Shown piece after piece: positions 1-64,000 of a stretch of 64,000 nt of DNA. The position numbers were made by a program, and so were the translations under genes. Origin of the DNA: Lactobacillus pasteurii DSM 23907 = CRBIP 24.76 (GTDB taxonomy: Bacteria > Bacillota > Bacilli > Lactobacillales > Lactobacillaceae); the NCBI RefSeq assembly GCF_000297025.1, contig NZ_CAKD01000013.1, positions 1 to 64,000 of the forward strand, written 5' to 3'. Each line of letters opens with the position of its first letter. Position 1 is the stretch's first letter. Below the pieces are notes generated by a model. That model made no database searches. It was not told the DNA's origin and saw only the letters and a program-made list of their open reading frames with translations.

Positions 1-1604
1 ACTTAAACTTCCCACTTGCAAAAGTGGGCTTGTACCTTGAAAATTCAATAGTTTAGCCAATAAAAAAGCACAAGGCCTTTGTTCGCTTGATATAATTTAG
101 TCAACCACAACATCATCAATATCAAACGAAAGGCTTGTGCTATGTCTAGTTTACCATCATTCGATACTGAAAATGAACCTAAAATCGCCCGTTCTGTTGA
201 AAAGTTCTTCAAGGACTACAAAGTTATGGAGCTTCTCCGTAGATGTGGGCTCCGCAAGTCAAAAGGAATCCCTCTTTGGTCGATCCTTTCATACATCTTC
301 AGTAATGTGTTTCGAGACAGAAGCATGTACATGCAACAGAAGTCTGGCAAGTGTACTGCTGGCTTCTCCAAAAACACCTACTATCGATTCATGCAGAACC
401 CACATATCAACTGGCTCCGCTTCACTATTCTGCTAGCTGAGAAGATCGTCAATGGGCATCTGAAAGATCTGACCTCTGACCAACGTGCGGATTGCTTCGT
501 CTTTGACGATTCGCTCTACTCCAGAACTGGATACAAGAAGACTGAGCTGGCTGCCAAAGTATTCGACCACGTTTCGATGACCTACAAGAAGGGCTTTCGG
601 ATGATGACCATGGGTTGGACTGATGGATCCTCCTTCGTCCCAATCGCTTCATCTCTCTTGTCCTCAAAGAATGATCAGAATGTCATCGGGACAACCAAGA
701 AGATCGACAAGCGCACAATCGCGGCCAAAAGACGAATTATGGCCCAATCAAAGGGGACCGATGTAGTTATCCAGCTACTCGATCAAGCTTTGAAAGCAGG
801 GCTTACTGCTAAGTACGTCATGTTTGACACTTGGTTCTCCAATCCTCATCAGATCGTCCAGATCAAGCAACGTGACCTAAACGTAATTGCCATGGTGAAG
901 AAGAGTTCCAAGATCACATACGAGTTCGATGGTAAGCGGATGAACGTCAAGCAGATCTTCAGCGCATGCAAGAAGCGGCGAGGTCGTTCAAGATATCTCT
1001 TGTCCGTCCCTGTAAAGGTTGGAGATCCTGCCAAGGATGGTGCCCAGGTTGATGCCAGAATAGTCTGCGTAAGAAATCGCTCCAACCGCAAAGATTGGAT
1101 CGCTCTTATTTGCACGGACATGATGATCGATGAAAATGAGATCATCAGAATTTACGGCAAAAGATGGGACATCGAAGTCTTCTTCAAGACCTGCAAGAGT
1201 TTCTTGAAACTTGGTACTGAATACCACGGCCTCTCATATGATGCATTGACTGCCCATACGGCTTTCGTCTTTCTGCGCTACATGTTCATGTCAGTTGAGA
1301 AGCGAGATGATGAAGATGATAGGACAATAGGCGAGCTCTTTTACTGCATGATAGACGAGCTTGCGGACATTACTTTCCATCACTCCCTTCAGATCCTGGT
1401 GGAAGCCATGTTCGAGAGCGTGAAAGAGATCTTCCAACTGACAGAAGAGCAGATGGAAAGGTTCACCAAAGCTTTCATTTCCCGCCTCCCGAAGTACATG
1501 CAAGAGGCTATATCGCCATCACTAGCAGCATAATTGAATATTTACTGGTTAAACTATTGAGTTTTCAAGGCTTCATAGTTCTTTTTGGTGTGGGAAGTTT
1601 AAGT
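1..1604 (+). mobile_element. IS4-family insertion sequence
   Basis: The element is bounded by a perfect 15-bp inverted repeat: ACTTAAACTTCCCAC at 1-15 and its reverse complement at 1590-1604. Similarity continues inward for about 63 bp on each side, including a shared CCTTGAAAA.TCAATAGTTTA block. A small hairpin (CCCACTT/AAGTGGG, 10-27) follows the left end and could block read-through from outside. One transposase gene fills the middle. The left terminus coincides with the window edge, so the target duplication cannot be seen and the repeat may be longer. Confidence 0.9.
142..1533 (+). CDS. IS4-family transposase
   Basis: This 463-residue DDE transposase cuts and joins the ends of its own element. 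The IS4 hallmark Y-x2-R-x3-E-x6-K is complete in YGKRWDIEVFFKTCK (Y338, R341, E345, K352). Likely catalytic aspartates are in FVFDD (122-123) and MFDTWFS (D229). The gene lies alone between the inverted repeats, is the full length expected for the family, and has no internal stop, so the copy may still be active. GC and codon use look somewhat richer than in the neighbouring genes, in keeping with a mobile gene. An overlapping out-of-frame reading frame at 137-436 is a shadow. Confidence 0.93.
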   Translation: MSSLPSFDTENEPKIARSVEKFFKDYKVMELLRRCGLRKSKGIPLWSILSYIFSNVFRDRSMYMQQKSGKCTAGFSKNTYYRFMQNPHINWLRFTILLAEKIVNGHLKDLTSDQRADCFVFDDSLYSRTGYKKTELAAKVFDHVSMTYKKGFRMMTMGWTDGSSFVPIASSLLSSKNDQNVIGTTKKIDKRTIAAKRRIMAQSKGTDVVIQLLDQALKAGLTAKYVMFDTWFSNPHQIVQIKQRDLNVIAMVKKSSKITYEFDGKRMNVKQIFSACKKRRGRSRYLLSVPVKVGDPAKDGAQVDARIVCVRNRSNRKDWIALICTDMMIDENEIIRIYGKRWDIEVFFKTCKSFLKLGTEYHGLSYDALTAHTAFVFLRYMFMSVEKRDDEDDRTIGELFYCMIDELADITFHHSLQILVEAMFESVKEIFQLTEEQMERFTKAFISRLPKYMQEAISPSLAA

Positions 1605-1652
1605 AACATATAACAAGTAGATTTGCATTTTGAAAATTTTTAATATTGAATA

Positions 1653-1680
1653 ACAAAAAACCAACTCATGTGAGTTGGTT
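1653..1680 (-). terminator. Rho-independent terminator of B6 operon
   Basis: A perfect 11-bp stem (AACCAACTCA/TGAGTTGGTT) read on the minus strand is followed by TTTTTTGTT. It sits about 100 bp after the stop of the ECF S component. Confidence 0.8.
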
Positions 1681-1776
1681 AAAATTCTGAGTTTTTGGAT
1701 ATTATGTGTGTAACCCTCGAAGGGCTTGAGTCTATTCTAAGACTTTTTCGGTAGCAATGTAAACTAATATGCTCAA

Positions 1777-2340
1777 CTAAATTCTTTTTAGAATTGCCTT
1801 TGAACCGTTCTTCAAAGCAAAATACAAGATCGGCGTACAAATTGCTGTTGAAATCGAATTGATCACCGTAGCAGGTAGACTAAGAAATGATGCAACTAAG
1901 GCTGTTTTTAAAACAGCTCCTACCATCAAGTCTTCAACAATCGACACCGCATAGGTGGTGAAAATCTTGGTTACTCCAGCAACAATGGCAATAATCATGA
2001 TATTCTTCTTACTATCTTGATAGTGCATCCCCTTAAAAATTGCTGAAATCACGCTAGCTACTACAACCACTTCAAGCATCGTTAGCCAGCTGGTAGCCGC
2101 ATAACCATTCAAAAGGTCAAATGTCCCAAGGCCGATTATTCCAGCCAGCATCCCATTACGATAACCTAAAAATAAAATCGCTACTGCCGTCAGCGTATTG
2201 CCAAAGTGGATAAATGGCCGGCCAACCATAGCTGGGATTGGAATTCTAAATACCCAAATGCCTAAATAAATGATTGCTGCAAACATGGCCGTAAAGACCA
2301 TTGCTCTAAGCGAATTTTGCTCTTGTCTCATTTCACGCAC
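1777..2340 (-). CDS. ECF transporter S component, probably for vitamin B6
   Basis: This 187-residue integral membrane protein has about six hydrophobic segments and the look of a substrate-binding (S) subunit of an energy-coupling factor transporter. Such subunits use a shared ATPase/T module encoded elsewhere; none is in this window. The substrate is inferred from context: its start overlaps the end of the pyridoxine-kinase-like gene by 13 bp, so both are translated from one message, which suggests a pyridoxine/pyridoxal carrier (PdxU-type). Hydroxymethylpyrimidine is the main alternative, since related kinases act on it. Fold assignment is fairly firm, substrate is inferred. Confidence 0.75.
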   Translation of the reverse strand: MREMRQEQNSLRAMVFTAMFAAIIYLGIWVFRIPIPAMVGRPFIHFGNTLTAVAILFLGYRNGMLAGIIGLGTFDLLNGYAATSWLTMLEVVVVASVISAIFKGMHYQDSKKNIMIIAIVAGVTKIFTTYAVSIVEDLMVGAVLKTALVASFLSLPATVINSISTAICTPILYFALKNGSKAILKRI

Positions 2341-3152
2341 TTCCCTTTCAATTCATCTATTAACCATGATAAGGCCTGACTGCAATCCGGACCTAATCTT
2401 GGGTCTTGTTTTTTGGTTGATTCAATTGCTCGCAAAATGAACTGGCTGGCAATTTGACTTGCCGACAAGAAATCCCGCTCATTTGACAAGGTTGCTAATA
2501 ACGCACTAGCAAATAAATCACCGGTACCAAAATATGCTCGATCTATTCGTTTGACCTTTAGCTGAGTTATTTCTTGGTCATAGATCATCATGCCAATTTC
2601 TTGTTCATTTAACTCAATTCCAGTAATAACTGCCTGCTTTAAGCTAAATTTGGAAACCAGCTCTTCAATCAAATCAATCGCTTCTTCCATTGATTCAGCC
2701 TGCGACAAATCTTGATCAAGCAGCAATCTTGCCTCAGTTAAATTAGGAAGCAGAATATCAGCTAAACTAGCTAGACTTTTCATTTTTTCAACATAAGCTT
2801 GATCAAATCCGCGATACAACTTGCCATGATCAGCCATAGCCGGATCAAGCAAGAGTTGCTTTTTAGCTACGCTATTGGCATTTTTTAACCAAAAATCAAT
2901 CGCTTGCTTGCCTAAATAACCTAAATAAACCGCATCAAAATTGAGTTCCAATTGCTTCCAGTGATCTAAAATCGGCCCCAGCTGCTGACTTAAATCTAGA
3001 TAGGTATTATCAGGAAAACCCGTATGAGTTGAAAGCAAGGCAGTTGGCATTAAGGCTGGTCTAATGCCAGCAACTGTAAAAATTGGCAAAGCAGTCGCCA
3101 TCGATACCTGTCCCCAGGCGGATAAATCTTCACTAATTAGTATATTTTTCAA
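2328..3152 (-). CDS. Pyridoxine/pyridoxal kinase-like protein
   Basis: A 274-residue ribokinase-fold vitamin kinase (PdxK/PdxY group). It would phosphorylate vitamin B6 vitamers with ATP in the cytoplasm, trapping what the adjacent S component imports. Visible marks are an N-terminal start typical of the family (SEDLSAWGQVS), a mid-protein LLPNLTEA segment before the ATP site, and the anion-hole/catalytic-base motif FGTGDLFAS at about residues 218-226. It overlaps the downstream transporter gene and starts only a few bases after the phosphatase gene, so the three may form one operon. Hydroxymethylpyrimidine kinase (ThiD) is the less likely alternative. Confidence 0.85.
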   Translation of the reverse strand: MKNILISEDLSAWGQVSMATALPIFTVAGIRPALMPTALLSTHTGFPDNTYLDLSQQLGPILDHWKQLELNFDAVYLGYLGKQAIDFWLKNANSVAKKQLLLDPAMADHGKLYRGFDQAYVEKMKSLASLADILLPNLTEARLLLDQDLSQAESMEEAIDLIEELVSKFSLKQAVITGIELNEQEIGMMIYDQEITQLKVKRIDRAYFGTGDLFASALLATLSNERDFLSASQIASQFILRAIESTKKQDPRLGPDCSQALSWLIDELKGKCVK

Positions 3153-3157
3153 AATCG

Positions 3158-4015
3158 TTAATTCTCCGGATTTGCTAATGTATTTTGGTAGTTATAAACC
3201 TTCACCAATTTTCCTTGGCTATTTAAGACAACCACATTGCCATCATTATGTGGATAGGCAAGTGGATCAGAATGCGACCCTCCATCAGTGAAAATTCGCG
3301 CAGGTTCACCTGGATATTGAATTTTCACAACTGGATTGAGCTCCGAGCTGCTTACCCTAGTGCCATCTTCATAACTGCCCAAAATATGAGCTGTGGGAGT
3401 ATGGCCAGTTACGATCGTTTTGCCAGTTTTATTATGGGCAAAAATCTTCTTTATCGGATCACTATATAAGTAAGGCTCTCTAATCCAAATTCGATAAAAG
3501 TCATAGTCATATTGGTGGCGATGAACATCCAGCTTTTGAGCATAGGTTTCCGGCTTGTTGTAGAACTCATCTGGTCTAACTCCAGCATGCACAAAAATTA
3601 TGTTGGGCGTTTCAAACATGATTGGCTTATCACTTAAAAATTGATAATACTTGCTCTGTCTGATCGCCTCAGGTTCAGCCAGCTCGCCAAACAATTGCAA
3701 AAGCGTTTTATCGCCTGAATTATAAAACCAAATTCCATCTTGATGTTCTACCTGATTTGCATAGTTAAGAAACATCTGTTCATGATTTCCGCACAAGATG
3801 ACTGCTTTTTGCTTCATCAAATATTCCAAAACTTCCTTAACGTAAGCTCGGCCATCAACATAATCTCCTCCAGCAACAAGCAAGGCTGTAGGATAGTCTT
3901 TTTTAGCCCGTTCAATTAATTCCAAAGTCTCAAGATTGCCGTGAATATCGGAAACAAAAATATAATACGGAAAACTTTCATCAGTAATCAGAGTTCGATC
4001 GACAGTGCGATTCAT
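3158..4015 (-). CDS. Metallophosphoesterase (PPP-type phosphatase)
   Basis: A 285-residue dimetal phosphatase of the PPP/ApaH-like superfamily. All metal-binding blocks are visible in order: SDIHGN (22-27), GGDYVDGR (49-56), GNHE (76-79), VHAG (142-145) and GHTPTAH (204-210). It probably removes phosphate from proteins or small molecules in the cytoplasm; the actual substrate cannot be read from the sequence. It is the first gene of a likely three-gene run with the B6 kinase (5 bp apart) and S component. There is no signal peptide. A bis(5'-nucleosyl)-tetraphosphatase role (PrpE-like) is possible. Confidence 0.85.
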   Translation of the reverse strand: MNRTVDRTLITDESFPYYIFVSDIHGNLETLELIERAKKDYPTALLVAGGDYVDGRAYVKEVLEYLMKQKAVILCGNHEQMFLNYANQVEHQDGIWFYNSGDKTLLQLFGELAEPEAIRQSKYYQFLSDKPIMFETPNIIFVHAGVRPDEFYNKPETYAQKLDVHRHQYDYDFYRIWIREPYLYSDPIKKIFAHNKTGKTIVTGHTPTAHILGSYEDGTRVSSSELNPVVKIQYPGEPARIFTDGGSHSDPLAYPHNDGNVVVLNSQGKLVKVYNYQNTLANPEN

Positions 4016-4173
4016 TGCTATGCCCCCTTCGTCGAGTTAAAAGTTAGGCAAATATCATTTACTATACATTCTTTTTTAATATTATATCAAATAATTGCGC
4101 TCTAAGCGAATTTCACACTTCAAATGTCTTATTTAAAAAATTGGTCTTCACCAAAATAATTTTATCAAAAAAC

Positions 4174-4207
4174 AAAGGGTTAGAGAAATCAGAATTCCCT
4201 AACCCTT
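4174..4207 (-). terminator. Terminator behind a decayed surface-protein gene
   Basis: The stem AAGGGTTAG/CTAACCCTT, read on the minus strand, is followed by TTTGTTTTTT. It begins 5 bp after the stop codon of the remnant at 4212-4370, which supports that remnant having been a real 3' end. Confidence 0.75.
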
Positions 4208-4211
4208 CGAG

Positions 4212-4420
4212 CTATTTGATTTTAGCTGCAAAAATTGAACCACGATAGAGTATTTTATGCTTAATTTTTTTGTAAGCTACAGCTAAAATCAGCATAGCTC
4301 CTGCTAGTATCACTAGTTTTAGCTTATAATCAGTAGCACTAGCAGGAGTATGTATTTTACCCGTAGCCTAATTTCACGGAAAATTCTCGCCAGTGATATC
4401 AACTTCTTCAATATATATTA
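4212..4420 (-). pseudogene. C-terminal remnant of a membrane-anchored surface protein
   Basis: Reading the minus strand, an open stretch of about 51 codons ends at 4212 and encodes a short Thr/Ala/Ser segment, a clear hydrophobic span (LVILAGAMLILAVAY) and a basic tail (KKIKHK...AAKIK), the shape of a cell-surface anchor. In-frame stop TAG at 4368-4370 closes it upstream, but another frame just above it (EEVDITGENFP) also looks coding, so a frameshift probably separates the two. There is no start codon or ribosome site. A terminator follows directly. I read it as the tail of a lost surface protein; its identity is unknown. The block also holds nested inverted repeats. Confidence 0.5.
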
Positions 4421-4637
4421 TAGTATTACTTTTTTAGATTGACAAGATGTTATTTTTTAATGGGTTCGCACCAGGAGCGAGTTAGTTGTTATTTTTAAAT
4501 TTTTTATATTATCTACAAAAAATAAAATAATAACAGTTTTGTTGATTTAAATTAAACTATTTTCAGAAATGCTTTTCTAAAACATCTCAAAATAGCGCGG
4601 TTGATGCATAGGCTAAAGCTTATGATAGATATTTACA
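4371..4637. other. AT-rich spacer
   Basis: Apart from the first 50 bases, which may belong to the remnant before it, I see no gene, terminator or clear promoter here. Confidence 0.5.
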
Positions 4638-5133
4638 TTAGTCCAATTTTAAATCCGTTTGATAATATAACAGATCTATCCTTTGATGCGTTTTTTCTTT
4701 GCTGATTTTCAAGTTGAATTTTTTGTCGCTTTGATTTATGACAGAAAAATCACCAAAAAATTCTTCGCTTTGGTCTAAAAAATCCGCAAAATAATCCCCG
4801 CAGCAATAGCAGCACTTCGGCATTTTAAAACTGGCCTTTTCCAGCAAAATCTCGTTAGTAATGCAAGCTTGGCTTGTCTGATCTATTAACTGCTGACAAC
4901 GCTTAAATTGTGGCGAATTAAGATGGATTTGATAAGCGGCTTGGTTTTGATATATTTCAAACAGATATTTCATACTTGGATCTTGTGTTTGACTTGCCAG
5001 CATCAAAGTTCCCGGTTCATTTTTAATCGAAACGCTCATATTTTCGATCACAGCCTTAATAAATTTAGCTTATCAGTGGCAATCGTCAGCTCAACTCAAA
5101 TAGATTGCAGACAGGAGTTTCAGTTAGTTTCAT
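4638..5133 (-). pseudogene. Antibiotic-biosynthesis-monooxygenase (ABM) family protein, two frameshifts
   Basis: A good ribosome site (AGGAAAAGTA) precedes ATG at 5133, which begins MKLTETPVCNLFELS and then hits TGA. The reading continues in a second frame (LTIATDK) and then a third (AKFIKAVIENMSVSIKNEPG), which stays open to 4638. Together these reconstruct the normal ABM N-terminus (small ferredoxin-like monooxygenase, quinol or heme-degrading type), so two single-base lesions near 5085 and 5068 break it. The intact 3' part could only start at an internal GTG (5051) or ATG (5039) without a ribosome site. The C-terminal half contains a CCYCC cysteine cluster not typical of the family. The repair by two shifts is my reading of the sequence. 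Confidence 0.65.
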
Positions 5134-5237
5134 TACTTTTCCTACTTTCTTTTTCTAGTTAACTTTATTGTAAAAAGAGAACTGCTAAATGTGTAATACC
5201 TATGTTTAATTGCTAGCCTTAGCTAAAGGTTATCGAA

Positions 5238-5265
5238 AAAAGATCAGCCCTAAAAGCTGATCTTT
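5238..5265 (-). terminator. Rho-independent terminator
   Basis: The stem AAAGATCAGC/GCTGATCTTT with flanking T residues starts 5 bp after the stop of the 813-residue gene. Confidence 0.8.
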
Positions 5266-5269
5266 CGCG

Positions 5270-7711
5270 TTATATTTCTTCAATTAATTGAACAAAACTT
5301 GGTGCTAGTAACACTGCCTTGTTGGTAGTTTCATCATGAGCTGCGATAAAGCTTGGATTAGTGCGGTAAGCTAATTTAGCTAATTCCACTTGTGCCTGTT
5401 TGAGGCTAGTCCAATCATCAGCAAAATAACTGCCATTCGCTGTAATAATGCGTACTTTAGCTTGAACATTATTAGCAATTTCTACTTTATCTGCCTCTTG
5501 TTTGACTGCTGGCTTTTTGGCCACCTTGATGACAGTCTTTTCTGGTTTAGCAGCGGGCTTCTTTTCTTTATTTTCAACTGCTGGAGTTTGACCAAGTTCT
5601 CTGGCAGCCTTAGCAAGTTCTTCGACCTTGTCGCCGATCTTGGTCGTTGCTTCAAGTTTTGCTTGTTTGGCCTTTTCTAGCAAGTTAAGGCTCCGAACTT
5701 GTTTGGCTTTTTTGGCTTCCAATTTTTGTTCAAATTCCTCCTTGTTCTTCTTGAAATAATCTAGCAATAAGAAGTAAATTTCGGCACTAAAGCGCCAAGT
5801 GCCTTGATCGTTTAGCCAGATTCCTTCTTCTTGGCCACACTTTTGGGCAACTTCAGCTAAGTCTTTGCCAGTGAAGTCTAACTCTTGAACAGGAATGCCT
5901 TGTTGGCGCAATTTCTTCAAGGCAGAGCTTTCCGGCATGACTGCCTTAAGCGTCACGTATGATCTAAGCAAAGTCTTGCGCAATTTCTTATAGCTTGGTA
6001 AAGGAATTGCCTTAGCATCAAAGCTTGGCGCATGAACTTGGCCCTTCTTATCGACTAAATTCATCAAGACGTTGCTGCCGATGAAGACTTGTTCATTTGT
6101 AGCTAAATCTTCTTGCAAGTCCTTTGGACTCTTATATTCAACTTCCTTATTAGGGGCTTGTTCTTTGACTGCTTGATCTTGTAAATCGGCTTCAGGCTCT
6201 TCTTTTTCTTTGACTGGCTCAGCCACGCTTAAGGCTGGCTTTTCTACCGGAGCTGGTAAAGCCTTGGCTGGCTCTTTGATTTCTTCTTCGACTTCTTCAA
6301 GTTCATCTTCTGAAATAAAGCGACTTAAGTCTAAGACTACCTCATTGTCGACATAAGTTTCTTCTCCAACAGTGTAAACATTGCGGTCAGGATCTAATAG
6401 CAACTTGTTAGCCATGTCTTCTTGCTTAATCAGTTGATGACTATAAAGCAAACCATCTATGCAGCTTCGAATTTCCGATCTATTTTGATTATGGTCATAA
6501 GCCCAAGCCAAATATTTCATTAAAATTGGCCGAGCAGTGAAATGAATCTGTCGATCTTTGAATAAATAATAACCCAGGAGCAATTCTTTATCAGCTGGCA
6601 AAGTCTCAGTTTGCGGATAATTGCTAAAAGTTACATCCTCAACATCAGCTAGCTTTTCCAGATCCTCACTGTCTCTTTTGGCCTTAAAGCGCAAATGAAC
6701 GCCATCAAATTGATCTTTTCTTACAATTAAGTCAACTGGCAAATCAATTTTTTGGCTAGAAGAAACTAGCGCTGACAAGCGATATCCATTGGTAATCCAA
6801 ATATTCTTAAGCTCGTACTCTAGCTTATATTCGCCATTTCGAATCACTGGACGAATGTCCTTAATGCCAGCTGCATAATTTCTCCGGCGCTTGTCGATAA
6901 TTTGATAATTCTTTTTTGCTTCAAGATTGGTCTCTAGACGCTCAAAGTATTTATCATAGCGTGCAGGTTGGTAGCGAACATCTACATGTCCGCGGAGCTC
7001 ATCAAAGCTCTTAAAGTTGTCATTGACGTTATCTGTTATGAGCAGATTATCGTTAACCTTATCGGTTATATTTGAACTATTTTGCAATTCTAAGGACCAG
7101 TCATCGCCGCGATCATAATCAGAAATAATTCTCTGAACTAAATCTGCTCCTTTGGTATATTTGACAGGTACGCCGATAGCGGTAATGACAGTTGATCCTA
7201 AGCCATACTTGCCATGGCCATATTCTTTAACCAAACTAAAACCTTGAATAACATCCCCAATGGAAACTTTCTGCTTATGTTCAATTGGCGGAATAGCCAT
7301 CATCCGAATATTAGCTACTTGTAGCCACAAGTGATAATCGATCGGTCTACCGGTATGAAAGACCTGTTGATCAATTCCACCAAATTCAACTTTATCAATT
7401 AAAATATCACCCACCGGCTTCTTGCTGGCATTTGGCGTTGTTACGTGACTAATAATCCCCTGCCACATTACTGGTCGATCAACTTCAAAATATGGCTTTA
7501 GTCTTATGTGATCTGAATATTCATATTCCTGCTCATTCCTCAACTTGGTTAATGTCTTAATCCTAAATATATTGAGCGTACCATTCTTCTTAGCCTTATC
7601 TAGTGGCTCTTTCAACTGACAAAACGGGATCTGTGAGCCATCTATCTGATCAAGTGGATCATTCTTCTTGCGCTCATGAATCAGATGCTTCAACTTTTTT
7701 TTGTCCATCAC
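5270..7711 (-). CDS. Unrecognised 813-residue cytoplasmic protein
   Basis: I do not recognise this protein. It is large, has no signal peptide or membrane span, and begins with a Lys-rich segment. Residues about 60-200 form a beta-rich, Gly/Val-containing region with YGHGKYGLGS in its middle. A short internal repeat (ITDKVNDN/ITDNVNDN) lies near residues 215-230. A Glu/Lys/Pro/Ala-rich linker spans about 470-540 and a Lys/Ala coiled-coil-like stretch about 660-760. It stands alone with its own terminator and ATG start; ribosome site AGGGTAGTG is upstream. Neighbours give no clue. A cell-division, replication or structural role would be guesswork. Confidence 0.7.
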   Translation of the reverse strand: MMDKKKLKHLIHERKKNDPLDQIDGSQIPFCQLKEPLDKAKKNGTLNIFRIKTLTKLRNEQEYEYSDHIRLKPYFEVDRPVMWQGIISHVTTPNASKKPVGDILIDKVEFGGIDQQVFHTGRPIDYHLWLQVANIRMMAIPPIEHKQKVSIGDVIQGFSLVKEYGHGKYGLGSTVITAIGVPVKYTKGADLVQRIISDYDRGDDWSLELQNSSNITDKVNDNLLITDNVNDNFKSFDELRGHVDVRYQPARYDKYFERLETNLEAKKNYQIIDKRRRNYAAGIKDIRPVIRNGEYKLEYELKNIWITNGYRLSALVSSSQKIDLPVDLIVRKDQFDGVHLRFKAKRDSEDLEKLADVEDVTFSNYPQTETLPADKELLLGYYLFKDRQIHFTARPILMKYLAWAYDHNQNRSEIRSCIDGLLYSHQLIKQEDMANKLLLDPDRNVYTVGEETYVDNEVVLDLSRFISEDELEEVEEEIKEPAKALPAPVEKPALSVAEPVKEKEEPEADLQDQAVKEQAPNKEVEYKSPKDLQEDLATNEQVFIGSNVLMNLVDKKGQVHAPSFDAKAIPLPSYKKLRKTLLRSYVTLKAVMPESSALKKLRQQGIPVQELDFTGKDLAEVAQKCGQEEGIWLNDQGTWRFSAEIYFLLLDYFKKNKEEFEQKLEAKKAKQVRSLNLLEKAKQAKLEATTKIGDKVEELAKAARELGQTPAVENKEKKPAAKPEKTVIKVAKKPAVKQEADKVEIANNVQAKVRIITANGSYFADDWTSLKQAQVELAKLAYRTNPSFIAAHDETTNKAVLLAPSFVQLIEEI

Positions 7712-7805
7712 TATCCTACCCTTCTATTTAAAAAATAATCTGTTTTTTTGTTTAGTTTTTATATTTACCTATCTCCATTATGAACTATTTTATTAATTCT
7801 GTCTT

Positions 7806-7856
7806 AAAAAAATCAAAAAACTGCAGTTCCAATATGTCAAACATCAGAAACTGCAG
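7806..7856 (-). terminator. Rho-independent terminator
   Basis: Arms CTGCAGTTYC / GAACTGCAG (7821-7830 and 7847-7856) are followed, on the minus strand, by TTTTTTGATTTTTT. It would stop transcription of the 159-residue gene at 7945-8424. Nothing else is seen between 7712 and 7944. Confidence 0.6.
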
Positions 7857-7944
7857 CTGTAAGATTTGTATGTATAAAAAAAGTAATTTAATTTAGGAAA
7901 ATCCCCTATCTCAATTTTAGGCTAAAATGCCCTTTTTGTACAAA

Positions 7945-8424
7945 TTATTGGCTCTTTTTGGTCGCTTTTTTTGCAATCTTTTTCAAATTCCAGCGAATGC
8001 GCCGAATCTGTCTTTGCTTTTTTCGAATTTGTGTTCGTTTCAATTCATTATGCCAATATCTTAAAGCAACCCAAATGGCAAAACGATTGTAGCTCAAATA
8101 ATCGTGCTTCAAATAATTATAGGCACCGCGAAAGTCTAACAAGTGTTCAGGCGTGACGAATTGATTTCTCGTCCAATTGCTTCCGCGATGGCTTGAAATA
8201 TTGATTTTCTTAACTTTTCCAACCGTTAATGGTGCATGACCATTGATATACTCTCTAGTCGAAACAGTAATGTAATTCCCAATCATGGTATTTTTCCATT
8301 CCCGATTCGTCTGACTCTCCAAAAATAGCGCCTGGCGCAAGACCTTGCTGACGCAGTACCATTTTTGCTCGCCATTAGGGAATTCTATCAGGAACCAAAT
8401 ATACCGTCTATGCTGTCTTGTCAA
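7945..8424 (-). CDS. Unrecognised basic protein, 159 residues
   Basis: I do not recognise the family. The first two thirds look like a small folded domain rich in Trp and Tyr (WFLIEFPNGEQKWY near the N-terminus). The last 35 residues are almost all Lys, Arg and Gln (RKKQRQIRRIRWNLKKIAKKATKK), which suggests contact with nucleic acid or another acidic surface. There is no signal peptide or membrane segment. It is transcribed alone between the 813-residue gene and the FetAB-like pair, on the same strand, with its own terminator. The alternative is a lineage-specific protein of unknown role. Confidence 0.65.
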   Translation of the reverse strand: MTRQHRRYIWFLIEFPNGEQKWYCVSKVLRQALFLESQTNREWKNTMIGNYITVSTREYINGHAPLTVGKVKKINISSHRGSNWTRNQFVTPEHLLDFRGAYNYLKHDYLSYNRFAIWVALRYWHNELKRTQIRKKQRQIRRIRWNLKKIAKKATKKSQ

Positions 8425-8493
8425 TCTATCCTAAGCCCCTTTAAATTTATCTTTTTCTATTTTACCAAACTATTTATGCTTAGGGATAGTCAT

Positions 8494-9255
8494 CTAGAAA
8501 TCTAGTTGCTTGCGATCATTGAAGTAGTTGCGATAAGCCAAGTAACAAGAAATAACTGCACCTAGACTAGTGGCCGATAGCAACATGAAAGTAATAATTA
8601 TCTGATATTTAATCGCATTGATTGGGTTCACCCCGGCAAAAATTAGTCCTGACATCATTCCCGGCAAGTTAACCAAGCCAACAGTCTTAGCTGAATCAAT
8701 CGTTGGCTGCATAGCTGTTTTGATGCTGCGACGCAAAATTGGCAAGCAGGCTGTTTTTACATCTGCACCTAAAGCAAGACGTTCTAAGACTTGCTGCTGC
8801 AAATCGTGGAAACTATTGTTCAAGGCCCGGTAACACAGCCCGCAAGCCACCATTTCATTGCCAGCAATCATCCCGGTAATTGGAATAATCTGCACCGGCG
8901 TCCATTTGATCGTTCCTGTCACCAGCAGCAACCCTAAAGTCGTATAAGTCCCAACTAGCAAGGCAACAATTGAATTCCACAATTTCCGCTTAGGATTAGG
9001 GTCTCTTTTGCTGGCATTCCAAGATGCATTAAAAATGATCACCAAAGTTGCCAAAAAAGTGAGCAAAATGTTGTCGACATGCAAAATAAATTTCAAAACA
9101 TAACCAACAGCAATTAACTGCACAATTGCTCTAGCTACGCTGATTAAGGTATCTTTAGCTAGTCCCAGCTTTTCTTTGCTGGAGATAGCAATTGATACCA
9201 GCACTAAGGCAAAGGCGAGAACTAGGGATAAATTGCTGACATTCAAATCGCTCAT
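8494..9255 (-). CDS. fetB: FetB-like metal (iron) export permease
   Basis: A 253-residue polytopic membrane protein of the UPF0014/FetB family. With FetA it forms an ABC exporter that in E. coli helps remove excess iron. Six to seven hydrophobic spans are visible, with the conserved GMIAGNEMVACGL and PTIDSAKTVGLVNLPGMMSG stretches of the family. Its start overlaps the end of the ATPase gene by 4 bp, showing translational coupling. Iron is the substrate known for the E. coli proteins; in this organism it is inferred, and manganese or another metal is possible. Confidence 0.88.
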   Translation of the reverse strand: MSDLNVSNLSLVLAFALVLVSIAISSKEKLGLAKDTLISVARAIVQLIAVGYVLKFILHVDNILLTFLATLVIIFNASWNASKRDPNPKRKLWNSIVALLVGTYTTLGLLLVTGTIKWTPVQIIPITGMIAGNEMVACGLCYRALNNSFHDLQQQVLERLALGADVKTACLPILRRSIKTAMQPTIDSAKTVGLVNLPGMMSGLIFAGVNPINAIKYQIIITFMLLSATSLGAVISCYLAYRNYFNDRKQLDF

Positions 9256-9890
9256 TTTACTCTACTTCCTTTTTTGATTTCGATAATCTGACTAGCCAAA
9301 TCAATCTCGGCTGGATCATGCGTTACTTCCAAGATAGTGGTTCCAGCTTTGTGATAATCTGAGATCAACTGGTGCACAATAGATTTGCTTTGCTCATCAA
9401 GGCCAGTAGTAACTTCATCTAAAAGCAAGACCTCTGGCTTAAAGATCAGATTTCTAATTAAGGCTACTCTTTGCTTTTCACCACCTGACAAAGTGGTGAT
9501 TTTCTTATCGAGATATGATTTGTCCAAATCTACTTTCCATAAAAGTTCAGTAATTTCATCTTCGCTTGGCGCTTGTTTGCGCAATTCATAGGGAAAGTGC
9601 AGATTGTCTTTGACCGTTTCGCCAAAAAGACTCGGCTGCTGAAAGCAATAGGAAACGTGTCGACGATACTCAACGGGATCTAGATCGTTGATGTTTTGAT
9701 TTTTGAAAAAAATCTCCCCTGAACTCGGTGAAATTAAATCAGCAATCAACTTCAAAATCGTACTCTTGCCACTGCCTGAATGGCCAGTAATGGTGAGTCG
9801 GCTTCCCCGCCTTACTTTGAGCGAAATATCTGAGAGGATTTTTTTATCTTCTACTTGATAATAAATATGCTTTAATTCTAGAATATCCAT
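9252..9890 (-). CDS. fetA: FetA-like ABC transporter ATPase
   Basis: The ATP-hydrolysing partner of the FetB-like permease. It carries Walker A GHSGSGKST, the Q-loop FQQPS, signature LSGGEKQR and Walker B LLLDEVTTGLD, all intact, in a compact protein of about 212 residues. I prefer ATG at 9890 over the upstream GTG at 9899, because an AGAAAG element is too close to the GTG. The pair is transcribed toward the 159-residue gene. The wider intergenic region (9900-10070) also holds the promoter of the divergent glucosidase. Confidence 0.88.
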   Translation of the reverse strand: MDILELKHIYYQVEDKKILSDISLKVRRGSRLTITGHSGSGKSTILKLIADLISPSSGEIFFKNQNINDLDPVEYRRHVSYCFQQPSLFGETVKDNLHFPYELRKQAPSEDEITELLWKVDLDKSYLDKKITTLSGGEKQRVALIRNLIFKPEVLLLDEVTTGLDEQSKSIVHQLISDYHKAGTTILEVTHDPAEIDLASQIIEIKKGSRVK

Positions 9891-10026
9891 TCGTCCCACG
9901 CTTTCTATCTCATTTCACCATATATTATGCATCAAATGCTTATCCTTAACAGTTAATTTTTCGTAAAACTAGTTTTTCACCCAAAAAGAAAATCAAGAAA
10001 GCCCTTTATTTTTTTAAATTCTTCGC

Positions 10027-10048
10027 TATAATAAAAGTATATACTTTT
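10027..10048 (+). promoter_or_regulatory. Glucosidase promoter -10 with palindromic operator
   Basis: TATAAT (10027-10032) is followed at once by a perfect 16-bp palindrome AAAAGTATATACTTTT (10033-10048). The position over the transcription start suits a repressor site, perhaps of a GntR- or LacI-type sugar regulator. The -35 is weak. Confidence 0.5.
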
Positions 10049-10056
10049 GAAATTAA

Positions 10057-11502
<1,446 letters not shown>

Positions 11503-11522
11503 TAAATTTATCAACTGCCTCA

Positions 11523-11557
11523 TGCAGGAAGATCATTTGATTTTCCTGCATTTTTTT
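11523..11557 (+). terminator. Rho-independent terminator of bglA
   Basis: The stem TGCAGGAA/TTCCTGCA is followed by seven T. Confidence 0.85.
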
Positions 11558-11566
11558 GTAAAAAAA

Positions 11567-11596
11567 GAACCAGCTATTCAATTGAATAACTAGTTC
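11567..11596 (-). terminator. Terminator for the fumarate reductase remnant
   Basis: Arms GAACCAGCTATTCAAT / ATTGAATAACTAGTTC pair with two mismatches; on the minus strand a T7 run follows. Confidence 0.65.
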
Positions 11597-11622
11597 TCTA
11601 AGTAAATTATGGCAGAATGGTC

Positions 11623-12317
11623 TTATTTTAAGTTACAGTTATCAGCTGCTTCGGTTCCAGCTACAAAGCCAGATGCATAACTCCATGAGTTCATCATACT
11701 TGGCATTGAGTCATGACCGTTAGCACCACCAATAATTTCGCCGGCAGCATAGAAGCTGTCAATTGGCGTAAAGTCGCTATCGACTAATTGCATTTGTGCA
11801 GTAGTTTCATAGCCACCCAAAGTCGTACAGAAGCGCAATTTTTGTTCAATTACATAGTAAGTGTCACCTTCATAAGCGTGCAAGAACTTAGGATCGCGAC
11901 CAAATTCTTCATCTTTGCCCATTTTAACGGCTTGATCATAATTCTTCATGGTCTTAGTCAATTCTTCAGCATCAATACCGGCCTTTTGTGCAACAGTTTG
12001 CAAGTCGCCTTTGACTAAATAACTGCTACATCGACATCAAGATCAAGTTTCTGATGCTCTTTTGCTTCTAAAGCTAATTTTCCAGCATCAAGCATCCCCT
12101 TAGTCATTAAGGATGCACCAGAAATTGCATCAACTTCAAAAGATTGTGCTTCAAGAATATTATTCTTCAATTTGTCAAAAACTTGGTTGAAGATGGCTGG
12201 AGTTTCTGAACTCTTAGTTACTTGCACATCTTCAATTTTGTCACCGTTAAGATTGATTTCAAATTCAATTTCGCCATTGCGTCCTTGAGATTTTACCTTT
12301 AAAGTTTCGTCAGTCAT
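11623..12317 (-). pseudogene. Fumarate reductase flavoprotein with internal deletion
   Basis: Two reading frames are the two ends of one flavocytochrome-c/urocanate-type fumarate reductase. The first (12317 to 12015, 100 residues) is the N-terminal FMN-binding domain with the flavinylation-type motif DAISGASLMT, then DVDVAVI, the first beta strand of the FAD domain, where GAGGAG should follow. Instead a stop occurs and the second frame (12003 to 11623) resumes deep inside the FAD domain (LQTVAQKAGIDAEEL) and ends with the normal FAD-binding C-terminus (AAGEIIGGANGHDSMP). Roughly 300 residues are missing and the joint is out of frame. No signal peptide, so the original enzyme was cytoplasmic. 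Confidence 0.85.
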
Positions 12318-13434
12318 TTTATTTATCCTTTCTGAGGAATTTTTAAATCGCTTTCAGTATAGATTGATTCAATTCAGAAAAAAATAAATAAAATTAGATA
12401 AATTAATAGATCATATCTATTAATTGTGCTTATTAATTAAAATTTGACTATTTTATTTTTGTAAACACCTTTATGGCGCTATTAGTAGCCATTCGTGAAA
12501 AATAATAACAATTTCACAAGCTTTTTTTGTACTATTATATATATTAAATGTTACAATAATTAATAGATAAAGGCGATGTTTCTATTTTGTAATTAAAAGT
12601 CAGCATATAGATAAAAATATATATTTTTCACCAATGTAATCGAAATCACTATCCTAGTAACTGTAACTATTTTTCATGATACAACTAAAATTATATTTAT
12701 TGAAAAATAGTTTTTTCTTCAATAGATCTCCAACATGATTTGAGGAAAATATTCTAAGTTCGATCAGTATTGAACATAAAATTAGAATGAACTAGTCGGA
12801 ATTTTTATCCGTAACAGACAATGTACAATTTACTCTCTGCCTTTATCTAACGAATAACTACCTGTTCTTTATACTTTCTCTTTTATCTTTCCCAGGTGGT
12901 TATTTGATTCTTATAAATTCGATCAAGCCTACTTCATGCGAGTAATCAAAGTATATCTCTAGACTTTCTTTTATTTTTGCTAACTAGGCTTTTTAGACAA
13001 CTCATCCACCTAACTAAAGCCAATTCTTGCATCAAAGCTCCAACACGATGCAAGTCTCCACTCCAACAGTTAGCTTTGCTTAGACCGTTATTCTAAACAT
13101 TTACAGTAGACAAAATCATGTAAAAGAATTTCCTTATTCTTAAACTATTCAACACAACACTAGTATTTCACAATACGATTCCACTACAATAGTTAGATTA
13201 CCAAGTGTTGTGGGTTATGATCGAATCGCTCCACTAATCAAAAGTAAAGGCATTAGACTATCCGTATTTATTCCAGCTCATCAATACTTAAATTGATGAG
13301 CTTTTTCGTTTGGAAAAATATATTCCAACTACGATATTACAATATTTTAACCGATAAGCTGCTAATGGTCTATACCTATTATTGAAATTGATTGCGTTTT
13401 CTTGTAACATTTTATAATAAAAGCGTTTTCTTAT
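12318..13434. other. Gene-free AT-rich stretch with an orphan terminator
   Basis: No intact gene is visible in about 1.1 kb. On the plus strand a few short open stretches look like decayed coding sequence. One (about 13030-13100) weakly resembles a LysR-type helix-turn-helix, and one before 13297 reads SVVGYDRIAPLIKSKGIR. Both are interrupted by stops. A plus-strand terminator at 13275-13306 closes the region, which fits a lost gene. The promoter of the next gene lies at its right end (TATAAT at 13412-13417). Confidence 0.5.
13275..13306 (+). terminator. Orphan Rho-independent terminator
   Basis: The stem AGCTCATCAAT/ATTGATGAGCT is followed by TTTT. No intact plus-strand gene lies upstream. 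Confidence 0.75.
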
Positions 13435-13447
13435 AGGAGGTATTATT

Positions 13448-14539
13448 ATGACAATGAGGCACTTGGGTCTATCCATTTACCCTGATCACAGCAATATGGA
13501 AGAAGATAAAAAATATCTAGAACTCGGTCACAAATACGGCTTCAAGCGAATCTTTATGAGCATGTTGGAGATTTCTGATAATAGCGAAGATACACTGGAA
13601 AAATATCGCGAGATTATCCAATACGGCAATAAACTCGGCTATGAAACTTTCATCGACCTGGCACCACAGATTTTTACCAAATTAGGCATTTCTTACCAAG
13701 ACTTAAAGATCTTCCATGACCTAGGCGCAACTGGTTTGAGATTAGATGAGGCCTTTGATGGCGAAACCGAAGCCATGATGACGTACAATCCATATGGCTT
13801 GATTATCGAATTGAACATGAGCAACAATGTTGATTATTTGAACAACATTTTGTCCTATCAAGCAAGCACACCATTTATCTATGGCTGCCACAACTTCTAC
13901 CCACAAAAAGGCACGGGCCTTCCATATGACTTCTTTATTGAGTGTAGCAAACGCTTCAAACATTTTGGCATTCATTCAGCGGCCTTTGTTTCAAGTCAAG
14001 TGGGCAAGATGGGCCCTTGGAATGTAACCGATGGCTTGCCTACGCTTGAACAATGTCGCAGTCTGCCAATTTCTGTTCAAGCTAAATTGCTTTGGGCAAC
14101 TGGCCTAATCGATGACGTAATTATCGGCAATGCCTACGCTAGTGAAGATGAACTTAAAGCCTTGTCGGAAGTCAACCCTTACCAACTAGAGCTAGAAGTT
14201 GAAGCAGTTTCGGAAATTAATGAGGTTGAAAGAACTATTGTTAATGTTCCTCAGCACTTCCGCCGAGGTGACATGACCAGCGCAGTAGTCCGCTCAACTA
14301 TGCCACGAGTAACTTACCATGATGAGGCAAACCCAGCTCATGATAACCAAGCCGAATTTGCTTACGGGGATGTAGTAGTTGGCAACGATGATTTTGGTGT
14401 TTATAAAAACGAACTTCAAATTGTCCTTGAACCCCACTCTGATACCCGCAAAAATAAGGTCGGAACAATTAGAAAAGATGAACAGTTCTTACTTGATTTC
14501 ATCAAGCCTTGGACCAAGTTTAAGTTAGTCTGCAAATAA
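13448..14539 (+). CDS. DUF871 / MupG-like 6-phospho-N-acetylmuramidase
   Basis: A 363-residue protein of the DUF871 family: an N-terminal TIM barrel (about 1-240, beginning LGLSIYPDHSNMEEDKKYL) and a C-terminal cyclophilin-like domain (about 250-363). The characterised member, S. aureus MupG, hydrolyses MurNAc-6-phosphate disaccharides imported by a PTS during cell-wall recycling, so a cytoplasmic phospho-disaccharide hydrolase is likely; the exact sugar is inferred. The start is fixed by TAGGAGGT just upstream. A cre-like AAGCGTTTTCTTA lies between promoter and ribosome site, suggesting CcpA control. The partner gene at 14612 follows 70 bp later. Confidence 0.85.
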   Translation: MTMRHLGLSIYPDHSNMEEDKKYLELGHKYGFKRIFMSMLEISDNSEDTLEKYREIIQYGNKLGYETFIDLAPQIFTKLGISYQDLKIFHDLGATGLRLDEAFDGETEAMMTYNPYGLIIELNMSNNVDYLNNILSYQASTPFIYGCHNFYPQKGTGLPYDFFIECSKRFKHFGIHSAAFVSSQVGKMGPWNVTDGLPTLEQCRSLPISVQAKLLWATGLIDDVIIGNAYASEDELKALSEVNPYQLELEVEAVSEINEVERTIVNVPQHFRRGDMTSAVVRSTMPRVTYHDEANPAHDNQAEFAYGDVVVGNDDFGVYKNELQIVLEPHSDTRKNKVGTIRKDEQFLLDFIKPWTKFKLVCK

Positions 14540-14558
14540 ATTACTTTTAAAACCGATT

Positions 14559-14572
14559 TGAAAGCGCTAAAG
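14559..14572 (+). promoter_or_regulatory. cre-like site
   Basis: TGAAAGCGCTAAAG is close to the CcpA consensus TGWAANCGNTNWCA and lies 40 bp before the next start codon. Confidence 0.5.
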
Positions 14573-14611
14573 TTAAAGTAGGATATATTTTCGAATCGGA
14601 GGGATTTTTTC

Positions 14612-15373
14612 ATGAGCAGAATTACACTTTCATTGTTTAACGCTAAAGACGAAATCATCAAGACCAGTTCTAACGATTATGATGCCTACTTTGGCATAAG
14701 CGATGTATATGAAGATGGTGGTTATTTTCAAATTGAAGTGGACCGTGCGCCATCTTATGTGATTGTTCAAATCGACTCAGCTTTAGCGCCAGCTTTGATC
14801 TACATGAGAGATCGCACCTGGCGCTATCCGATCCCAAAATCTAGAGATGTATACCATCTTGGAGCTTTTGTAGCTCCAAATTACGCCAAGGCACGCTTTG
14901 CTAATCCCGAAGAGATTGCTATGCATCAAAACTTAGCTTTGAATTCTCATGACCAACTTAATAACTTCAACGCCTACCCTCACGCTAGCAGCAAAAGCGA
15001 TGATGAAAGCAAATTGCTAACTTGTGCCAAAAATGCCATCGATGGCTATCTGGACAATCGTGGACATGGACTTTTCCCATTTCAAGCTTGTGAGACTAGC
15101 GACGAGCAAGATCAAATTAAAGTTGATTTTGGTAGAGAGGTATTGCTTGATGGAATCGGAGTTATTTTAAAAGCAGATACTGATGACTACTTAAGACGGG
15201 CTACCGCCTGCTTCTCCGATGGCAGCAAGCAAGTGTTAAACTTTAAGCCTACCGATCAAAAACAACAATTTGCAGTTACTCCGATTCCAACTAGTTTTAT
15301 TGTTTTGACTGACTTACAAGGCCCAGTCGCAATAACTCAACTAGAGGCTTACGGTATCAACATTTTGAGATAA
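14612..15373 (+). CDS. Unrecognised protein, possible carbohydrate-binding (F5/8-type) C-terminus
   Basis: I cannot name this 253-residue protein with certainty. The C-terminal half (about 110-253: NLALNSHDQLN...AYPHASS, IDGYLDNRGHG, then IKVDFGREVLLDGIGVIL) has the layout of a galactose-binding-like (F5/8 type C) domain, which usually binds sugars. There is no signal peptide, so it would work inside the cell. It follows the MupG-like gene on the same strand and has its own cre-like site and a GGAGG ribosome site, so both probably respond to sugar status. It may be an accessory protein or an uncharacterised enzyme for the same phospho-sugar. Confidence 0.6.
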   Translation: MSRITLSLFNAKDEIIKTSSNDYDAYFGISDVYEDGGYFQIEVDRAPSYVIVQIDSALAPALIYMRDRTWRYPIPKSRDVYHLGAFVAPNYAKARFANPEEIAMHQNLALNSHDQLNNFNAYPHASSKSDDESKLLTCAKNAIDGYLDNRGHGLFPFQACETSDEQDQIKVDFGREVLLDGIGVILKADTDDYLRRATACFSDGSKQVLNFKPTDQKQQFAVTPIPTSFIVLTDLQGPVAITQLEAYGINILR

Positions 15374-15385
15374 ATTTACACATAC

Positions 15386-15419
15386 AAAAAGGTTTTGTGG
15401 TGAGTCACAAAACCTTTTT
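15386..15419. terminator. Bidirectional terminator
   Basis: A perfect 14-bp stem (AAAAAGGTTTTGTG and its complement) flanked by A and T runs serves the plus gene before it and the NUDIX gene converging from the other side. Confidence 0.85.
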
Positions 15420-15427
15420 AGTTTGCT

Positions 15428-15997
15428 TTAAAATTCAGCTGCTTTTTGGATCAACTTTTGGTAAATCCATTTGTAAAACCACGGCTCATTAATCTTGTTC
15501 GGCAAATCCTTAAGATCAATCCAAGCGATGGCACTATTTTCGTCAGGTTTAATTCTAATTGGCAAAGCAGGATCCGCCTCAATTAGATAAGTAACATTTA
15601 AATGCAAGTGCGAAGATACATATTCTCCGCGCTTAATGTGCCCATCAACCGTTAAAATTTCCAATGAAAAAATATCATCGGAGACAAACTTGAAGTCTTC
15701 CAGTCCACTTTCTTCAGTAATTTCCTTGCTGATGACATGTTTGAAATCAGGATCACCATCAACATGGCCGCCAAGCCAGGCAAACGACTGATAAATATTA
15801 TGATAAGCCATCAACACCTTTTGTCGATCAGGACTGACGATCCAGGCTGAAGCTGTAAAGTGAGCATTGCGGTTATTTCTAGTTAGCAAATCTTGGACAT
15901 GATCGATTTGCCAGAGCAATTCTTGTTGATCATGTTCTTCTTGTTCATTGAAGGGATGGTAATTTGCGATTTGGTCGCGGATTTTCTCATTTGTCAT
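15428..15997 (-). CDS. NUDIX hydrolase
   Basis: A 189-residue NUDIX enzyme, cleaving a nucleoside diphosphate linked to another group, in the cytoplasm. The box is GGHVDGDPDFKHV..KEITEESGL, where the usual GGxxExG...RExxEExGL has D for the first E and K for R; both are conservative and the metal-binding EE pair is kept. The N-terminus (NEQEEHDQQELLWQIDHV) and length match a subgroup common in lactic acid bacteria. ATG at 15997 is preferred over the GTG at 16006, because AGGTG lies 6 bp before it. Substrate unknown. Confidence 0.85.
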   Translation of the reverse strand: MTNEKIRDQIANYHPFNEQEEHDQQELLWQIDHVQDLLTRNNRNAHFTASAWIVSPDRQKVLMAYHNIYQSFAWLGGHVDGDPDFKHVISKEITEESGLEDFKFVSDDIFSLEILTVDGHIKRGEYVSSHLHLNVTYLIEADPALPIRIKPDENSAIAWIDLKDLPNKINEPWFYKWIYQKLIQKAAEF

Positions 15998-16074
15998 TGC
16001 TTGCACCTACTTCCGTTAATCTTACTATTTACTCAAAAAGCTACTACAAGTGAATTGATTTAGCAAGGAAAAGA

Positions 16075-16110
16075 AAAAACGCATCATTCTGATTAGAATA
16101 ATACGTTTTC
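16075..16110 (-). terminator. Terminator behind the LPXTG remnant
   Basis: An imperfect stem AAAACG..ATTCT / AGAAT..CGTTTT is followed on the minus strand by T residues. Confidence 0.55.
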
Positions 16111-16115
16111 TAAGA

Positions 16116-16613
16116 TTATCTTTGCTTCTTCTTAGCTACAAGTAACATAGCTGCGCCAAGGATCATGATCATTGAACCGATCAATGCAAGTGAAGTTAAT
16201 GCTTCACCAGTTTGTGGCAATGATGATTTTTCCTTCTTGTCAGTTGAAACCTTTGTAGATGAGTTTGGCTTCAACTTCTTTGAAGTTTCCTTGGTAGAAG
16301 TTTTAATTATCATCTTTTGGGTTGATTTAGTTTGTTTCTTGTTCTTCTTCTTTGATTTAGAAGGAACAAATGTTTGATGTTGAACTTCAGTAGTGATTTC
16401 GTCGCCTTTAGGTGGAACTACTGCTTGTAACGAAGGTTTAGAAAATTCTTGCTTGTTATCGCTTGGAACAACAATATCTTCTGTTGTAGTTGTAGTTTCA
16501 TCCTTTGGCGGAACTACTGCTGGAACATTCGGCTTATTCGGAACTACCGGTTTATCTGGTGTCTTTGGAATGAAACTTTTTGATAAAGCTTAACTTTCAA
16601 AAGTTGCCTCCTA
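16116..16613 (-). pseudogene. Remnant of an LPXTG cell-wall protein
   Basis: The minus strand is open for about 160 codons up to 16593 and encodes a Pro/Thr/Lys-rich wall-spanning region (IPKTPDKPVVPNKPNVPAVV), then a sorting signal SLPQTGE, a hydrophobic span and the tail KKKQR. It therefore has the complete C-terminal anchor for sortase but no signal peptide or functional domain. Upstream, a strong ribosome site (AGGAGG) with TTG start (LKVKLYQKVSFQ) survives in another frame and soon ends. This pattern fits an internal deletion that removed the adhesin body and shifted the frame. The only ATG in frame gives 65 residues and has no ribosome site. Confidence 0.75.
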
Positions 16614-17102
16614 AAATTACACACATTTATCTTCGCTAATTTCTTAGCATATTCAAAAACTCCAAAAATGCATATTGTTAACATTTCTTACAATTCATGC
16701 ATAGAAACGTCAAAAATACATAAACGAAATACTATCAAACATTTGTTTATAAGTAAACAAATTCTTCGGTATAGTCCAATTTCAGAAAGCGTTTTCTTTT
16801 GCTTTGTACAAGCAAAACCGTGATATAAAAGTATTCAAATATTTTTGAAAACGGTTGTAAAATTAGCTAGGCAGTCAAACAGCCTATATCAAATTTTGTG
16901 ATAAAATCACCAATTGACGCAATGTCAACAAATCACCTTTAACTTAAATAGTCATATTCGATAAAAGTATAGATCTATTTTTATTGAGAATATAGATCTT
17001 TTTTGAAAATTTAGGCTTCATATTTGAATTTTGAAACCGCTTTTATTAGAATGTAATTGATAAATAAATCACAATTTTTAATTTGAATCGAGGGGGATTT
17101 AT
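16614..17102. promoter_or_regulatory. Promoter region of the PTS-PanE pair, with cre sites
   Basis: No gene. TTGAAT (17025-17030), 16 bp, TAGAAT (17047-17052) form a plausible promoter; the cre-like TGAAACCGCTTTTA (17032-17045) sits between them, so CcpA would block it. A second palindromic cre-like AGAAAGCGTTTTCT lies at 16784-16797, possibly for the decayed LPXTG gene on the other strand. Confidence 0.6.
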
Positions 17103-18167
17103 ATGAGTGATGCTCCTGCTAAAGAAACAGTTGGTTCTTTCACCTTAAAGATATTAAATGGGGCCACTATCGCGATTGTTGTTGCGCTAATTCCAAATGC
17201 AATTTTAGCAACATTTTTCACACCATTTGCTGATAAGGCGCTGATTGCAAACTGGCTTCACATTGTGCAAGTGTTCCAGTTCTTTACACCAATCATGGCT
17301 GGTTTTATCATTGCTATGCAATTTAAGATGAACCCGGTTCAGTCTGCTTCAATCGCTGGGGCGACCTATATTGGTTCAGGTGCATGGAAGTACATTACAG
17401 CTACTGTTGCAGGCAAAGAAACTAACCTATTCCAATTAGCTGGAATCGGTGACGTAATCAACACCATGCTAACAGCTGCTTTGGCAGTTTTGGCTGTGCA
17501 GCGGATTGGCAATAAACTTGGTTCCCTAAACTTAGTTTTAATGCCAATTATTATCGGATTTGGAATTGGCTGGATTGGTACTTTAACCTTGCCCTACGTA
17601 TCGTTAATTACCTTCTATCTTGGAAAAGGAATCAACTCCTTCACTACCTTGCAGCCAATATTGATGAGTATCTTGATTGCAATGTCATTTTCAATCATTA
17701 TCATCAGTCCGGTTTCAACTGTTGCCATTGGTCTAGCTATCGGTTTGACCGGAACTGCTTCAGCGGCTGCTGGTATGGGCGTTGCTTGTGCAGCTGCCTT
17801 TCTGGTCTTTGCCACTAGAAAAGTCAACAAGGCTGGTGTGCCTGTTGCAATTGCATTAGGCGCAATGAAGATGATGATGCCAAACTTCTTGACTCACCCA
17901 ATTATTGGCGTGCCTGTCGCAATTACCGCTGCCATCAGTTCGCTAACTGTTCCACTATTTCACATGGTAGGTACTCCGGCTTCTGCTGGTTTTGGTCTAG
18001 TAGGTCTGGTTTCACCATTAGCTGCTCTTAACTCTGGCAGCATCAACGTTTGGATTATGCTTTTGGCCTGGATCGTCATTCCATTTGCAGTTGGATTCAT
18101 CGTTGATAAGGTAATGTGCGATATGCTCCACATTTACTCAAGAGATATCTTTGTATTTAAGGATTAA
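17103..18167 (+). CDS. PTS EIIC-like membrane protein (PF13303 type)
   Basis: A 354-residue protein with about nine or ten hydrophobic spans, matching the small EIIC-like family Pfam PTS_EIIC_2. No EIIA or EIIB domain or gene is next to it, so phosphorylation of a sugar through it is not shown. It is followed after 16 bp by a PanE/ApbA-type reductase, and the two surely form an operon. That suggests transport of a 2-keto acid or related small acid rather than a sugar, but this is inference. The start is set by GAGGGGG 6 bp upstream. CcpA control is likely from the cre in the promoter. Confidence 0.75.
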   Translation: MSDAPAKETVGSFTLKILNGATIAIVVALIPNAILATFFTPFADKALIANWLHIVQVFQFFTPIMAGFIIAMQFKMNPVQSASIAGATYIGSGAWKYITATVAGKETNLFQLAGIGDVINTMLTAALAVLAVQRIGNKLGSLNLVLMPIIIGFGIGWIGTLTLPYVSLITFYLGKGINSFTTLQPILMSILIAMSFSIIIISPVSTVAIGLAIGLTGTASAAAGMGVACAAAFLVFATRKVNKAGVPVAIALGAMKMMMPNFLTHPIIGVPVAITAAISSLTVPLFHMVGTPASAGFGLVGLVSPLAALNSGSINVWIMLLAWIVIPFAVGFIVDKVMCDMLHIYSRDIFVFKD

Positions 18168-18183
18168 CTAGGAGGAAATATTT

Positions 18184-19107
18184 ATGTTCATTTACATTGC
18201 AGGTTCAGGTGCTATGGGTTGCCGTTTTGGCTACCAACTATTTAAGGCAGGCAACAAGGTTGTTTTGCTCGACAAGTGGGAAGACCATATTCAAGCCATT
18301 AAGAAAAATGGTCTAACTATTACTGGCGACAAAGAAGATAATGTCAAAATTCCAATCATGCATCCCGAAGAAGCGACTGAACCAGCTGATTTGATTATTT
18401 TGTTCACTAAGGCCATGCAATTGCCAGCCATGCTCAAAGACATTGAACAAGTTATCGGCGAAAATACCAAGGTGCTTTGCCTATTAAATGGTTTAGGTCA
18501 CGAAGATGTCATCAAGCAATACATCCCTGAAAAAAATATTCTGATGGGTGTAACTGTTTGGACTGCTGGCTTGCAAGGTCCTGGCGTAGCAATTCTTAAG
18601 GCAACTGGTTCAGTCAACTTGCAATCAATCGATCCAAATGGCGAAAAAGAAGCCGAAAAGATCGTTGATGTCCTTAACCAAGCCGGCTTAAACGTAACCT
18701 ACGACAAGGATGTTGTACCTTCAATCTGGCGCAAAGCTTGCGTTAACGGCACAATGAACTCAACTTGTGCGCTTGAAGATTGCACAATCGGCGAATTCTT
18801 TGCCAGCGAAGATGCGCTCAAGGTTGTTCACACGATTATTCACGAATTCGTTGAAGTGGGCCAGGCAACTGGCGTTACGCTTGATGAAAAAGCAATCACC
18901 GACTATGTAATGCACACAGCAGAAGTAGCCGCTGAGCACTACCCTTCAATGCATCAAGATTTGGTGCAAAATCACCGCTTAACCGAAATTGATTACATCA
19001 ATGGTGCAGTAGCTAGAAAAGGTGATGAATTAGGCATCCCTACTCCTTACTGCCACATGATCACTGAACTAGTTCATGCCAAGGAGCACGTTTTAGGTAT
19101 TAGATAA
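18184..19107 (+). CDS. Ketopantoate reductase family protein (PanE/ApbA)
   Basis: A 307-residue NADPH-dependent 2-keto-acid reductase. The N-terminal Rossmann fold begins IAGSGAMGCRFGYQL (GxGxxG), with the catalytic lysine in WRKACVNGTMNSTCAL (about residues 182-197) and the substrate-binding region near HQDLVQNHRLTEIDYINGA. Family members make pantoate, but in lactic acid bacteria PanE also reduces branched-chain 2-keto acids to hydroxy acids. No other pantothenate genes are here and it is co-transcribed with an EIIC-like permease, so I favour a broader 2-hydroxyacid dehydrogenase role. Ribosome site AGGAGG lies just upstream. Confidence 0.85.
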   Translation: MFIYIAGSGAMGCRFGYQLFKAGNKVVLLDKWEDHIQAIKKNGLTITGDKEDNVKIPIMHPEEATEPADLIILFTKAMQLPAMLKDIEQVIGENTKVLCLLNGLGHEDVIKQYIPEKNILMGVTVWTAGLQGPGVAILKATGSVNLQSIDPNGEKEAEKIVDVLNQAGLNVTYDKDVVPSIWRKACVNGTMNSTCALEDCTIGEFFASEDALKVVHTIIHEFVEVGQATGVTLDEKAITDYVMHTAEVAAEHYPSMHQDLVQNHRLTEIDYINGAVARKGDELGIPTPYCHMITELVHAKEHVLGIR

Positions 19108-19136
19108 TTTTTATTGAAATTGTACAATCATACACC

Positions 19137-19176
19137 AAAAAGGAACAATCGGCTTTTTAGCCAATTGTTCCTTTTT
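19137..19176. terminator. Bidirectional terminator
   Basis: Arms AAAAAGGAACAAT / ATTGTTCCTTTTT around a GGCT..AGCC inner stem, between converging genes. Confidence 0.85.
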
Positions 19177-19194
19177 CTTATAGCTTTTATGCTA

Positions 19195-20382
19195 TTAATC
19201 TTTTAACCAGCGCTTGTCAGTTACTACTTCTTGATAGTTATCTGGATCAGTATCGCCTTCAGTGCTCAAAACAATGATTCTTGAGTTTTCATCGATGCCT
19301 AATTCCTTGCGCTTGTCTGCAAGTTCTGGATTAGACAAGACTTCATAAATATAAGCAAAACCAGCTGCACCAGATTCACCTGAAACTACCTTTGGATCGT
19401 CTGCTAATGGATGAGCCAAGACTGACATTCCTTGTGCATCTACATCTTCGCTTAAAGTACCATAAAACTTAGCGCTATCGCGCAAAATTGGCCAAGCAGC
19501 AATACTTGGAGTCTGACAGTTAAGTCCGGCCATCATTGTCTTAGTGTGACCTTCAAGATTATGACGCTCTCCATCGCCGATTTCGGCAGACAAGTAGAAG
19601 CAAGCAACTGTTTCTGGTTCAACCACTGTAATAACCGGTAACTCTTCTGGAGCCATTCTCTCCTCAAGACCTAAGACAATTCCAGCAGCTAGTGAACCAA
19701 CGCCAGCTTGCAAGAAAATATGAGTAGGCTTGTCTTCCATTTGGTACAAAAATTCATCAACAATCAAGCCATAACCCTTGATAATCCAACCAGGAATCTT
19801 TTCATAACCTTCCCAAGCAGTATCTTGAATCATGATGCCATTTGGATCAGCTTGACACATTTGTTCAACTTCTTTAACGGTATTGTCATAGTTTTTATCA
19901 GTAATTTCAACATCAGTATTTTGAATCTTGCGAATATGTTCAACTCTGATTTGCTTTGAGCCTTTTGGCATTCTGATTACTGCCTTAGTCCCTAACACGC
20001 TAGCTGACCAAGCAATTCCACGTCCATGGTTACCATCAGTAGCGGAGTAGAACGTTAACTTTTGGGCAACTTCCTTAACTTCTGGCTTCATTAAATCATC
20101 GTAGGTCAAATTATCAGTATCTAAGCCTGCTTTTTCGGCAATGCACATGCCCATTGCATATAAACCACCAGCACCTTTAAAAGAATTTATGCCAAAGCGA
20201 CTGCTTTCGTCCTTAACAGCTAATTCTTTTACGCCAAGCTTCTTAGCTAAATTTTTCATTTCCTTCAATTCAGTTGGCTTATAAAAGGGAACTGACTTGA
20301 AATAGCGCTCAACTTTATGATCATCGCTCAACTTAGGTGCTTTAAAAGCAAATGGTGATTTTAATTGTTTGATTGTTTTCAT
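19195..20382 (-). CDS. dpaL: Diaminopropionate ammonia-lyase
   Basis: A PLP enzyme of 395 residues that turns 2,3-diaminopropionate into pyruvate and two ammonia. The PLP lysine is in FGINSFKGAGG (K69), followed by SATDGNHGRG (113-122), which replaces the SGN loop of serine dehydratases and marks the DpaL subgroup. The QAGVGSLAAG phosphate-binding loop is at about 225. Length equals the E. coli enzyme. It converges with panE and stands upstream-adjacent to an FMN hydroxyacid dehydrogenase on the same strand, 120 bp apart. It would feed pyruvate from an unusual amino acid. Threonine/serine dehydratase is the less likely alternative. Confidence 0.88.
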   Translation of the reverse strand: MKTIKQLKSPFAFKAPKLSDDHKVERYFKSVPFYKPTELKEMKNLAKKLGVKELAVKDESSRFGINSFKGAGGLYAMGMCIAEKAGLDTDNLTYDDLMKPEVKEVAQKLTFYSATDGNHGRGIAWSASVLGTKAVIRMPKGSKQIRVEHIRKIQNTDVEITDKNYDNTVKEVEQMCQADPNGIMIQDTAWEGYEKIPGWIIKGYGLIVDEFLYQMEDKPTHIFLQAGVGSLAAGIVLGLEERMAPEELPVITVVEPETVACFYLSAEIGDGERHNLEGHTKTMMAGLNCQTPSIAAWPILRDSAKFYGTLSEDVDAQGMSVLAHPLADDPKVVSGESGAAGFAYIYEVLSNPELADKRKELGIDENSRIIVLSTEGDTDPDNYQEVVTDKRWLKD

Positions 20383-20500
20383 CGTAACTTCTCCTATAAA
20401 AAACGATTATATACAATACGTTAAGTTTAACACCAATTTATAACTAACTGAACCCTAAAAGTAAAAATAGCCACTTTTTAAAGCGGTTACTTTATTGCTA

Positions 20501-21508
20501 TCATTGAATATGTAATACTGATGAGTCGAATGATTTTGTATCTTTAACGTTAGTATACATCATCAACTCACTTAGCTCTTGGTTCATCTGCTCGATTTTT
20601 TCGATTACTGCATTTTCGCCACTATCTAACAGCTCTGACAAAATACCGCGACCAATCAAAACAGCATCAGCACCCATTGCAAGTGCCTTATAAGCGTCAT
20701 AGCCTGACATTAAGGAGCCATCAACAAAAATTTTGATTCCTGATCCGGCCAAAGCTTCGATAATCTCAGGCAAAACTTGCAATGGTGGAACACCAAATGG
20801 CAAACGGCCGTGGTGGTGTGAGACGACGATTGCGCTAACACCAGCTTTTTTAGCCTTGAGCGCATCAAAGACAGACAACACTCCTTTAGCGACAAAAGGA
20901 ATGTCGACGCTAGCAACATATTTTGCCAAATCTTCCTGAGTGATCGGACCAAGCTTAATCCCATCAACCACATCATAATTGCCATCCGTACCCGGAACAT
21001 GGTCAATATCAATACCGACTGCTACTGCACCGAGCTTTTGTGCAAATTGCAATTCATCAATAATCCGGTCATGATCAGCAAAAGGCTTGACGATTCTAAC
21101 GCTTGGACCAGCTTCACGAGTAATGCGCTCATAATCTTGATCGCTTTCCATTCCGATCCAGTTCAAGATATTGGCTCTCTTAGCAGCCATAGTTTTTTCA
21201 TGCATTGGACTGCGACCACTATCTTGATAAATCTTGTCAAGATGAGAAATAGCAGCCAAAGTCAATGGCGAGCTAAATTTATGGCCGAAGATTTCTGTTG
21301 TTAAATCTGGCTTAACTGCATCGATTACGCGCATTTCAACCAAAATATTGTCCAAATATGCCCGATTATGGACATTAGCATCCTCTGCTTGGCCACTAGT
21401 CACAGGAATCATCCCTTTAGGACCAGGCCAAGGACTTTTTGTTGCTTCGCTTTTATGTCCAGATGCAGCTGAACTTGCATCAGAAATAGCATCTAACTTT
21501 TCGTTCAT
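20501..21508 (-). CDS. FMN-dependent alpha-hydroxy-acid oxidase/dehydrogenase
   Basis: A TIM-barrel flavoenzyme of 335 residues that oxidises an L-2-hydroxy acid. Recognisable blocks are SSPLTLAAISHLD near the N-terminus, the GIDIDH strand (about 167), PFVAKGVLS, then VVSHHHGRLP, where the usual SNHGGRQ of lactate oxidases is SHHHGR with the catalytic His and Arg kept, and the FMN phosphate loop FVDGSLMSGYDAYKALAMGADAV. This variant active site is common in a Lactobacillus group of unknown substrate. It lies upstream of dpaL and near panE, so a link to 2-hydroxy/2-keto acid conversion is possible but unproven. Confidence 0.8.
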   Translation of the reverse strand: MNEKLDAISDASSAASGHKSEATKSPWPGPKGMIPVTSGQAEDANVHNRAYLDNILVEMRVIDAVKPDLTTEIFGHKFSSPLTLAAISHLDKIYQDSGRSPMHEKTMAAKRANILNWIGMESDQDYERITREAGPSVRIVKPFADHDRIIDELQFAQKLGAVAVGIDIDHVPGTDGNYDVVDGIKLGPITQEDLAKYVASVDIPFVAKGVLSVFDALKAKKAGVSAIVVSHHHGRLPFGVPPLQVLPEIIEALAGSGIKIFVDGSLMSGYDAYKALAMGADAVLIGRGILSELLDSGENAVIEKIEQMNQELSELMMYTNVKDTKSFDSSVLHIQ

Positions 21509-21563
21509 ATAATCACCTCATCCCTATTTTCGCATAATTATGCAAAAATAGATCCATTTTTGC

Positions 21564-23333
21564 TTATTCAAAGGCCATTTGGCTAGTGTAGAGTTTGTAA
21601 TAGAAGCCTTTTTGAGCCAAAAGTTCATGGTGGTTGCCTGTTTCAATAATATTGCCGTTTTGCAAAACAACGATCTTGTCTGAGTTTAGAATCGTCTTTA
21701 AGCGGTGAGCAATTACAAAGCTGGTTCTGCCCTTAATCACGTTATCCATCGCCTTTTGAATCTTTTCTTCGGTAACAGTATCAACGTTTGACGTTGCCTC
21801 ATCCAAAATTAAGAAGTCCGGATCAGTTAAAAGCGTTCTTGCAATTGAAATCAACTGTTTTTGGCCAGTTGAAAAGAGCGAATTTTCATCCGTTACCTTG
21901 GTATCGTACTTATCTGGCAAACTATCGATGAAATCATGAATATTGGCTTCTTTGGCAACAGCAATTACCTCGCCTAGACTAGCATTCGGTTTGCCATAGC
22001 GAATATTATCCAAAATAGTTCCCGTAAAGATAACAGATTCTTGCAAAACAATCCCTACATTGTTGCGAAGCGACTGCAAGGTTAAATTGCGAATGTTTTT
22101 TCCATCAAAAGTGATACTGCCGCTGTCGATGTCATAGAAGCGATTGAGCAAATTCATCACTGTCGTCTTGCCTGAGCCAGTTGGACCAACTAAGGCAACA
22201 GAATTGCCCTTATCAACGTCAATTGAAACGCCATGCAGGATTTCTTTGCCTTCTTTATATGAAAAGTGCACATCCTTCAAGGAAACGCCTTGTTCTAGCT
22301 TAGTCAATTCTTGACCATCTGCAACTTGGTCTTCCTCTTCTTGAGCTTCAACGCGAGCAAGTCTTTTTGCACCAGCAATAGCTAGTTGAATCATTGAGTA
22401 GATTGACGTTACTTGGGTCAATGGGAAGAAGTAATTTTGTGAATATTCGACAAACATTACGATCAATCCAAGTCCAACCGCCTTAGTTACTTCGCCGCTC
22501 ACAATCATGTAAGCGCCGTAGCCGATTACGATCGCAAGGTTAAGCAGCGACAATCCATTCATCAATGGGAACAAGATGCCTGAATAGAATTGCCCCTTGA
22601 ACATGGCATCTTTAACTTTTCCGTTATAGCCCTTAAATCCCGCAATTGAATCTTCCTGCAAGCCATTGGCGATAATGACTTTTTGACCATTGATCTGTTC
22701 GTTGATATAACCGTTTAAGTTAGAAATTTCATCCTGTTGCAAGTCAAGATACTTCTTGGCTTTTTTCATAATCCAAATGCTCAAAATTAAGACAAATGGC
22801 GTAGAAATAATAGTGGCAATGGCTAATTTGACGTTGATCATAAACATCATGATGACCGTGCCAATTAAGCCAATTGATTGAGCAATTATTTCAAAAACGG
22901 CATTGTTTAGCGCGTTATAAACATTATCAAGGTCAGAAGTGAACAAGGACAAAAGCTTACCATCTTGATGATTGTCGAAATAGCGAATGGTCATTCTTTG
23001 GAATTTGCCAAATAGATTCTTTCTCATATGGTTAGTTGCATGAGCATTGAATCTAGTAGTGATAATCCAAGAGATGAACATCGTAATAATCGATAAAGCG
23101 TAAAAGGCAATCATCTTGCCTAAAGCCGAATAAAAGTCAGCAATGTTGCCCTGGTTATGGAAGCCGCTTGAAACAAAGTGCGTCAAATCAGTCACGGCAT
23201 TTCCGAGATATTTTGGCGCAATAATATTGGCAACGTTAGAGATTAGCGACAGAAGCACTACCGTCAAAATCCCCTTCCAAAATGGCTTTAAGTAGCTGAC
23301 AAAGTATTGCCAAGGCGTTTTTTGTTTTTGCAT
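21564..23333 (-). CDS. Heterodimeric multidrug ABC exporter, half with canonical ATP site
   Basis: A 589-residue half-transporter: six membrane spans (about 1-310) and an ATPase domain (about 345-589). Walker A is GPTGSGKTT and Walker B LILDEATSNVD with the catalytic Glu kept, whereas the signature is altered to STGQKQ instead of LSGGQ. In heterodimers such as BmrCD, LmrCD and TM287/288 one site is catalytically dead, and this protein supplies Walker B to the good site. It overlaps its partner by one base (TAATG), and a MarR repressor gene starts the operon. Likely drug, peptide or lipid efflux. Confidence 0.9.
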   Translation of the reverse strand: MQKQKTPWQYFVSYLKPFWKGILTVVLLSLISNVANIIAPKYLGNAVTDLTHFVSSGFHNQGNIADFYSALGKMIAFYALSIITMFISWIITTRFNAHATNHMRKNLFGKFQRMTIRYFDNHQDGKLLSLFTSDLDNVYNALNNAVFEIIAQSIGLIGTVIMMFMINVKLAIATIISTPFVLILSIWIMKKAKKYLDLQQDEISNLNGYINEQINGQKVIIANGLQEDSIAGFKGYNGKVKDAMFKGQFYSGILFPLMNGLSLLNLAIVIGYGAYMIVSGEVTKAVGLGLIVMFVEYSQNYFFPLTQVTSIYSMIQLAIAGAKRLARVEAQEEEDQVADGQELTKLEQGVSLKDVHFSYKEGKEILHGVSIDVDKGNSVALVGPTGSGKTTVMNLLNRFYDIDSGSITFDGKNIRNLTLQSLRNNVGIVLQESVIFTGTILDNIRYGKPNASLGEVIAVAKEANIHDFIDSLPDKYDTKVTDENSLFSTGQKQLISIARTLLTDPDFLILDEATSNVDTVTEEKIQKAMDNVIKGRTSFVIAHRLKTILNSDKIVVLQNGNIIETGNHHELLAQKGFYYKLYTSQMAFE

Positions 23334-25060
23334 TACAGGTCACCTCTCTTTTCTTTGGCTTTTTGAGTTTGATAGATTTCTTGATAGATTGGGGAACTCT
23401 TAAGCAATTCTTTGTGTGTTCCTTGAGCGACCAATTTTCCTTGATCTAGTACCAAAATCTTGTCAGCATGCATGACTGAGACAAGTTTTTCGGCAATGAT
23501 CACCGTTGTAGTTCCAGTCAATTCTTTTTCAAGGGCTTGTTGGACCTTCTTTTCAGATTCGGCATCAAGTGCTGAAGTTGAATCATCCAAAATCAAAATC
23601 GGTGCCCCACTAATCAAGCCACGAGCAATCGACAAACGCTGCTTTTGACCACCTGATAGGTTGGCAGAGCGTTCTTCTACTTCATGATCGTAGTTATCGC
23701 TATAGCGCTGAATAAACTCCTGCGCTTGGGCCATTTGGGCTGCTCGCTCAATTTCATAGTTTGTTGCTTCGCTATTTCCCTGCTTCAAGTTGCTCTTGAT
23801 TGTTCCAGAAAAGAGGATCGCCTTTTGCAAAACAAAGGCCACAGTTTTGCGCAAAGCCTCTTCGGATACTTCTCTTAAGTCAGATCCGCCAATCTTAACC
23901 TTTCCGGCTGTAGGGTCATAAATGCGGGCAATCAATTGAGCTAAAGTTGATTTACCTGAACCAGTTGCCCCAATAATTCCGATCTGCTCGCCAGCATTAG
24001 CTTTAAACGAGATATGTTCCAAAGTTGGATCAGTATTTCCTTGGTAAGTAAAGGAAACATCATCAAATTCGATTGAACCAGCCAAGGCAGATTTTGGTAC
24101 TTTTTCATTGAAAACTACGTCTGGCTTAGTATCCAAAACTTCTTTAATTCTGCGTAAAGAAACATTACCTCTAGTGAAAGTCATCGAAACCATTCCAACA
24201 TTCAATGAGCAAAATAGCAAAGTCAAAATGTAGTTTAAGTATGGCGAGATAACTGCAACATCGGCCGGATGAGACTTGATACTAGTACCAATTAAGTAGG
24301 TTACTAAGGCAATGATCAAATAGCCCATCAATAAGAAGGCTGGCATAATCGTTGAGAACCAGTAACCAATTTGCAAGTTATATCCGTTCAAACGGTCAGA
24401 AGTCTGGTCGAATTTTTTGACTTCTTGATCCTCTTGATTGAAGGACTTAACTACTCTTACCCCTTGCAAAGTTTCCTTAGCTTGAGTAGAAATTTCGTCC
24501 ATTGTACCCTGGAATTTTTCAAAAACTATACCCATTTTCTTCAAGACCCAGCTCCCGATAAAAATGATCAGGCCGGTCATCAATAAGGTAGCCCACCAAT
24601 ATCGAGGAATAGTAATAATTGAGAAAATAATTGAACCTACAATCAAAATTGGCATTCTCAACAATTGTAAAAATAGGTTCATCAATAAGTTAGTCACCTG
24701 GTTCATGTCGTTGATCAATCTAGTTGTCAAAGAACCTGTTGAGAAATATTCGATATTAGCAAAAGAAAATGATTGAATCTTGCTATAAGTCGTCTCTCTT
24801 AGATCACTAGTAATGTTTTGGGCAAGCTTAGCTGAATAAAAAACGCTCAAGATACCACTAGCAATCGAAACAATTGCCAAGATAATCAACCACAAACCGT
24901 CATTGATTACTCCGGAAGTTTGATCCTTGATTAAAGCTTTTTGAATATTTTCCAAAACGCGTGGCTGGAAGAGACTAGCAAAGGCTGAAATAATTACAAA
25001 AACTGTTGTCAGTACTACATCCCGCCAATACTTCTTAAAATATGGCAATAATATCTTCAT
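23333..25060 (-). CDS. Heterodimeric multidrug ABC exporter, half with degenerate Walker B
   Basis: The partner half-transporter of 575 residues, with six spans then an ATPase domain. It has Walker A GATGSGKST and a perfect signature LSGGQKQR, but Walker B reads LILDDSTSALD, with Asp in place of the catalytic Glu. This reciprocal defect (good signature here, good Walker B in the partner) is the known arrangement of BmrCD/LmrCD-type heterodimers with one degenerate site. It follows the MarR gene by 9 bp and precedes its partner with a one-base overlap, so all three are one transcript. Confidence 0.9.
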   Translation of the reverse strand: MKILLPYFKKYWRDVVLTTVFVIISAFASLFQPRVLENIQKALIKDQTSGVINDGLWLIILAIVSIASGILSVFYSAKLAQNITSDLRETTYSKIQSFSFANIEYFSTGSLTTRLINDMNQVTNLLMNLFLQLLRMPILIVGSIIFSIITIPRYWWATLLMTGLIIFIGSWVLKKMGIVFEKFQGTMDEISTQAKETLQGVRVVKSFNQEDQEVKKFDQTSDRLNGYNLQIGYWFSTIMPAFLLMGYLIIALVTYLIGTSIKSHPADVAVISPYLNYILTLLFCSLNVGMVSMTFTRGNVSLRRIKEVLDTKPDVVFNEKVPKSALAGSIEFDDVSFTYQGNTDPTLEHISFKANAGEQIGIIGATGSGKSTLAQLIARIYDPTAGKVKIGGSDLREVSEEALRKTVAFVLQKAILFSGTIKSNLKQGNSEATNYEIERAAQMAQAQEFIQRYSDNYDHEVEERSANLSGGQKQRLSIARGLISGAPILILDDSTSALDAESEKKVQQALEKELTGTTTVIIAEKLVSVMHADKILVLDQGKLVAQGTHKELLKSSPIYQEIYQTQKAKEKRGDL

Positions 25061-25069
25061 TGAGTTCGC

Positions 25070-25501
25070 CTACCTTTCTTTTAATTCAGTCCAAAAGATT
25101 TCGTTCCATTCTCCAATTAGTTGATTGAGCAAAACGGCCTTGTCTTTTCCCATCTTTTGGGTAATCTTGTCTTCGATTTCAACCAAAGGCATGACCTTCT
25201 CCTTAGCAAAAGCCATCCCTTTAGACGTTAAACGGCACCATTTAATGCGGCTGTCGCTTTTATCGACAAACTGTTCAAGATAGCCATGTTCTAGCAAGCG
25301 GTGAATACCCTTGCTGATGCTTTGCTTAGGAAAGTTTGACCTTTTGACTATTTCAGTCAAAGTCATCTGATCATGCGTCAATAATTCGTAGAAAACAATG
25401 GTTTCATAGTCCTTAAAGCCATGTTTTTTGCTCCAATAGTGATATGCATGAGAGATGCTTATGGAGATAATATTCAATTCTTCAGCTAGTCTTTCTTGCA
25501 T
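25070..25501 (-). CDS. MarR-family transcriptional regulator
   Basis: A 143-residue winged-helix protein of the MarR type: recognition region LTEIVKRSNFPKQSISKGIHRLLEHGYLE (about 53-81) and the wing DKSDSRIKWCRLTSKG (about 85-100), with dimerisation helices at both ends. As first gene of the exporter operon it most likely represses it and releases when a drug binds. A near-perfect 17-bp inverted repeat lies directly upstream (25519-25563), which suits autoregulation. The ligand cannot be predicted. The start has no strong alternative. Confidence 0.88.
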   Translation of the reverse strand: MQERLAEELNIISISISHAYHYWSKKHGFKDYETIVFYELLTHDQMTLTEIVKRSNFPKQSISKGIHRLLEHGYLEQFVDKSDSRIKWCRLTSKGMAFAKEKVMPLVEIEDKITQKMGKDKAVLLNQLIGEWNEIFWTELKER

Positions 25502-25518
25502 TCAATTCGCCGCCTTTT

Positions 25519-25563
25519 GTCTCTATGTAGACTAATTTTTGTAATTTTAGTACACACAGAGAC
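25519..25563 (-). promoter_or_regulatory. Probable MarR operator
   Basis: Arms GTCTCTATGTAGACTAA (25519-25535) and TTAGTACACACAGAGAC (25547-25563) match in 14 of 17 positions around an 11-bp spacer, 18 bp upstream of the marR start codon. Confidence 0.65.
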
Positions 25564-25736
25564 CATTTGTCAATTATTATGCCCTGATAGTTAGGCTGGT
25601 TTTATTTATTTTACCAAAAATCCGTACATTTTTGATACACTACATTAAAATTATTCATATTTACTGTTGACGAATGAGTCATTTCTTGCTATAACAAAAT
25701 AGCACACATTATTAAGCAATATTTTGGAGGCATTTC

Positions 25737-26675
25737 ATGAAGTTTAAAAAACTTGTCGTCGGTGCAGTAGCATTGCTTGCTGCCACAGCGCTAGCAGCCT
25801 GCTCAAATGGCAGCAAAAGTAGTAGCAGCTCAAGCAAAAAGAGCTATGAACCTAAAGTGCTAAACGTACAATTTGTTCCAAGTACTCAAGCCAATACTAT
25901 CGAAGCAAAGGCTAAGCCGCTTGAAAGCATGCTTAAGAAGAAACTTGGCATCCCAGTTCACGTAACTGTTTCAACTGACTACAACGGTTTGGTTGAAGCT
26001 ATGGCATCAAAGAAAGTTGATGTTGGCTTTATGCCACCTGACGCTTATGTTTTAGCCCATAAGCGCGGAATCGCTGATGTATTGTTGCAAGCCGAACGCT
26101 ACGGCTACGACGAACCAAGTGGTAAGCTCAACAACAAGTTAATGCATGCCTACCGTGCCATGATCATCGTTAAGAAGGGCTCAAAGATCAAGTCTTGGAA
26201 AGACCTCAAGGGCAAGAAGATCGGTATTCAAGACCCAACTTCATCTTCTGGCTACGTCTTCCCTATCGTTGAACTTTACAAGAAGGGCTTAAACGTAGTT
26301 AAGGACGCTAACCTTGTCAACATCAAGGGTGCTGACCAAGCTGTTTTATCAGTTTACAACGGCGACGTTGATGCAGCATTTGTCTTTGCGGATGCTCGTA
26401 CCATTGCGGCTCACGATGAACCAAAGGTTATGAAGGATGTTGTTCCTATCTACTTCACTAAGTGGATTCCTAACGATACAATTTCTGTCAGAAGCGACTT
26501 GTCTAACAAGTGGCGCAAGAAGATTGCTTCAGCCTTCAAGGAAATTATCAAGACCAAGAAGGGTAACCAAATGATGGAAAGCATCTACAACCACTATGGT
26601 TATGTTGACGCTAAGGACTCTAACTTCAACACAATTCGTGAATATCAAAAGGTCTTAAAGAAGATCGATAAATAA
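25737..26675 (+). CDS. PhnD-like phosphonate/phosphite-binding lipoprotein
   Basis: A 312-residue extracellular lipoprotein with signal peptide and lipobox LAAC (about 18-21), a Ser-rich tether and a two-lobed binding domain of the phosphate/phosphite/phosphonate type (VGFMPPDAYVLAHKRG, then GKKIGIQDPTSSSGYVFP). Such proteins deliver ligand to a PhnCE transporter, but no ATPase or permease is near: it is a monocistronic orphan with its own terminator. Either a transporter elsewhere uses it, or it does something else. GGAGG sits 7 bp before the ATG. High use of Lys AAG and GGC/TTC codons suggests strong expression. Confidence 0.85.
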   Translation: MKFKKLVVGAVALLAATALAACSNGSKSSSSSSKKSYEPKVLNVQFVPSTQANTIEAKAKPLESMLKKKLGIPVHVTVSTDYNGLVEAMASKKVDVGFMPPDAYVLAHKRGIADVLLQAERYGYDEPSGKLNNKLMHAYRAMIIVKKGSKIKSWKDLKGKKIGIQDPTSSSGYVFPIVELYKKGLNVVKDANLVNIKGADQAVLSVYNGDVDAAFVFADARTIAAHDEPKVMKDVVPIYFTKWIPNDTISVRSDLSNKWRKKIASAFKEIIKTKKGNQMMESIYNHYGYVDAKDSNFNTIREYQKVLKKIDK

Positions 26676-26679
26676 TTTT

Positions 26680-26713
26680 AAAAGGATAGCTGAGATATCT
26701 CAGTTATCCTTTT
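26680..26713 (+). terminator. Rho-independent terminator
   Basis: A 15-bp stem (AAAAGGATAGCTGAG.. paired with CTCAGTTATCCTTTT) ending in TTTTAT. Confidence 0.85.
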
Positions 26714-26852
26714 ATTGTTCGGATTTTTCTTTATTGACAAAAATTATTTTATTTTCTCCACAAAATATAGATCTGAAAAGGCTTTCCTACTTTCATTTTT
26801 TGAATATTTTCGGTAAAATCTTTTTGTCAGTTTATTTTATGGAGGATTTTTT

Positions 26853-27560
26853 ATGTCAGGATTTCTAGGAGAATTCTTAGGTACTTTTGTACTTATCATC
26901 TTCGGTGTTGGTATCGGTGCCGGTTTCAACTTGAAGAAGACTTATTCAAACGGTTCTAGCTGGTTAGCTTTAACCTTCGGTTGGGGTATGGCTATTACCT
27001 TTGGTGTTTATGTTGCTGCTAGCTTCGGTGCTGAAGGACACTTAAACCCTGCTGTTACATTAGCATTTGCTACATTCGGCTACTTCCCATGGAGCGAAGT
27101 ATTGCCATACATCTGCGGACAATTCCTTGGTGCCTTCCTTGGTGCTACTATGGTAATTATTCACTACTACCAACACTTCAAGGAAAGCAAGAGCCCTGCA
27201 GAAGGTAATAGCGTTGGTATTTTTGCAACTGGTGCACCTATCTACAACGGACTTAACAACTTTATCAGCGAAATTATTGCTACTTTCATGTTAGTATTCG
27301 TTTTGCTTAACTTAGGTGACTTTGATAAAGGCTTGAAGCCATTCATCGTTGGTATGATGATCATGGTTATCGGTTTAGGTTTAGGTGGTGTTACTGGTTT
27401 TGCTATGAACCCTGCTCGTGATTGGGCTCCTAGACTTGCCTACACTATTTTGCCAGTTCCAAACAAGTCAGACGCTAACTGGTCATACGCTTGGATTCCA
27501 ATGTTTGGACCTATCGTTGGCGCATTCTTGGCAGCTGGCCTTCAAACTTTGCTTAAATAG
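26853..27560 (+). CDS. glpF: Glycerol facilitator / aquaglyceroporin
   Basis: A 235-residue MIP channel with six spans. Both pore motifs are present: HLNPAVTLAF (NPA 65-67) and AMNPARDWAPR (NPA 186-188). The Asp after NPAR (D190) marks glycerol-conducting rather than water-only members. It lets glycerol, and probably dihydroxyacetone or lactic acid as shown for some lactobacillar GlpF proteins, cross the membrane. It is monocistronic with a GGAGG ribosome site and a TTCG-loop terminator. No glycerol kinase or dehydratase is nearby. Confidence 0.93.
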   Translation: MSGFLGEFLGTFVLIIFGVGIGAGFNLKKTYSNGSSWLALTFGWGMAITFGVYVAASFGAEGHLNPAVTLAFATFGYFPWSEVLPYICGQFLGAFLGATMVIIHYYQHFKESKSPAEGNSVGIFATGAPIYNGLNNFISEIIATFMLVFVLLNLGDFDKGLKPFIVGMMIMVIGLGLGGVTGFAMNPARDWAPRLAYTILPVPNKSDANWSYAWIPMFGPIVGAFLAAGLQTLLK

Positions 27561-27584
27561 CAATTAATAAGATTGATTAATACG

Positions 27585-27609
27585 GAAACCACTTCGGTGG
27601 TTTCTTTTT
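27585..27609 (+). terminator. Rho-independent terminator of glpF
   Basis: GAAACCAC-TTCG-GTGGTTTC hairpin followed by T5. Confidence 0.9.
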
Positions 27610-27662
27610 ATTTTGCAATTGATTAAAAAACCTGATTAATTCCGTTCATTTGTTTTATGTTT

Positions 27663-27676
27663 TTAAACCGCTTTCA
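27663..27676 (+). promoter_or_regulatory. cre-like site
   Basis: TTAAACCGCTTTCA differs by one base from the CcpA consensus and lies 40 bp upstream of the deleted MFS gene. Confidence 0.5.
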
Positions 27677-27715
27677 CTATGTAATTTATTATTATGGTTT
27701 GAAAGGATTTAGATC

Positions 27716-28072
27716 ATGGAAAAATCTAGAACTAACAAGGGAATCAACCGCCTTTCCCTCAGCCTTTATCTCAACTACATTGCCCATGGATTCGCTCTCT
27801 TGATTGTGGCGCAAAATATGACTGCCTTAAGTGCTGCCAGTGGCATCATGCAAGCAGCCTTGGTTGCCTTCATGAGGCTTTACCCTCAGCATCGCGGATT
27901 AGTAACTGGCGTCTTTTACTTCTTTGGTTCAATTGCTTCATTTACGGTTCCAATTATTACGGGTAAGCTTTCCACTAATTCTATTGGCCTAGCATTTAGC
28001 TGCGATTTAATCATTGCAATCGTTGCTTTAATCTTAGCCACCATCTTGCATTTGCTATCGAAAAAACAATAA
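27716..28072 (+). pseudogene. MFS transporter with in-frame internal deletion
   Basis: The 118-residue frame begins like a normal MFS protein (LSLSLYLNYIAHGFALLIVAQNMTAL, first span, residues about 13-38) and jumps straight to a late part of the family (GIMQAALVAFMRLYPQHRGLVTGVFYFFGSI and the final two spans). About 270 of 400 residues are missing, but the frame is kept, so a protein with three or four spans could be made. Ribosome site, cre-like site and terminator are intact. I treat it as a pseudogene; a residual role of the short protein cannot be excluded. Confidence 0.75.
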
Positions 28073-28084
28073 TTCAAGCAAAAC

Positions 28085-28139
28085 AAAAACCTATTCGATT
28101 CAGATACGCTTTGTATCCTCTAGATCGAATAGGTCTTTT
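28085..28139. terminator. Bidirectional terminator
   Basis: Arms AAAAACCTATTCGAT / ATCGAATAGGTCTTTTT enclose an inner stem; it serves converging genes. Confidence 0.8.
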
Positions 28140-28601
28140 TTAAAAGTTAAAGCTTCTCATGTATGCAGGCTTGAAGCGGTGGTCTAAGAATCCTGCTCTA
28201 ATTGGCGTAATTTCTAAGATGCGCAAATCTTGCTTGGCTTCTTCTAAATTATCTTCATAAATTTCGTACAAGTATGGATTCTTCTCGAAGACTTCTTCTA
28301 GATATTCATGTTCCAAATTCTTAATCTTACCTTGAATTGAAAAACCACAAGAATCCATGGTGCCATCACCCTTATAGCCGTTAACCAACACTTTTTCTTG
28401 GCTCATCAAACTAGCAAAGAATGGATTCTTGACACTGGTAGTCATGTAAAGCTTGCCATCTTTATTCATTAACATGTCGCAAACCTGTGCAGCAGGCAAG
28501 CCGTTTTTAGTTACTCCTGAAACTACTACGTTATGGATTTCATCAACTACAAAGTCTAAAAATTCTTGGTTGCTTGTTTGGTCATTTAAATATGATGTCA
28601 T
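28140..28601 (-). CDS. Pyridoxamine 5'-phosphate oxidase-family flavin protein
   Basis: A 153-residue split-barrel FMN-binding protein (PNPOx-like). The fold is suggested by FLDFVVDEIHNVVVSGVTKNGLPAAQVCDMLMNKDGKLYMTT and by KNPFFASLMSQEKVLVNGY. It probably binds flavin and reduces or oxidises a small substrate in the cytoplasm; a true PNPOx role is unlikely, since the substrate-binding C-terminus is different. Its promoter region carries TGTCA-GATAG-TGACA (28669-28683), which resembles sequences upstream of the neighbouring WYL regulator gene, so that regulator may control it. Confidence 0.8.
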   Translation of the reverse strand: MTSYLNDQTSNQEFLDFVVDEIHNVVVSGVTKNGLPAAQVCDMLMNKDGKLYMTTSVKNPFFASLMSQEKVLVNGYKGDGTMDSCGFSIQGKIKNLEHEYLEEVFEKNPYLYEIYEDNLEEAKQDLRILEITPIRAGFLDHRFKPAYMRSFNF

Positions 28602-28668
28602 TGTTCTACCTCTTTATTTTTACTCGCTACTGATATTTTCTTCTTGTGATCATTATGCCAAAAAATAC

Positions 28669-28683
28669 TGTCAGATAGTGACA
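28669..28683 (-). promoter_or_regulatory. Inverted TGTCA repeat upstream of the flavin protein gene
   Basis: TGTCA-GATAG-TGACA lies about 70 bp upstream of the start codon. Related TGTCA units occur before the adjacent WYL regulator gene. Confidence 0.45.
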
Positions 28684-28701
28684 CCTTTATTTTAAAGCGC
28701 A

Positions 28702-29628
28702 TTAAAAGTTATGATTGAGCATTTCAAGCACCCGTTTTAAGTATGCCTGCCGCAATTCGTCTGGTTTAATATTATGAATCTCTGTCGCAAAAGTAATTAA
28801 ATAGTCGACCAAAAAATCAAAGACATGCTTATTGTAAGTTCCGATTAATTGCAACTGCTGCTTATTTTCCACCAATTGCATATTTGGATAAGGATTGCGC
28901 AAAAAGTGGGCCTTGCCCTTCTCTGTCAGATCTACGCTAAAACGATTACCACGAGCGATCTTATCCCCCGCTTCAGCAAATTGGGCAAGCTCATCCCTGC
29001 TATATGGCGCCTTAAGCGACTTTAACAACTTAAAATCATCAATCTCATCTGTTCGATAATTCCACCAATTGCTAGTTAATAGATCTAACCCTGCACAAAA
29101 CCAATATCCATCTCGGTAAAACAGTTGATATGGCTGAAGCTGCACCTTTTTATCATGATAGTCTAACTCAACTACCCGGTCTTTTAAGATCGCTTGCAAC
29201 AGTTGATCGAGGTTTCCTGAATAAGATACTGCCGGAATATTGTAAAAAACCACCACTTCTTGCGCTTTTTCAACCTGCACTTTGCTAGTGTCAGATAAAT
29301 TCTTTAGTAGCTTATCGCGAATCTGACTAAAGGATCTAGTAAATGGTGTCTCTGACATAATCGTCATTGCCTTAAGAGCAAAGAAGATGGCGGTGATTTC
29401 TTCTTGACTAAAATATATCGGCGTCAAGAGTTTAGTTTGCATGAGCTGATAGCCTCCACTTCGACCAGGGGTTGAATAAAAGGCCATACCTAATTCTTCT
29501 AAAGCTTCTAAATCCCGCAAAGCCGTTCTTTTTGATATTTGAAATTCATTCATCAAATCTTGCAGGTTAAAGCTTTTTTTATCAGATAAAAAGATCAATT
29601 CTTGATTAAGACGGGCTGATTTTTGCAT
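28702..29628 (-). CDS. WYL-domain transcriptional regulator (YafY type)
   Basis: A 308-residue regulator: N-terminal HTH_11 (about 1-60, with LQDLMNEFQISKRTALRDLEALEELG) and a WYL domain (about 135-215, LQPYQLFYRDGYWFCAGLDLLTSNWWNYRTDEID) followed by a WCX extension. WYL domains sense small ligands or nucleic acids. It is convergent with nothing and probably autoregulated: three TGTCA units lie within 60 bp upstream. The nearest candidate target is the flavin protein gene just downstream on the same strand. A role in controlling the plus-strand PTS gene from the shared intergenic region is also possible. Confidence 0.85.
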   Translation of the reverse strand: MQKSARLNQELIFLSDKKSFNLQDLMNEFQISKRTALRDLEALEELGMAFYSTPGRSGGYQLMQTKLLTPIYFSQEEITAIFFALKAMTIMSETPFTRSFSQIRDKLLKNLSDTSKVQVEKAQEVVVFYNIPAVSYSGNLDQLLQAILKDRVVELDYHDKKVQLQPYQLFYRDGYWFCAGLDLLTSNWWNYRTDEIDDFKLLKSLKAPYSRDELAQFAEAGDKIARGNRFSVDLTEKGKAHFLRNPYPNMQLVENKQQLQLIGTYNKHVFDFLVDYLITFATEIHNIKPDELRQAYLKRVLEMLNHNF

Positions 29629-29644
29629 TTTTCACCTCAATAAG

Positions 29645-29686
29645 TGTCATTTTTTGTCACCTATTATAACAAATATCATTGTGTCA
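29645..29686 (-). promoter_or_regulatory. TGTCA repeats at the WYL regulator promoter
   Basis: TGTCA occurs at 29645-29649, 29655-29659 and 29682-29686; the first two are 10 bp apart, one helical turn. TATAAT on the minus strand lies between them, a good place for an autoregulatory operator. Confidence 0.45.
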
Positions 29687-29774
29687 AAAAAATAAAAATG
29701 CTTACATACGCCTATTCTAATTAGATTTCTTTCTCCATCTTATTTAAAAATATATATTTTTGTTTTAATTAGTG

Positions 29775-29831
29775 TTTACTTTGACAATTTTTATGCTATA
29801 CTTTATCCGTAAGCTTTTGAAAGCCTTTACA
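29775..29831 (+). promoter_or_regulatory. Promoter and cre of the cellobiose-type PTS gene
   Basis: An extended -10 TGCTATACT ends at 29802, with TTTACT (29775-29780) as a -35. The cre-like TGAAAGCCTTTACA (29818-29831) overlaps the start of the message, so CcpA would block it when better sugars are present. Confidence 0.55.
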
Positions 29832-29865
29832 GGAAAATCTAGTTTTTATCTATTGGAGGATAATT

Positions 29866-31290
29866 ATGTCACAAGAAAAACCGTCAGGTTTCAGCAACTT
29901 TATCAACCAAAAGTTGCTACCACCAATCATGAAGTTTGTTAATACCAAAGCAATTGTTGCTTTGCAAAACGGAATGATTTACTCATTGCCATTTATCATT
30001 ATTGGTTCTATTTTCTTAATTTTAAGTAATATTCCTATTCCAGCTGTATCTAATGCAATTAACGCATCAGGTTGGGGCGCATTCTTCAGCCAAGCTTACA
30101 GCACTACCTTCTCCTTAATGGGTCTATGGGCAGCTATCGGTATTGCCTACATTTACGTTAAAAACGAAGGATATGAACCTCTTGCACCAGGTTTGACTTC
30201 TGCAGCTATCTTCTTGATGTTGCAAAACTTGTCAGTTGATAACCCTATGCTTGGTGCTTTGACAAATGGTATTGCTTCTGGCAAATCTACCATGGCTGCT
30301 AAAGCAGTTACTGCCAACATTGATAAACTTCCTCAAATCATTCAAGACTACATGAAGTCACCAGTTACTGGCGTTATTAACACCAAGTGGCTTGGTGGTG
30401 ACGGTATGATTGCTGCCATCTTAGTTGGTTTGCTTGTTGGTTGGATCTACAGCAAGATCATGAAGGCTGGTTGGACTATTAAGTTGCCAAAGCAAGTTCC
30501 AGCAGCTGTTTCAAACCAATTTACTGCTATGATTCCATCAGGTATCTTACTTACTGGCGGTATGTTGATTTACGCAGCATTTAGCACTTTTGCTCACTCC
30601 GACTTCCTTACCTGGATCTACAATACCCTACAAATTCCTCTTCAAGGTATCTCTGACTCCTTCGGTGGAGCATTAGCTATCGGTTTCTTAGTTCCATTCT
30701 TCTGGTTCTTCGGTGTTCACGGTGGTTTGATCATGGGTTCCCTTGTTGCTCCTATGCTTCAAGCTAACACTGCTGACAACGCCAACCTCTTCCACGCTGG
30801 CAAGCTTACCTTAGCTCAAGGCGCACACATTGTTACTAACGAATTTTACAACAACTTTATTAACTTAACTGGTTCAGGTATCACCATTGGTTTGATTATT
30901 TTCATCTTCGTAGCTGCAAGATCTAAACAATTGAAAGAAATTGGTAAGCTTGAATTAGTACCAGGTCTTTTCAACATTAACGAACCATTCCTCTTCGGTT
31001 TGCCAATTGTTATGAATCCTTTCCTCGTAATTCCATTCTTCTTAACTCCTGTTGTTGTAGCTGCTTCAACTTACCTAGTTATCAGCACTGGAATCGTACC
31101 ACCACTTAACGGTGTTGCAGCCCCTTGGACTACTCCTGCTATTATTTCTGGTTTCCTTATCGGTGGCTGGAAGATGGCTATCTGGCAAGCATGTACTTTA
31201 CTTATCTCCACTTTAATTTACTGGCCATTTGCTAGAAAGTACGACAAGATCTTACTTGAACGCGAACACAAAGCAGCAGAAAGTAAATAG
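29866..31290 (+). CDS. PTS cellobiose/beta-glucoside-type EIIC permease
   Basis: The membrane channel (EIIC) of a lactose/cellobiose-family phosphotransferase system, 474 residues with about ten spans. Family marks are PGLTSAAIFLM, FGVHGGLIMGS and the substrate-site motif NINEPFLFGLPIVMNP (about 374-389). EIIA and EIIB are not attached and not nearby, so they must be supplied from elsewhere, as is usual for lactobacillar orphan CelB proteins. The product would be a phospho-beta-glucoside for enzymes such as BglA at 10 kb. A GntR regulator gene follows. Ribosome site GGAGGA. Confidence 0.9.
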   Translation: MSQEKPSGFSNFINQKLLPPIMKFVNTKAIVALQNGMIYSLPFIIIGSIFLILSNIPIPAVSNAINASGWGAFFSQAYSTTFSLMGLWAAIGIAYIYVKNEGYEPLAPGLTSAAIFLMLQNLSVDNPMLGALTNGIASGKSTMAAKAVTANIDKLPQIIQDYMKSPVTGVINTKWLGGDGMIAAILVGLLVGWIYSKIMKAGWTIKLPKQVPAAVSNQFTAMIPSGILLTGGMLIYAAFSTFAHSDFLTWIYNTLQIPLQGISDSFGGALAIGFLVPFFWFFGVHGGLIMGSLVAPMLQANTADNANLFHAGKLTLAQGAHIVTNEFYNNFINLTGSGITIGLIIFIFVAARSKQLKEIGKLELVPGLFNINEPFLFGLPIVMNPFLVIPFFLTPVVVAASTYLVISTGIVPPLNGVAAPWTTPAIISGFLIGGWKMAIWQACTLLISTLIYWPFARKYDKILLEREHKAAESK

Positions 31291-31293
31291 TTC

Positions 31294-31330
31294 AAATAAA
31301 CTCAGAAGATAACTCTTCTGGGTTTATTTT
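31294..31330 (+). terminator. Rho-independent terminator
   Basis: AAATAAACTCAGAAG pairs with CTTCTGGGTTTATTT; T residues follow. Confidence 0.8.
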
Positions 31331-31462
31331 GCTTCACTTCAAGATAAAAAATCATCATAATAATATTTACATCTATAGCATTTGGTTATATTCTTTACTA
31401 AGAAAATTTTATTTTAATCAGCACAATTTGAGAGTTTAATCGCACAGAAAGTGGGTATTTTT

Positions 31463-32185
31463 ATGCCAACTGCTAAATATATACAAGTAGCGCAAGAAAT
31501 TAAAAAAAGAATCAAATCTGGACAATATCATCCCGACGAGCTTTTACCTGATCAGGAAACTCTAGCTAAAGAATTTGGCGTCAGCCGGCTAACAGTCAAA
31601 AAGGCCATCGATGGCCTTGAACGCAAGGGATTAGTTTACAAACAATCTGGCCTTGGAACCTATGTTTCAGCTCCTATTCCAATTAAATCTAAAACTGATA
31701 CCCCAGCCAACTTCTTCATGGGCTTAGATACAGAAATGGGCAAAGGCCGAGTAACTAGTCAGGTATTGCACTTCACAGTCGAATTCCCTAGCCCAGAAAT
31801 CCAAAAAAACCTCTCCCTCAAGAAAAATGAACCCGTGTATGACATTATTCGTTTAAGACTGCTTGATGGAGAGCCATTTGTGATTGAGCATACTTTCATG
31901 CCACTCAAGACCGTACCAGATCTTGATGAAGAAATTTTGAGCAAATCGGTTTACCACTACATTCACCATGATCTTAATTTGAAGTTTGGCCGAGCTTATC
32001 GGCGAATCTTAGCTTCTAAGCCTGATGATCTTGATAAGAAGTTCCTTCATGCAGCCCCAGATGACCCAATGCTTGAACTAGAGCAACTTGTCTGGCTGAC
32101 TAACGGTACCCCGGTTGAATATTCTTACAGTCGTTCTCGCTATGATTCACGTTCTTACACCGTATTTGAAAATAATCGTTTCTAA
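31463..32185 (+). CDS. GntR/HutC-family sugar regulator
   Basis: A 240-residue repressor: GntR winged helix (about 1-70; LPDQETLAKEFGVSRLTVKKAIDGLERKGLVYKQSGLGTYV) and a UTRA effector domain (about 90-240) as in regulators that bind phospho-sugars. Its place right behind the EIIC gene suggests it senses the phospho-sugar and controls that gene, perhaps also bglA. I chose ATG at 31463 over GTG at 31451, because no ribosome site fits the GTG well. Its own terminator follows. Confidence 0.85.
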   Translation: MPTAKYIQVAQEIKKRIKSGQYHPDELLPDQETLAKEFGVSRLTVKKAIDGLERKGLVYKQSGLGTYVSAPIPIKSKTDTPANFFMGLDTEMGKGRVTSQVLHFTVEFPSPEIQKNLSLKKNEPVYDIIRLRLLDGEPFVIEHTFMPLKTVPDLDEEILSKSVYHYIHHDLNLKFGRAYRRILASKPDDLDKKFLHAAPDDPMLELEQLVWLTNGTPVEYSYSRSRYDSRSYTVFENNRF

Positions 32186-32193
32186 AAATATGT

Positions 32194-32228
32194 CTAATTC
32201 TGTTGAATTTCAGAATTAGGCTTTTTTT
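32194..32228 (+). terminator. Rho-independent terminator
   Basis: CTAATTCTG / CAGAATTAG stem and seven T. Confidence 0.85.
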
Positions 32229-32362
32229 ATACCAAATTCGAATGTTTAAAATATTGCTTATCAAAATAATGTAAAATATCTTTGCTTTGATGCATTATCA
32301 TGATACAATTTCAATATAAAATACATACAAAAAGTTTATTCATAAATATTTGGAGGGTCACT

Positions 32363-33262
32363 GTGTTAGAAATCAAAAATCTAAACAAAAAATATGGCGA
32401 TAAGCAGGTTCTATTTGATATCGACCTTATCGCTAAAGACGGCAGAATCATCGGCTTAATTGGAAAGAACGGCTCTGGCAAAACGACCCTATTCCATAGC
32501 ATTTTAAAATTCGTCAAGTATCAAGGTGAAATTAAAATCAATGGCCATGATTTCTCCCCAGCAGACTACAACCAAATTGGCTATTTGCCTGAAGAGCGGA
32601 GTCTGTTGCAAAAATTGACAATCTATGATCAAGTTAGATTTTTAGCTAGTTTAAATGGACTTAAAAATCAAGAGACCAAGGCTCGATTAGACCAGTGGTT
32701 TGATAAACTTCAAGTCAAAGGCAAAAGTAGCGACAAGATCAAAACACTCTCAAAAGGTAACCAACAAAAGGTACAATTAATTGCTACTTTAATCCATGAC
32801 CCTTCCCTTGTGATCTTGGATGAGCCATTCAGCGGACTAGACCCAGTAAACGTCGACTTAATGAAGAAAGTTATCCTTGAGCTCAAAAAGCACGGGGCAA
32901 CGGTTATCTTTTCAGACCACAATATGGGCAACGTTGAAGAATTGTGCGATGACATTATCATGATCAATAATGGCCATGTGGTCCTTAATGGCACGATTAA
33001 TGAAGTTAGAGAAAGTTACGGTCTAACTAGATTATTTATTAGAACCGACAAGTCTAAAGAAGAACTAGCTCAATTGCCAGGCGTTGAAGAAGTGCATCCC
33101 CTTAATGATGGAAGCTACAAGTTGATTTTGACTGATCAATCATATGGCCCTGAATTGTTCCAAATTCTTTCTTCTGGACAATATATCCGTACTTTTTCTC
33201 AAGAACCACCAACTCTTGAAGAAATTTTCAAACTAAAGGCTGGAGGCAAAGAAAATGAATAA
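32363..33262 (+). CDS. ABC transporter ATPase (NatA/YhaQ/EcsA type)
   Basis: A 299-residue ATPase with Walker A GKNGSGKTT, signature LSKGNQQKVQ, Walker B LVILDEPFSGLDP and a C-terminal extension typical of exporters with ABC-2 permeases. The GTG at 32363 is the start: GGAGGG lies 5 bp before it, whereas the frame upstream has no ribosome site. It overlaps the permease gene by 8 bp. In Bacillus the YhaQP and NatAB pairs export sodium or unknown solutes; the substrate here is not known. Confidence 0.85.
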   Translation: MLEIKNLNKKYGDKQVLFDIDLIAKDGRIIGLIGKNGSGKTTLFHSILKFVKYQGEIKINGHDFSPADYNQIGYLPEERSLLQKLTIYDQVRFLASLNGLKNQETKARLDQWFDKLQVKGKSSDKIKTLSKGNQQKVQLIATLIHDPSLVILDEPFSGLDPVNVDLMKKVILELKKHGATVIFSDHNMGNVEELCDDIIMINNGHVVLNGTINEVRESYGLTRLFIRTDKSKEELAQLPGVEEVHPLNDGSYKLILTDQSYGPELFQILSSGQYIRTFSQEPPTLEEIFKLKAGGKENE

Positions 33263-34496
33263 GACTTGGATTGTTGCTAAAGAAACTTATCTAAGAGCCG
33301 TTAAGAATTGGTCCTTCCTCTTGATGGTCTTGTCGCCAATTATCTTTATCCTTTTTAGTGCTGGAATTGGCTATATATCTGGCAAGAATACCGCTAGCGC
33401 TTTTGAAAGCAGCACCAGCGATAAAATCGGCTTAATTAGCTCACAAAAACAAGTAACTGCGAGTTTAGGCAAGCAATATAAATCATACGATAATATTGCC
33501 CAAGCAAAAAAAGCCTACCATAAAGAAAAAATCAAAGGATATCTTGAAATAAAACAAGAAAATGGCCAACTTCATGCCACTTACTATAGCGATAAGAGTC
33601 TTTCAGCTGAGGAAAAGCAAGCCTTGCAGATTCCTTTGAATACCATTCAGCAAAATAAAAATGTGATCGAGGCTAAACTGAGCCAAAAGCAAATTCAAAG
33701 CTTAAGCAAGCAGGTTATTTTCAATGAAAAGATCAGCTCTAATAAGGCAAAAGATCAAAAAGAAGGACAAAAATTCGCCAAAAAAGCCGTCTTCTATGTT
33801 CTGCTCTTTGGTCTTTACTTCATTGTCTTAACTTACAGCCAAATTATCTCCAGCGACATTGCCAAGGAAAAAGGTACCAAAATTATGGAAATCATCTTCT
33901 CAAGTATGCCTGGAGAGAACTATTTCGATGGAAAAATCATCGGTATTATCGGCGAAGTAATCACTCATATCTTGATTTATGTCATCTCAGGCCTGGCTGG
34001 TTACTACATCCTACTGAAAACCGACTTCTTTACTAGCTTCATCAACCAAGCTAAGCCATTCTTAAATGAAATCATGGCTAACTTCTGGTCTTGGAGTTTA
34101 GTCTTCGTTATCTTGGATATTTTCCTATTTATCGTCTACTCTGCTATTTGTGGTGCCTTGGTCAATAAGGCAGAAGATGCTAATAAAGCTGCTCAGCCAC
34201 TAACTATTTTGGTTGTAATTGGCTTTATTTTGGGAATTACTTTTGCTAATAGTCCAGACAATCCACTAATTGTTATTAGCTCATACATTCCATTTATTTC
34301 TTCATTCACGATGCCATTGAGAATCATTTCTGGCGATGTTGCTAGCTGGAAGATCTTTATCTCAGCTGCCATTCTAGTGATTTTTACAATTGTATCCTTC
34401 ATCGCTATTCGTCGCTTCTACCCAAGACTAGTTCTTCAAACTGACGAAACTAGCTTCTTCAAGCGAATCAAACGAGCTTTGCAAAGCAATAAATAA
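33255..34496 (+). CDS. ABC-2 type permease (NatB/YhaP-like)
   Basis: A 413-residue membrane protein with one N-terminal span, a long extracellular segment (about 45-175) and five or six further spans, which is the ABC-2/YhaP layout. FLYSQIISSDIAKEKGTKIMEIIFSS-like text around residue 195-220 (SSDIAKEKGTKIMEIIFSS) is the usual coupling region with the ATPase. It forms the channel of the exporter with the ATPase just upstream, with GGAGG 9 bp before its ATG. Sodium or a toxic compound is a possible substrate; nothing in the sequence decides. Confidence 0.82.
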   Translation: MNKTWIVAKETYLRAVKNWSFLLMVLSPIIFILFSAGIGYISGKNTASAFESSTSDKIGLISSQKQVTASLGKQYKSYDNIAQAKKAYHKEKIKGYLEIKQENGQLHATYYSDKSLSAEEKQALQIPLNTIQQNKNVIEAKLSQKQIQSLSKQVIFNEKISSNKAKDQKEGQKFAKKAVFYVLLFGLYFIVLTYSQIISSDIAKEKGTKIMEIIFSSMPGENYFDGKIIGIIGEVITHILIYVISGLAGYYILLKTDFFTSFINQAKPFLNEIMANFWSWSLVFVILDIFLFIVYSAICGALVNKAEDANKAAQPLTILVVIGFILGITFANSPDNPLIVISSYIPFISSFTMPLRIISGDVASWKIFISAAILVIFTIVSFIAIRRFYPRLVLQTDETSFFKRIKRALQSNK

Positions 34497-34500
34497 ATTT

Positions 34501-34536
34501 AAAAAGCTATGTCCCTCATTTGGAACATAGCCTTTC
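34501..34536. terminator. Bidirectional terminator
   Basis: AAAAAGCTATGTCCC / GGAACATAGCCTTT between the converging permease and recQ genes. Confidence 0.8.
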
Positions 34537-36318
34537 TTATTTTTGCAAGTATTCATTGATTACCGTCAGCATTTCCTGACCATAATTTTGCATTTTAGTT
34601 TGACCAACGCCACTGATTTCGAGAAATTCAGCTGGCGTTTTTGGTTTGACTTGCGCCATTTCATACAAACTCTTATCCGAAAAAATCATAAAGGCCGGTA
34701 CGCCCTGCTTTTTAGCAAGTTCGAGTCGTTTTTCTTTTAAGATGCCAAAAAGCGCCCCTTCAACAGATTGCTGGTCAAATTCTCTATGAGCTACAATCTT
34801 GCCTTGGCTACGTCTAAAGACCTGCAATTTTCCATCTAATACATCCCAGCCTGAATTAGTCACGCGGACTAAAGGATACTGATCGTTAGTTGTCTCTAGC
34901 AAATCTTTCGTAATCAGATAATTGATCAGACTGTTTACCTCAGTTTGAGGCAATTTTAGCGAGCCATAATGTTCAAGCATCTGAGCACCAATTTCTTTCA
35001 TCCGCTGACTCTTTGAACCAGTTACAGCTTGGGCTACCACACTCTTGCCAAATCGACCATCAAGCTCGTAAACCATGGCAATAACCTTTTTTGCCTGAGT
35101 CGTCACATCTTCCAATTTTCTTTGGTCTAAGCAGTTGCTGCACTTGCCGCATGGCGGGCAATCTTGACCGAAATAGCGCACGATAAACTGCTGCAAGCAA
35201 TCTTCCGTATTAGCATATTGCGTAATAACGGCCAATTTGCTGTACTGGGTCTTTTTATATTCATCTTCAGCCTCTGACTGATCGATAAACCAGCGATATG
35301 TCGCTGAATCTCCCGGATGATAGAGCATAACTGCCTCACAAGCTGATCCATCTCTTCCAGCTCGTCCGGCTTCTTGATAGTAAGACTCAATGTTGCTGCT
35401 ACTGTTTGCATGAACGACAAAGCGCACATTGCTCTTGTCGATCCCCATGCCAAAAGCATTCGTTGCAACAATTACCTGAGTGCGATCAAACTGAAAGTCA
35501 TCTTGAACCCTCGACCGCTCCTTATTATTCATCCCGCCATGATAACTAACAGCCTTGATGCCTTTTTTGCATAAAAAATCAGTCAATGCCTCAACTTTTT
35601 TGCGTGTGTTTGTATAGATGATACCAGGCTCTTCTTGGTGTGCATTAATATAATTATAAATATACATATCCGTATTTTTTGGCGAGTTGACCAATTGGAA
35701 GCTAAGATTGGGTCTAGCAAAAGAAGTAATAACAAAATTCTGCTGGGGAATATCTAATTGCTTAGCAATATCGGCCTGAACATTAGGCGTTGCTGTAGCT
35801 GTTAAAGCTAAGATATTTGGACGCTGCCTGAGCGAATTGATTCCCTCTAATATCTGCCGGTAAGCTGGCCGAAAATCATGACCCCATTGAGAAATACAGT
35901 GGGCCTCATCTACCGCAACCAGAGAAATATCAAGGAAGTTTAGCTGATAGCGAAAATAATCCATCGCCAGTCGTTCGGGCGTCAAATAGAGCAACTTGAT
36001 TTTTCCTTCATATGCCTGACGCAAAATGGGATTTACTTCTTTTTGTGGCGTAGTCGAATTAAGCGCTGCTGCTTCAATACCATTTTGATGCAGAGAATCA
36101 ATCTGATCTTTCATCAAGGAAATCAAGGGCGAAATAACCAAAGTTACTCCCTCATTGATCAAGGCAGGAACTTGGTAGCAAATCGACTTGCCTGCTCCTG
36201 TTGGCATAACCGCCAAAACATTCTCTCCATTGAGTACCTTTTTGATTACTTCCTCTTGTCCTGGCCTAAAATTTGTATATCCAAATGTTTCTTTTAAGAC
36301 AGTCTGTGGATTAGTCAT
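34537..36318 (-). CDS. recQ: ATP-dependent DNA helicase RecQ
   Basis: A 593-residue 3'-5' helicase for recombination and repair. Motif I is MPTGAGKSICYQ, motif II DEAHCISQWGHDFRP, and motif VI contains QEAGRAGRDG. The RecQ C-terminal region has the four zinc ligands CPPCGKCSNC (about 373-382) plus upstream Cys, then a winged helix, and a C-terminal HRDC domain (about 515-590). All canonical parts are present. It is monocistronic and shares no operon with neighbours. Confidence 0.95.
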   Translation of the reverse strand: MTNPQTVLKETFGYTNFRPGQEEVIKKVLNGENVLAVMPTGAGKSICYQVPALINEGVTLVISPLISLMKDQIDSLHQNGIEAAALNSTTPQKEVNPILRQAYEGKIKLLYLTPERLAMDYFRYQLNFLDISLVAVDEAHCISQWGHDFRPAYRQILEGINSLRQRPNILALTATATPNVQADIAKQLDIPQQNFVITSFARPNLSFQLVNSPKNTDMYIYNYINAHQEEPGIIYTNTRKKVEALTDFLCKKGIKAVSYHGGMNNKERSRVQDDFQFDRTQVIVATNAFGMGIDKSNVRFVVHANSSSNIESYYQEAGRAGRDGSACEAVMLYHPGDSATYRWFIDQSEAEDEYKKTQYSKLAVITQYANTEDCLQQFIVRYFGQDCPPCGKCSNCLDQRKLEDVTTQAKKVIAMVYELDGRFGKSVVAQAVTGSKSQRMKEIGAQMLEHYGSLKLPQTEVNSLINYLITKDLLETTNDQYPLVRVTNSGWDVLDGKLQVFRRSQGKIVAHREFDQQSVEGALFGILKEKRLELAKKQGVPAFMIFSDKSLYEMAQVKPKTPAEFLEISGVGQTKMQNYGQEMLTVINEYLQK

Positions 36319-36430
36319 TCAAACCTCTAAAAACCCTATTATATCAACGTTTTCGTCGATGTTTCACTACGTATAACTTAAACATGGTTAATAATTCAAT
36401 CATGTAAGCGATTATCTAAACTTATATGGA

Positions 36431-37555
36431 CTAGATTTTTGTTTCACCGCTTGAAAACAAGCTATCTGTCAGTAGTAATGCCTGTTGAATCACTTGATCC
36501 ATATTGTAGTATTTATATTGACCAAGCCGGCCGCCAAAGATTACCTGCTTATCCTTTTTAGCCAATTCTTGATACTTGGCAAACAAATCATTATTGCGCT
36601 GATCATTTACTGGATAATATGGCTCATCGCCTTGCTTCCAGTTTGCTGGGTATTCTTTGGTGATAATCGTTTTGTTTTCATCGCCTTGGCCAAATTCGAA
36701 ATGCTTATGTTCAATCACTCGGGTGTATGGCGTTTGGCTATCAGTATAATTTACAACGGCATTGCCTTGGTAGTTGCCGATTGCTAATTCCTCAGTTTCA
36801 AACTTCAAGGAGCGATATTCCAATTCGCCCAATTGATATTGATAGAACTCATCAATCATCCCAGTAAAAATTACTTGATCATATTGCTCTAAGTATTTAT
36901 CTTTTTGGTCAAAAAAGTTGGTATTCAATTGCAGCTTGATCTGATCGCTAGCAAGCATTTGCTTAACTAAATTAGTATATCCGCCAATTGGAATGCCTTG
37001 GTAGTCATCGTTAAAGTAATTATTGTCGTAAACAAAACGCACTGGCAAACGCTTGATGATAAAGGCTGGCAAATCTGTGGTCTTCTTGCCCCATTGCTTT
37101 TCAGTGTAGCCTTTGATCAATTTTTCATAGATATCCCGGCCAACTAGCGAAATTGCCTGCTCTTCTAAGTTATGTATTTCTCGGCCAGCCATTTCAGCTC
37201 GCTGCTCTTTTAGCTTATCCATTGCCTGCTTAGGTGTTTCAACGCCCCACATTTGGTGGAAAGTATTCATATTAAAGGGAAGATTATAAATTTCGCCATG
37301 GAAATTGGCAATCGGACTGTTGGTATAGCGATTAAATTTTGCAAATTGATTGACATACTTCCAAACTCGCTCGTTAGAGGTGTGAAAAATATGAGCACCA
37401 TATTGATGAACCTGAATACCATCAACTTCTTTGGTATAAACGTTGCCAGCTAAGTGATCGCGCTTTTCAATAACCGTTACATTATGTCCATTTTTGGCTG
37501 CTTCATGGGCAAAAGTCGCACCAAATAAGCCTGCTCCAACAACTAAATAATTCAT
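36431..37555 (-). CDS. glf: UDP-galactopyranose mutase
   Basis: A flavoenzyme of 374 residues that converts UDP-galactopyranose to UDP-galactofuranose, the donor for galactofuranose in surface polysaccharides. The FAD-binding N-terminus is VVGAGLFGATFAHEAAKNG with GxGxxG, and GAHIFHTSNERVW (about 54-66) and the C-terminal GGRLGQYKYYNMDQ are family signatures. It is transcribed alone; the GT2 glycosyltransferase gene two positions away may belong to the same surface-glycan pathway. Confidence 0.95.
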   Translation of the reverse strand: MNYLVVGAGLFGATFAHEAAKNGHNVTVIEKRDHLAGNVYTKEVDGIQVHQYGAHIFHTSNERVWKYVNQFAKFNRYTNSPIANFHGEIYNLPFNMNTFHQMWGVETPKQAMDKLKEQRAEMAGREIHNLEEQAISLVGRDIYEKLIKGYTEKQWGKKTTDLPAFIIKRLPVRFVYDNNYFNDDYQGIPIGGYTNLVKQMLASDQIKLQLNTNFFDQKDKYLEQYDQVIFTGMIDEFYQYQLGELEYRSLKFETEELAIGNYQGNAVVNYTDSQTPYTRVIEHKHFEFGQGDENKTIITKEYPANWKQGDEPYYPVNDQRNNDLFAKYQELAKKDKQVIFGGRLGQYKYYNMDQVIQQALLLTDSLFSSGETKI

Positions 37556-37654
37556 AAAATCAGCTTTCTGTATAAATTCTTATCCTTAACTATAAGAAAA
37601 AACACGGATAATAACAAGCTTGCGCAGAATGTTTTACTATTTTTAGTTTTTAAT

Positions 37655-37771
37655 TGTAAGCGGACACAAAAAGTGTTACATTATATCTAAGCGCTTTTCT
37701 CACTAGCAAGGCGTATTAAAACTCTCTAGTTAAATACTATTTAGACGAAGACACCATTTTATGGTGTTTTT
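37655..37771 (+). ncRNA. Possible small transcript ending at an orphan terminator
   Basis: A plus-strand terminator (ACACCAT-TTT-ATGGTGT then TTTTGATTTT, 37751-37771) has no plus-strand gene in front of it; both neighbours are on the minus strand. Upstream are a cre-like TGTAAGCGGACACA (37655-37668) and TTACATTATAT-like -10 material near 37676-37687. An untranslated RNA of roughly 80 bases under CcpA control would explain this, but the promoter is weak and no known RNA family is recognised. Confidence 0.3.
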
Positions 37772-37777
37772 GATTTT

Positions 37778-37815
37778 AAAAGGTGTCTGTAAGATATTTC
37801 CAGACACCTTTTTCT
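37778..37815. terminator. Bidirectional terminator
   Basis: AAAAGGTGTCTG / CCAGACACCTTTTT; mainly ends the glutamine amidotransferase gene on the minus strand. Confidence 0.8.
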
Positions 37816-37835
37816 TTATTTATATTCTAATTAAC

Positions 37836-38504
37836 CTACTTAGTAATTTGATCAAGTAGTTTAGCCATCAATCCAGCATTTTCTGATGGTACGCCATGAT
37901 CCATAATCTCCTGAGGGCTTTGCTTTAAATCGTTATGGTCTAATGTATAATCTCCATCATTAATTACCATGGTCCGGACATCTCGAGTAAGAGGTTCAAA
38001 GTGGAATTGCAAGCCCATTACGTGCTTGCCATAGATGAAGCCTTGATTTTGATGCAATTTGCTTGAGAAAATTAGCTCTGCTCCTTGAGGAAGTTCAAAC
38101 ATTTCCTCATGCCAATGCAAGGCCATCGCCTTTTCAGGGAAATCAACTAAAGTATCCCCAATTTTAGCAACTTCTGCCCAGCCCACTTCCTTATGAGCTG
38201 CCTTAGTAATGTTAGCGCCAAGACATTTAGCAATCTGCTGCGCGCCAAAACATGCCCCGTACATTGGCTTATCTTCTTTTAGTAGCTCCTTAATCAGCTC
38301 ACGCTCTTGTTTAATCCATAAAAAGTCATCATTTGGACTCATTGGTCCGCCTAAAATAACTAGCATATCTGTTTGGTCAGCTGATGGCAATTTGCCAAAT
38401 TGAGCTGGGTGATAGATATAGGCCTCATGGCCATTGTTGTCTGCCCAAGTTTGAATCGATCCAGGTCCTTCGCTTGGAGTATGTTGCAAAATATTGATTC
38501 TCAT
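37836..38504 (-). CDS. Class I glutamine amidotransferase-like protein
   Basis: A 222-residue GATase1 domain protein related to the GMP-synthase amidotransferase half. The nucleophile is in MYGACFGAQQIA (C85), with LHWHEEMFELP (about 129-139) and GLQFHFEPL (about 164-172) giving the His/Glu of the triad. There is no synthetase domain, so it may hydrolyse a gamma-glutamyl compound or transfer ammonia to an unknown partner. Its leader contains a strong intrinsic terminator just before the ribosome site (GGGGGG), so expression is probably attenuated. Confidence 0.82.
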   Translation of the reverse strand: MRINILQHTPSEGPGSIQTWADNNGHEAYIYHPAQFGKLPSADQTDMLVILGGPMSPNDDFLWIKQERELIKELLKEDKPMYGACFGAQQIAKCLGANITKAAHKEVGWAEVAKIGDTLVDFPEKAMALHWHEEMFELPQGAELIFSSKLHQNQGFIYGKHVMGLQFHFEPLTRDVRTMVINDGDYTLDHNDLKQSPQEIMDHGVPSENAGLMAKLLDQITK

Positions 38505-38521
38505 AAAATCCCCCCTAGTAA

Positions 38522-38546
38522 AAAGAACGGCAACGCGCCGTTCTTT
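38522..38546 (-). promoter_or_regulatory. Leader terminator (attenuator) before the amidotransferase gene
   Basis: AAAGAACGGC-loop-GCCGTTCTTT followed on the minus strand by TTTTTA lies only 18 bp before the start codon. A TATAAT (38613-38618 on the minus strand) puts it in a leader of about 100 bases. I recognise no riboswitch in that leader. Confidence 0.6.
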
Positions 38547-38653
38547 GGAGTTTGTGAATTATTACTAGATAAATTTGTATATAACGATAATATATTTCCT
38601 AGTTGAGTTCATTATACCATGCTTGTGAAAAAATAGCTTCCAAAAAGCTCGGC

Positions 38654-39682
38654 CTAATTAAAACCGTAAATCGCATGGGCTGCTAGATATAGACCACTAG
38701 CAATCTTTCGTCCAGGCTTGCCTGGTAGATTCAAGAAAATTCCTAGTAGCCGATGCTTAAAGCTTCGATATAATTTTGGATTATGCTTTCTTAAGTAAAG
38801 CCACAATTCTTCCTTAACGCGTAAATACTGCTCATCTTTTCCGCGGATCAGGATAATTGAAGAAATTGCCATCACAATTTCGAGATAAAAGCGCATATAT
38901 TTAGCCATTGGTGCTTTAGGATCGATATTTTTGCTATAGAAATCGATCATTCGCTTATTTACAAGCAATTGTTGATCAATCTTTCTTAGCATCACACTTT
39001 CATTAACCGATTGATCGTCTCGGCCAATGAAGTAATGATATAGATTAATATCAAAATAAATCATCTTGTTGACGTATTTAAGTGGTTCAAAGACGAAAAT
39101 ATTGTCCTCGTACGAAACATGCTCAGGCAAACTGATTTGGGCTTCTTTAGTTAAAAGTGTCCGGCGGTAGATTACCGAATGCATCATAAAGTATTGTCCA
39201 AGTTTCAAATGTACGCTTTTCCAACCAAAGACTTTAGCCTGTGGCAAATTAGGAAAACGAATCACTTTATTTTTCTTGACTGCAACTCGGTCGTAAACGT
39301 AGTTAGTCAAAATCATGTCTAGCGTAATTTGCTTTTGCTCTAAATCGTTAATCAAAGATAGCAGCTTATTCAAGCCTGAAACGTCTAGCCAGTCATCACT
39401 ATCGCAAATCTTGATATATTTGCCGCTAGCCTGCTTAAGCCCATTATTGATTGCTCCGCCGTGACCTCGATTTTCTTGATGAATCACTTTAATTATTTCT
39501 GGAAAACGGGTCTGATATTCATCCATAATCTGACCAGTTCTATCTAAAGAACCATCATCAACCAAAATAACCTCAACCTGCTTTCCAGCCACAACTAACG
39601 AATTGACGCAACGTTCAAGGTAGTCCTGTGAATTGTAAGCCGGAACAATAATACTTAATATCTTTTCCAATGTATTTTTCAA
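38654..39682 (-). CDS. Family 2 glycosyltransferase
   Basis: A 342-residue GT-A fold enzyme that adds a sugar from a nucleotide donor to a surface glycan. N-terminal SIIVPAYNSQDYLERCVNSL (about 10-29), ILVDDGSLDRTG and the metal-binding KICDSDDWLD (about 90-99) are diagnostic. The C-terminal third is helical and basic and may lie on the membrane. The start is uncertain: only TTG codons (39682 or 39670) follow the AAGAAGGA element. It may work with the glf product, but it is not in the same operon. Confidence 0.85.
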   Translation of the reverse strand: MKNTLEKILSIIVPAYNSQDYLERCVNSLVVAGKQVEVILVDDGSLDRTGQIMDEYQTRFPEIIKVIHQENRGHGGAINNGLKQASGKYIKICDSDDWLDVSGLNKLLSLINDLEQKQITLDMILTNYVYDRVAVKKNKVIRFPNLPQAKVFGWKSVHLKLGQYFMMHSVIYRRTLLTKEAQISLPEHVSYEDNIFVFEPLKYVNKMIYFDINLYHYFIGRDDQSVNESVMLRKIDQQLLVNKRMIDFYSKNIDPKAPMAKYMRFYLEIVMAISSIILIRGKDEQYLRVKEELWLYLRKHNPKLYRSFKHRLLGIFLNLPGKPGRKIASGLYLAAHAIYGFN

Positions 39683-39738
39683 TCCTTCTTAGTACTTTAT
39701 CAAAGAATATCAGATTTAAAGCAACTAGTACACAAAAA

Positions 39739-39763
39739 AGAAGGCGTACTTTCCATGCCTTCT
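39739..39763 (-). terminator. Terminator-like hairpin upstream of the GT2 gene
   Basis: AGAAGGC / GCCTTCT followed on the minus strand by TTTTTTGTG, about 60 bp before the GT2 start with no minus-strand gene in front. It may be an attenuator or the end of a lost gene. Confidence 0.45.
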
Positions 39764-39769
39764 CGAGTA

Positions 39770-40065
39770 ATAGCTATAAAAGTTGAAATTAACTTTATAA
39801 GAATTCTAACACCTACCCGACTTATTCCCAAACAATATGCTCAAATTCAAGATCTAGTGGTATATGCCAAATTTATTCTCAAAATCTTGTATGTGAAACT
39901 AATTTTTTTGAAAATTTTTTTGATCTAACACAATCCCCGTGATAACGGGATTAAATTAATTTAATCCCTCTCAGTGAAACACATTATCTAGTATTAGTGC
40001 TTTGACACCGATACCAAATATTGTTATTATCCTTTTTGTTATTTAACACAGGGAAGGAATTGAAT
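39770..40065 (+). promoter_or_regulatory. BMP gene control region with perfect palindrome
   Basis: The promoter is strong: TTGACA (40002-40007), 17 bp, TATTAT (40025-40030). Upstream lies a perfect 22-bp palindrome built on GGGATTAAATT (39947-39968), 34 bp from the -35, preceded by CCCCGTGATAACGGG. It may bind a regulator of nucleoside uptake; the regulator is not known. Confidence 0.6.
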
Positions 40066-41157
40066 ATGTTTAAGACAAAGAAAGTTTTTTCATTAGCAGG
40101 AATTGTTATTGCCTGCGGATTGGTTTTGACTGCTTGTTCTGGTAAAAAGCAAGGTGGCTCGGGCAATAGCAGCTCAAATGCGAAAAATTCAGTCGCTTTA
40201 ATCACGGATGGCAATGGGGTTAATGACCACTCCTTCAATCAATCTGCTTGGAATGGATTTTTAGCTTATGGTAAGGCTCATAACCTTTCACGCGGCAAAA
40301 ACGGCTACCAATACTTCCAAACCAGTGGCCCATCTGATTTCGTTCCTAATATTGATGAAGCAGTTAATGCCGGCTACCAAACTATTTTCGGCGTTGGCTA
40401 CAGCTTAAAGGATGCAATCAGTTCAGAAGCCAAAAAGTATCCTAAGAAGAACTTCGTTATTATCGACGATCAAATCAAAGGACAAAAGAATGTTGCTTCC
40501 GCAAACTTCAAGAGTCAAGATGCTTCATATCTAGCTGGCGTTGTTGCAGCTAAGACTACTAAGAGCGGCGTTGTTGGCTTTATCGGTGGTGCTCACGGCG
40601 ATATTGTAGATCTTTTTGATGCTGGCTTTGCTCAAGGCGTGAGAGATACCGCTAAAAAGATGGGTAAAAAGATTACAATTTTGAACCAATATATTGGTAA
40701 TTTCACCAGTTCTGACAAGGCTAAATCAATCGCCCAATCAATGTATGCCAAAAAAGCAGACATCATCTTCCATGCTGCTGGCGGCGCCGGAGACGGGTTA
40801 TTCCAAGAAGCTAAAGCTCTTAACCAAACCCGTCCTGCTGATAAGAAAGTTTGGGTTATCGGGGTTGATGTCGATCAATCAAACCTTGGCAATTACAGCG
40901 CTAAAGGCGGACAAAAGTCCAACTTTGTTTTGACTTCAGTAATTACTGGCGTCAATGTTGCAACTAAGAAAATTGCTGACCTTGCTTACCAAGGCAAGTT
41001 CCCTGGCGGCAAAGATTTGATCTTCGGTTTGGAAAACGATGGTGTTTCTATTACCAATGGTCAAGTTTCTACTAGCGCATGGAAGGCAGCTCGACAAGCT
41101 CGCTGTCAAATTCTAAAAAGCGAAATCAAAGTAGCTATTCATCCAAAAAACAATTAA
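40066..41157 (+). CDS. BMP-family nucleoside-binding lipoprotein (copy 1)
   Basis: A 363-residue exported lipoprotein with lipobox LTAC (about 21-24) and a Gly/Ser-rich tether, then the BMP (PnrA/BmpA) fold: ALITDGNGVNDHSFNQSAWNG and FVIIDDQ, VVGFIGGAHGDIVDLFDAG. It captures nucleosides outside the cell for the ATPase and permeases encoded after the second copy. ATG at 40066 is chosen, because a frame extension upstream covers the promoter and has no ribosome site; AGGGAAGGA precedes the ATG. It is about 60-65% identical by eye to the next gene and shows less adapted codons. Confidence 0.88.
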   Translation: MFKTKKVFSLAGIVIACGLVLTACSGKKQGGSGNSSSNAKNSVALITDGNGVNDHSFNQSAWNGFLAYGKAHNLSRGKNGYQYFQTSGPSDFVPNIDEAVNAGYQTIFGVGYSLKDAISSEAKKYPKKNFVIIDDQIKGQKNVASANFKSQDASYLAGVVAAKTTKSGVVGFIGGAHGDIVDLFDAGFAQGVRDTAKKMGKKITILNQYIGNFTSSDKAKSIAQSMYAKKADIIFHAAGGAGDGLFQEAKALNQTRPADKKVWVIGVDVDQSNLGNYSAKGGQKSNFVLTSVITGVNVATKKIADLAYQGKFPGGKDLIFGLENDGVSITNGQVSTSAWKAARQARCQILKSEIKVAIHPKNN

Positions 41158-41299
41158 AAAACATTATTTAGAAATATAAGTATTTAAAGCGCTGTCATTA
41201 TAAAATCTTTTTATAGCAGTAGTTTGCAATTGAAAAAATTCGGATCAAATGATAGTATAATATTGAAAACGTTCGTGTTATCATTTTCGGAGGAATATT

Positions 41300-42388
41300 A
41301 TGAACTCGCAACTTAAGAAGATTTTTTCTTTTGGTTTAGTTATGACAGCAGTTGGTTTAACTCTTACTGCTTGTTCTGGTAAGAAGCAAGGTGGTTCAGG
41401 CAATAGCAGTAGTGATACTTCTAAATCTGTTGCCCTAATCACCGACTCTAACGGTGTTGATGACCACTCATTTAACCAAGCTGCCTGGAAAGGTTTCCAA
41501 GAGTACGGAAAAGAACATGGTCTTAAGCAAGGTAAAGGTGGCTACCAATACTTCGAATCAAGTAGTGCTAGTGACTTCACTCCTAACTTGAACCAAGCTG
41601 CCAGTGCCGGCTACCAAACCATCTACGGTGTTGGTTACATGTTAGCTGACTCAGTTAAGGCTTCTGCCAAGAAGAATCCAAAGAAGAACTTCGTAATTAT
41701 CGATAGTGTTGTTCCTGGCAAGAACGTTGCTTCTGCCACTTTCAAGAGTAACGAAGCTTCATACTTGGGTGGTTTAGCCGCTGCTTACACTACTAAGACT
41801 AACAAGGTTGGTTTTATTGGTGGTGCTAAATCAACCATTATCGATTTGTTCGAAGCTGGATTCAAGCAAGGTGTAGCCGACGGTGCTAAGGCTCTTAACA
41901 AGAAGATCACCGTTCAAACTCAATACATCGGTAACTTCACTTCAACTGACAAGGCTAAGTCAATTGCTCAATCAATGTACGCTAACAAGGCAGACATCAT
42001 CTACCAAGCTGCTGGTAACGCAGGTAACGGTGTCTTCCAAGAAGCTAAGGACCTTAACACTACTCGCTCAGTTGACAAGAAAGTTTGGGTTATCGGGGTT
42101 GACGTTGACCAAGCAAATCTTGGTAACTACACTGCTAAAGGTGGTCAAAAGTCTAACTTTACTTTGACTTCTGTTTTGAAGGGTCTTGATGTTGCTGTTA
42201 AGTCAATTGCTAACGACGCATACAAGGGCAAGTTCCCTGGTGGCAAGCACTTAGTTTACTCATTAAAGGGCAACGGTGTTTCAATTACCAAGGGTAACCT
42301 TTCAAGTTCAACTTGGACAGCTGTTCAAAAAGCTAGAACTCAAATCATCAATGGAAAGATCAAGGTTGCTACTTCCCCATCCAAGTAG
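41300..42388 (+). CDS. BMP-family nucleoside-binding lipoprotein (copy 2)
   Basis: A 362-residue paralogue of the previous gene, with the same lipobox LTACSGKKQGGSGNSSS and fold. It has its own -10 (TATAAT, 41256-41261) and GGAGG ribosome site, and ends in a terminator, so it can be made separately from the ATPase/permease genes. Codon choice is of the highly expressed type, suggesting it is the main binding protein. Differences between copies in the ligand region (for example SSASDFTPNLNQAASAGY against SGPSDFVPNIDEAVNAGY) are small, so the ligands are probably similar. Confidence 0.9.
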   Translation: MNSQLKKIFSFGLVMTAVGLTLTACSGKKQGGSGNSSSDTSKSVALITDSNGVDDHSFNQAAWKGFQEYGKEHGLKQGKGGYQYFESSSASDFTPNLNQAASAGYQTIYGVGYMLADSVKASAKKNPKKNFVIIDSVVPGKNVASATFKSNEASYLGGLAAAYTTKTNKVGFIGGAKSTIIDLFEAGFKQGVADGAKALNKKITVQTQYIGNFTSTDKAKSIAQSMYANKADIIYQAAGNAGNGVFQEAKDLNTTRSVDKKVWVIGVDVDQANLGNYTAKGGQKSNFTLTSVLKGLDVAVKSIANDAYKGKFPGGKHLVYSLKGNGVSITKGNLSSSTWTAVQKARTQIINGKIKVATSPSK

Positions 42389-42440
42389 TTTATAAATCAT
42401 CCAATATACTTTTATCTAAATAAGTCTAACAAGTTAGCAG

Positions 42441-42466
42441 GCTGGGACTAGCGTCCCAGCTTTTTT
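42441..42466 (+). terminator. Rho-independent terminator between binding protein and ATPase genes
   Basis: GCTGGGAC-TAGC-GTCCCAGC followed by T6. Partial read-through would set a high ratio of binding protein to transporter. Confidence 0.85.
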
Positions 42467-42485
42467 AATAGAAAGAATTGCAGCT

Positions 42486-44030
42486 ATGAACCAAGAAAAT
42501 CAAAGCATTATTGAAATGCGACATATCGTCAAAGATTTTAATGGCTTCAAAGCCAACGACGATATCAATTTAACCCTAAAAAAAGGCGAGATCTTGGCAC
42601 TGTTAGGCGAAAATGGTGCCGGCAAGTCTACTCTAATGAGTATTCTTTCCGGTCTGCTGGAACCAACTAGTGGTGAAATTTTGGTCCGTCAAGAAAAAGT
42701 AGAAATCAAAAATCCAACTGTAGCCAAAGACCTAGGAATCGGTATGGTGCACCAGCACTTTATGCTAGCTAATGCCTTTAGCGTTTTGGAAAATATTATC
42801 CTTGGCTATGAACCAACCAAGGGTCTTAAACTAGATTTCAAAACCGCTAAAAAGCAAATTTTCGAACTATCTCAGCGCTACGGCTTAACCGTTGACCCTA
42901 ATGCCAGAATCTCTGACATTACTGTGGCTCAACAACAAAGAACGGAAATTCTAAAAGTGCTCTACCGCGGAGCCGACATCTTAATTTTCGATGAGCCTAC
43001 TGCCGTTTTGACCCCGCAAGAAATTACTGAATTCATCAAAATCTTGAAAGGTCTGGCCAAAGAAGGAAAATCAATCATCTTGATCACTCACAAGCTTGAC
43101 GAAATCAAGGCTGTAGCTGACCGCGTTACTGTTATCCGCGCCGGCAAGAGTGTGGGAACCTTCGTAGTTAAAGATGTGTCAGATGAAAAGTTAGCCGAAT
43201 TGATGGTTGGTCGCCACGTTCAAATGAACCTTGATAAAGAAGAAGCACATTTAGGCAAGACTATTTTGCAAGTCAATGACTTAAAAGTTAAGGAAAGCCG
43301 GGGTAACTTAGCGGTCAAAGGATTATCATTTAAAATTAAATCAGGCGAAATCCTTGGAATTGCCGGAATCGATGGCAACGGACAAGATGAATTAGTTGAA
43401 GCCCTGACTGGTCTTAGAAAAGTCGAAAGCGGCAATGTTTTGATTAAAGGAGAAGATCTAACGAATCAAAAAGCCCGCAAGATTACCGAATCAGGCGTAT
43501 CCAGCATCCCTGCTGACCGGCAAAAATACGGCTTGATCCTGCCATTAACCTTGGCTGAGAACCTAGCTTTGCAAACCTACTATCAAGAACCATATTCCAA
43601 GCACGGAATCATGAACTTCCCGGCAATTCATCAACATGCCAAAGAATTGATCAAGAAGTTCGATGTTAGAACAACTAGCGAAAACTTGGCTGCCGGCGAA
43701 TTATCCGGTGGTAACCAGCAAAAATTGATCATCGCCCGCGAGCTTGATCGGGGCAGCGATCTAATCATCGCCTTCCAGCCAACTCGTGGTTTGGACGTAG
43801 GTGCAATTGAATACATCCATAAACAATTGTTAGCCGAAAGAGATGCCGGCAAGGCAATTTTGCTTATCTCTTACGAATTGAGCGAAATTATGCAATTGTC
43901 TGATCGAATTCTAGTTCTTCACGACGGCAAAAAATCTGGTGAAGTTCGTCCAGAAAGCACTAGTGAGACTGAATTAGGTTTGTTAATGACCGGTGTAAAC
44001 AAAGGAAAAGAAGGTGCTAGTCGTGTTTAA
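42486..44030 (+). CDS. Nucleoside ABC transporter ATPase
   Basis: A 514-residue protein with two ABC domains in tandem. The first has Walker A LGENGAGKST and Walker B ILIFDEPTAVLTP. The second has a degenerate Walker A (IDGNGQDE) but a good signature LSGGNQQKLIIAREL, the pattern of RbsA/NupO-type transporters. It energises uptake of nucleosides bound by the BMP lipoproteins. It overlaps the permease gene by 17 bp. This set matches YufNOPQ (NupNOPQ) of Bacillus and the nucleoside importer of Lactococcus and streptococci. Confidence 0.92.
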   Translation: MNQENQSIIEMRHIVKDFNGFKANDDINLTLKKGEILALLGENGAGKSTLMSILSGLLEPTSGEILVRQEKVEIKNPTVAKDLGIGMVHQHFMLANAFSVLENIILGYEPTKGLKLDFKTAKKQIFELSQRYGLTVDPNARISDITVAQQQRTEILKVLYRGADILIFDEPTAVLTPQEITEFIKILKGLAKEGKSIILITHKLDEIKAVADRVTVIRAGKSVGTFVVKDVSDEKLAELMVGRHVQMNLDKEEAHLGKTILQVNDLKVKESRGNLAVKGLSFKIKSGEILGIAGIDGNGQDELVEALTGLRKVESGNVLIKGEDLTNQKARKITESGVSSIPADRQKYGLILPLTLAENLALQTYYQEPYSKHGIMNFPAIHQHAKELIKKFDVRTTSENLAAGELSGGNQQKLIIARELDRGSDLIIAFQPTRGLDVGAIEYIHKQLLAERDAGKAILLISYELSEIMQLSDRILVLHDGKKSGEVRPESTSETELGLLMTGVNKGKEGASRV

Positions 44031-45126
44031 AGTCTCTGCCAAAGCCAAAAGCATCTTAGTCCCTATTATTTCGGTTCTTGCCGGATTCTTGGTTGGGGCA
44101 ATCATCATGCTTATTTGGGCTTACAATCCAATTGAGGGCTACACTTCAATGTTTGAAAGTGCCCTAGGAAATATGAACGGAATTGGTGAAACTATCCGTG
44201 AAGCCACACCATTGATCTTTGTAGCAATTGGTTTTTCAATCGCTTCAACAGCTGGCTTTTTCAACATCGGTTTGCCTGGTCAAGCACAAGCTGGTTGGCT
44301 AAGCTCCATCTGGTTCGTTTTGGCTCATCCTAATATGCCAAAGGCGATTTTGTTGCCATTAGCAATTATCATCGGGGCCTTAGCTGGCGCAATCGTTGCT
44401 GGTATTGCTGGTTTGCTTAGAGCATATTTTGGTACTAACGAAGTTATTTCTACTATCATGCTTAACTACATCGTACTCTACTCTAGCCAATACTTGATGC
44501 AACAAGTCATGTCCAGCAAGCTCAGAGTAGATACCGATACTACCAAGACTATCCCTGCTAACGGTTCGCTTCATATTCCATGGCTTAGCGAAATGTTTGG
44601 TAGTTCAAGAATTAGTGCTGGTATCTTCATTGCTTTAATCGCAATTGTCATTTACTGGTTCTTAATGAAGAAAACTACTGTCGGTTTTGAAATTAAAGCT
44701 GTCGGAATGAACCCATTTGCTTCACGCTATGCCGGAATGTCCGATAAGAAGAATATCGTCGTTTCCATGCTTTTATCTGGTGCCTTTGCCGGACTTGGCG
44801 GGGTGGTTCAAGGACTTGGAACTTACCAAAATTACTTCACCCAAACTGCCAGCGTTGATATTGGTTGGGATGGCTTATCCGTTGCCCTTCTAGGTGGCGG
44901 TACAGCAGCCGGCATTTTGATCGCTGCCATTCTTTTCTCCATCCTTAAAATCGGTGGCCTAGGGATGCAGACCATGGCCGGTATTCCTTATGAAATCGTC
45001 TCAATCGTTATTGCTGCTATTATCTTTTTCGTGGCAATCAACTACGTAATCGGCCTATTGTTCAAAGATAAGAAGTCTCCAGCAGCCAAAATAAGCGCCG
45101 ATAAGTCAGAGCAAGGAGGGGAATAA
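44014..45126 (+). CDS. Nucleoside ABC transporter permease 1
   Basis: A 370-residue BPD_transp_2 permease with about eight to ten spans; GFFNIGLPGQAQAGWLSS (about 81-98) is the typical motif of this permease type and EAIGMNPFASRYAGMSDKK-like text marks the cytoplasmic coupling loop. It starts at GTG (44014) within the end of the ATPase gene, or possibly at the following GTG at codon 4. The neighbouring permease starts one base after its stop. The two permeases form a heterodimeric channel. Confidence 0.9.
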   Translation: MLVVFKVSAKAKSILVPIISVLAGFLVGAIIMLIWAYNPIEGYTSMFESALGNMNGIGETIREATPLIFVAIGFSIASTAGFFNIGLPGQAQAGWLSSIWFVLAHPNMPKAILLPLAIIIGALAGAIVAGIAGLLRAYFGTNEVISTIMLNYIVLYSSQYLMQQVMSSKLRVDTDTTKTIPANGSLHIPWLSEMFGSSRISAGIFIALIAIVIYWFLMKKTTVGFEIKAVGMNPFASRYAGMSDKKNIVVSMLLSGAFAGLGGVVQGLGTYQNYFTQTASVDIGWDGLSVALLGGGTAAGILIAAILFSILKIGGLGMQTMAGIPYEIVSIVIAAIIFFVAINYVIGLLFKDKKSPAAKISADKSEQGGE

Positions 45127-45127
45127 C

Positions 45128-46084
45128 ATGAACTTTATATCTATGATGGCACTGATTGTGTCTTCAACTTTAGTTTATTCTGCACCATTGATCTTCGCCT
45201 CCTTAGGTGGAGTTTACAGTGAAAATTCCGGTGTCGTTAACATTGGTCTTGAAGGTATTATGACGATGGGAGCATTCTCATCAGTAATCTTCAACCTAAC
45301 TTTCGCTGATTCGCTTGGCCGATTAACGCCTTGGCTTGGCGCATTAGTTGGCGGACTTGTAGGAATCATCTTCGCTCTTTTTCACGCAATTGCCACAATT
45401 AATCTCCGTGCTGATCACGTTATTTCTGGTACGGTGTTAAACTTGATGGCTCCACCTTTAGGTGTTTTCTTGATTAAAGCTATCTATGACAAAGGTCAAA
45501 CTGAAAACATTACTGCTAACTTCGGTTACTACAGTTTTCCAGGCTTATCAAAGATTCCAGTGATTGGACCGATCTTTTTCACTAATACGTCTGCCCCAGC
45601 TTGGTGCGGAATCTTGATCGCCATCCTCTTATGGTGGATCTTGTACAAGACTCGCTTTGGCCTAGAGCTTCGCTCATCTGGTGAAAACCCACAAGCAGCC
45701 GACACAATGGGTGTCAACGTCTACTTGATGCGCTACTGTGGCGTACTTATCTCTGGCTTTTTAGCCGGAATCGGCGGTGCTGTTTTTGCTCAAGCAATTG
45801 CTGGTAACTTCTCCGTTTCAACAATTGTTGGGCAAGGATTTATGGCCCTAGCTGCGGTTATCTTTGGTAAATGGAACCCATTAGGTGCTATGCTCTCATC
45901 GCTTTTCTTTGGCTTTGCCCAAAGTTTGAGTATTATTGGTAGCCAGTTGCCACTGATTTCCAAGATTCCATCAGTTTACATGCAAATTGCCCCATATGTA
46001 ATTACCATTGTAGTTCTAGTAGCCTTTCTTGGTAAGTCCACTGCCCCAGCTGGCGATGGTCAAAACTACATCAAGAGCAAATAA
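45128..46084 (+). CDS. Nucleoside ABC transporter permease 2
   Basis: A 318-residue permease with the motif ENSGVVNIGLEGIMTMGAF (about 31-49) and GENPQAADTMGVNVYLMRY in the coupling loop. It is the last gene of the importer operon, with a GGAGGGG ribosome site and a strong terminator behind. It is the usual partner of the preceding permease in the YufPQ/NupPQ type. Confidence 0.92.
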   Translation: MNFISMMALIVSSTLVYSAPLIFASLGGVYSENSGVVNIGLEGIMTMGAFSSVIFNLTFADSLGRLTPWLGALVGGLVGIIFALFHAIATINLRADHVISGTVLNLMAPPLGVFLIKAIYDKGQTENITANFGYYSFPGLSKIPVIGPIFFTNTSAPAWCGILIAILLWWILYKTRFGLELRSSGENPQAADTMGVNVYLMRYCGVLISGFLAGIGGAVFAQAIAGNFSVSTIVGQGFMALAAVIFGKWNPLGAMLSSLFFGFAQSLSIIGSQLPLISKIPSVYMQIAPYVITIVVLVAFLGKSTAPAGDGQNYIKSK

Positions 46085-46097
46085 TTTATCTGATAAA

Positions 46098-46139
46098 CAA
46101 AAGGAAACTTTGCCCCATTTGAGCAAAGTTTCCTTTTTG
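46098..46139. terminator. Bidirectional terminator
   Basis: AAAAGGAAACTTTG / CAAAGTTTCCTTTT between the converging importer and ldh genes. Confidence 0.88.
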
Positions 46140-46161
46140 TCTTTTTACAATTTTTGTCTTT

Positions 46162-47088
46162 TTACAATTCGATTGATGCCAAAGCTTCAGCCATCTTGTC
46201 AGCTGAGAATTGCATCTTGGCTTGTTCTTGATCTGTCAAAGGTGTTTGGATTACTTCTACGATTCCACGACCATCAATTACGGCAGGAGTACCCAAGTAC
46301 AAGTTATGCTTAATACCATATTCGCCATCAATAGGAGCGGAAACAGGCAAGCAGATTGCCTTATTTTCAAGAATTGACTTAACGATTTGCGTCAACATCA
46401 TAGCTACACCGTAGTAAGTAGCTCCCTTGTTAGCGATAATCTTGCCACCCTTTTTGCGAATTTCGGTTTCAATTTCTTCGAGTACTTCATCAGTCAATTC
46501 TTCAAAAGAACGCAATGGCTTATCGCCAATCATAGCTTCTTGAAAGTTTTCAAAGGAAGTATCGCCGTGTTCACCCAAAACCATGGCATAAACATCTGTA
46601 ACTGGTACATTCAAGCGCTTAGAAATTTCTACGCGCAAACGCATAGAGTCTAATGAAGTTCCTGTACCAATTACTCTGCTCTTAGGAAAGCCTGAGAGCT
46701 TTTGGGTTAAAGTAGTCAAAATGTCCACTGGGTTAGCGGATACAACGAAAACGCCTTTAAAGCCTGAATCAACTACTGGCTTGACAATGCTTTGCAAAAT
46801 CTTGACATTCTTAGCAATCAAGTCTAAACGAGTTTCGCCAGGTTTTCTTGGAACACCGGCAGTAATTACGCAGACATCTGCATCGCCAGCTTCTGAATAC
46901 TCGCCAGTACGAACTTTGGTATTACCAGTAAAAGGAGTAATATCTTCAATATCAAGCGTATCGCCAAAGGCTCTATCCTTTGCAACATCGCAAATAACCA
47001 ATTCATCTACTTGTACATTTTGTAACAAATCATTAGCGAAGGTTGATCCAACAGCACCATCGCCGACTAAAAATACTTTTCTTCCCAT
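46162..47088 (-). CDS. ldh: L-lactate dehydrogenase
   Basis: A 308-residue NAD-dependent lactate/malate dehydrogenase family enzyme that regenerates NAD+ by reducing pyruvate. N-terminal VGDGAVGSTFA binds NAD, ITAGVPRKPGETR carries the substrate-loop Gln/Arg region, SLDSMRLR (about 147-154) the substrate arginine, and GEHGDTSF (about 172-179) the catalytic His. The overall sequence is divergent from the main Lactobacillus LDH (no allosteric helix text that I recognise), so it may be one of several copies or an L-2-hydroxyisocaproate-type enzyme. A cre site overlaps its promoter. Confidence 0.85.
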   Translation of the reverse strand: MGRKVFLVGDGAVGSTFANDLLQNVQVDELVICDVAKDRAFGDTLDIEDITPFTGNTKVRTGEYSEAGDADVCVITAGVPRKPGETRLDLIAKNVKILQSIVKPVVDSGFKGVFVVSANPVDILTTLTQKLSGFPKSRVIGTGTSLDSMRLRVEISKRLNVPVTDVYAMVLGEHGDTSFENFQEAMIGDKPLRSFEELTDEVLEEIETEIRKKGGKIIANKGATYYGVAMMLTQIVKSILENKAICLPVSAPIDGEYGIKHNLYLGTPAVIDGRGIVEVIQTPLTDQEQAKMQFSADKMAEALASIEL

Positions 47089-47113
47089 AAAGAAGTCCTT
47101 TCAATTATCAATT

Positions 47114-47127
47114 TGTTTACGCTTACA
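47114..47127 (-). promoter_or_regulatory. cre-like site of ldh
   Basis: On the minus strand it reads TGTAAGCGTAAACA, one mismatch from the CcpA consensus, 26 bp before the ldh start codon. Confidence 0.55.
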
Positions 47128-47150
47128 CAAGTATTTTACTCTTTTTTTAA

Positions 47151-47178
47151 AAAATAACCAACTTTCGTTGGTTATTTT
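47151..47178 (-). terminator. Terminator of the PEBP gene
   Basis: AAATAACCAAC-TTTC-GTTGGTTATTT hairpin with a T tract on the minus strand, 8 bp after the stop of the PEBP gene. Confidence 0.8.
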
Positions 47179-47185
47179 AAAAATT

Positions 47186-47695
47186 TTAAACTCTACTTAA
47201 TAATTCTACGCTAGCCTTAGCCAAAATGTGACCATCAAGCGCCCTTCTAAATTCATTTAAGTAAAAGCCTTCTGGCAGGTCTAATTCGCGATCTAAGGCG
47301 TAAATAGTCAAGGCATAGTAATGATCCCTGTCAGGTGGTTGCGGGCCTGTATAGCCGTTTATAATTGCATCTGACTTAGGCAAAAACTTACTGCCATTGC
47401 TATTTCTTCCCTGAATCATTGGAATTGTCTTTTGTCTACTTGCATCTGCCGGAATCATCACTTGATCAGCTGGAATATTAGCTGCTAGCCAATGAATCCA
47501 CACAAAACCGCAGACTGGAACTGAATCATAGTCTCGGAAATAAATTGCATAAGATTTAGTAGCTGCTGGAGCATCTTTAATCTCAATTGGAAAACTTTTA
47601 GCAGGTTTGCCAGCAACCATATCTTCGTCTGTAGCATATTTTCCAAATTCATCTGCCAAATAATCATTATTCAATGGAACTGATATCTTCATCAT
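47186..47695 (-). CDS. YbhB/YbcL-type PEBP-fold protein
   Basis: A 169-residue phosphatidylethanolamine-binding-protein (Raf kinase inhibitor-like) family member. The anion-binding motif GYTGPQPPDRDHYYALTIYALD (about residues 115-135, key residues GPxPPxxxHxY) and the FVWIHWLAANIP strand are typical. Bacterial members are small cytoplasmic proteins of unclear function. ATG at 47695 or 47692 is preferred over GTG at 47701, because AGGTAGG lies in front. It directly follows the DUF4097-like gene (stop at 47702), so both form an operon. Confidence 0.85.
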   Translation of the reverse strand: MMKISVPLNNDYLADEFGKYATDEDMVAGKPAKSFPIEIKDAPAATKSYAIYFRDYDSVPVCGFVWIHWLAANIPADQVMIPADASRQKTIPMIQGRNSNGSKFLPKSDAIINGYTGPQPPDRDHYYALTIYALDRELDLPEGFYLNEFRRALDGHILAKASVELLSRV

Positions 47696-47701
47696 CTGCA
47701 C

Positions 47702-48400
47702 CTACCTTATAAGATTGTTACCGTTAATAGTTTCTAGCACAAATATATTATCATAATCTTGCGCAACTTCATAATTATCCGACACCCGAGTTATTCCATC
47801 AATCGCCGAATATTTCAGTTTAGTAATCGGCGTCTTTCTAACAGAATTATTGCCGCTAATAGTATAAAGTTCGCCAACATTCTTAATTCTACAATTACTG
47901 ATATCGTTATTACCAGTCTTCAATCTTGATTCTAAATAAGTAAAGCTAGTTCGGTTGATATTACAGTTCCCACTAACTGTCTTAATCTCGCCATCTTCAA
48001 TCTGGCAATTACTAATAAAAACGTTCCCGCTAGAACTCTTAGTTTCTAATTCTTCAACAGATAGTCCCTGCAACTTACTATCTCCGCTAATAAGTTGCAA
48101 TTGTACTTCTTCAAGTCTCATCTGTTTAGGAACTGTCACCTCTAAAAAATTCTCTGTTCCTGTTTTCACACTAAGTAATAGAAACCGATAAGGTTTTTTA
48201 GGACCAACAATAGTCGCTCTTTCATCGCCAATTTTTACATTTGGAATCAAATCCTTAGGGCCATGGAATCTAATTTCAAATGCATCTCCAGATACAATAC
48301 TCAAATCTTGCGATGTTAAACTAATATTAAGTTTATTGAAAGGCTGAGTGGACAGTATTTTTTCAACTTTATTAACCCTTTTACCGTCAATTATCAGCAT
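47702..48400 (-). CDS. DUF4097-like beta-helix protein
   Basis: A 232-residue protein whose last two thirds are short repeated strands with Ser-Gly-Asn turns (LISGDSKL, TKSSSGNVFIS, KTVSGNCNIN, YTISGNNSV), as in the DUF4097 putative-adhesin repeat. It has no signal peptide or membrane span, so it is probably cytoplasmic or only peripherally attached. ATG at 48400 follows AAAGGATACC; the frame is open further up to 48427 without a start signal. Often such proteins are encoded with stress- or membrane-related regulators, but here only the PEBP gene is coupled. Confidence 0.65.
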   Translation of the reverse strand: MLIIDGKRVNKVEKILSTQPFNKLNISLTSQDLSIVSGDAFEIRFHGPKDLIPNVKIGDERATIVGPKKPYRFLLLSVKTGTENFLEVTVPKQMRLEEVQLQLISGDSKLQGLSVEELETKSSSGNVFISNCQIEDGEIKTVSGNCNINRTSFTYLESRLKTGNNDISNCRIKNVGELYTISGNNSVRKTPITKLKYSAIDGITRVSDNYEVAQDYDNIFVLETINGNNLIR

Positions 48401-48628
48401 AATAGGTATCCTTTCGTGCACATACACCTGCTACCTTCATTTTACTACAAATATATTAAATAAAAACAGTTTTTAGTAAAATATTTACATTTGCCGGTGT
48501 AGACCAAAGATTTTTATAGCAAAATATAACAACCATCTTTGATTATAGTACAAATAAATCCCGTCCTTATCGCATTAGAGCTGCTTTACCATAACATTTT
48601 GATACATCGATTCTAATTTTGAGCAATA
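48401..48628. other. Intergenic stretch
   Basis: No gene. It holds the promoter region of the DUF4097-like gene; I see no distinct operator. Confidence 0.4.
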
Positions 48629-48629
48629 A

Positions 48630-48660
48630 AAAATGCCGGCATCTTCAGCCGACATTTTTA
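48630..48660 (-). terminator. Rho-independent terminator
   Basis: AAAATGCCGGC / GCCGACATTTTT stem (one mismatch) adjoining the stop of the 87-residue membrane protein gene. Confidence 0.7.
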
Positions 48661-48663
48661 AAT

Positions 48664-48927
48664 TTATCTAAACTTAACGCATTTTGAGTGTACATTCTTG
48701 AGTCTAGCCCAATCATTAATAAATAACGCACCAAACGCAAAAATCATAATTATCCCGACAAAAATCATTCCAAATGCCATCATATTAGCATCTAAAGCAT
48801 AATTGGTCACATCGAAATCACTTGTCTCAGTCATTTGTAGTACCAATCCTGAAAACAACATGGCTAACCCATCGAAAGTTAGGAAGCCACATAGAATTGT
48901 CAGGATCGTCGTTTTGGATAGCTTCAT
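48664..48927 (-). CDS. Small membrane protein, 87 residues, unrecognised
   Basis: Two hydrophobic spans (about 8-30 and 48-70) joined by a short acidic loop (TETSDFDVTNYALDA), with a basic C-terminal tail ending KNVHSKCVKFR. No family is recognised. It is transcribed alone with GAAAGGAC ribosome site and its own terminator. The two spans and short tail leave open a role as a stress-response or accessory membrane protein. Confidence 0.65.
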   Translation of the reverse strand: MKLSKTTILTILCGFLTFDGLAMLFSGLVLQMTETSDFDVTNYALDANMMAFGMIFVGIIMIFAFGALFINDWARLKNVHSKCVKFR

Positions 48928-49042
48928 CTAACCATGTCCTTTCTTTATTTATAATTACAGGATTATACACCTCTTTTGTAAAGATGCAAGTATCTAATTT
49001 TAAAAATTTTCTAAACATTAAAAATTTCATAACGCCAAACGT

Positions 49043-49074
49043 AAAAAAGCACTGCCTCAAGAGGCAATGCTTTT
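49043..49074 (-). terminator. Rho-independent terminator
   Basis: AAAAGCACTGCCTC / GAGGCAATGCTTTT stem, read on the minus strand behind the 72-residue gene. Confidence 0.8.
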
Positions 49075-49096
49075 GCAAGTTTTTTAGAACTTATAA

Positions 49097-49315
49097 TTAA
49101 TACTCGATTGGTTTGTATGGACGATTGATTGCATCTGCTGTAGGCTTAATCTTTTCGTCTTTTTCTTCTTCAACTTCTTCAATTGGAGAAACGCCACGGT
49201 CTTCGTCTTCGATGTCTTCTACGACTTCAGACTTTTTGTGAAGCAATTTAATTGCAGCATATCCTGCACCGATACCAGCAATAACTGCACCTGCACCTAC
49301 TAAAGCTTTTTTCAT
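49097..49315 (-). CDS. Small membrane protein with acidic tail, 72 residues
   Basis: A single glycine-rich span (about 5-25, GAGAVIAGIGAGYAAIKLL, glycine-zipper-like) followed by a strongly acidic tail (EVVEDIEDEDRG...EEVEEEKDEK) that probably faces the cytoplasm or cell wall. Family unknown. It has a GAGGTGC ribosome site, its own terminator, and stands next to the EET locus on the same strand as apbE without being obviously co-transcribed with it. Glycine-zipper segments often pack into oligomers, but function is not known. Confidence 0.65.
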   Translation of the reverse strand: MKKALVGAGAVIAGIGAGYAAIKLLHKKSEVVEDIEDEDRGVSPIEEVEEEKDEKIKPTADAINRPYKPIEY

Positions 49316-49411
49316 AATAATGCACCTCGTATTCCTAAAACATTTTTCTTAACTCTTATTATAAGCGCTTTCTGCAAAATAATATATACCTGTAAACAAT
49401 TTGTAGCAAAA

Positions 49412-50494
49412 TTATTTCAGTTCCTCTAGCTTGTAGCCACTGTCTTTAAAGAGTTTAAATTTATCTTTTAAGCCACTAGTAACATAGACTTTGCGGTCTC
49501 TGGTAATAAAGATCGCATCTGTGCCTTTTTTAGCTTCAATGTACTGATAGCCCTTTTTCAAGCCTTTATCAAAAGTTGCCGTCGACAAGGCATCCCCATC
49601 GACCGAATTCTTAGTAATGATTGAAACACCCATCAAATTATTTTGGAAAGGATAACCCGTTTTGGGATTCATCAAGTGGCTATAAACCGTCTTGCCAACC
49701 TTCAGATAGCGCTCATAAATCCCAGAAGTTACGATCGTCTTATTCATTCCAGGTAAAGAACCAATCGCTGTTCCGCGACTTCTCTTAGGATCTTGAATAC
49801 CCACAGTCCAGTTGCTGTGGTTAGTAGGCGAAACTCCAAGAACATAGACATTTCCGCCTAGGTCAATAATTGCGCTAGTTACCCCATCTTTTTGCAAGAC
49901 TTGCTTAACTTGATCGGTAATAAAGCCCTTGGCGATTCCGCCCAAATCTAGCTTCATGCCCTTTTTCTTAAGGTAAACTGTTTGCTTATCAGCATTTAAA
50001 ACCACCTGATGGTAGTCAACTAATGGCAAGCGAGCAGAAATTTCCTTTTGACTTGGCTTTCTTGCATCTGGAAAACCAATTCGCCATAGACTAGTGATCG
50101 GTCCAATTGCCATATCAAAGGAATCATCAGAATTTTGACTGTAGTAATAAGCCTTTTGACACAAGTCAAAGACGTCTTTTGAAACTTTGACAGGTTTAAT
50201 TCCCGCTTGAGCGTTGATTTTGTCGACTTCGCTTCCCTTTTGGTTGACCGTTATTTTGTCAGCTAATTCTTTAATTCGATCAAAGCCATCTTCTAGCGCC
50301 TTACTCTTTTTCTTATTGTAGATTTTAATCGTGCAGACCGTTCCCATTAAAAATTGCGTATCCTCAGTTGGGGTGGTCGTTAATTGCGTTTTTGGCTCGG
50401 CTTCTTTTTTGCTTTGCGTACTGCAGGCGCTCATGGGCACAACGAGCATCAATACTAGCAAGATAGTTAGAAATATTTTGCTTCTTTGCTTCAT
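49412..50494 (-). CDS. apbE: FAD:protein FMN transferase (ApbE/FmnB type), lipoprotein
   Basis: A 360-residue exported lipoprotein (lipobox MSAC about 21-24) that attaches FMN to a Thr of target proteins using FAD and Mg2+. Family marks are LDLGGIAKGFITDQV, IDLGGNVYVLG and the metal/FAD site DGDALSTATF near the C-terminus. It lies directly downstream of the PplA-like gene, the obvious substrate. In Listeria the homologue is FmnB of the EET locus. ATG at 50494 is chosen for its AAGGAAAG site; the frame upstream would hide the signal peptide. Confidence 0.92.
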   Translation of the reverse strand: MKQRSKIFLTILLVLMLVVPMSACSTQSKKEAEPKTQLTTTPTEDTQFLMGTVCTIKIYNKKKSKALEDGFDRIKELADKITVNQKGSEVDKINAQAGIKPVKVSKDVFDLCQKAYYYSQNSDDSFDMAIGPITSLWRIGFPDARKPSQKEISARLPLVDYHQVVLNADKQTVYLKKKGMKLDLGGIAKGFITDQVKQVLQKDGVTSAIIDLGGNVYVLGVSPTNHSNWTVGIQDPKRSRGTAIGSLPGMNKTIVTSGIYERYLKVGKTVYSHLMNPKTGYPFQNNLMGVSIITKNSVDGDALSTATFDKGLKKGYQYIEAKKGTDAIFITRDRKVYVTSGLKDKFKLFKDSGYKLEELK

Positions 50495-50571
50495 TTTTCT
50501 TTCCTTATAAAAGTTGCGTGCGGCAACTGCCCCACGCAACTATTCTTTATTAAACTCTCTAGAAAATCAAA

Positions 50572-51504
50572 CTATTCCTTAGTTACAATGTTGTCGACAA
50601 TAATGGTCTTAGTGTCGCCTTTTTGAGCAGCATTCATTAATTGTTCAACATATGAAATAAAGTCGTTTGAGGAATGAGTAGCACCTGAAACTACTTGAAC
50701 CTTTTCCATGTTGCCCTTAGCATCCATGAATTCCTTAGCTAACTTAGGAATGTATTCCTTTGGACCGACGCCATTAACCTTCTTCATGGCCTTTTCATAC
50801 TTAGCATCCTTAGTCTTAGACATACCATCTTTGTTGATTTGATCGTACTTCAAGTCGGCAACTTTACCCTTCTTGACTACTAAAGTGAAGACTTGACGAT
50901 AACCGTTGTAGTAGTTCTTTTGTTCAAGCTTGTAAGTACCATCCTTCATTGGCTTATTGTTGTTGATATGGATGGTGTCAGTGTCACCCTTTTGAGCAGC
51001 TTGAACTAATTGGTTGATGTAGTTTCTCATAGTCAAAGTTGAGCTAGTTGCACCTGAAACTACTTGAACGCCAGATGAGTTGCTGCCGTTGTCTGCAAAT
51101 TCCTTAGCTAACTTAGGAATGTATTCCTTTGGTCCAATCTTGACGAACTTCTTCATTTGCTTTTCGTAAGCAGCATCATCAGCCTTAGACTTGCCATCCT
51201 TATTAACATTGTCATATGAAGTCTTGGTAATCTTGCCATCCTTGACAGTCATTGACATTACAACCTTGTAGCCGTTGTAGTAGTTGTCTTCTTCAAGCTT
51301 GTAAGTACCATCCTTAAGATCTGCACCGGCAATCTTCTTAACATTAGTGGTCTTAGCTTTTTCTGATGAAGTCTTCTTGCTAGTTTGACTAGTCTTTGCA
51401 GAAGAATCTGAGCCACTCTTTGACGCAGTAGTTGAACATGCTCCTAGCATCATAGCTGATAAAGCGATAACTGATGCACTATACAATATGTTTTTTGCTT
51501 TCAT
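50572..51504 (-). CDS. pplA: PplA-like lipoprotein with two FMN-binding repeats
   Basis: A 310-residue extracellular lipoprotein (lipobox LGAC, 20-23). After a Ser/Thr/Lys linker come two copies of an FMN-bind-like domain, about 62-182 and 190-302, each starting DGTYKLE.YYNGY and each ending in the flavinylation-type motif VVSGATSST or VVSGATHSS. ApbE, encoded next, would add FMN to the Thr in each. In Listeria PplA carries electrons from the membrane to extracellular acceptors. It is divergent from ndh2, with the 295-bp control region between them. Gene transfer signs are not evident. Confidence 0.9.
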   Translation of the reverse strand: MKAKNILYSASVIALSAMMLGACSTTASKSGSDSSAKTSQTSKKTSSEKAKTTNVKKIAGADLKDGTYKLEEDNYYNGYKVVMSMTVKDGKITKTSYDNVNKDGKSKADDAAYEKQMKKFVKIGPKEYIPKLAKEFADNGSNSSGVQVVSGATSSTLTMRNYINQLVQAAQKGDTDTIHINNNKPMKDGTYKLEQKNYYNGYRQVFTLVVKKGKVADLKYDQINKDGMSKTKDAKYEKAMKKVNGVGPKEYIPKLAKEFMDAKGNMEKVQVVSGATHSSNDFISYVEQLMNAAQKGDTKTIIVDNIVTKE

Positions 51505-51539
51505 AATTTAAACATCCCTATCCTAACATTACTAAAAAT

Positions 51540-51555
51540 TACACATTATTGTGTA
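51540..51555. promoter_or_regulatory. Palindrome in the pplA control region
   Basis: TACACATTATTGTGTA is a perfect palindrome about 36 bp upstream of the pplA start codon, which puts it near the transcription start of that gene. Confidence 0.5.
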
Positions 51556-51799
51556 CTACTTCACACATCCAAATTATAGAATAACCGTGACAGTAATGCA
51601 ATAATTAATTGCCTATTTATTCTAATTGTGTCCGCTTTCTATTAGTTTTGAATGAATTCTATAATCATTACCTCATTTGATATATTGTGAAAAATATTGC
51701 TGATTATCCTTTATTAAAGCTAGTAGCTTTTGTATAATAAGAGTGTGTCTTATATCAAAATGAGTAAGAAAAGTTTTGACTTAAAGAGGGGATGGGCAA
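51556..51799 (+). promoter_or_regulatory. Divergent promoter region of the EET locus
   Basis: TATAAT (51733-51738) about 60 bp before the ndh2 start codon is the best -10 for the rightward EET operon; the -35 is weak. A CcpA-like GTCCGCTTTC (51627-51636) is seen. No small gene is visible. Confidence 0.5.
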
Positions 51800-53698
51800 A
51801 TGACCCAAACAAATATTGTTATCGTCGGTGGTGGCTTTGGCGGTCTATATACTGCTAAGCACCTCGCAAAGAAGTTAAAGAAGAATAAGGATGTCAAAAT
51901 TACTCTAGTGGACAAAAACCCACATATGACTATGATGACTTCCTTACATGAAGTAGCGGCAAACCGTGTTCAAGCTAACAGTCTTAAGTATGATTTGCAA
52001 CGTCTATTTTCACGTAGAAAGAACGTTGATGTCGTAACTGACGAAATTACTAAGATTGATCAAGAAAAGAAGCTAGTTGTTGGTAAATATGGCTCTTATC
52101 CATATGACTACACTGTTTTAGCAATTGGTTCTCAGCCAAATGATTTTGGCACTCCTGGCGTCAAGGAACATGGCTTTACTTTAGGTAGCCTTGATGATGC
52201 CGAAAAGTTGCGCGACCATATTGACTTGATGGTTCACTTAGGTGCTAGAGAACGCGACCCAGAAAAGAGAAAGCAATACTTGAACTTCGTAATCGTAGGT
52301 ACTGGCTTTACTGGAACTGAAATGGCTGGTGAACTTAATTCCTGGCGTCCAGAATTAGCTAAGAAATACAACTTAGATGCTGACGAAATCAAGATCACTA
52401 TGATGGAAATGGCACCAACTGTCATGAACATGCTTGACCGTGCAGATGCTGCTAAAGCACAAGGCTACATGGAAAAGCATGGCGTAGATATCCGCGTCAA
52501 CACTGGGGTTGTCGGCGTTCATGAAGACTACGTCGACTTAAAAGACGGCTCAACTTTCCCAACTAGAACCTTGATTTGGACAGCCGGCGTTAAGGCGGTT
52601 GATTCAGCTAAGGACTTTGGTTTTGAAACTGCTAGAGCTGGTAGAATCGTAGTTAATGAATATTCTCAATTGCCAAATGATCCACACGTTTATGTGATCG
52701 GTGACGTGGCAATGTACGATTCTAATGGTTCTGGTCGTGGTGAGCCACAAGTTGTTCAAGGAGCAGAGTCTGCCGGTAAATGCGCCTTTAAGAACATTTT
52801 GGCCCAAATCAACGGTGGCGAGCCTGTCAAGTTCAAGGGTACTTATTCTGGATTCATGGTTTCAGTCGGGCCTGCTTGGGGTGTTGCCTCATTAGTCAAC
52901 ACTTTCCACTTGAGCGGATTCTTCGCTATCTTGATGAAAGATATGGTGGACATGATCTACCTAATCCAAATCTACTCAGCTTACTACCTCTTCCACTACA
53001 TTATGGATGAATGGTTCAGAATTAAGCGTCCAACCTTATGGCGTGGCAACCTTAACCGCTACGGCAATGTATTATGGACAGTACCACTAAGAATTTTCCT
53101 TGGTATGATGTGGCTAGTTGACTGCTGGTACAAAGTACAAGGCTCTGGTTCTTGGTTCAGCAACAAATTGCAGCTCCACTTCCCATGGCTTGTGCAAGCT
53201 GCAACTAGTGGTGCAAGCAACAAGGCTGCTGCTACATCAGCTGCTTCAGGCAAAGCTGCCTCTACCGCAGCTGCTGCAGCAAGATTCTCATTCAACTATG
53301 ACTACGGTCATTCACCAATGCCTGTCTTTGACCAAATGCCTAGTTGGGTACAGTCAATGACCAAGGTGGTTATTCCAAATAAGGAAACTGCCCTATTTGC
53401 ACAAAAGTTCATGACTTGCTTTGAAATTTTACTAGGCGTTTTGCTAGTTATCGGCCTTTGCACTTGGTTTGCTGGTGCAATGAGCGCCATCTTCGTTGCT
53501 ATTTTCTGCTTGTCAGGAATGAACTACTGGGTAAATGTTTGGATGATCTTCGCCGCTATTGCTGTTATGAACGGTTCTGGCCGTGCATTTGGATTAGATA
53601 TGTGGTTTGTCCCATGGCTTGAAAAGACTCTAGGCAAGGCAAGATATGGTATTCTGCGGCCGATCTATTATGTCGACAAGAACGGTATTAAGAATTAA
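51800..53698 (+). CDS. ndh2: Type II NADH dehydrogenase with membrane domain (Ndh2)
   Basis: A 632-residue flavoprotein that moves electrons from NADH into the membrane quinone pool for EET. The first 400 residues are NDH-2: FAD site VIVGGGFGGLYTAKHL (about 6-21), NAD site FVIVGTGFTGTEMAGEL (about 159-175), and VIGDVAMYD (about 300). Then follow about five membrane spans as in Listeria Ndh2, interrupted by an Ala/Ser/Thr-rich insertion (about 470-500). This extended form is specific to EET loci. It starts the rightward operon; GAGGGG ribosome site. Confidence 0.92.
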   Translation: MTQTNIVIVGGGFGGLYTAKHLAKKLKKNKDVKITLVDKNPHMTMMTSLHEVAANRVQANSLKYDLQRLFSRRKNVDVVTDEITKIDQEKKLVVGKYGSYPYDYTVLAIGSQPNDFGTPGVKEHGFTLGSLDDAEKLRDHIDLMVHLGARERDPEKRKQYLNFVIVGTGFTGTEMAGELNSWRPELAKKYNLDADEIKITMMEMAPTVMNMLDRADAAKAQGYMEKHGVDIRVNTGVVGVHEDYVDLKDGSTFPTRTLIWTAGVKAVDSAKDFGFETARAGRIVVNEYSQLPNDPHVYVIGDVAMYDSNGSGRGEPQVVQGAESAGKCAFKNILAQINGGEPVKFKGTYSGFMVSVGPAWGVASLVNTFHLSGFFAILMKDMVDMIYLIQIYSAYYLFHYIMDEWFRIKRPTLWRGNLNRYGNVLWTVPLRIFLGMMWLVDCWYKVQGSGSWFSNKLQLHFPWLVQAATSGASNKAAATSAASGKAASTAAAAARFSFNYDYGHSPMPVFDQMPSWVQSMTKVVIPNKETALFAQKFMTCFEILLGVLLVIGLCTWFAGAMSAIFVAIFCLSGMNYWVNVWMIFAAIAVMNGSGRAFGLDMWFVPWLEKTLGKARYGILRPIYYVDKNGIKN

Positions 53699-53710
53699 GA
53701 CTTATTCTTC

Positions 53711-53742
53711 AAACAGTCTAGGATATGATCCTGGGCTGTTTT
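53711..53742 (+). terminator. Weak internal terminator between ndh2 and eetA
   Basis: AAACAG..AGGAT / ATCCTGGGCTGTTTT stem with T4, 17 bp before eetA; probably partial. Confidence 0.45.
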
Positions 53743-53758
53743 GTATTTAGGGACCGCT

Positions 53759-54181
53759 ATGCATATACTGAAAAAACTGAAAATTGGCGACTATGTCATT
53801 ATTTTAGCCTTGCTTGTACTTAGTTTTTTTCCATTGAAATATCTCTCAAACAAGCAAGCACCAACTGATGCGAAGAAAATGCAATTATATGCAGTAATTC
53901 GTGTCAATAATCAAACTGTCAAAAAAATAAGCCTAGCTCACAATACTGTTTGGCGGTTTAATAAGGATGGCGAAGAAAATACAGTTGAAGTTAAAAATCA
54001 GCGAATTCGCGTGGTTTATGCTAACTGCAAGGACCAATTGTGCGTCAAGCAGGGATGGAAAGATTCTGCTGGACAAACAATCGTCTGTCTTCCCCATAAA
54101 TTTTTGATAGAAATTAAGAATGGAGATAAATCAAAAGATTCTTCAAACAAGAAATTTGATCACACATTAGTTAATCCATGA
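53759..54181 (+). CDS. eetA: EetA-like NusG-domain-II membrane protein
   Basis: A 140-residue protein with one N-terminal span (about 13-30) and an extracellular NusG-domain-II-like segment (about 50-120), including VVYANCKDQLCVKQGWKDSAGQTIVCLPHK with three conserved cysteines. It is the EetA component of the Listeria-type EET apparatus; its exact job is not known. ATG at 53759 has AGGGA 6-7 bp upstream; the longer frame from TTG at 53741 lacks a ribosome site. It overlaps the eetB start by four bases (ATGA). Confidence 0.88.
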   Translation: MHILKKLKIGDYVIILALLVLSFFPLKYLSNKQAPTDAKKMQLYAVIRVNNQTVKKISLAHNTVWRFNKDGEENTVEVKNQRIRVVYANCKDQLCVKQGWKDSAGQTIVCLPHKFLIEIKNGDKSKDSSNKKFDHTLVNP

Positions 54182-54732
54182 TTCAAAATAATAAAGAACT
54201 CGAAAGATATGTCTTTGTTGGCATTTTGTGTGCCCAAGGAATAATTATCGGATTATTTGAACAAAGCTTTCCACCTATTTTTGCCTTTGCACCCGGAGCC
54301 AAATTAGGACTAACTAATATCATCACTCTACTGGCGCTAATAATTCTACCTTTTAGAGATTGCCTCTTGCTGACCTTCCTTCGGGTCACAATTACAGCAT
54401 TAATTTCAGGTGGAGTTTCAACTTTTATCTATGCTGCAACTGGCGCCTTTTTAAGCCTGTTTTTGATGAAGTTATTCCTATTTGCCTACCCCAAATTTGT
54501 GAGTCTAATCGGAGTATCCGTAATCGGTGGCGTTAGTCACAACTTTGGTCAATTGCTAATCGCCTCGCTAATTGCTCAAAGCAAGTATCTGTTGCTATAT
54601 TTGCCTATTTTAACGCTTTCGGGCATTATAGCTGGGATCTTAGTTGGAACCGGCGTTAGCTATTTATTGCGCTACGTGAAGGCATTATCGTTTGTTCAAA
54701 AAAATTTGCTCATTAACAGAAAGGTAAATTAA
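54178..54732 (+). CDS. eetB: EetB-like membrane protein (Gx transporter family)
   Basis: A 184-residue integral membrane protein with five or six spans, of the family once annotated as heptaprenyl diphosphate synthase component I, now grouped with substrate-specific transport components. GAKLGLTNIITLLALIIL (about 39-56) and the GVSHNFGQL segment are typical. It is EetB of the EET locus, needed for electron transfer in Listeria, perhaps by placing the quinone or flavin. Coupled to eetA (ATGA) and to the synthase gene (TAATG). Confidence 0.88.
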   Translation: MIQNNKELERYVFVGILCAQGIIIGLFEQSFPPIFAFAPGAKLGLTNIITLLALIILPFRDCLLLTFLRVTITALISGGVSTFIYAATGAFLSLFLMKLFLFAYPKFVSLIGVSVIGGVSHNFGQLLIASLIAQSKYLLLYLPILTLSGIIAGILVGTGVSYLLRYVKALSFVQKNLLINRKVN

Positions 54733-55718
54733 TGCAAGAATTTGCATACTGGCAGGACATGCCAGCTTTGAAAAAGAATTTAGAAAAGGTCCAAGAGATC
54801 ATTCTTGACCAGATAAAAATGGCTGACGGCGACCTGGGAGAAGCTATTCGCTATAACTTTGCCGTAGCTGGAAAAGAATTGCGACCTGCTTTTGTGATTC
54901 TATTTGGCGAAATGGGAAGAAAAAACAAAGGCCAGCGAATTTTAAACATTGCTAGCTCCGTTGAAATCTTGCATAATGCGACCTTGATTCATGATGATAT
55001 TATCGATGAATCTCCCATGAGACGTGGTCGCAGTTCGATTCAAGCAAAATATGGCAAGCATATCGCCCTTTACGCTGGAGACTACTTGTTTGCTCTTTCA
55101 TTGCAACTACTCTGCCAAAATACTTCCAAAATTACCAGCCTAAGAATCAACAGCAAGGCTATGCAGGAAATTTTGTCTGGCGAAACCTCTCAATTTAGCA
55201 ACGAATACAACCTAGAAATTACAACTGAACAATATTTGTTGCAAATTAAGGGTAAGACCGCTATTCTCTTTGCCTATGCTTGCTATATCGGAGCGATTGA
55301 AGGTGGATTGCCACTATCATTGGCACGCAAGGCACAGAAGTTTGGCGAATTGGTTGGTTCAGCCTTTCAATTACGGGATGATATTTTGGACTATACGTCT
55401 AATAGCGATGTCTTTAAAAAGCCCGTCTTGCAAGATGTCGTTAATGGCGTTTATTCTGGGCCATTGATCTTTGCCCTAGCCAAAGACAAGACGAATGAAT
55501 TACACGACTTAGTCAAAGTTGGCAAGGATCTATCTGCCGAGCAGCTGAATAGAATTGACCAGTTAGTAACTGAACTAGGTGGGATCAAGCAAGCTCAAAG
55601 CTTGGTAGAGCAATATACAAACAAAGCCTTAGCAATTTTAGAAGAAAACTTTAGCCAATACCCTGCTAGCAAGAACTTGGCTCATATTGCCAAATCTCTA
55701 CTTGAAAGACAGGTATAA
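54732..55718 (+). CDS. dmkB: Polyprenyl diphosphate synthase (DmkB type)
   Basis: A 328-residue prenyltransferase that builds the polyprenyl chain of the demethylmenaquinone used by the EET Ndh2. Both aspartate-rich motifs are present: LIHDDIIDESPMRRG (about 91-105) and FQLRDDILDY (about 209-218). It is translationally coupled to eetB. The companion DmkA, which joins the chain to dihydroxynaphthoate, and naphthoate synthesis genes are not in this window, so the cell may depend on DHNA from outside. Confidence 0.9.
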   Translation: MQEFAYWQDMPALKKNLEKVQEIILDQIKMADGDLGEAIRYNFAVAGKELRPAFVILFGEMGRKNKGQRILNIASSVEILHNATLIHDDIIDESPMRRGRSSIQAKYGKHIALYAGDYLFALSLQLLCQNTSKITSLRINSKAMQEILSGETSQFSNEYNLEITTEQYLLQIKGKTAILFAYACYIGAIEGGLPLSLARKAQKFGELVGSAFQLRDDILDYTSNSDVFKKPVLQDVVNGVYSGPLIFALAKDKTNELHDLVKVGKDLSAEQLNRIDQLVTELGGIKQAQSLVEQYTNKALAILEENFSQYPASKNLAHIAKSLLERQV

Positions 55719-55761
55719 AAATAAGATCAGGATTTTTCTTTTTGAATCCTGATCTTATTTT
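55718..55761. terminator. Bidirectional terminator
   Basis: AAAATAAGATCAGGAT / ATCCTGATCTTATTTT closes the EET operon and the converging small gene. Confidence 0.88.
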
Positions 55762-55766
55762 GTTAA

Positions 55767-56081
55767 CTAAGCTTTCTTGGTCTTCTTGGTAAAGCCGAAA
55801 ATAAATTGGAACACTGTCAATGCAATGAAGAAGTACAAGGCATAGACAACGCCAGCAATTTGTCCTTGGATTGAAGCAAACCAGTACCACTGCCCGCCTT
55901 CAGTACTATAGATTAAATAGATAATTGCTAAGGCAATTGTACTTAAGGCATCAATAATTGCAAAAATCCAAAGATTTCCATTTTCGTGCTTACTCATATA
56001 AATTAAGGACCAAGCTAATGACCATAAGCCCCATAAAGTTGCAGCAACTACTACAACCCAATAAAATACTGTTGCAAACAT
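55767..56081 (-). CDS. Small polytopic membrane protein, unrecognised
   Basis: A 104-residue protein with about three or four spans (VFYWVVVVAATLWGLWSLAWSLIYM; IIDALSTIALAIIYLIY; IAGVVYALYFFIALTVFQFIFGF). No family assigned. ATG at 56081 follows AGGGGGG by 7 bp. It converges with the EET operon, sharing the terminator, but is transcribed by itself. It could belong to the redox system because of place only; that is inference. Confidence 0.65.
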   Translation of the reverse strand: MFATVFYWVVVVAATLWGLWSLAWSLIYMSKHENGNLWIFAIIDALSTIALAIIYLIYSTEGGQWYWFASIQGQIAGVVYALYFFIALTVFQFIFGFTKKTKKA

Positions 56082-56160
56082 CTGCAATCCCCCCTATATA
56101 CACCTATATTTTATCATAGTTGGAGGCGTTTTACAGTGAGTTGTTTGAAAAATATTCAAA

Positions 56161-56775
56161 TTAATAAGGCATCCCTTCAAGTCGATCCTCATCAGTGATT
56201 TGACGGACTACTTTTGCTGGTACTCCTACCGCTAGCGAATTATCTGGAATATCTTTAGTCACGACGCTGCCAGCACCGATTACGCAACCCTTGCCAATTG
56301 TTACTCCTGGGCAAACTGTGACGCCACTTGCTAGCCAGCAATCATCGCCAATCGTGATTGGCGCGCCATATTCGATATCGTCGAACTTACCATCTGCTTG
56401 CACTCTAGCCCTTCTTTGCTCAGCAACTAAGGGATGCAAAGGTGTAGCTAAAGTCACATTAGGCCCAAACATGACATTGTTGCCAATCGTAATTGGGCAG
56501 GTGTCTAAAACTGTCAAATTAAAGTTAGCATAACAATTTTCGCCAAAATGCGTAAAACGACCATAGTCAAACTGAATTGGCCCCTGCAAATATAGGCCCT
56601 TGCCATGATCTGGACAAAGCTCATCTAGAATTTTGTTTCTTTGCTCTGTTTCAGTATCGGGTAATTGATTGTATTCCCAAGATAAACGATGAGCCCTTCT
56701 ACTAAAGGATCTAAGTTCATCGGTTCCCGGACGATATGGCTTGCCCGCTAGCATGTTTAAAGTATTTTCTTCCAT
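56161..56775 (-). CDS. Sugar O-acetyltransferase (maltose/galactoside type)
   Basis: A 204-residue left-handed beta-helix acetyltransferase that moves acetyl from acetyl-CoA to a sugar hydroxyl, in the cytoplasm. N-terminal MLAGKPYRPGTDEL, hexapeptide repeats such as ITIGNNVMFGPNVTL and the catalytic His in ATPLHPL (about 117) are clear. The start is ATG at 56775, with GGAGTG 7 bp upstream. Alone; unrelated to neighbours as far as can be seen. Typical detoxification of unusual sugars. Confidence 0.92.
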   Translation of the reverse strand: MEENTLNMLAGKPYRPGTDELRSFSRRAHRLSWEYNQLPDTETEQRNKILDELCPDHGKGLYLQGPIQFDYGRFTHFGENCYANFNLTVLDTCPITIGNNVMFGPNVTLATPLHPLVAEQRRARVQADGKFDDIEYGAPITIGDDCWLASGVTVCPGVTIGKGCVIGAGSVVTKDIPDNSLAVGVPAKVVRQITDEDRLEGMPY

Positions 56776-57091
56776 CAAAAATCACTCCAAAATCATAGAA
56801 TTAAATAAACGCACTATAAATACGAATATCTCATATCCATAGTGCGCTTTCAAAAATAAAATTGATGTTTTGTTTGATCATATCTTTCACCATGACAGTC
56901 GTGTGAAAAAATTGGTTTATTTATGACTACGTTTGTTATTATAACCTATTTTCCAAAACTATGAAAGTGTTTTCATACTTATTTTTACAATGTTTTAAAA
57001 AAATAAATAAATTGATTCAAAATATTTGCTTATTTGGTGACACGGTGTTACTATTAGCTTGTAAAGTTAAGAAAAGAAAGAAGGATGTCTC
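56776..57091. promoter_or_regulatory. Control region between acetyltransferase and cytochrome b5-like genes
   Basis: Holds a perfect 8-bp stem (CGCACTAT / ATAGTGCG) at 56815-56846 in the acetyltransferase leader, a cre-like palindrome TGAAAGTGTTTTCA at 56962-56975, and the promoter of the cytochrome b5-like gene. Confidence 0.55.
57026..57054 (+). promoter_or_regulatory. Promoter with HrtR-like operator, cytochrome b5-like gene
   Basis: TTGCTT (57026-57031), 17 bp, TACTAT (57049-57054) form the promoter. The near-palindrome GTGACACGGTGTTAC (57037-57051) fills the spacer and overlaps the -10, which suits repression. The same motif, GTGACACAATGTCAC, lies between the NEAT genes at 62940, and both resemble the lactococcal HrtR operator as I recall it. 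Confidence 0.6.
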
Positions 57092-57319
57092 ATGCAAGAA
57101 TTCACTATTGAAGAATTAGCTAAATTTGATGGTAAAGATGGTCACGAAGCTTACGTTGCTGTTGACGGCAAGGTTTATGATGTAACTGGTAACCCACATT
57201 GGCAAGGTGGTGAACACCACGGCAATCTTGCTGGTCACGACGTGACTAAGGCTTTAGAAGTTTCACCACATGGAACTCGCGTTCTTGCTGGTCTTAAACA
57301 AGTTGGCGTATTAAAATAG
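57092..57319 (+). CDS. Cytochrome b5-like heme-binding protein
   Basis: A 75-residue soluble protein that fits the cytochrome b5-like heme/steroid-binding domain: FTIEELAKFDGKDGHEAYVAVDGKVYDVT (about 4-32), then GEHHGNLAGHDVTKAL and SPHGTRVL. The first heme ligand would be in GEHHG (about 46-47) and the second in SPHG (about 60), standing in for the classical HPGG and second His. It should bind heme b and shuttle an electron in the cytoplasm. It is monocistronic between the EET and heme-import loci; GAAGGA ribosome site. Confidence 0.85.
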   Translation: MQEFTIEELAKFDGKDGHEAYVAVDGKVYDVTGNPHWQGGEHHGNLAGHDVTKALEVSPHGTRVLAGLKQVGVLK

Positions 57320-57427
57320 CTATCTGTTTGCATATCTTATATTTACTGTTCTCATTAATATGCTAGCTTGGCTAGTTGATCAATTACCTAGGTTTACTAG
57401 TCGCATAGATAGTGGCTTTATTTTTAG

Positions 57428-57455
57428 AATCAGATCTTCGGATCTGATTTTTTTA
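57428..57455 (+). terminator. Terminator of the cytochrome b5-like gene
   Basis: AATCAGATC-TTCG-GATCTGATT with T7. Confidence 0.9.
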
Positions 57456-57463
57456 TTACATAA

Positions 57464-57492
57464 AAATAGCCAGGACTAACAAGGTCCTGACT
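57464..57492 (-). terminator. Terminator of the 69-residue membrane protein gene
   Basis: AGCCAGGAC / GTCCTGACT hairpin, T5 on the minus strand. Confidence 0.75.
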
Positions 57493-57501
57493 AATTAACA
57501 A

Positions 57502-57711
57502 TTAGAAAAACGAAACTATGATCAAGATTACACCTACAATAGTAAAAATGCCTGCTGCGATGTAACCAAACCACAAGCCAAAGCCCCACCATTGGTTGCT
57601 AGTAGTGGTCTTAGAACCAGTGTTCAATTTCAAATAGTTTTGTGTATGACGGAAAGCGTAAAGTCCGCCAAGAAGTAATAAAACTCCAATTACTAAATAT
57701 GCAATATTCAT
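57502..57711 (-). CDS. Small membrane protein, 69 residues, unrecognised
   Basis: Two hydrophobic spans (about 4-20 and 44-66) around a hydrophilic loop with KTTTSNQWWGFGLW. Family unknown. ATG at 57711 is chosen for its AGGTAGGAA site. The promoter has a good -10 (TATAAT, 57787-57792 on the minus strand) but no -35, and two ACCARATWRGT units lie just above it, so it is probably switched on by an activator. The same units stand before the 50-residue gene at 57943, so both should respond together. Confidence 0.7.
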   Translation of the reverse strand: MNIAYLVIGVLLLLGGLYAFRHTQNYLKLNTGSKTTTSNQWWGFGLWFGYIAAGIFTIVGVILIIVSFF

Positions 57712-57820
57712 AATTCCTACCTCATATTCCTTATTCAATAGCTAAACTTATCAAATACAATAAGCCTAGCTTCAAATTACATACACATTATACTACCCCC
57801 CAATAAAAATACAGCAAATG

Positions 57821-57854
57821 TACCAATCTGGTAGGTTTTTGTACCTATTTGGTA
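57821..57854 (-). promoter_or_regulatory. Tandem ACCARATWRGT operator, copy 1
   Basis: On the minus strand the units ACCAAATAGGT (57853-57843) and ACCAGATTGGT (57832-57822) are 21 bp apart, two helical turns. They stand about 30 bp above the -10 of the 69-residue gene. Confidence 0.6.
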
Positions 57855-57890
57855 TTTGAGATACAGAATAAGTACAAAAACTTAAAACCT

Positions 57891-57938
57891 AAAAAGTGCT
57901 AGAAACCACGTTACTGAAAATGTTGATTTCTAGCACTT
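57891..57938 (-). terminator. Terminator of the 50-residue gene
   Basis: AAGTGCTAGAAA / TTTCTAGCACTT stem with T5 on the minus strand, 5 bp after the stop. Confidence 0.85.
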
Positions 57939-57942
57939 CCAA

Positions 57943-58095
57943 CTAATTACCCTTATTAATTGTAGGTATGTACTTAGATCCAATAATCAAGCAAGCAGCA
58001 AAAGCAATTAATATCCAAAGTATAGGATCAACCTTTGAATGCGAACCAACAGTTTTTGTCCATAACATATCTTTAGAAAAATCATCTTTTTCCAT
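57943..58095 (-). CDS. Tiny single-span membrane protein, 50 residues
   Basis: A short frame from ATG 58095 to TAG 57943 encodes a charged start (MEKDDFSKDMLWTKTVG), one clear hydrophobic span (ILWILIAFAACLIIGSKYI, about 29-47) and a short polar end. TATAGG lies 9 bp before the ATG, a strong terminator starts 5 bp after the stop, and the tandem ACCARATWRGT operator stands upstream, all of which support a real gene. Family unknown; an envelope-stress or antimicrobial-peptide-response protein would fit, but is speculation. Confidence 0.6.
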   Translation of the reverse strand: MEKDDFSKDMLWTKTVGSHSKVDPILWILIAFAACLIIGSKYIPTINKGN

Positions 58096-58172
58096 TTTTA
58101 ATACCTATAATTTTCTTTCCCTTCGACTCACAAGCTATACTAGCACTACATTTTTCTCTTTTGGCCAAAAGT

Positions 58173-58204
58173 ACCTATCTGGTCAGTTTTTGGACTTATT
58201 TGGT
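58173..58204 (-). promoter_or_regulatory. Tandem ACCARATWRGT operator, copy 2
   Basis: Minus-strand units ACCAAATAAGT (58204-58194) and ACCAGATAGGT (58183-58173), again 21 bp apart, with CAAAAAC in the middle of the spacer as in copy 1. They lie 78 bp upstream of the 50-residue gene. Confidence 0.6.
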
Positions 58205-58222
58205 AAACTAAAAATCTGTACT

Positions 58223-58251
58223 AAAAAAGATCGAACCTTTCGACTCGATCT
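58223..58251 (-). terminator. Terminator of the heme-import operon
   Basis: AGATCGA / TCGATCT stem with T6 on the minus strand, about 10 bp after the ATPase stop. Confidence 0.75.
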
Positions 58252-58260
58252 AATTCTGAA

Positions 58261-59019
58261 CTATAATTGCTGGAAAAACTTGCCATCTTCAGTTTCAATA
58301 ATCCGGCAATTGATATCAAAACTTTCTTTGACATTAGCCTCGGTAATTACTTCTTCAGGTAAGCCCTGGCTTTTTATTTTGCCCTGACTAAGCAAAACAA
58401 CTTGATCGCTATAGTGAAGCGCCTGATTCAAATCATGCAAAATCATACAAATAGTTAATTTGGTAGTTTGATTTAAATTTTTTAACAAGGTCAAAAATCT
58501 CATCTGAAAGTGCAAATCCAGATATGTCGTTGGCTCATCCAAGAATAAGTAACGTGGCTGCTGAGCTAAGGCTAATCCCAGCCAAACACGTTGTTGCTGA
58601 CCGCCAGAAAGCTGCGAGACCAACTTATTTTTAACTGGTTCAAGTTCCAAATATTCAATCACTTGCTTGATTATTTCATCTTGATTATCGATTTCTTTAG
58701 TTAAGCCGACATATGGCAATCTGCCCATTTTGATTAGCTCTTCAACCGTCAAATCATCATAGAGATCATTTTTTTGATGAACAATTGCAACTTCTTTGGC
58801 AAAGTCGCGAGCCGGATATTGCCAGATGTCTTTATCTGCCAATAAAACTTGACCAGAATCCGCTTTTTGCGACCTGGTGAGCAATTTAAACAAAGTTGAT
58901 TTGCCTGAACCATTGGGGCCAATTAGCGTGGTGATTTGATGTTCAGCTAGCTTGATCGAGACATCATCGAGGATTTGCTTTTTACCATATGAAAAATTGA
59001 TATTTTTAGCTTCTAACAT
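58261..59019 (-). CDS. Heme/iron ABC importer ATPase
   Basis: A 252-residue FecE/FhuC-type ATPase: IGPNGSGKST (Walker A, about 33-42), QLSGGQQQRVWLGLALAQQP (signature), YLFLDEPTTYLD (Walker B). It powers the FecCD-type permease whose gene overlaps it by 14 bp. Position at the end of an operon starting with NEAT genes makes heme the likely cargo (IsdF-like set), although ferric siderophores use the same family. Confidence 0.9.
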   Translation of the reverse strand: MLEAKNINFSYGKKQILDDVSIKLAEHQITTLIGPNGSGKSTLFKLLTRSQKADSGQVLLADKDIWQYPARDFAKEVAIVHQKNDLYDDLTVEELIKMGRLPYVGLTKEIDNQDEIIKQVIEYLELEPVKNKLVSQLSGGQQQRVWLGLALAQQPRYLFLDEPTTYLDLHFQMRFLTLLKNLNQTTKLTICMILHDLNQALHYSDQVVLLSQGKIKSQGLPEEVITEANVKESFDINCRIIETEDGKFFQQL

Positions 59020-59938
59020 CCCTCTTACCTCGATTCATACTTAGCAAAATAACAATCATCATCGGACCACCAATAATCGCTAGCAAAGTTCCAGCCGCAA
59101 TTTCATTTGGTGGGTTAATTGTTCTTCCTAGCGTATCGACAAACAGCATCAACCAGCTCCCTGCCATAATCGAAAAAGTTGTCAATTTTTGATAATCATG
59201 GCCTAAAATAGCTCTTCCAACTTGTGGCACGATAATGCCAATAAAGGCTAATACCCCGCAACATGCTGTCGTCACACCTGCCAAAAAGACCGCTAAAAGC
59301 AAAAGAACTAAACGAATAAAACTCGCCGAAATTCCTAATGAACTCAATTGTTCATCGCTAACCTTCAGATAATTAGCCCAATTAGCTAAAACAAGTGCTA
59401 TGATCAAGCCGATGATTCCACTAATAGTCAAAATCAAAGTCGAGCTCCAACTGCTAGTCGCTAAGCTGCTGCTAGCCTTGCTGGTGACGACTTCTGCAAT
59501 TCCAGTAAATACTGCATTGATAGCCACACCAACGATAATCAATCTAAATGGGTCAAAGTATTTTTGAAATTGAATCAATAGCACAAACGCAACTAAAGCG
59601 CCTAAAACAGCAGCTAAAGTTTTACCAATGAAAAACGCCGGAAAGAGAATGCCAAACAAAGTCTGAAATAAACCAGCGGCTGACGATACCCCCATAATAC
59701 CCGGATCAGCTATTGGATTGCGAAAAGCGGCTTGAAAAAACAAACCGCTAATCGACAAGGCTGCGCCAGCTACTAAGGCAGAAACAATTCTTGGCAATCT
59801 AATATTCAATAGCAAATTCAAATCCGTCTGACTCATACTAGTTAGTGAAATATTGCTTGCTCCGTGACTTAGCGCAAAATAAAGCGTTGCTATGATCATC
59901 ATAGTCAACAAGCTATAGGTTATTACCGCTTTTTTCAT
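59006..59938 (-). CDS. Heme/iron ABC importer permease (FecCD family)
   Basis: A 310-residue permease with about nine or ten spans. Typical blocks are LPRIVSALVAGAALSISGLFFQ with NPIADPGIMGVSSAAGL (about 73-90), and GVLAFIGIIVPQVGRAILGHDYQ, the coupling loop to the ATPase. Works as a dimer with the ATPase. Starts within two bases after the stop of the binding-protein gene, and the ribosome site GGAGAA lies in that gene. Confidence 0.92.
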   Translation of the reverse strand: MKKAVITYSLLTMMIIATLYFALSHGASNISLTSMSQTDLNLLLNIRLPRIVSALVAGAALSISGLFFQAAFRNPIADPGIMGVSSAAGLFQTLFGILFPAFFIGKTLAAVLGALVAFVLLIQFQKYFDPFRLIIVGVAINAVFTGIAEVVTSKASSSLATSSWSSTLILTISGIIGLIIALVLANWANYLKVSDEQLSSLGISASFIRLVLLLLAVFLAGVTTACCGVLAFIGIIVPQVGRAILGHDYQKLTTFSIMAGSWLMLFVDTLGRTINPPNEIAAGTLLAIIGGPMMIVILLSMNRGKRDVRS

Positions 59939-59939
59939 C

Positions 59940-60821
59940 TTAATTCTCCGGATATAGTAGCTGACTTAATTTCTTAATTGCCTTGGAAACTTCCATATTC
60001 GCAGAAGCGTTAAAAGTTGGTTGCTTTAAATCATAAACTTTTCCTTCTTTAACCGCCTTCATCTTTTTCCAAACAGGATTACTCTTAAATTCCTGCTTAA
60101 ACTGCGGAATCGTTACCTTTGGCATGGCATGTGACAAGCGCAAGATCAGATCCGGGTTTTGCTTAGCTAATGATTCATTGCTTGGATTTAAGTAAATTTG
60201 ACTCTTAGATTTATATAAATTTTCCCCGCCAGCTAAACGTACCAAGTCGCCTAAGTAAGACTTATTAGTCAAAATTAAATATCCTGCACCAGGTAATCCC
60301 ATCAAAATCAACACCTTTGGTTTTTGACCATGGATGCGTGCTTTAGCCTTAGCTACAGCTTCATCAATTATTTTGATCTGCTGTTCGGCCTGCTTTTGAC
60401 GATAATATTCCTTGCCCAAACTAGTTAGGGTCGACTTTAAAGCAGCTACGGAATCAAGATTAAGATAAGTAACGTCAACGCTTTGTTCTTTAAAGGATTG
60501 ATCATATTGGTCTTTTAGCGTTGATACAGCGTATACCTTGGTTGGGTTGAGCGAAGCAATCTTCTCAACGCTCGGATTCATTGGATTTCCCACCTTAGGC
60601 AATTTGCGATATCTTGCTGGCAAGCTAGCTTCAGTTGAAGGTACGCCTGCCAAATTAACATCCAACTTATCAAAAATTTCCGTAATAGCTACCGTAGTAG
60701 CGACGATTTTTTCATTATTAGCAACTTTTTGATCGATATATTTCTTGCCAAAAAATGCTCCCGCAATAACTAGCCCTAACAAAACGACTAGTCCGATAAT
60801 TAATCCACTATGCTTCTTCAT
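59940..60821 (-). CDS. Heme/iron-binding protein with membrane anchor (IsdE-like)
   Basis: A 293-residue cluster-A-III-type (TroA/FecB fold) binding protein; PSTEASLPARYRKLPKVGNPMNPSVEKIASLNPTKVYA (about 60-100) is the usual lobe-one text. Unlike IsdE it has no lipobox cysteine: an uncleaved N-terminal span (GLIIGLVVLLGLVIAGAFFG, 5-24) anchors it. ATG at 60821 is chosen with GAGGAAAGC upstream; the longer frame to 60860 overlaps the previous gene. Operon place between NEAT genes and permease points to heme. No clear heme ligand can be read. Confidence 0.82.
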   Translation of the reverse strand: MKKHSGLIIGLVVLLGLVIAGAFFGKKYIDQKVANNEKIVATTVAITEIFDKLDVNLAGVPSTEASLPARYRKLPKVGNPMNPSVEKIASLNPTKVYAVSTLKDQYDQSFKEQSVDVTYLNLDSVAALKSTLTSLGKEYYRQKQAEQQIKIIDEAVAKAKARIHGQKPKVLILMGLPGAGYLILTNKSYLGDLVRLAGGENLYKSKSQIYLNPSNESLAKQNPDLILRLSHAMPKVTIPQFKQEFKSNPVWKKMKAVKEGKVYDLKQPTFNASANMEVSKAIKKLSQLLYPEN

Positions 60822-61611
60822 GCTTTCCTCTTGAACCTGCCGGCTTAATTCCAAAAACAAAGAACACCGCCGCTACAATTAGAATTATTAGGTTCAAAAT
60901 ACCTCCCAAAATTAAGTAGTAAAACATCTTCTGATTTTTTTCGTTAGCTTGACGATTTTTTAAATTCTGTTTAGCTTGCGCTTCTGCCAAGACCATTTGC
61001 CGTTTCTTGACATCCTTTGATTGCTTTTTGGCTTGAGCCATGATGGCTTCTAGTTGCTTATCATTTGGACTAGCTGCTTGACTCGTTTGCTTTTTAGTGC
61101 TGGATTGTTTGACTGGAGTAACTACTTTCTTAGCAGTTTTTGTTTGACTCTTACTACTATTAGCGCTAGTAGTTAGCTTAGGCAAAGCAGTTTGATCAAA
61201 CTTGAAGCTTACCATATGAGTAGCCTTGTAGATATTTGGTACATCAATCTTTATCTGACTTGAAATCATTCGATTTAAGTTAGAGCTTCTAAAGGCGTAG
61301 CGATAATCATAGTCAGACCCATGCCGAGTCTTAGTCACATTCATCGGACTTTGGCCGTCAATGCTGATAACTTTAACTGGCCAAGGACTCAAGCTCTTCT
61401 TAGTCCGAATAGTCATTGTCACTAAATATTCCCCACCAGAAACCTCAACTTGAGCTGGAGTAACGTAGTAAGTCGTAGCCATTGAAGTTTCTTTAGTGTG
61501 ATATTTGTAAGTATGATAGTTAACATCCGCAGCCATTGTCTGCTTAGAAAATAGCGCTAGCCCCGTCGCCATCACAGCGAGGGTCAAAATGTACTTTAAA
61601 ACTTTCTTCAT
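60808..61611 (-). CDS. Membrane-anchored NEAT-domain protein
   Basis: A 267-residue surface protein: signal peptide (1-27, ending TMAAD), one NEAT domain (about 30-140), a Ser/Thr/Lys and coiled linker (about 145-225) and a C-terminal span (about 230-255) with a short tail. In the last NEAT strands, PNIYKATHMVSFKFD keeps the Tyr of the YxxxY heme motif while the second Tyr is His. It probably takes heme and hands it to the binding protein encoded next, with which it overlaps by 14 bp. ATG follows AAAGGATAAAG and overlaps the upstream stop. Confidence 0.85.
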   Translation of the reverse strand: MKKVLKYILTLAVMATGLALFSKQTMAADVNYHTYKYHTKETSMATTYYVTPAQVEVSGGEYLVTMTIRTKKSLSPWPVKVISIDGQSPMNVTKTRHGSDYDYRYAFRSSNLNRMISSQIKIDVPNIYKATHMVSFKFDQTALPKLTTSANSSKSQTKTAKKVVTPVKQSSTKKQTSQAASPNDKQLEAIMAQAKKQSKDVKKRQMVLAEAQAKQNLKNRQANEKNQKMFYYLILGGILNLIILIVAAVFFVFGIKPAGSRGKHEEA

Positions 61612-62384
61612 TCTTTATCCTTTCGCGTTCTCTTTTTACGGAAAATAATTGCCCAGGAAATAATTACCAAATCTAAGCACGCAAAAATGCCAATAACAGG
61701 CAAAAAAGGATAAGAAATCAATGGAACTTCTGCTAAAGTCGCCTGCTTTTTCACTGCATACTTGCCCAATTCTTTTTGTTTTTTCGCAAGATTAAATGGA
61801 ATCGTCTTAGTTTTGGTCGATTTTTTTGAAGCAGCGTTATTTTTTCTTGCAGCTTCTTCTACGACCGGATTTTTAACCGGAGTATTTGCGACTTGTTCAA
61901 TCTGTTTAGTTGTTTTTTCTTTTGAAACCTTGCCTGCAGATGATTTAGACTTAGCAGTCTTTTTAGGCACAGTTGCTGCATTTTCAAGTGCTTGGTCAAA
62001 CACATACCATACCTTATACTTCTGATGCTGCATCCCTAGGCTAGGAACAGAATACTCTAACTCTCCTGAAAAAGGCTTAGTTAACTGATCAATAGAACTG
62101 ATGCTAGTTTCTACTATCCAAATATCAAAATCCCCTTCAGTCTTTTCCGTCAAGTTAGTGATCGGACCCACTGACATCGATAGTGGCTTAAAGACCACTA
62201 AGTCATGTTTTGCCTTGATGGTCATTATTAGGCGATATTTGTTACCCTCTTTTAGCAGTTCCGCTTTGTGCGTGTAGTATTCATCAGCGATTGATAAAGA
62301 CTTTTTATCCTCTTTGTAGACGTGATAATTTAAAGTTTGCTCTGCTAGGTCTGGCTGAATTTTGCTAGCTGTTACTAACGCTTT
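61608..62384 (-). pseudogene. Second NEAT domain with membrane anchor, cut off from its signal peptide
   Basis: The frame is open from about 62384 to 61608 but has no start codon before an internal ATG (62225), which lies inside the NEAT domain and has no signal peptide. Translated from the top it reads KALVTASKIQPDLAEQ, then a full NEAT domain (NYHVYKEDKKSLSIADEYY onward to YKVWYVFD), a Lys/Ala linker and a C-terminal span. It starts in the overlap with the end of the previous NEAT gene, displaced by one base in a run of five A. I infer a single two-NEAT gene broken or regulated by a frameshift at about 62383-62387. The heme-motif Tyr is not at its usual place. Confidence 0.65.
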
Positions 62385-62868
62385 TTAATTTGCCAAACTT
62401 AATCCAAGCTGGTTCTGACATTTTTCCGCCAAAATCAATCGTTACTTGCATCTTTACCCAGCCGTTGTTCTTGAAAGCTTTAGATGAAAAAATAAAGTCG
62501 AAACTAGATTTATCCTTTGATACATTAGCCTTTTTGCCCTTTACACCATTAAGGCTTAAAGCCTTGACGATCTTATCAACGTTTTGACCCTTGCCCATGG
62601 AACTACCATTGCCATCAACATGAACGATCACTTGACTAACCTTTTTATTCTTTAGGACAACTTTTGCCTTAGTTCCGATAAAGCCACGTGAAATCGAAGC
62701 TTTGTGACTTTTATGGTTTTTGCTATACTTATAAGCCAACATACTCACTGTTTGTGTGGTTTGAGTTGCCGCCTGAACTGTTGAAATATTTGACTCAGTC
62801 ATAAAAACTGGCGTTGTTAAAGCTAAAATCGCACCCACTGATGCAACTTTTAATATATTCATTCTCAT
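62365..62868 (-). CDS. Secreted NEAT-like protein (first half of a split gene)
   Basis: From ATG 62868 (AGGAG 8 bp before) the product has a signal peptide (about 1-33, ...STVQAA) and a NEAT-like domain: VSMLAYKYSKNHKSHKASISRGF, then KVSQVIVHVDGNGSSMGKGQNVDKIVK and VKMQVTIDFGGKMSEPAWIKFG. It has no tyrosine in the final strands, so classical heme coordination is absent. It ends KLKSVSNS just where the next NEAT frame opens, so without a frameshift it is a free secreted single-domain protein. Closely related in sequence to the NEAT domain of the divergent gene at 63083. Confidence 0.75.
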   Translation of the reverse strand: MRMNILKVASVGAILALTTPVFMTESNISTVQAATQTTQTVSMLAYKYSKNHKSHKASISRGFIGTKAKVVLKNKKVSQVIVHVDGNGSSMGKGQNVDKIVKALSLNGVKGKKANVSKDKSSFDFIFSSKAFKNNGWVKMQVTIDFGGKMSEPAWIKFGKLKSVSNS

Positions 62869-62889
62869 ACTAATTTCTCCTAATCTCAT

Positions 62890-63082
62890 TTATTGACTAT
62901 TATACTGGTTAAAAGACAATCAAGCAAACGGTTTCAAATGTGACACAATGTCACTAGTATCAAGGGTTATGCCTGTTATTTTATATTTTAAAAATAACGA
63001 AAATTTACTATTGCAATTGAGCATTTTTTGTTAAATAATGTAAGCGGATTAAAAATACATTACCATTCAGAGGAGATTTTTT
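62890..63082. promoter_or_regulatory. Divergent NEAT control region with HrtR-like operator
   Basis: The leftward promoter is TTGCTT, 17 bp, TATAAT on the minus strand. A perfect 15-bp palindrome GTGACACAATGTCAC (62940-62954) lies about 11 bp above its -35. A cre-like TGTAAGCGGATTAA (63039-63052) and a weak TTGCAA..TAAATA promoter point rightward. Confidence 0.6.
62940..62954. promoter_or_regulatory. HrtR-like operator between NEAT genes
   Basis: GTGACA-CAA-TGTCAC, perfect arms of six bases. From memory the Lactococcus HrtR (heme-sensing TetR) site is ATGACACAGTGTCAT, differing at positions 1, 9 and 15 only. Confidence 0.6.
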
Positions 63083-63844
63083 ATGAAAAAGAATACTAAA
63101 GTCGTTTTAACTGCTCTTGCATTACTTGCAAGTACTGCAACTACACCTGCTGTTGCCTTGGCAGACACTGCTACTATAACTGCTAGCGAAACTCCAGCAT
63201 TGATCGCAGCTAACCCTACTGCAGCTAAGACCAACAGCCAAAGCGTATCAATGTTATTGACTAAGACTGGTACTACTACTCCTTCAGAATCTGCTATGTT
63301 CTTAGGTAAGAGCGCAGATGTTACTGTTGAAAACGGCAAGGTTACTCAAGTAACTATCCACGTTTCAGGCAACACTCCAATGTCAAAGGGTCAAGATATG
63401 TCTAAGATGATGACTTCAATGACTCTTAACGGTGTTGAAGGCAAGCAAGCTAACGTTGCTAAGGATGGTTCAAGCTTAGACTTTGTCTTTGCTGGTGAAG
63501 CTTACAAGGAAGGTAAGGGTACTATCAAGTTCACTATCAACCTTGGACCTAAGTCAATGCAAGAAGCAGCTGACGTAACTTTAGGTGCTGTAGCTACTAC
63601 TCCAGCTAAGACCACTGATACTACAACTACTACTGACACTAAGAAGCCTGCAAAGACTACTAAGGCTGTTAAGAGAACCCTTAAGCACAACGCTTACGTT
63701 TACAACAAGGCTGGCAAGCGCGTAAACAAGAAGGCCTTGAAGAAAGGCAAGAAGGTTTCAACTTACGGCAAAGCTGTTAAGTTAAAGGGTAAGGCTTTCT
63801 ACCAAATCGGCAAGAACAGCTACGTAAAGAAGGCTAACTTCTAA
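63083..63844 (+). CDS. NEAT-SLAP surface protein
   Basis: A 253-residue secreted protein: signal peptide (1-28, ending ALAD), NEAT-like domain (about 52-165, with [29 protein letters not shown] and [12 protein letters not shown]), a Thr/Lys/Pro linker (about 168-198) and a C-terminal SLAP domain (about 199-253: [20 protein letters not shown].. and [16 protein letters not shown]) that binds the cell wall as S-layer-associated proteins do. The NEAT domain has no YxxxY. Codons are of the highly expressed kind. GAGGAG ribosome site. It is divergent from the heme operon and would form its outermost layer. Confidence 0.88.
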
Positions 63845-63869
63845 TTCTGACTAATATATTTGTCTATTA

Positions 63870-63904
63870 AAAATAGACTGACGTTTTGTCGGTCTATTTT
63901 TTTG
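63870..63904 (+). terminator. Terminator of the NEAT-SLAP gene
   Basis: AAAATAGAC / GTCTATTTT stem followed by T7. Confidence 0.88.
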
Positions 63905-64000
63905 CAAAATTAAATTGATAAATTTCAAATCTCCCTGTATTCTATAATCAAATTAAGTTTAGATTAAGCAATGACAAGGAAAGTAAAACGTAGGTACTTC

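Follow-up and report, generated by a model that had tools for sequence, protein, structure and literature searches.

The closest described systems are the flavin-based electron transfer (EET/FLEET) loci of Listeria monocytogenes and Lactiplantibacillus plantarum. The Listeria locus spans lmo2634 to lmo2641 according to the available sections of PMC8837199; its DmkA and fmnA genes lie beyond fmnB, MenF stands beside MenA, and its PplA has two SGAT motifs. EetB of Listeria is, in the accessible part of PMC9973259, the substrate-binding unit of an FAD exporter. L. plantarum is presented in the available portions of PMC8837199, PMC9888254, and PMC10746273 as a fermentative quinone auxotroph that has ndh2 and pplA and uses exogenous DHNA; its locus encodes DmkA, FmnA/B, and two ATPases, and its genome has ubiE. 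Its DHNA-dependent EET needs Ndh2 and PplA, and deletion of dmkA or dmkB brings a minor loss of DHNA-dependent iron reduction without loss of current (PMC9888254, available sections). Two L. plantarum strains with all of the genes show no iron reduction, and in each an IS30 transposon sits in the promoter region between ndh2 and pplA. In a 2022 survey the full locus was present in 19 of 94 lactobacilli species.

Gene content and layout

The window, i.e., the whole 64-kb stretch of DNA analysed here, belongs to a Lactobacillus close to L. gigeriorum. Positions 49412-55718 hold six full-length open ORFs, none of them interrupted and with no frameshift seen in any of the six:

49412-50539, minus strand: apbE/fmnB, FAD:protein FMN transferase, lipoprotein-type (Pfam ApbE, PDB, Listeria FmnB)
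50572-51504, minus strand: pplA, lipoprotein with two FMN-binding repeats (NCBIfam NF041941, FMN_bind, motifs)
51800-53698, plus strand: ndh2, type II NADH dehydrogenase with a membrane-spanning C-terminal extension (Pyr_redox_2, DoxX, Listeria Ndh2)
53741-54181, plus strand: eetA, NusG domain II protein (NusG_II, 103 bits; 43% identity to Listeria EetA)
54178-54732, plus strand: eetB, putative ECF-S-like subunit of an FAD exporter (PF07456, 135 bits; 48% identity to Listeria EetB)
54732-55718, plus strand: dmkB, polyprenyl diphosphate synthase (polyprenyl_synt, 203 bits; 37% identity to Listeria DmkB)

Genes, integrity, and order are observed directly. The divergent layout and gene order equal those of the annotated Listeria locus, with which the six genes and the divergent promoter region are shared, and the Enterococcus raffinosus locus has the same gene order too. 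When the L. monocytogenes locus proteins are used as queries against 13 proteins of the window's own genome, the best match of each query among these 13 is the expected window protein, with identities of 37-55% gene by gene. The preliminary description had named ApbE, a PplA-like protein, Ndh2, EetA, EetB, and DmkB in a divergent arrangement matching the Listeria EET set; both statements are borne out, and all six products are over their family cut-offs. ApbE/FmnB, EetA, EetB, and DmkB, which FLEET loci carry alongside in divergent order, are thus all present in the window. Judged by its sequence, 49412-55718 is a Listeria-type EET/FLEET locus, an already published system, and overall an ordinary representative of it. 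The reading as a whole, namely an EET locus of the type known from Listeria and L. plantarum, with six intact core genes and a DmkA gene probably elsewhere in the genome, is very probably correct.

On the minus strand, the apbE product reaches 284 bits against Pfam ApbE (over the cut-off), an E-value of 9.8e-120 against PDB 7esa, an FAD:protein FMN transferase, and 55% identity to Listeria FmnB. The ORF opens with TTG at 50539 and probably reaches upstream of the gene proper; an in-frame ATG at 50494, read from the sequence, gives a 360 aa ApbE including a signal sequence and is the likely true start. PplA matches NCBIfam lipo_FMN_PplA (NF041941) along the whole model with 440.3 bits (cut-off 325) and FMN_bind in two stretches with 40.5 bits (over the Pfam cut-off), and is 50% identical to Listeria PplA. 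An LGAC lipobox can be read from its sequence, and each FMN-binding repeat has one SGAT motif (residues 150 and 273), which gives the two flavinylation motifs of FLEET, as in Listeria. The substrates of ApbE serve a variety of redox functions, and in other bacteria eetB is often a neighbour of apbE (PMC9973259, in the part available), which would suit some other extracytosolic flavoprotein chemistry, e.g., the supply of a flavinylated reductase that acts on an organic acceptor. Such a role is highly improbable, however, as PplA is the only flavinylation substrate seen within the locus and exceeds a PplA-specific cut-off.

On the plus strand, Ndh2 scores 172 bits with Pyr_redox_2 and 24.3 bits with DoxX, barely above the cut-off of 23.6. 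It is 46% identical to Listeria Ndh2 over 646 columns, so that the membrane-extended Ndh2 of FLEET is present, and 92% identical to Ndh2 of L. gigeriorum, for which no relevant paper on electron transfer was found in the literature searched. The Pfam name of the eetB family is Hpre_diP_synt_I, heptaprenyl diphosphate synthase component I (PF07456); the presumed role of the window's EetB in FAD export is taken from the Listeria work available in PMC9973259, and comparison of EetB with the PDB yields a single meaningless match (E-value 0.19). The Listeria DmkB query prefers the window's DmkB (236 bits) to the genome's second prenyl synthase (204 bits) by a small margin.

The same six-gene core is found in L. 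gigeriorum, L. corticis, L. colini, L. hominis, L. helsingborgensis, L. melliventris, and L. kitasatonis, the last with a split ndh2. As in the window, no fmnA was found in the stretches examined from these seven species.

Quinone precursor and flavin supply

The preliminary description had reported naphthoate genes as missing from the window and DHNA as possibly exogenous. A search beyond the window agrees: neither MenB nor MenD finds a match in the own genome, and no MenG match passes the cut-off, which suggests that DHNA, a vitamin-K-like precursor, is probably obtained from outside, probably from other microbes. The genome thereby differs from Listeria, with its MenF, and would resemble the auxotrophic L. 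plantarum; in contrast to the latter, it has no MenG/UbiE over the cut-off and its DmkA-type gene is displaced.

The ECF flavin transporter genes, also described as missing, are so only in part. No dedicated FmnA was found, but EetB is itself an exporter unit in Listeria, and RibU (PDB match), EcfT (Pfam), and an ECF-type ATPase pair are encoded elsewhere in the own genome. The Listeria FmnA query has no match in the window and in 12 other loci of the genus, and among 26 loci of other genera FmnA is present in 10. Since the remaining 16 also do without it, FmnA for FAD export is no strict FLEET criterion. Listeria FmnA belongs to the CbiQ family (165 bits), of which the own genome encodes two members, one a canonical EcfT (50% identity to FmnA) and one divergent. 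With no FmnA found, flavinylation could fail without external FAD.

Prenyltransferase genes

DmkA had been described as missing, which is right for the locus and probably wrong for the genome. UbiA has no match on the window's contig; a different contig carries a DmkA-type UbiA (G000:C2:37482-38450), and a second UbiA is found on contig C30. Simple absence of DmkA from the genome is rejected on account of the C2 gene. The choice between the two as the EET enzyme is tentative and is based on synteny, co-occurrence, and the tree. The C30 UbiA, which has cytochrome bd, an Ndh, and a prenyl synthase nearby, groups with six other Ndh-adjoining UbiA genes and Limosilactobacillus fermentum MenA (support 100/100); on the tree, this prenyltransferase by the respiratory Ndh is rejected as the EET enzyme. 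The locus's DmkA gene is probably the displaced UbiA on C2, itself, like its co-occurrence pattern, a direct observation.

A rival reading takes the C2 UbiA as a second MenA rather than DmkA, with EET running on respiratory-branch quinone or free DHNA. The AU test rejects neither a grouping of the displaced clade with the MenA clade of respiration (p = 0.149) nor one with the DmkA found inside the locus of bee-type Lactobacillus (p = 0.181). Moreover, dmkA is nearly dispensable in L. plantarum (PMC9888254, in its available sections); as deletion of dmkA or dmkB costs so little there, the DmkA step may not matter. This rival is unlikely on three grounds. In the 75-genome survey of the genus, DmkA-type UbiA, defined by a line of at least 183 bits that was drawn after the list had been seen (next match 122 bits), occurs in 12/12 genomes with PplA over the cut-off vs 1/63 others. 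Orthologues of the C2 gene adjoin dmkB in two species (L072 and L073). Finally, the C2 gene falls inside a 43-row group containing all 36 in-locus UbiA rows with support 98/96, in a tree for which the program warned of long branches, Listeria DmkA included. A third AU test rejects a separate group made up of just the 36 in-locus rows (p = 5e-41) but is little informative, because L072 and L073 among them are close kin of the displaced rows.

The position of DmkA differs among species of the genus. It lies beyond apbE in L. helsingborgensis and L. melliventris, beyond dmkB in L. colini and L. kitasatonis, and away from the locus in L. gigeriorum, L. corticis, L. hominis, and the window's genome. 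As the DmkA-type gene is apart from the locus in 5 of the 12 PplA genomes, an in-locus DmkA is no strict FLEET criterion.

Distribution and decay in the genus

PplA is over the cut-off in 12 of the 75 genomes, and the same 12 have an EET-type Ndh2 (at least 859 bits; next Ndh2 match 158 bits). Decay is seen among relatives. In G005, pplA is shortened, apbE is split, and an EET-type Ndh2 is absent. G002 likewise has no EET-type Ndh2, and its DmkA-type gene is split; it keeps apbE, and its pplA runs into a contig end, which does not show that the gene is broken. In G029, ndh2 lies in two frames, and G072 has the DmkA-type gene alone. This decay, together with the 63 genomes without PplA over the cut-off and the failure to find FmnA, could mean that the window's intact locus is a decaying or conditional remnant not used for EET. 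That is very unlikely in view of the six full-length genes with both SGAT motifs, and of the window's Ndh2 being 78-92% identical to its counterparts in the 10 other genomes of the genus whose EET-type ndh2 is uninterrupted, which suggests constraint.

Promoter region between pplA and ndh2

The Rex operator pattern is TTGTGAA-N4-TTCACAA. The following elements were recorded in the intergenic region:

51549-51566, plus strand: dyad TTGTGTACTACTTCACAC, 12 of 14 fixed Rex operator positions (pattern scan, genus alignment)
51601-51573, minus strand: apparent pplA promoter, TTGCAT-17-TATAAT (read from the sequence)
51685-51691, plus strand: TTGTGAA half-site upstream of the ndh2 promoter (pattern scan, alignment)
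51710-51738, plus strand: apparent ndh2 promoter, TTTATT-17-TATAAT (read from the sequence)

The dyad lies immediately downstream of the apparent pplA promoter. It is the best Rex-like site of the window, yet matches with at most 3 mismatches number 6 vs 7.8 expected; it is compatible with Crp/Fnr-type sites as well. The half-site is kept as TGTGAA in 13 genus loci, with TATAAT after it in 13/13, and its second half is degenerate in the window. The consensus sigma-70 scan, which did not pick up the ndh2 promoter, reports 12 promoters vs 15.3 in shuffles, and the terminator scan 8 vs 5.3 (s.d. 2.8).

With patterns picked after the alignment had been seen, and shuffles that ignore shared descent, the dyad TGTG-N7-TCAC is counted in 12/13 genus loci (absent from L072) and in 10/23 loci of other genera (absent from 13). 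The fuller ndh2-side pattern TGTGAA-N5,6-CACTT is found in 8/13 genus loci, the window not among them, and in 0/23 others. These counts leave out Listeria, E. raffinosus, L128 and L129 (where pplA and ndh2 are not neighbours), L130 (where the match to pplA falls below our own threshold), and L081 and L082 (which lack an EET-type ndh2). In Listeria the best Rex-like site is on the ndh2 side, and in E. raffinosus the best site is unremarkable, with 65/300 shuffles as good. Neither the respiratory locus (L084) nor the surroundings of the displaced dmkA (L083) contain a Rex site with at most 3 mismatches. A site at 47113-47130, upstream of the gene for a lactate dehydrogenase, has 3 mismatches and does not rise above the chance level. 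CcpA cre sites, according to our own pattern, are absent from the window's promoter region and matched in 3/14 regions.

Rex is universal among 15 Lactobacillaceae genomes in the available sections of PMC3616900. L. plantarum pplA is not differentially expressed on a polarised anode (PMC13185627), and the main text of the 2021 Listeria Rex study (PMC8389512), as far as available, does not mention pplA, lmo263, or 'electron transfer'. The open-licence literature searched yielded no report that Rex controls EET genes; such reports may exist elsewhere. It is possible that Rex or a similar redox regulator represses the locus via the conserved dyad, in which case the locus would be on at high NADH.

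Proposed function and implications

All biochemical steps are modelled on the L. monocytogenes and L. plantarum work. Ndh2 would oxidise NADH and reduce a quinone, which could be exogenous DHNA as such or the demethylmenaquinone that DmkA (encoded on the other contig) and DmkB would form from it. With the help of EetA, electrons would pass to PplA, which carries two FMNs in covalent linkage, and PplA would in turn reduce Fe(III), free flavin, or some other extracellular acceptor. ApbE/FmnB is predicted to attach these FMNs from FAD exported by EetB, the partner of which would probably be the single canonical EcfT with its ATPases.

A joint reading of the data is offered tentatively, with somewhat less than an even chance of being right. 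EET of Lactobacillaceae would be directly NADH-controlled via a candidate Rex-type operator at the pplA start and a half-conserved one upstream of ndh2; the Lactobacillus DHNA prenyltransferase would have been freed from the locus, repeatedly moved or replaced, and kept or lost with it; and foreign DHNA would feed two quinone branches, EET and cytochrome bd.

Scoring EET by contiguous locus only can miss DmkA. The putative DHNA dependence on neighbours makes a concrete cross-feeding prediction, and the conserved promoter dyad offers a direct handle on how lactic acid bacteria switch EET on. A Lactobacillus sensu stricto is added to the fermenters that are likely able to pass electrons outside the cell.

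Composition and distribution of the locus

The locus is a real member of the known flavin-based extracellular electron transfer (EET) system, and its six core genes are intact. All of those named in the preliminary description (apbE/fmnB and pplA on the minus strand; ndh2, eetA, eetB and dmkB on the plus strand; 49412-55718) were found as open reading frames where it had placed them. According to the Pfam search, all six proteins exceed their cut-offs, and PplA scores 440.3 bits against its specific NCBIfam model NF041941 (cut-off 325), with two SGAT flavinylation motifs and, as we read the sequence, an apparent lipobox. The best solved relative of ApbE is an FAD:protein FMN transferase (PDB 7esa, E 9.8e-120). 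The proposed match to the Listeria EET set was likewise borne out: with Listeria monocytogenes locus proteins as queries, the best match is each time the expected window protein (37-55% identity), and the six genes have the same divergent order. As for DmkB, its margin over the second prenyl synthase of the genome is narrow (236 vs 204 bits). Among the 12 loci found, a set that may omit this genome and its very close kin, the closest relative of Ndh2 is that of Lactobacillus gigeriorum (92%). The genome is a 99.74% complete draft of 1,905,398 bases in 30 contigs, with the window within contig C18.

Two further features lie past dmkB:
57092-57319, located between the EET genes and those for heme uptake: a free-standing cytochrome b5-like heme-binding domain of 75 aa (Pfam Cyt-b5, 39.5 bits)
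58261-60860, genes of an ABC transporter of the heme uptake type (IsdE for substrate binding, a FecCD permease and an ABC ATPase)

The transporter genes start 2.5 kb past dmkB, and their IsdE reaches 351 bits against TIGR03659 of NCBIfam (cut-off 299); they fit a heme-scavenging organism with cytochrome bd.

The EET locus is sporadic in the genus and family, since PplA exceeds its cut-off in 12 of 75 genus genomes, this one included (13 loci, G062 having two), and in 26 of 201 genomes sampled family-wide. Some PplA match at E 0.001 occurs in 39/75 genus genomes; beyond the 12, two reach 237-258 bits and the others are weak. EET-type Ndh2 (859 bits or more) is found in the same 12 of the 75 genomes, the next match having 158 bits. 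In a 2022 survey, a complete locus was reported for 19 of 94 lactobacilli species, which are homofermentative (PMC8837199). Two further genomes have partial loci and no EET-type Ndh2: in G005 (L082) pplA is shortened and apbE split, and G002 (L081, L092) has apbE, a pplA truncated at the end of a contig and a split DmkA-type gene. In Lactobacillus kitasatonis (G029), which belongs to the 12, ndh2 is split between two frames of the draft sequence (L073:6211-8117); pplA, apbE, eetA, eetB and dmkB are open there. G072 (L095) has a lone intact DmkA-type gene and is without PplA.

Prenyltransferase genes

DmkA had been described as missing from the window, which holds for the locus there but probably not for the genome, where a search for the UbiA family returned two genes, on contigs C2 and C30. 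Listeria DmkA sits between fmnB and fmnA (tblastn). The DmkA-type gene of C2 (C2:37482-38450) begins 12 bases past an ABC ATPase gene (Pfam ABC_tran), and the gene pair ahead of it looks like glnPQ. The neighbours of the C30 gene are a short NADH dehydrogenase, the second prenyl synthase and a pair of ABC exporter-type genes resembling cydCD; past them lies cytochrome bd subunit I (PF01654, 526 bits).

A tree was built from 63 UbiA proteins, for which the program issued a long-branch warning. In it the C2 gene falls in a 43-member group (support 98/96) including all 36 in-locus genes, one of them Listeria DmkA, and the C30 gene clusters with six other Ndh-adjacent UbiA genes and L. fermentum MenA (100/100). 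With the C2 protein as query, at least 183 bits, a line set after the list was seen, are reached in 13 of 75 genus genomes: G072 and every one of the 12 PplA genomes. The strongest remaining match has 122 bits, and the split copy of G002 (103 and 76 bits) falls below the line. In the 12 PplA genomes the gene lies past apbE in 5, past dmkB in 2 (immediately so, L072 and L073); in the remaining 5 it is placed elsewhere, in one case ~18 kb off on the same contig. On synteny, co-occurrence and the tree together, the C2 gene is called DmkA here; the AU tests are less firm, as grouping its clade with the respiratory clade (p 0.149) or with the in-locus genes of bee-type species (p 0.181) was not rejected. 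The bee-type species are L. helsingborgensis and L. melliventris. The DmkA gene may have been replaced, not just moved, because it is only 36-37% identical to their in-locus DmkA, compared with 62-84% for ApbE, PplA, Ndh2, EetB and DmkB and 46-53% for EetA.

UbiA-type prenyltransferases are also annotated on plasmids of Lactiplantibacillus, Lentilactobacillus and Companilactobacillus; that of Lactiplantibacillus plantarum SRCM103295 (L141) is placed by the tree outside the DmkA group, together with three genes from the genus Lactobacillus.

Quinone and flavin supply

DHNA is very probably of external origin, as had been suggested, because MenB (TIGR01929) and MenD (TIGR00173) have no match in the genome; the control genomes matched in 11/14 and 14/14 cases, respectively, 7 over cut-off for each. 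For MenG (PF01209) the sole match in the genome has 19 bits over 48 positions, below the cut-off of 20.1. Demethylmenaquinone may be the working quinone in both branches (EET and cytochrome bd).

The ECF flavin transporter genes had been described as missing from the window; elsewhere in the genome, RibU is present on C10 (PDB 3p5n, E 1.9e-15) and EcfT on C11 (CbiQ family, 151 bits), preceded by two ABC ATPases and followed by tRNA pseudouridine synthase. Listeria FmnA as query has no match in the window or at the other 12 loci of the genus, matches 10 of 26 other-genus stretches and is 50% identical to the EcfT of this genome. According to PMC9973259, flavin export for flavinylation in Listeria requires EetB and FmnA, and EcfT is suggested not to replace FmnA there.

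Among other-genus stretches, fmnA is absent from 14 of 17 with in-locus UbiA, and seven loci of one genus, g38 (L111, L112, L114, L116, L120, L123, L125), have fmnA and two ABC ATPase genes without UbiA in the stretch read. Within the stretch read, apbE is unmatched in 9/26 (L105, L107, L109, L124, L126-L130); the flavin transferase may be displaced in those nine as well.

Dyad between pplA and ndh2

Two features are relevant here:
51549-51566, dyad TTGTGTACTACTTCACAC within the 295 bases separating pplA and ndh2, 12/14 fixed positions of the Rex consensus
46162-47088, lactate/malate dehydrogenase family gene (Ldh_1_N, 137 bits)

Of the elements of the locus, only the conserved dyad is new and testable. 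It is the sole 2-mismatch match to the Rex consensus across the window, and 0 of 300 shuffles of the pplA-ndh2 region were equally good; window-wide matches with up to 3 mismatches are at chance level (6 vs 7.8 expected). TGTG-N7-TCAC, a pattern chosen after the alignment was seen and compared with a shuffle null that ignores shared descent, occurs in 12/13 genus loci (shuffle mean 0.01) and 10/23 other-genus loci (0.06). A second element, TGTGAA, is found in 13/13 genus loci, 75-115 bases ahead of the ndh2 start and upstream of TATAAT. The dyad appears to lie just downstream of the pplA -10, a position expected for repressor binding. Rex is reported to be present in every one of 15 Lactobacillaceae genomes (PMC3616900), and in L. 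plantarum transposons in the ndh2-pplA promoter region are reported to accompany loss of iron reduction (PMC8837199). Against a Rex reading count the 13/23 other-genus loci without the dyad, the absence of a Rex-like site near the respiratory locus (L084) and the displaced dmkA (L083), and L. plantarum pplA being unresponsive to an anode (PMC13185627).

A 3-mismatch Rex-like site at 47113-47130, just upstream of the dehydrogenase gene, is alone no better than chance.

Discussion

According to PMC9888254, DHNA-dependent EET in L. plantarum requires Ndh2 and PplA, and EetA/B in some assays, with a minor effect at most of dmkA or dmkB deletion. Electrons would likely pass from NADH through Ndh2 to DHNA or DMK, then to PplA and an outside acceptor. 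The earlier reading of the locus is usefully corrected in that a DmkA-type gene lies displaced from it, functions for DHNA and MenG are lacking, FmnA is absent and EetB has a role in flavin export.
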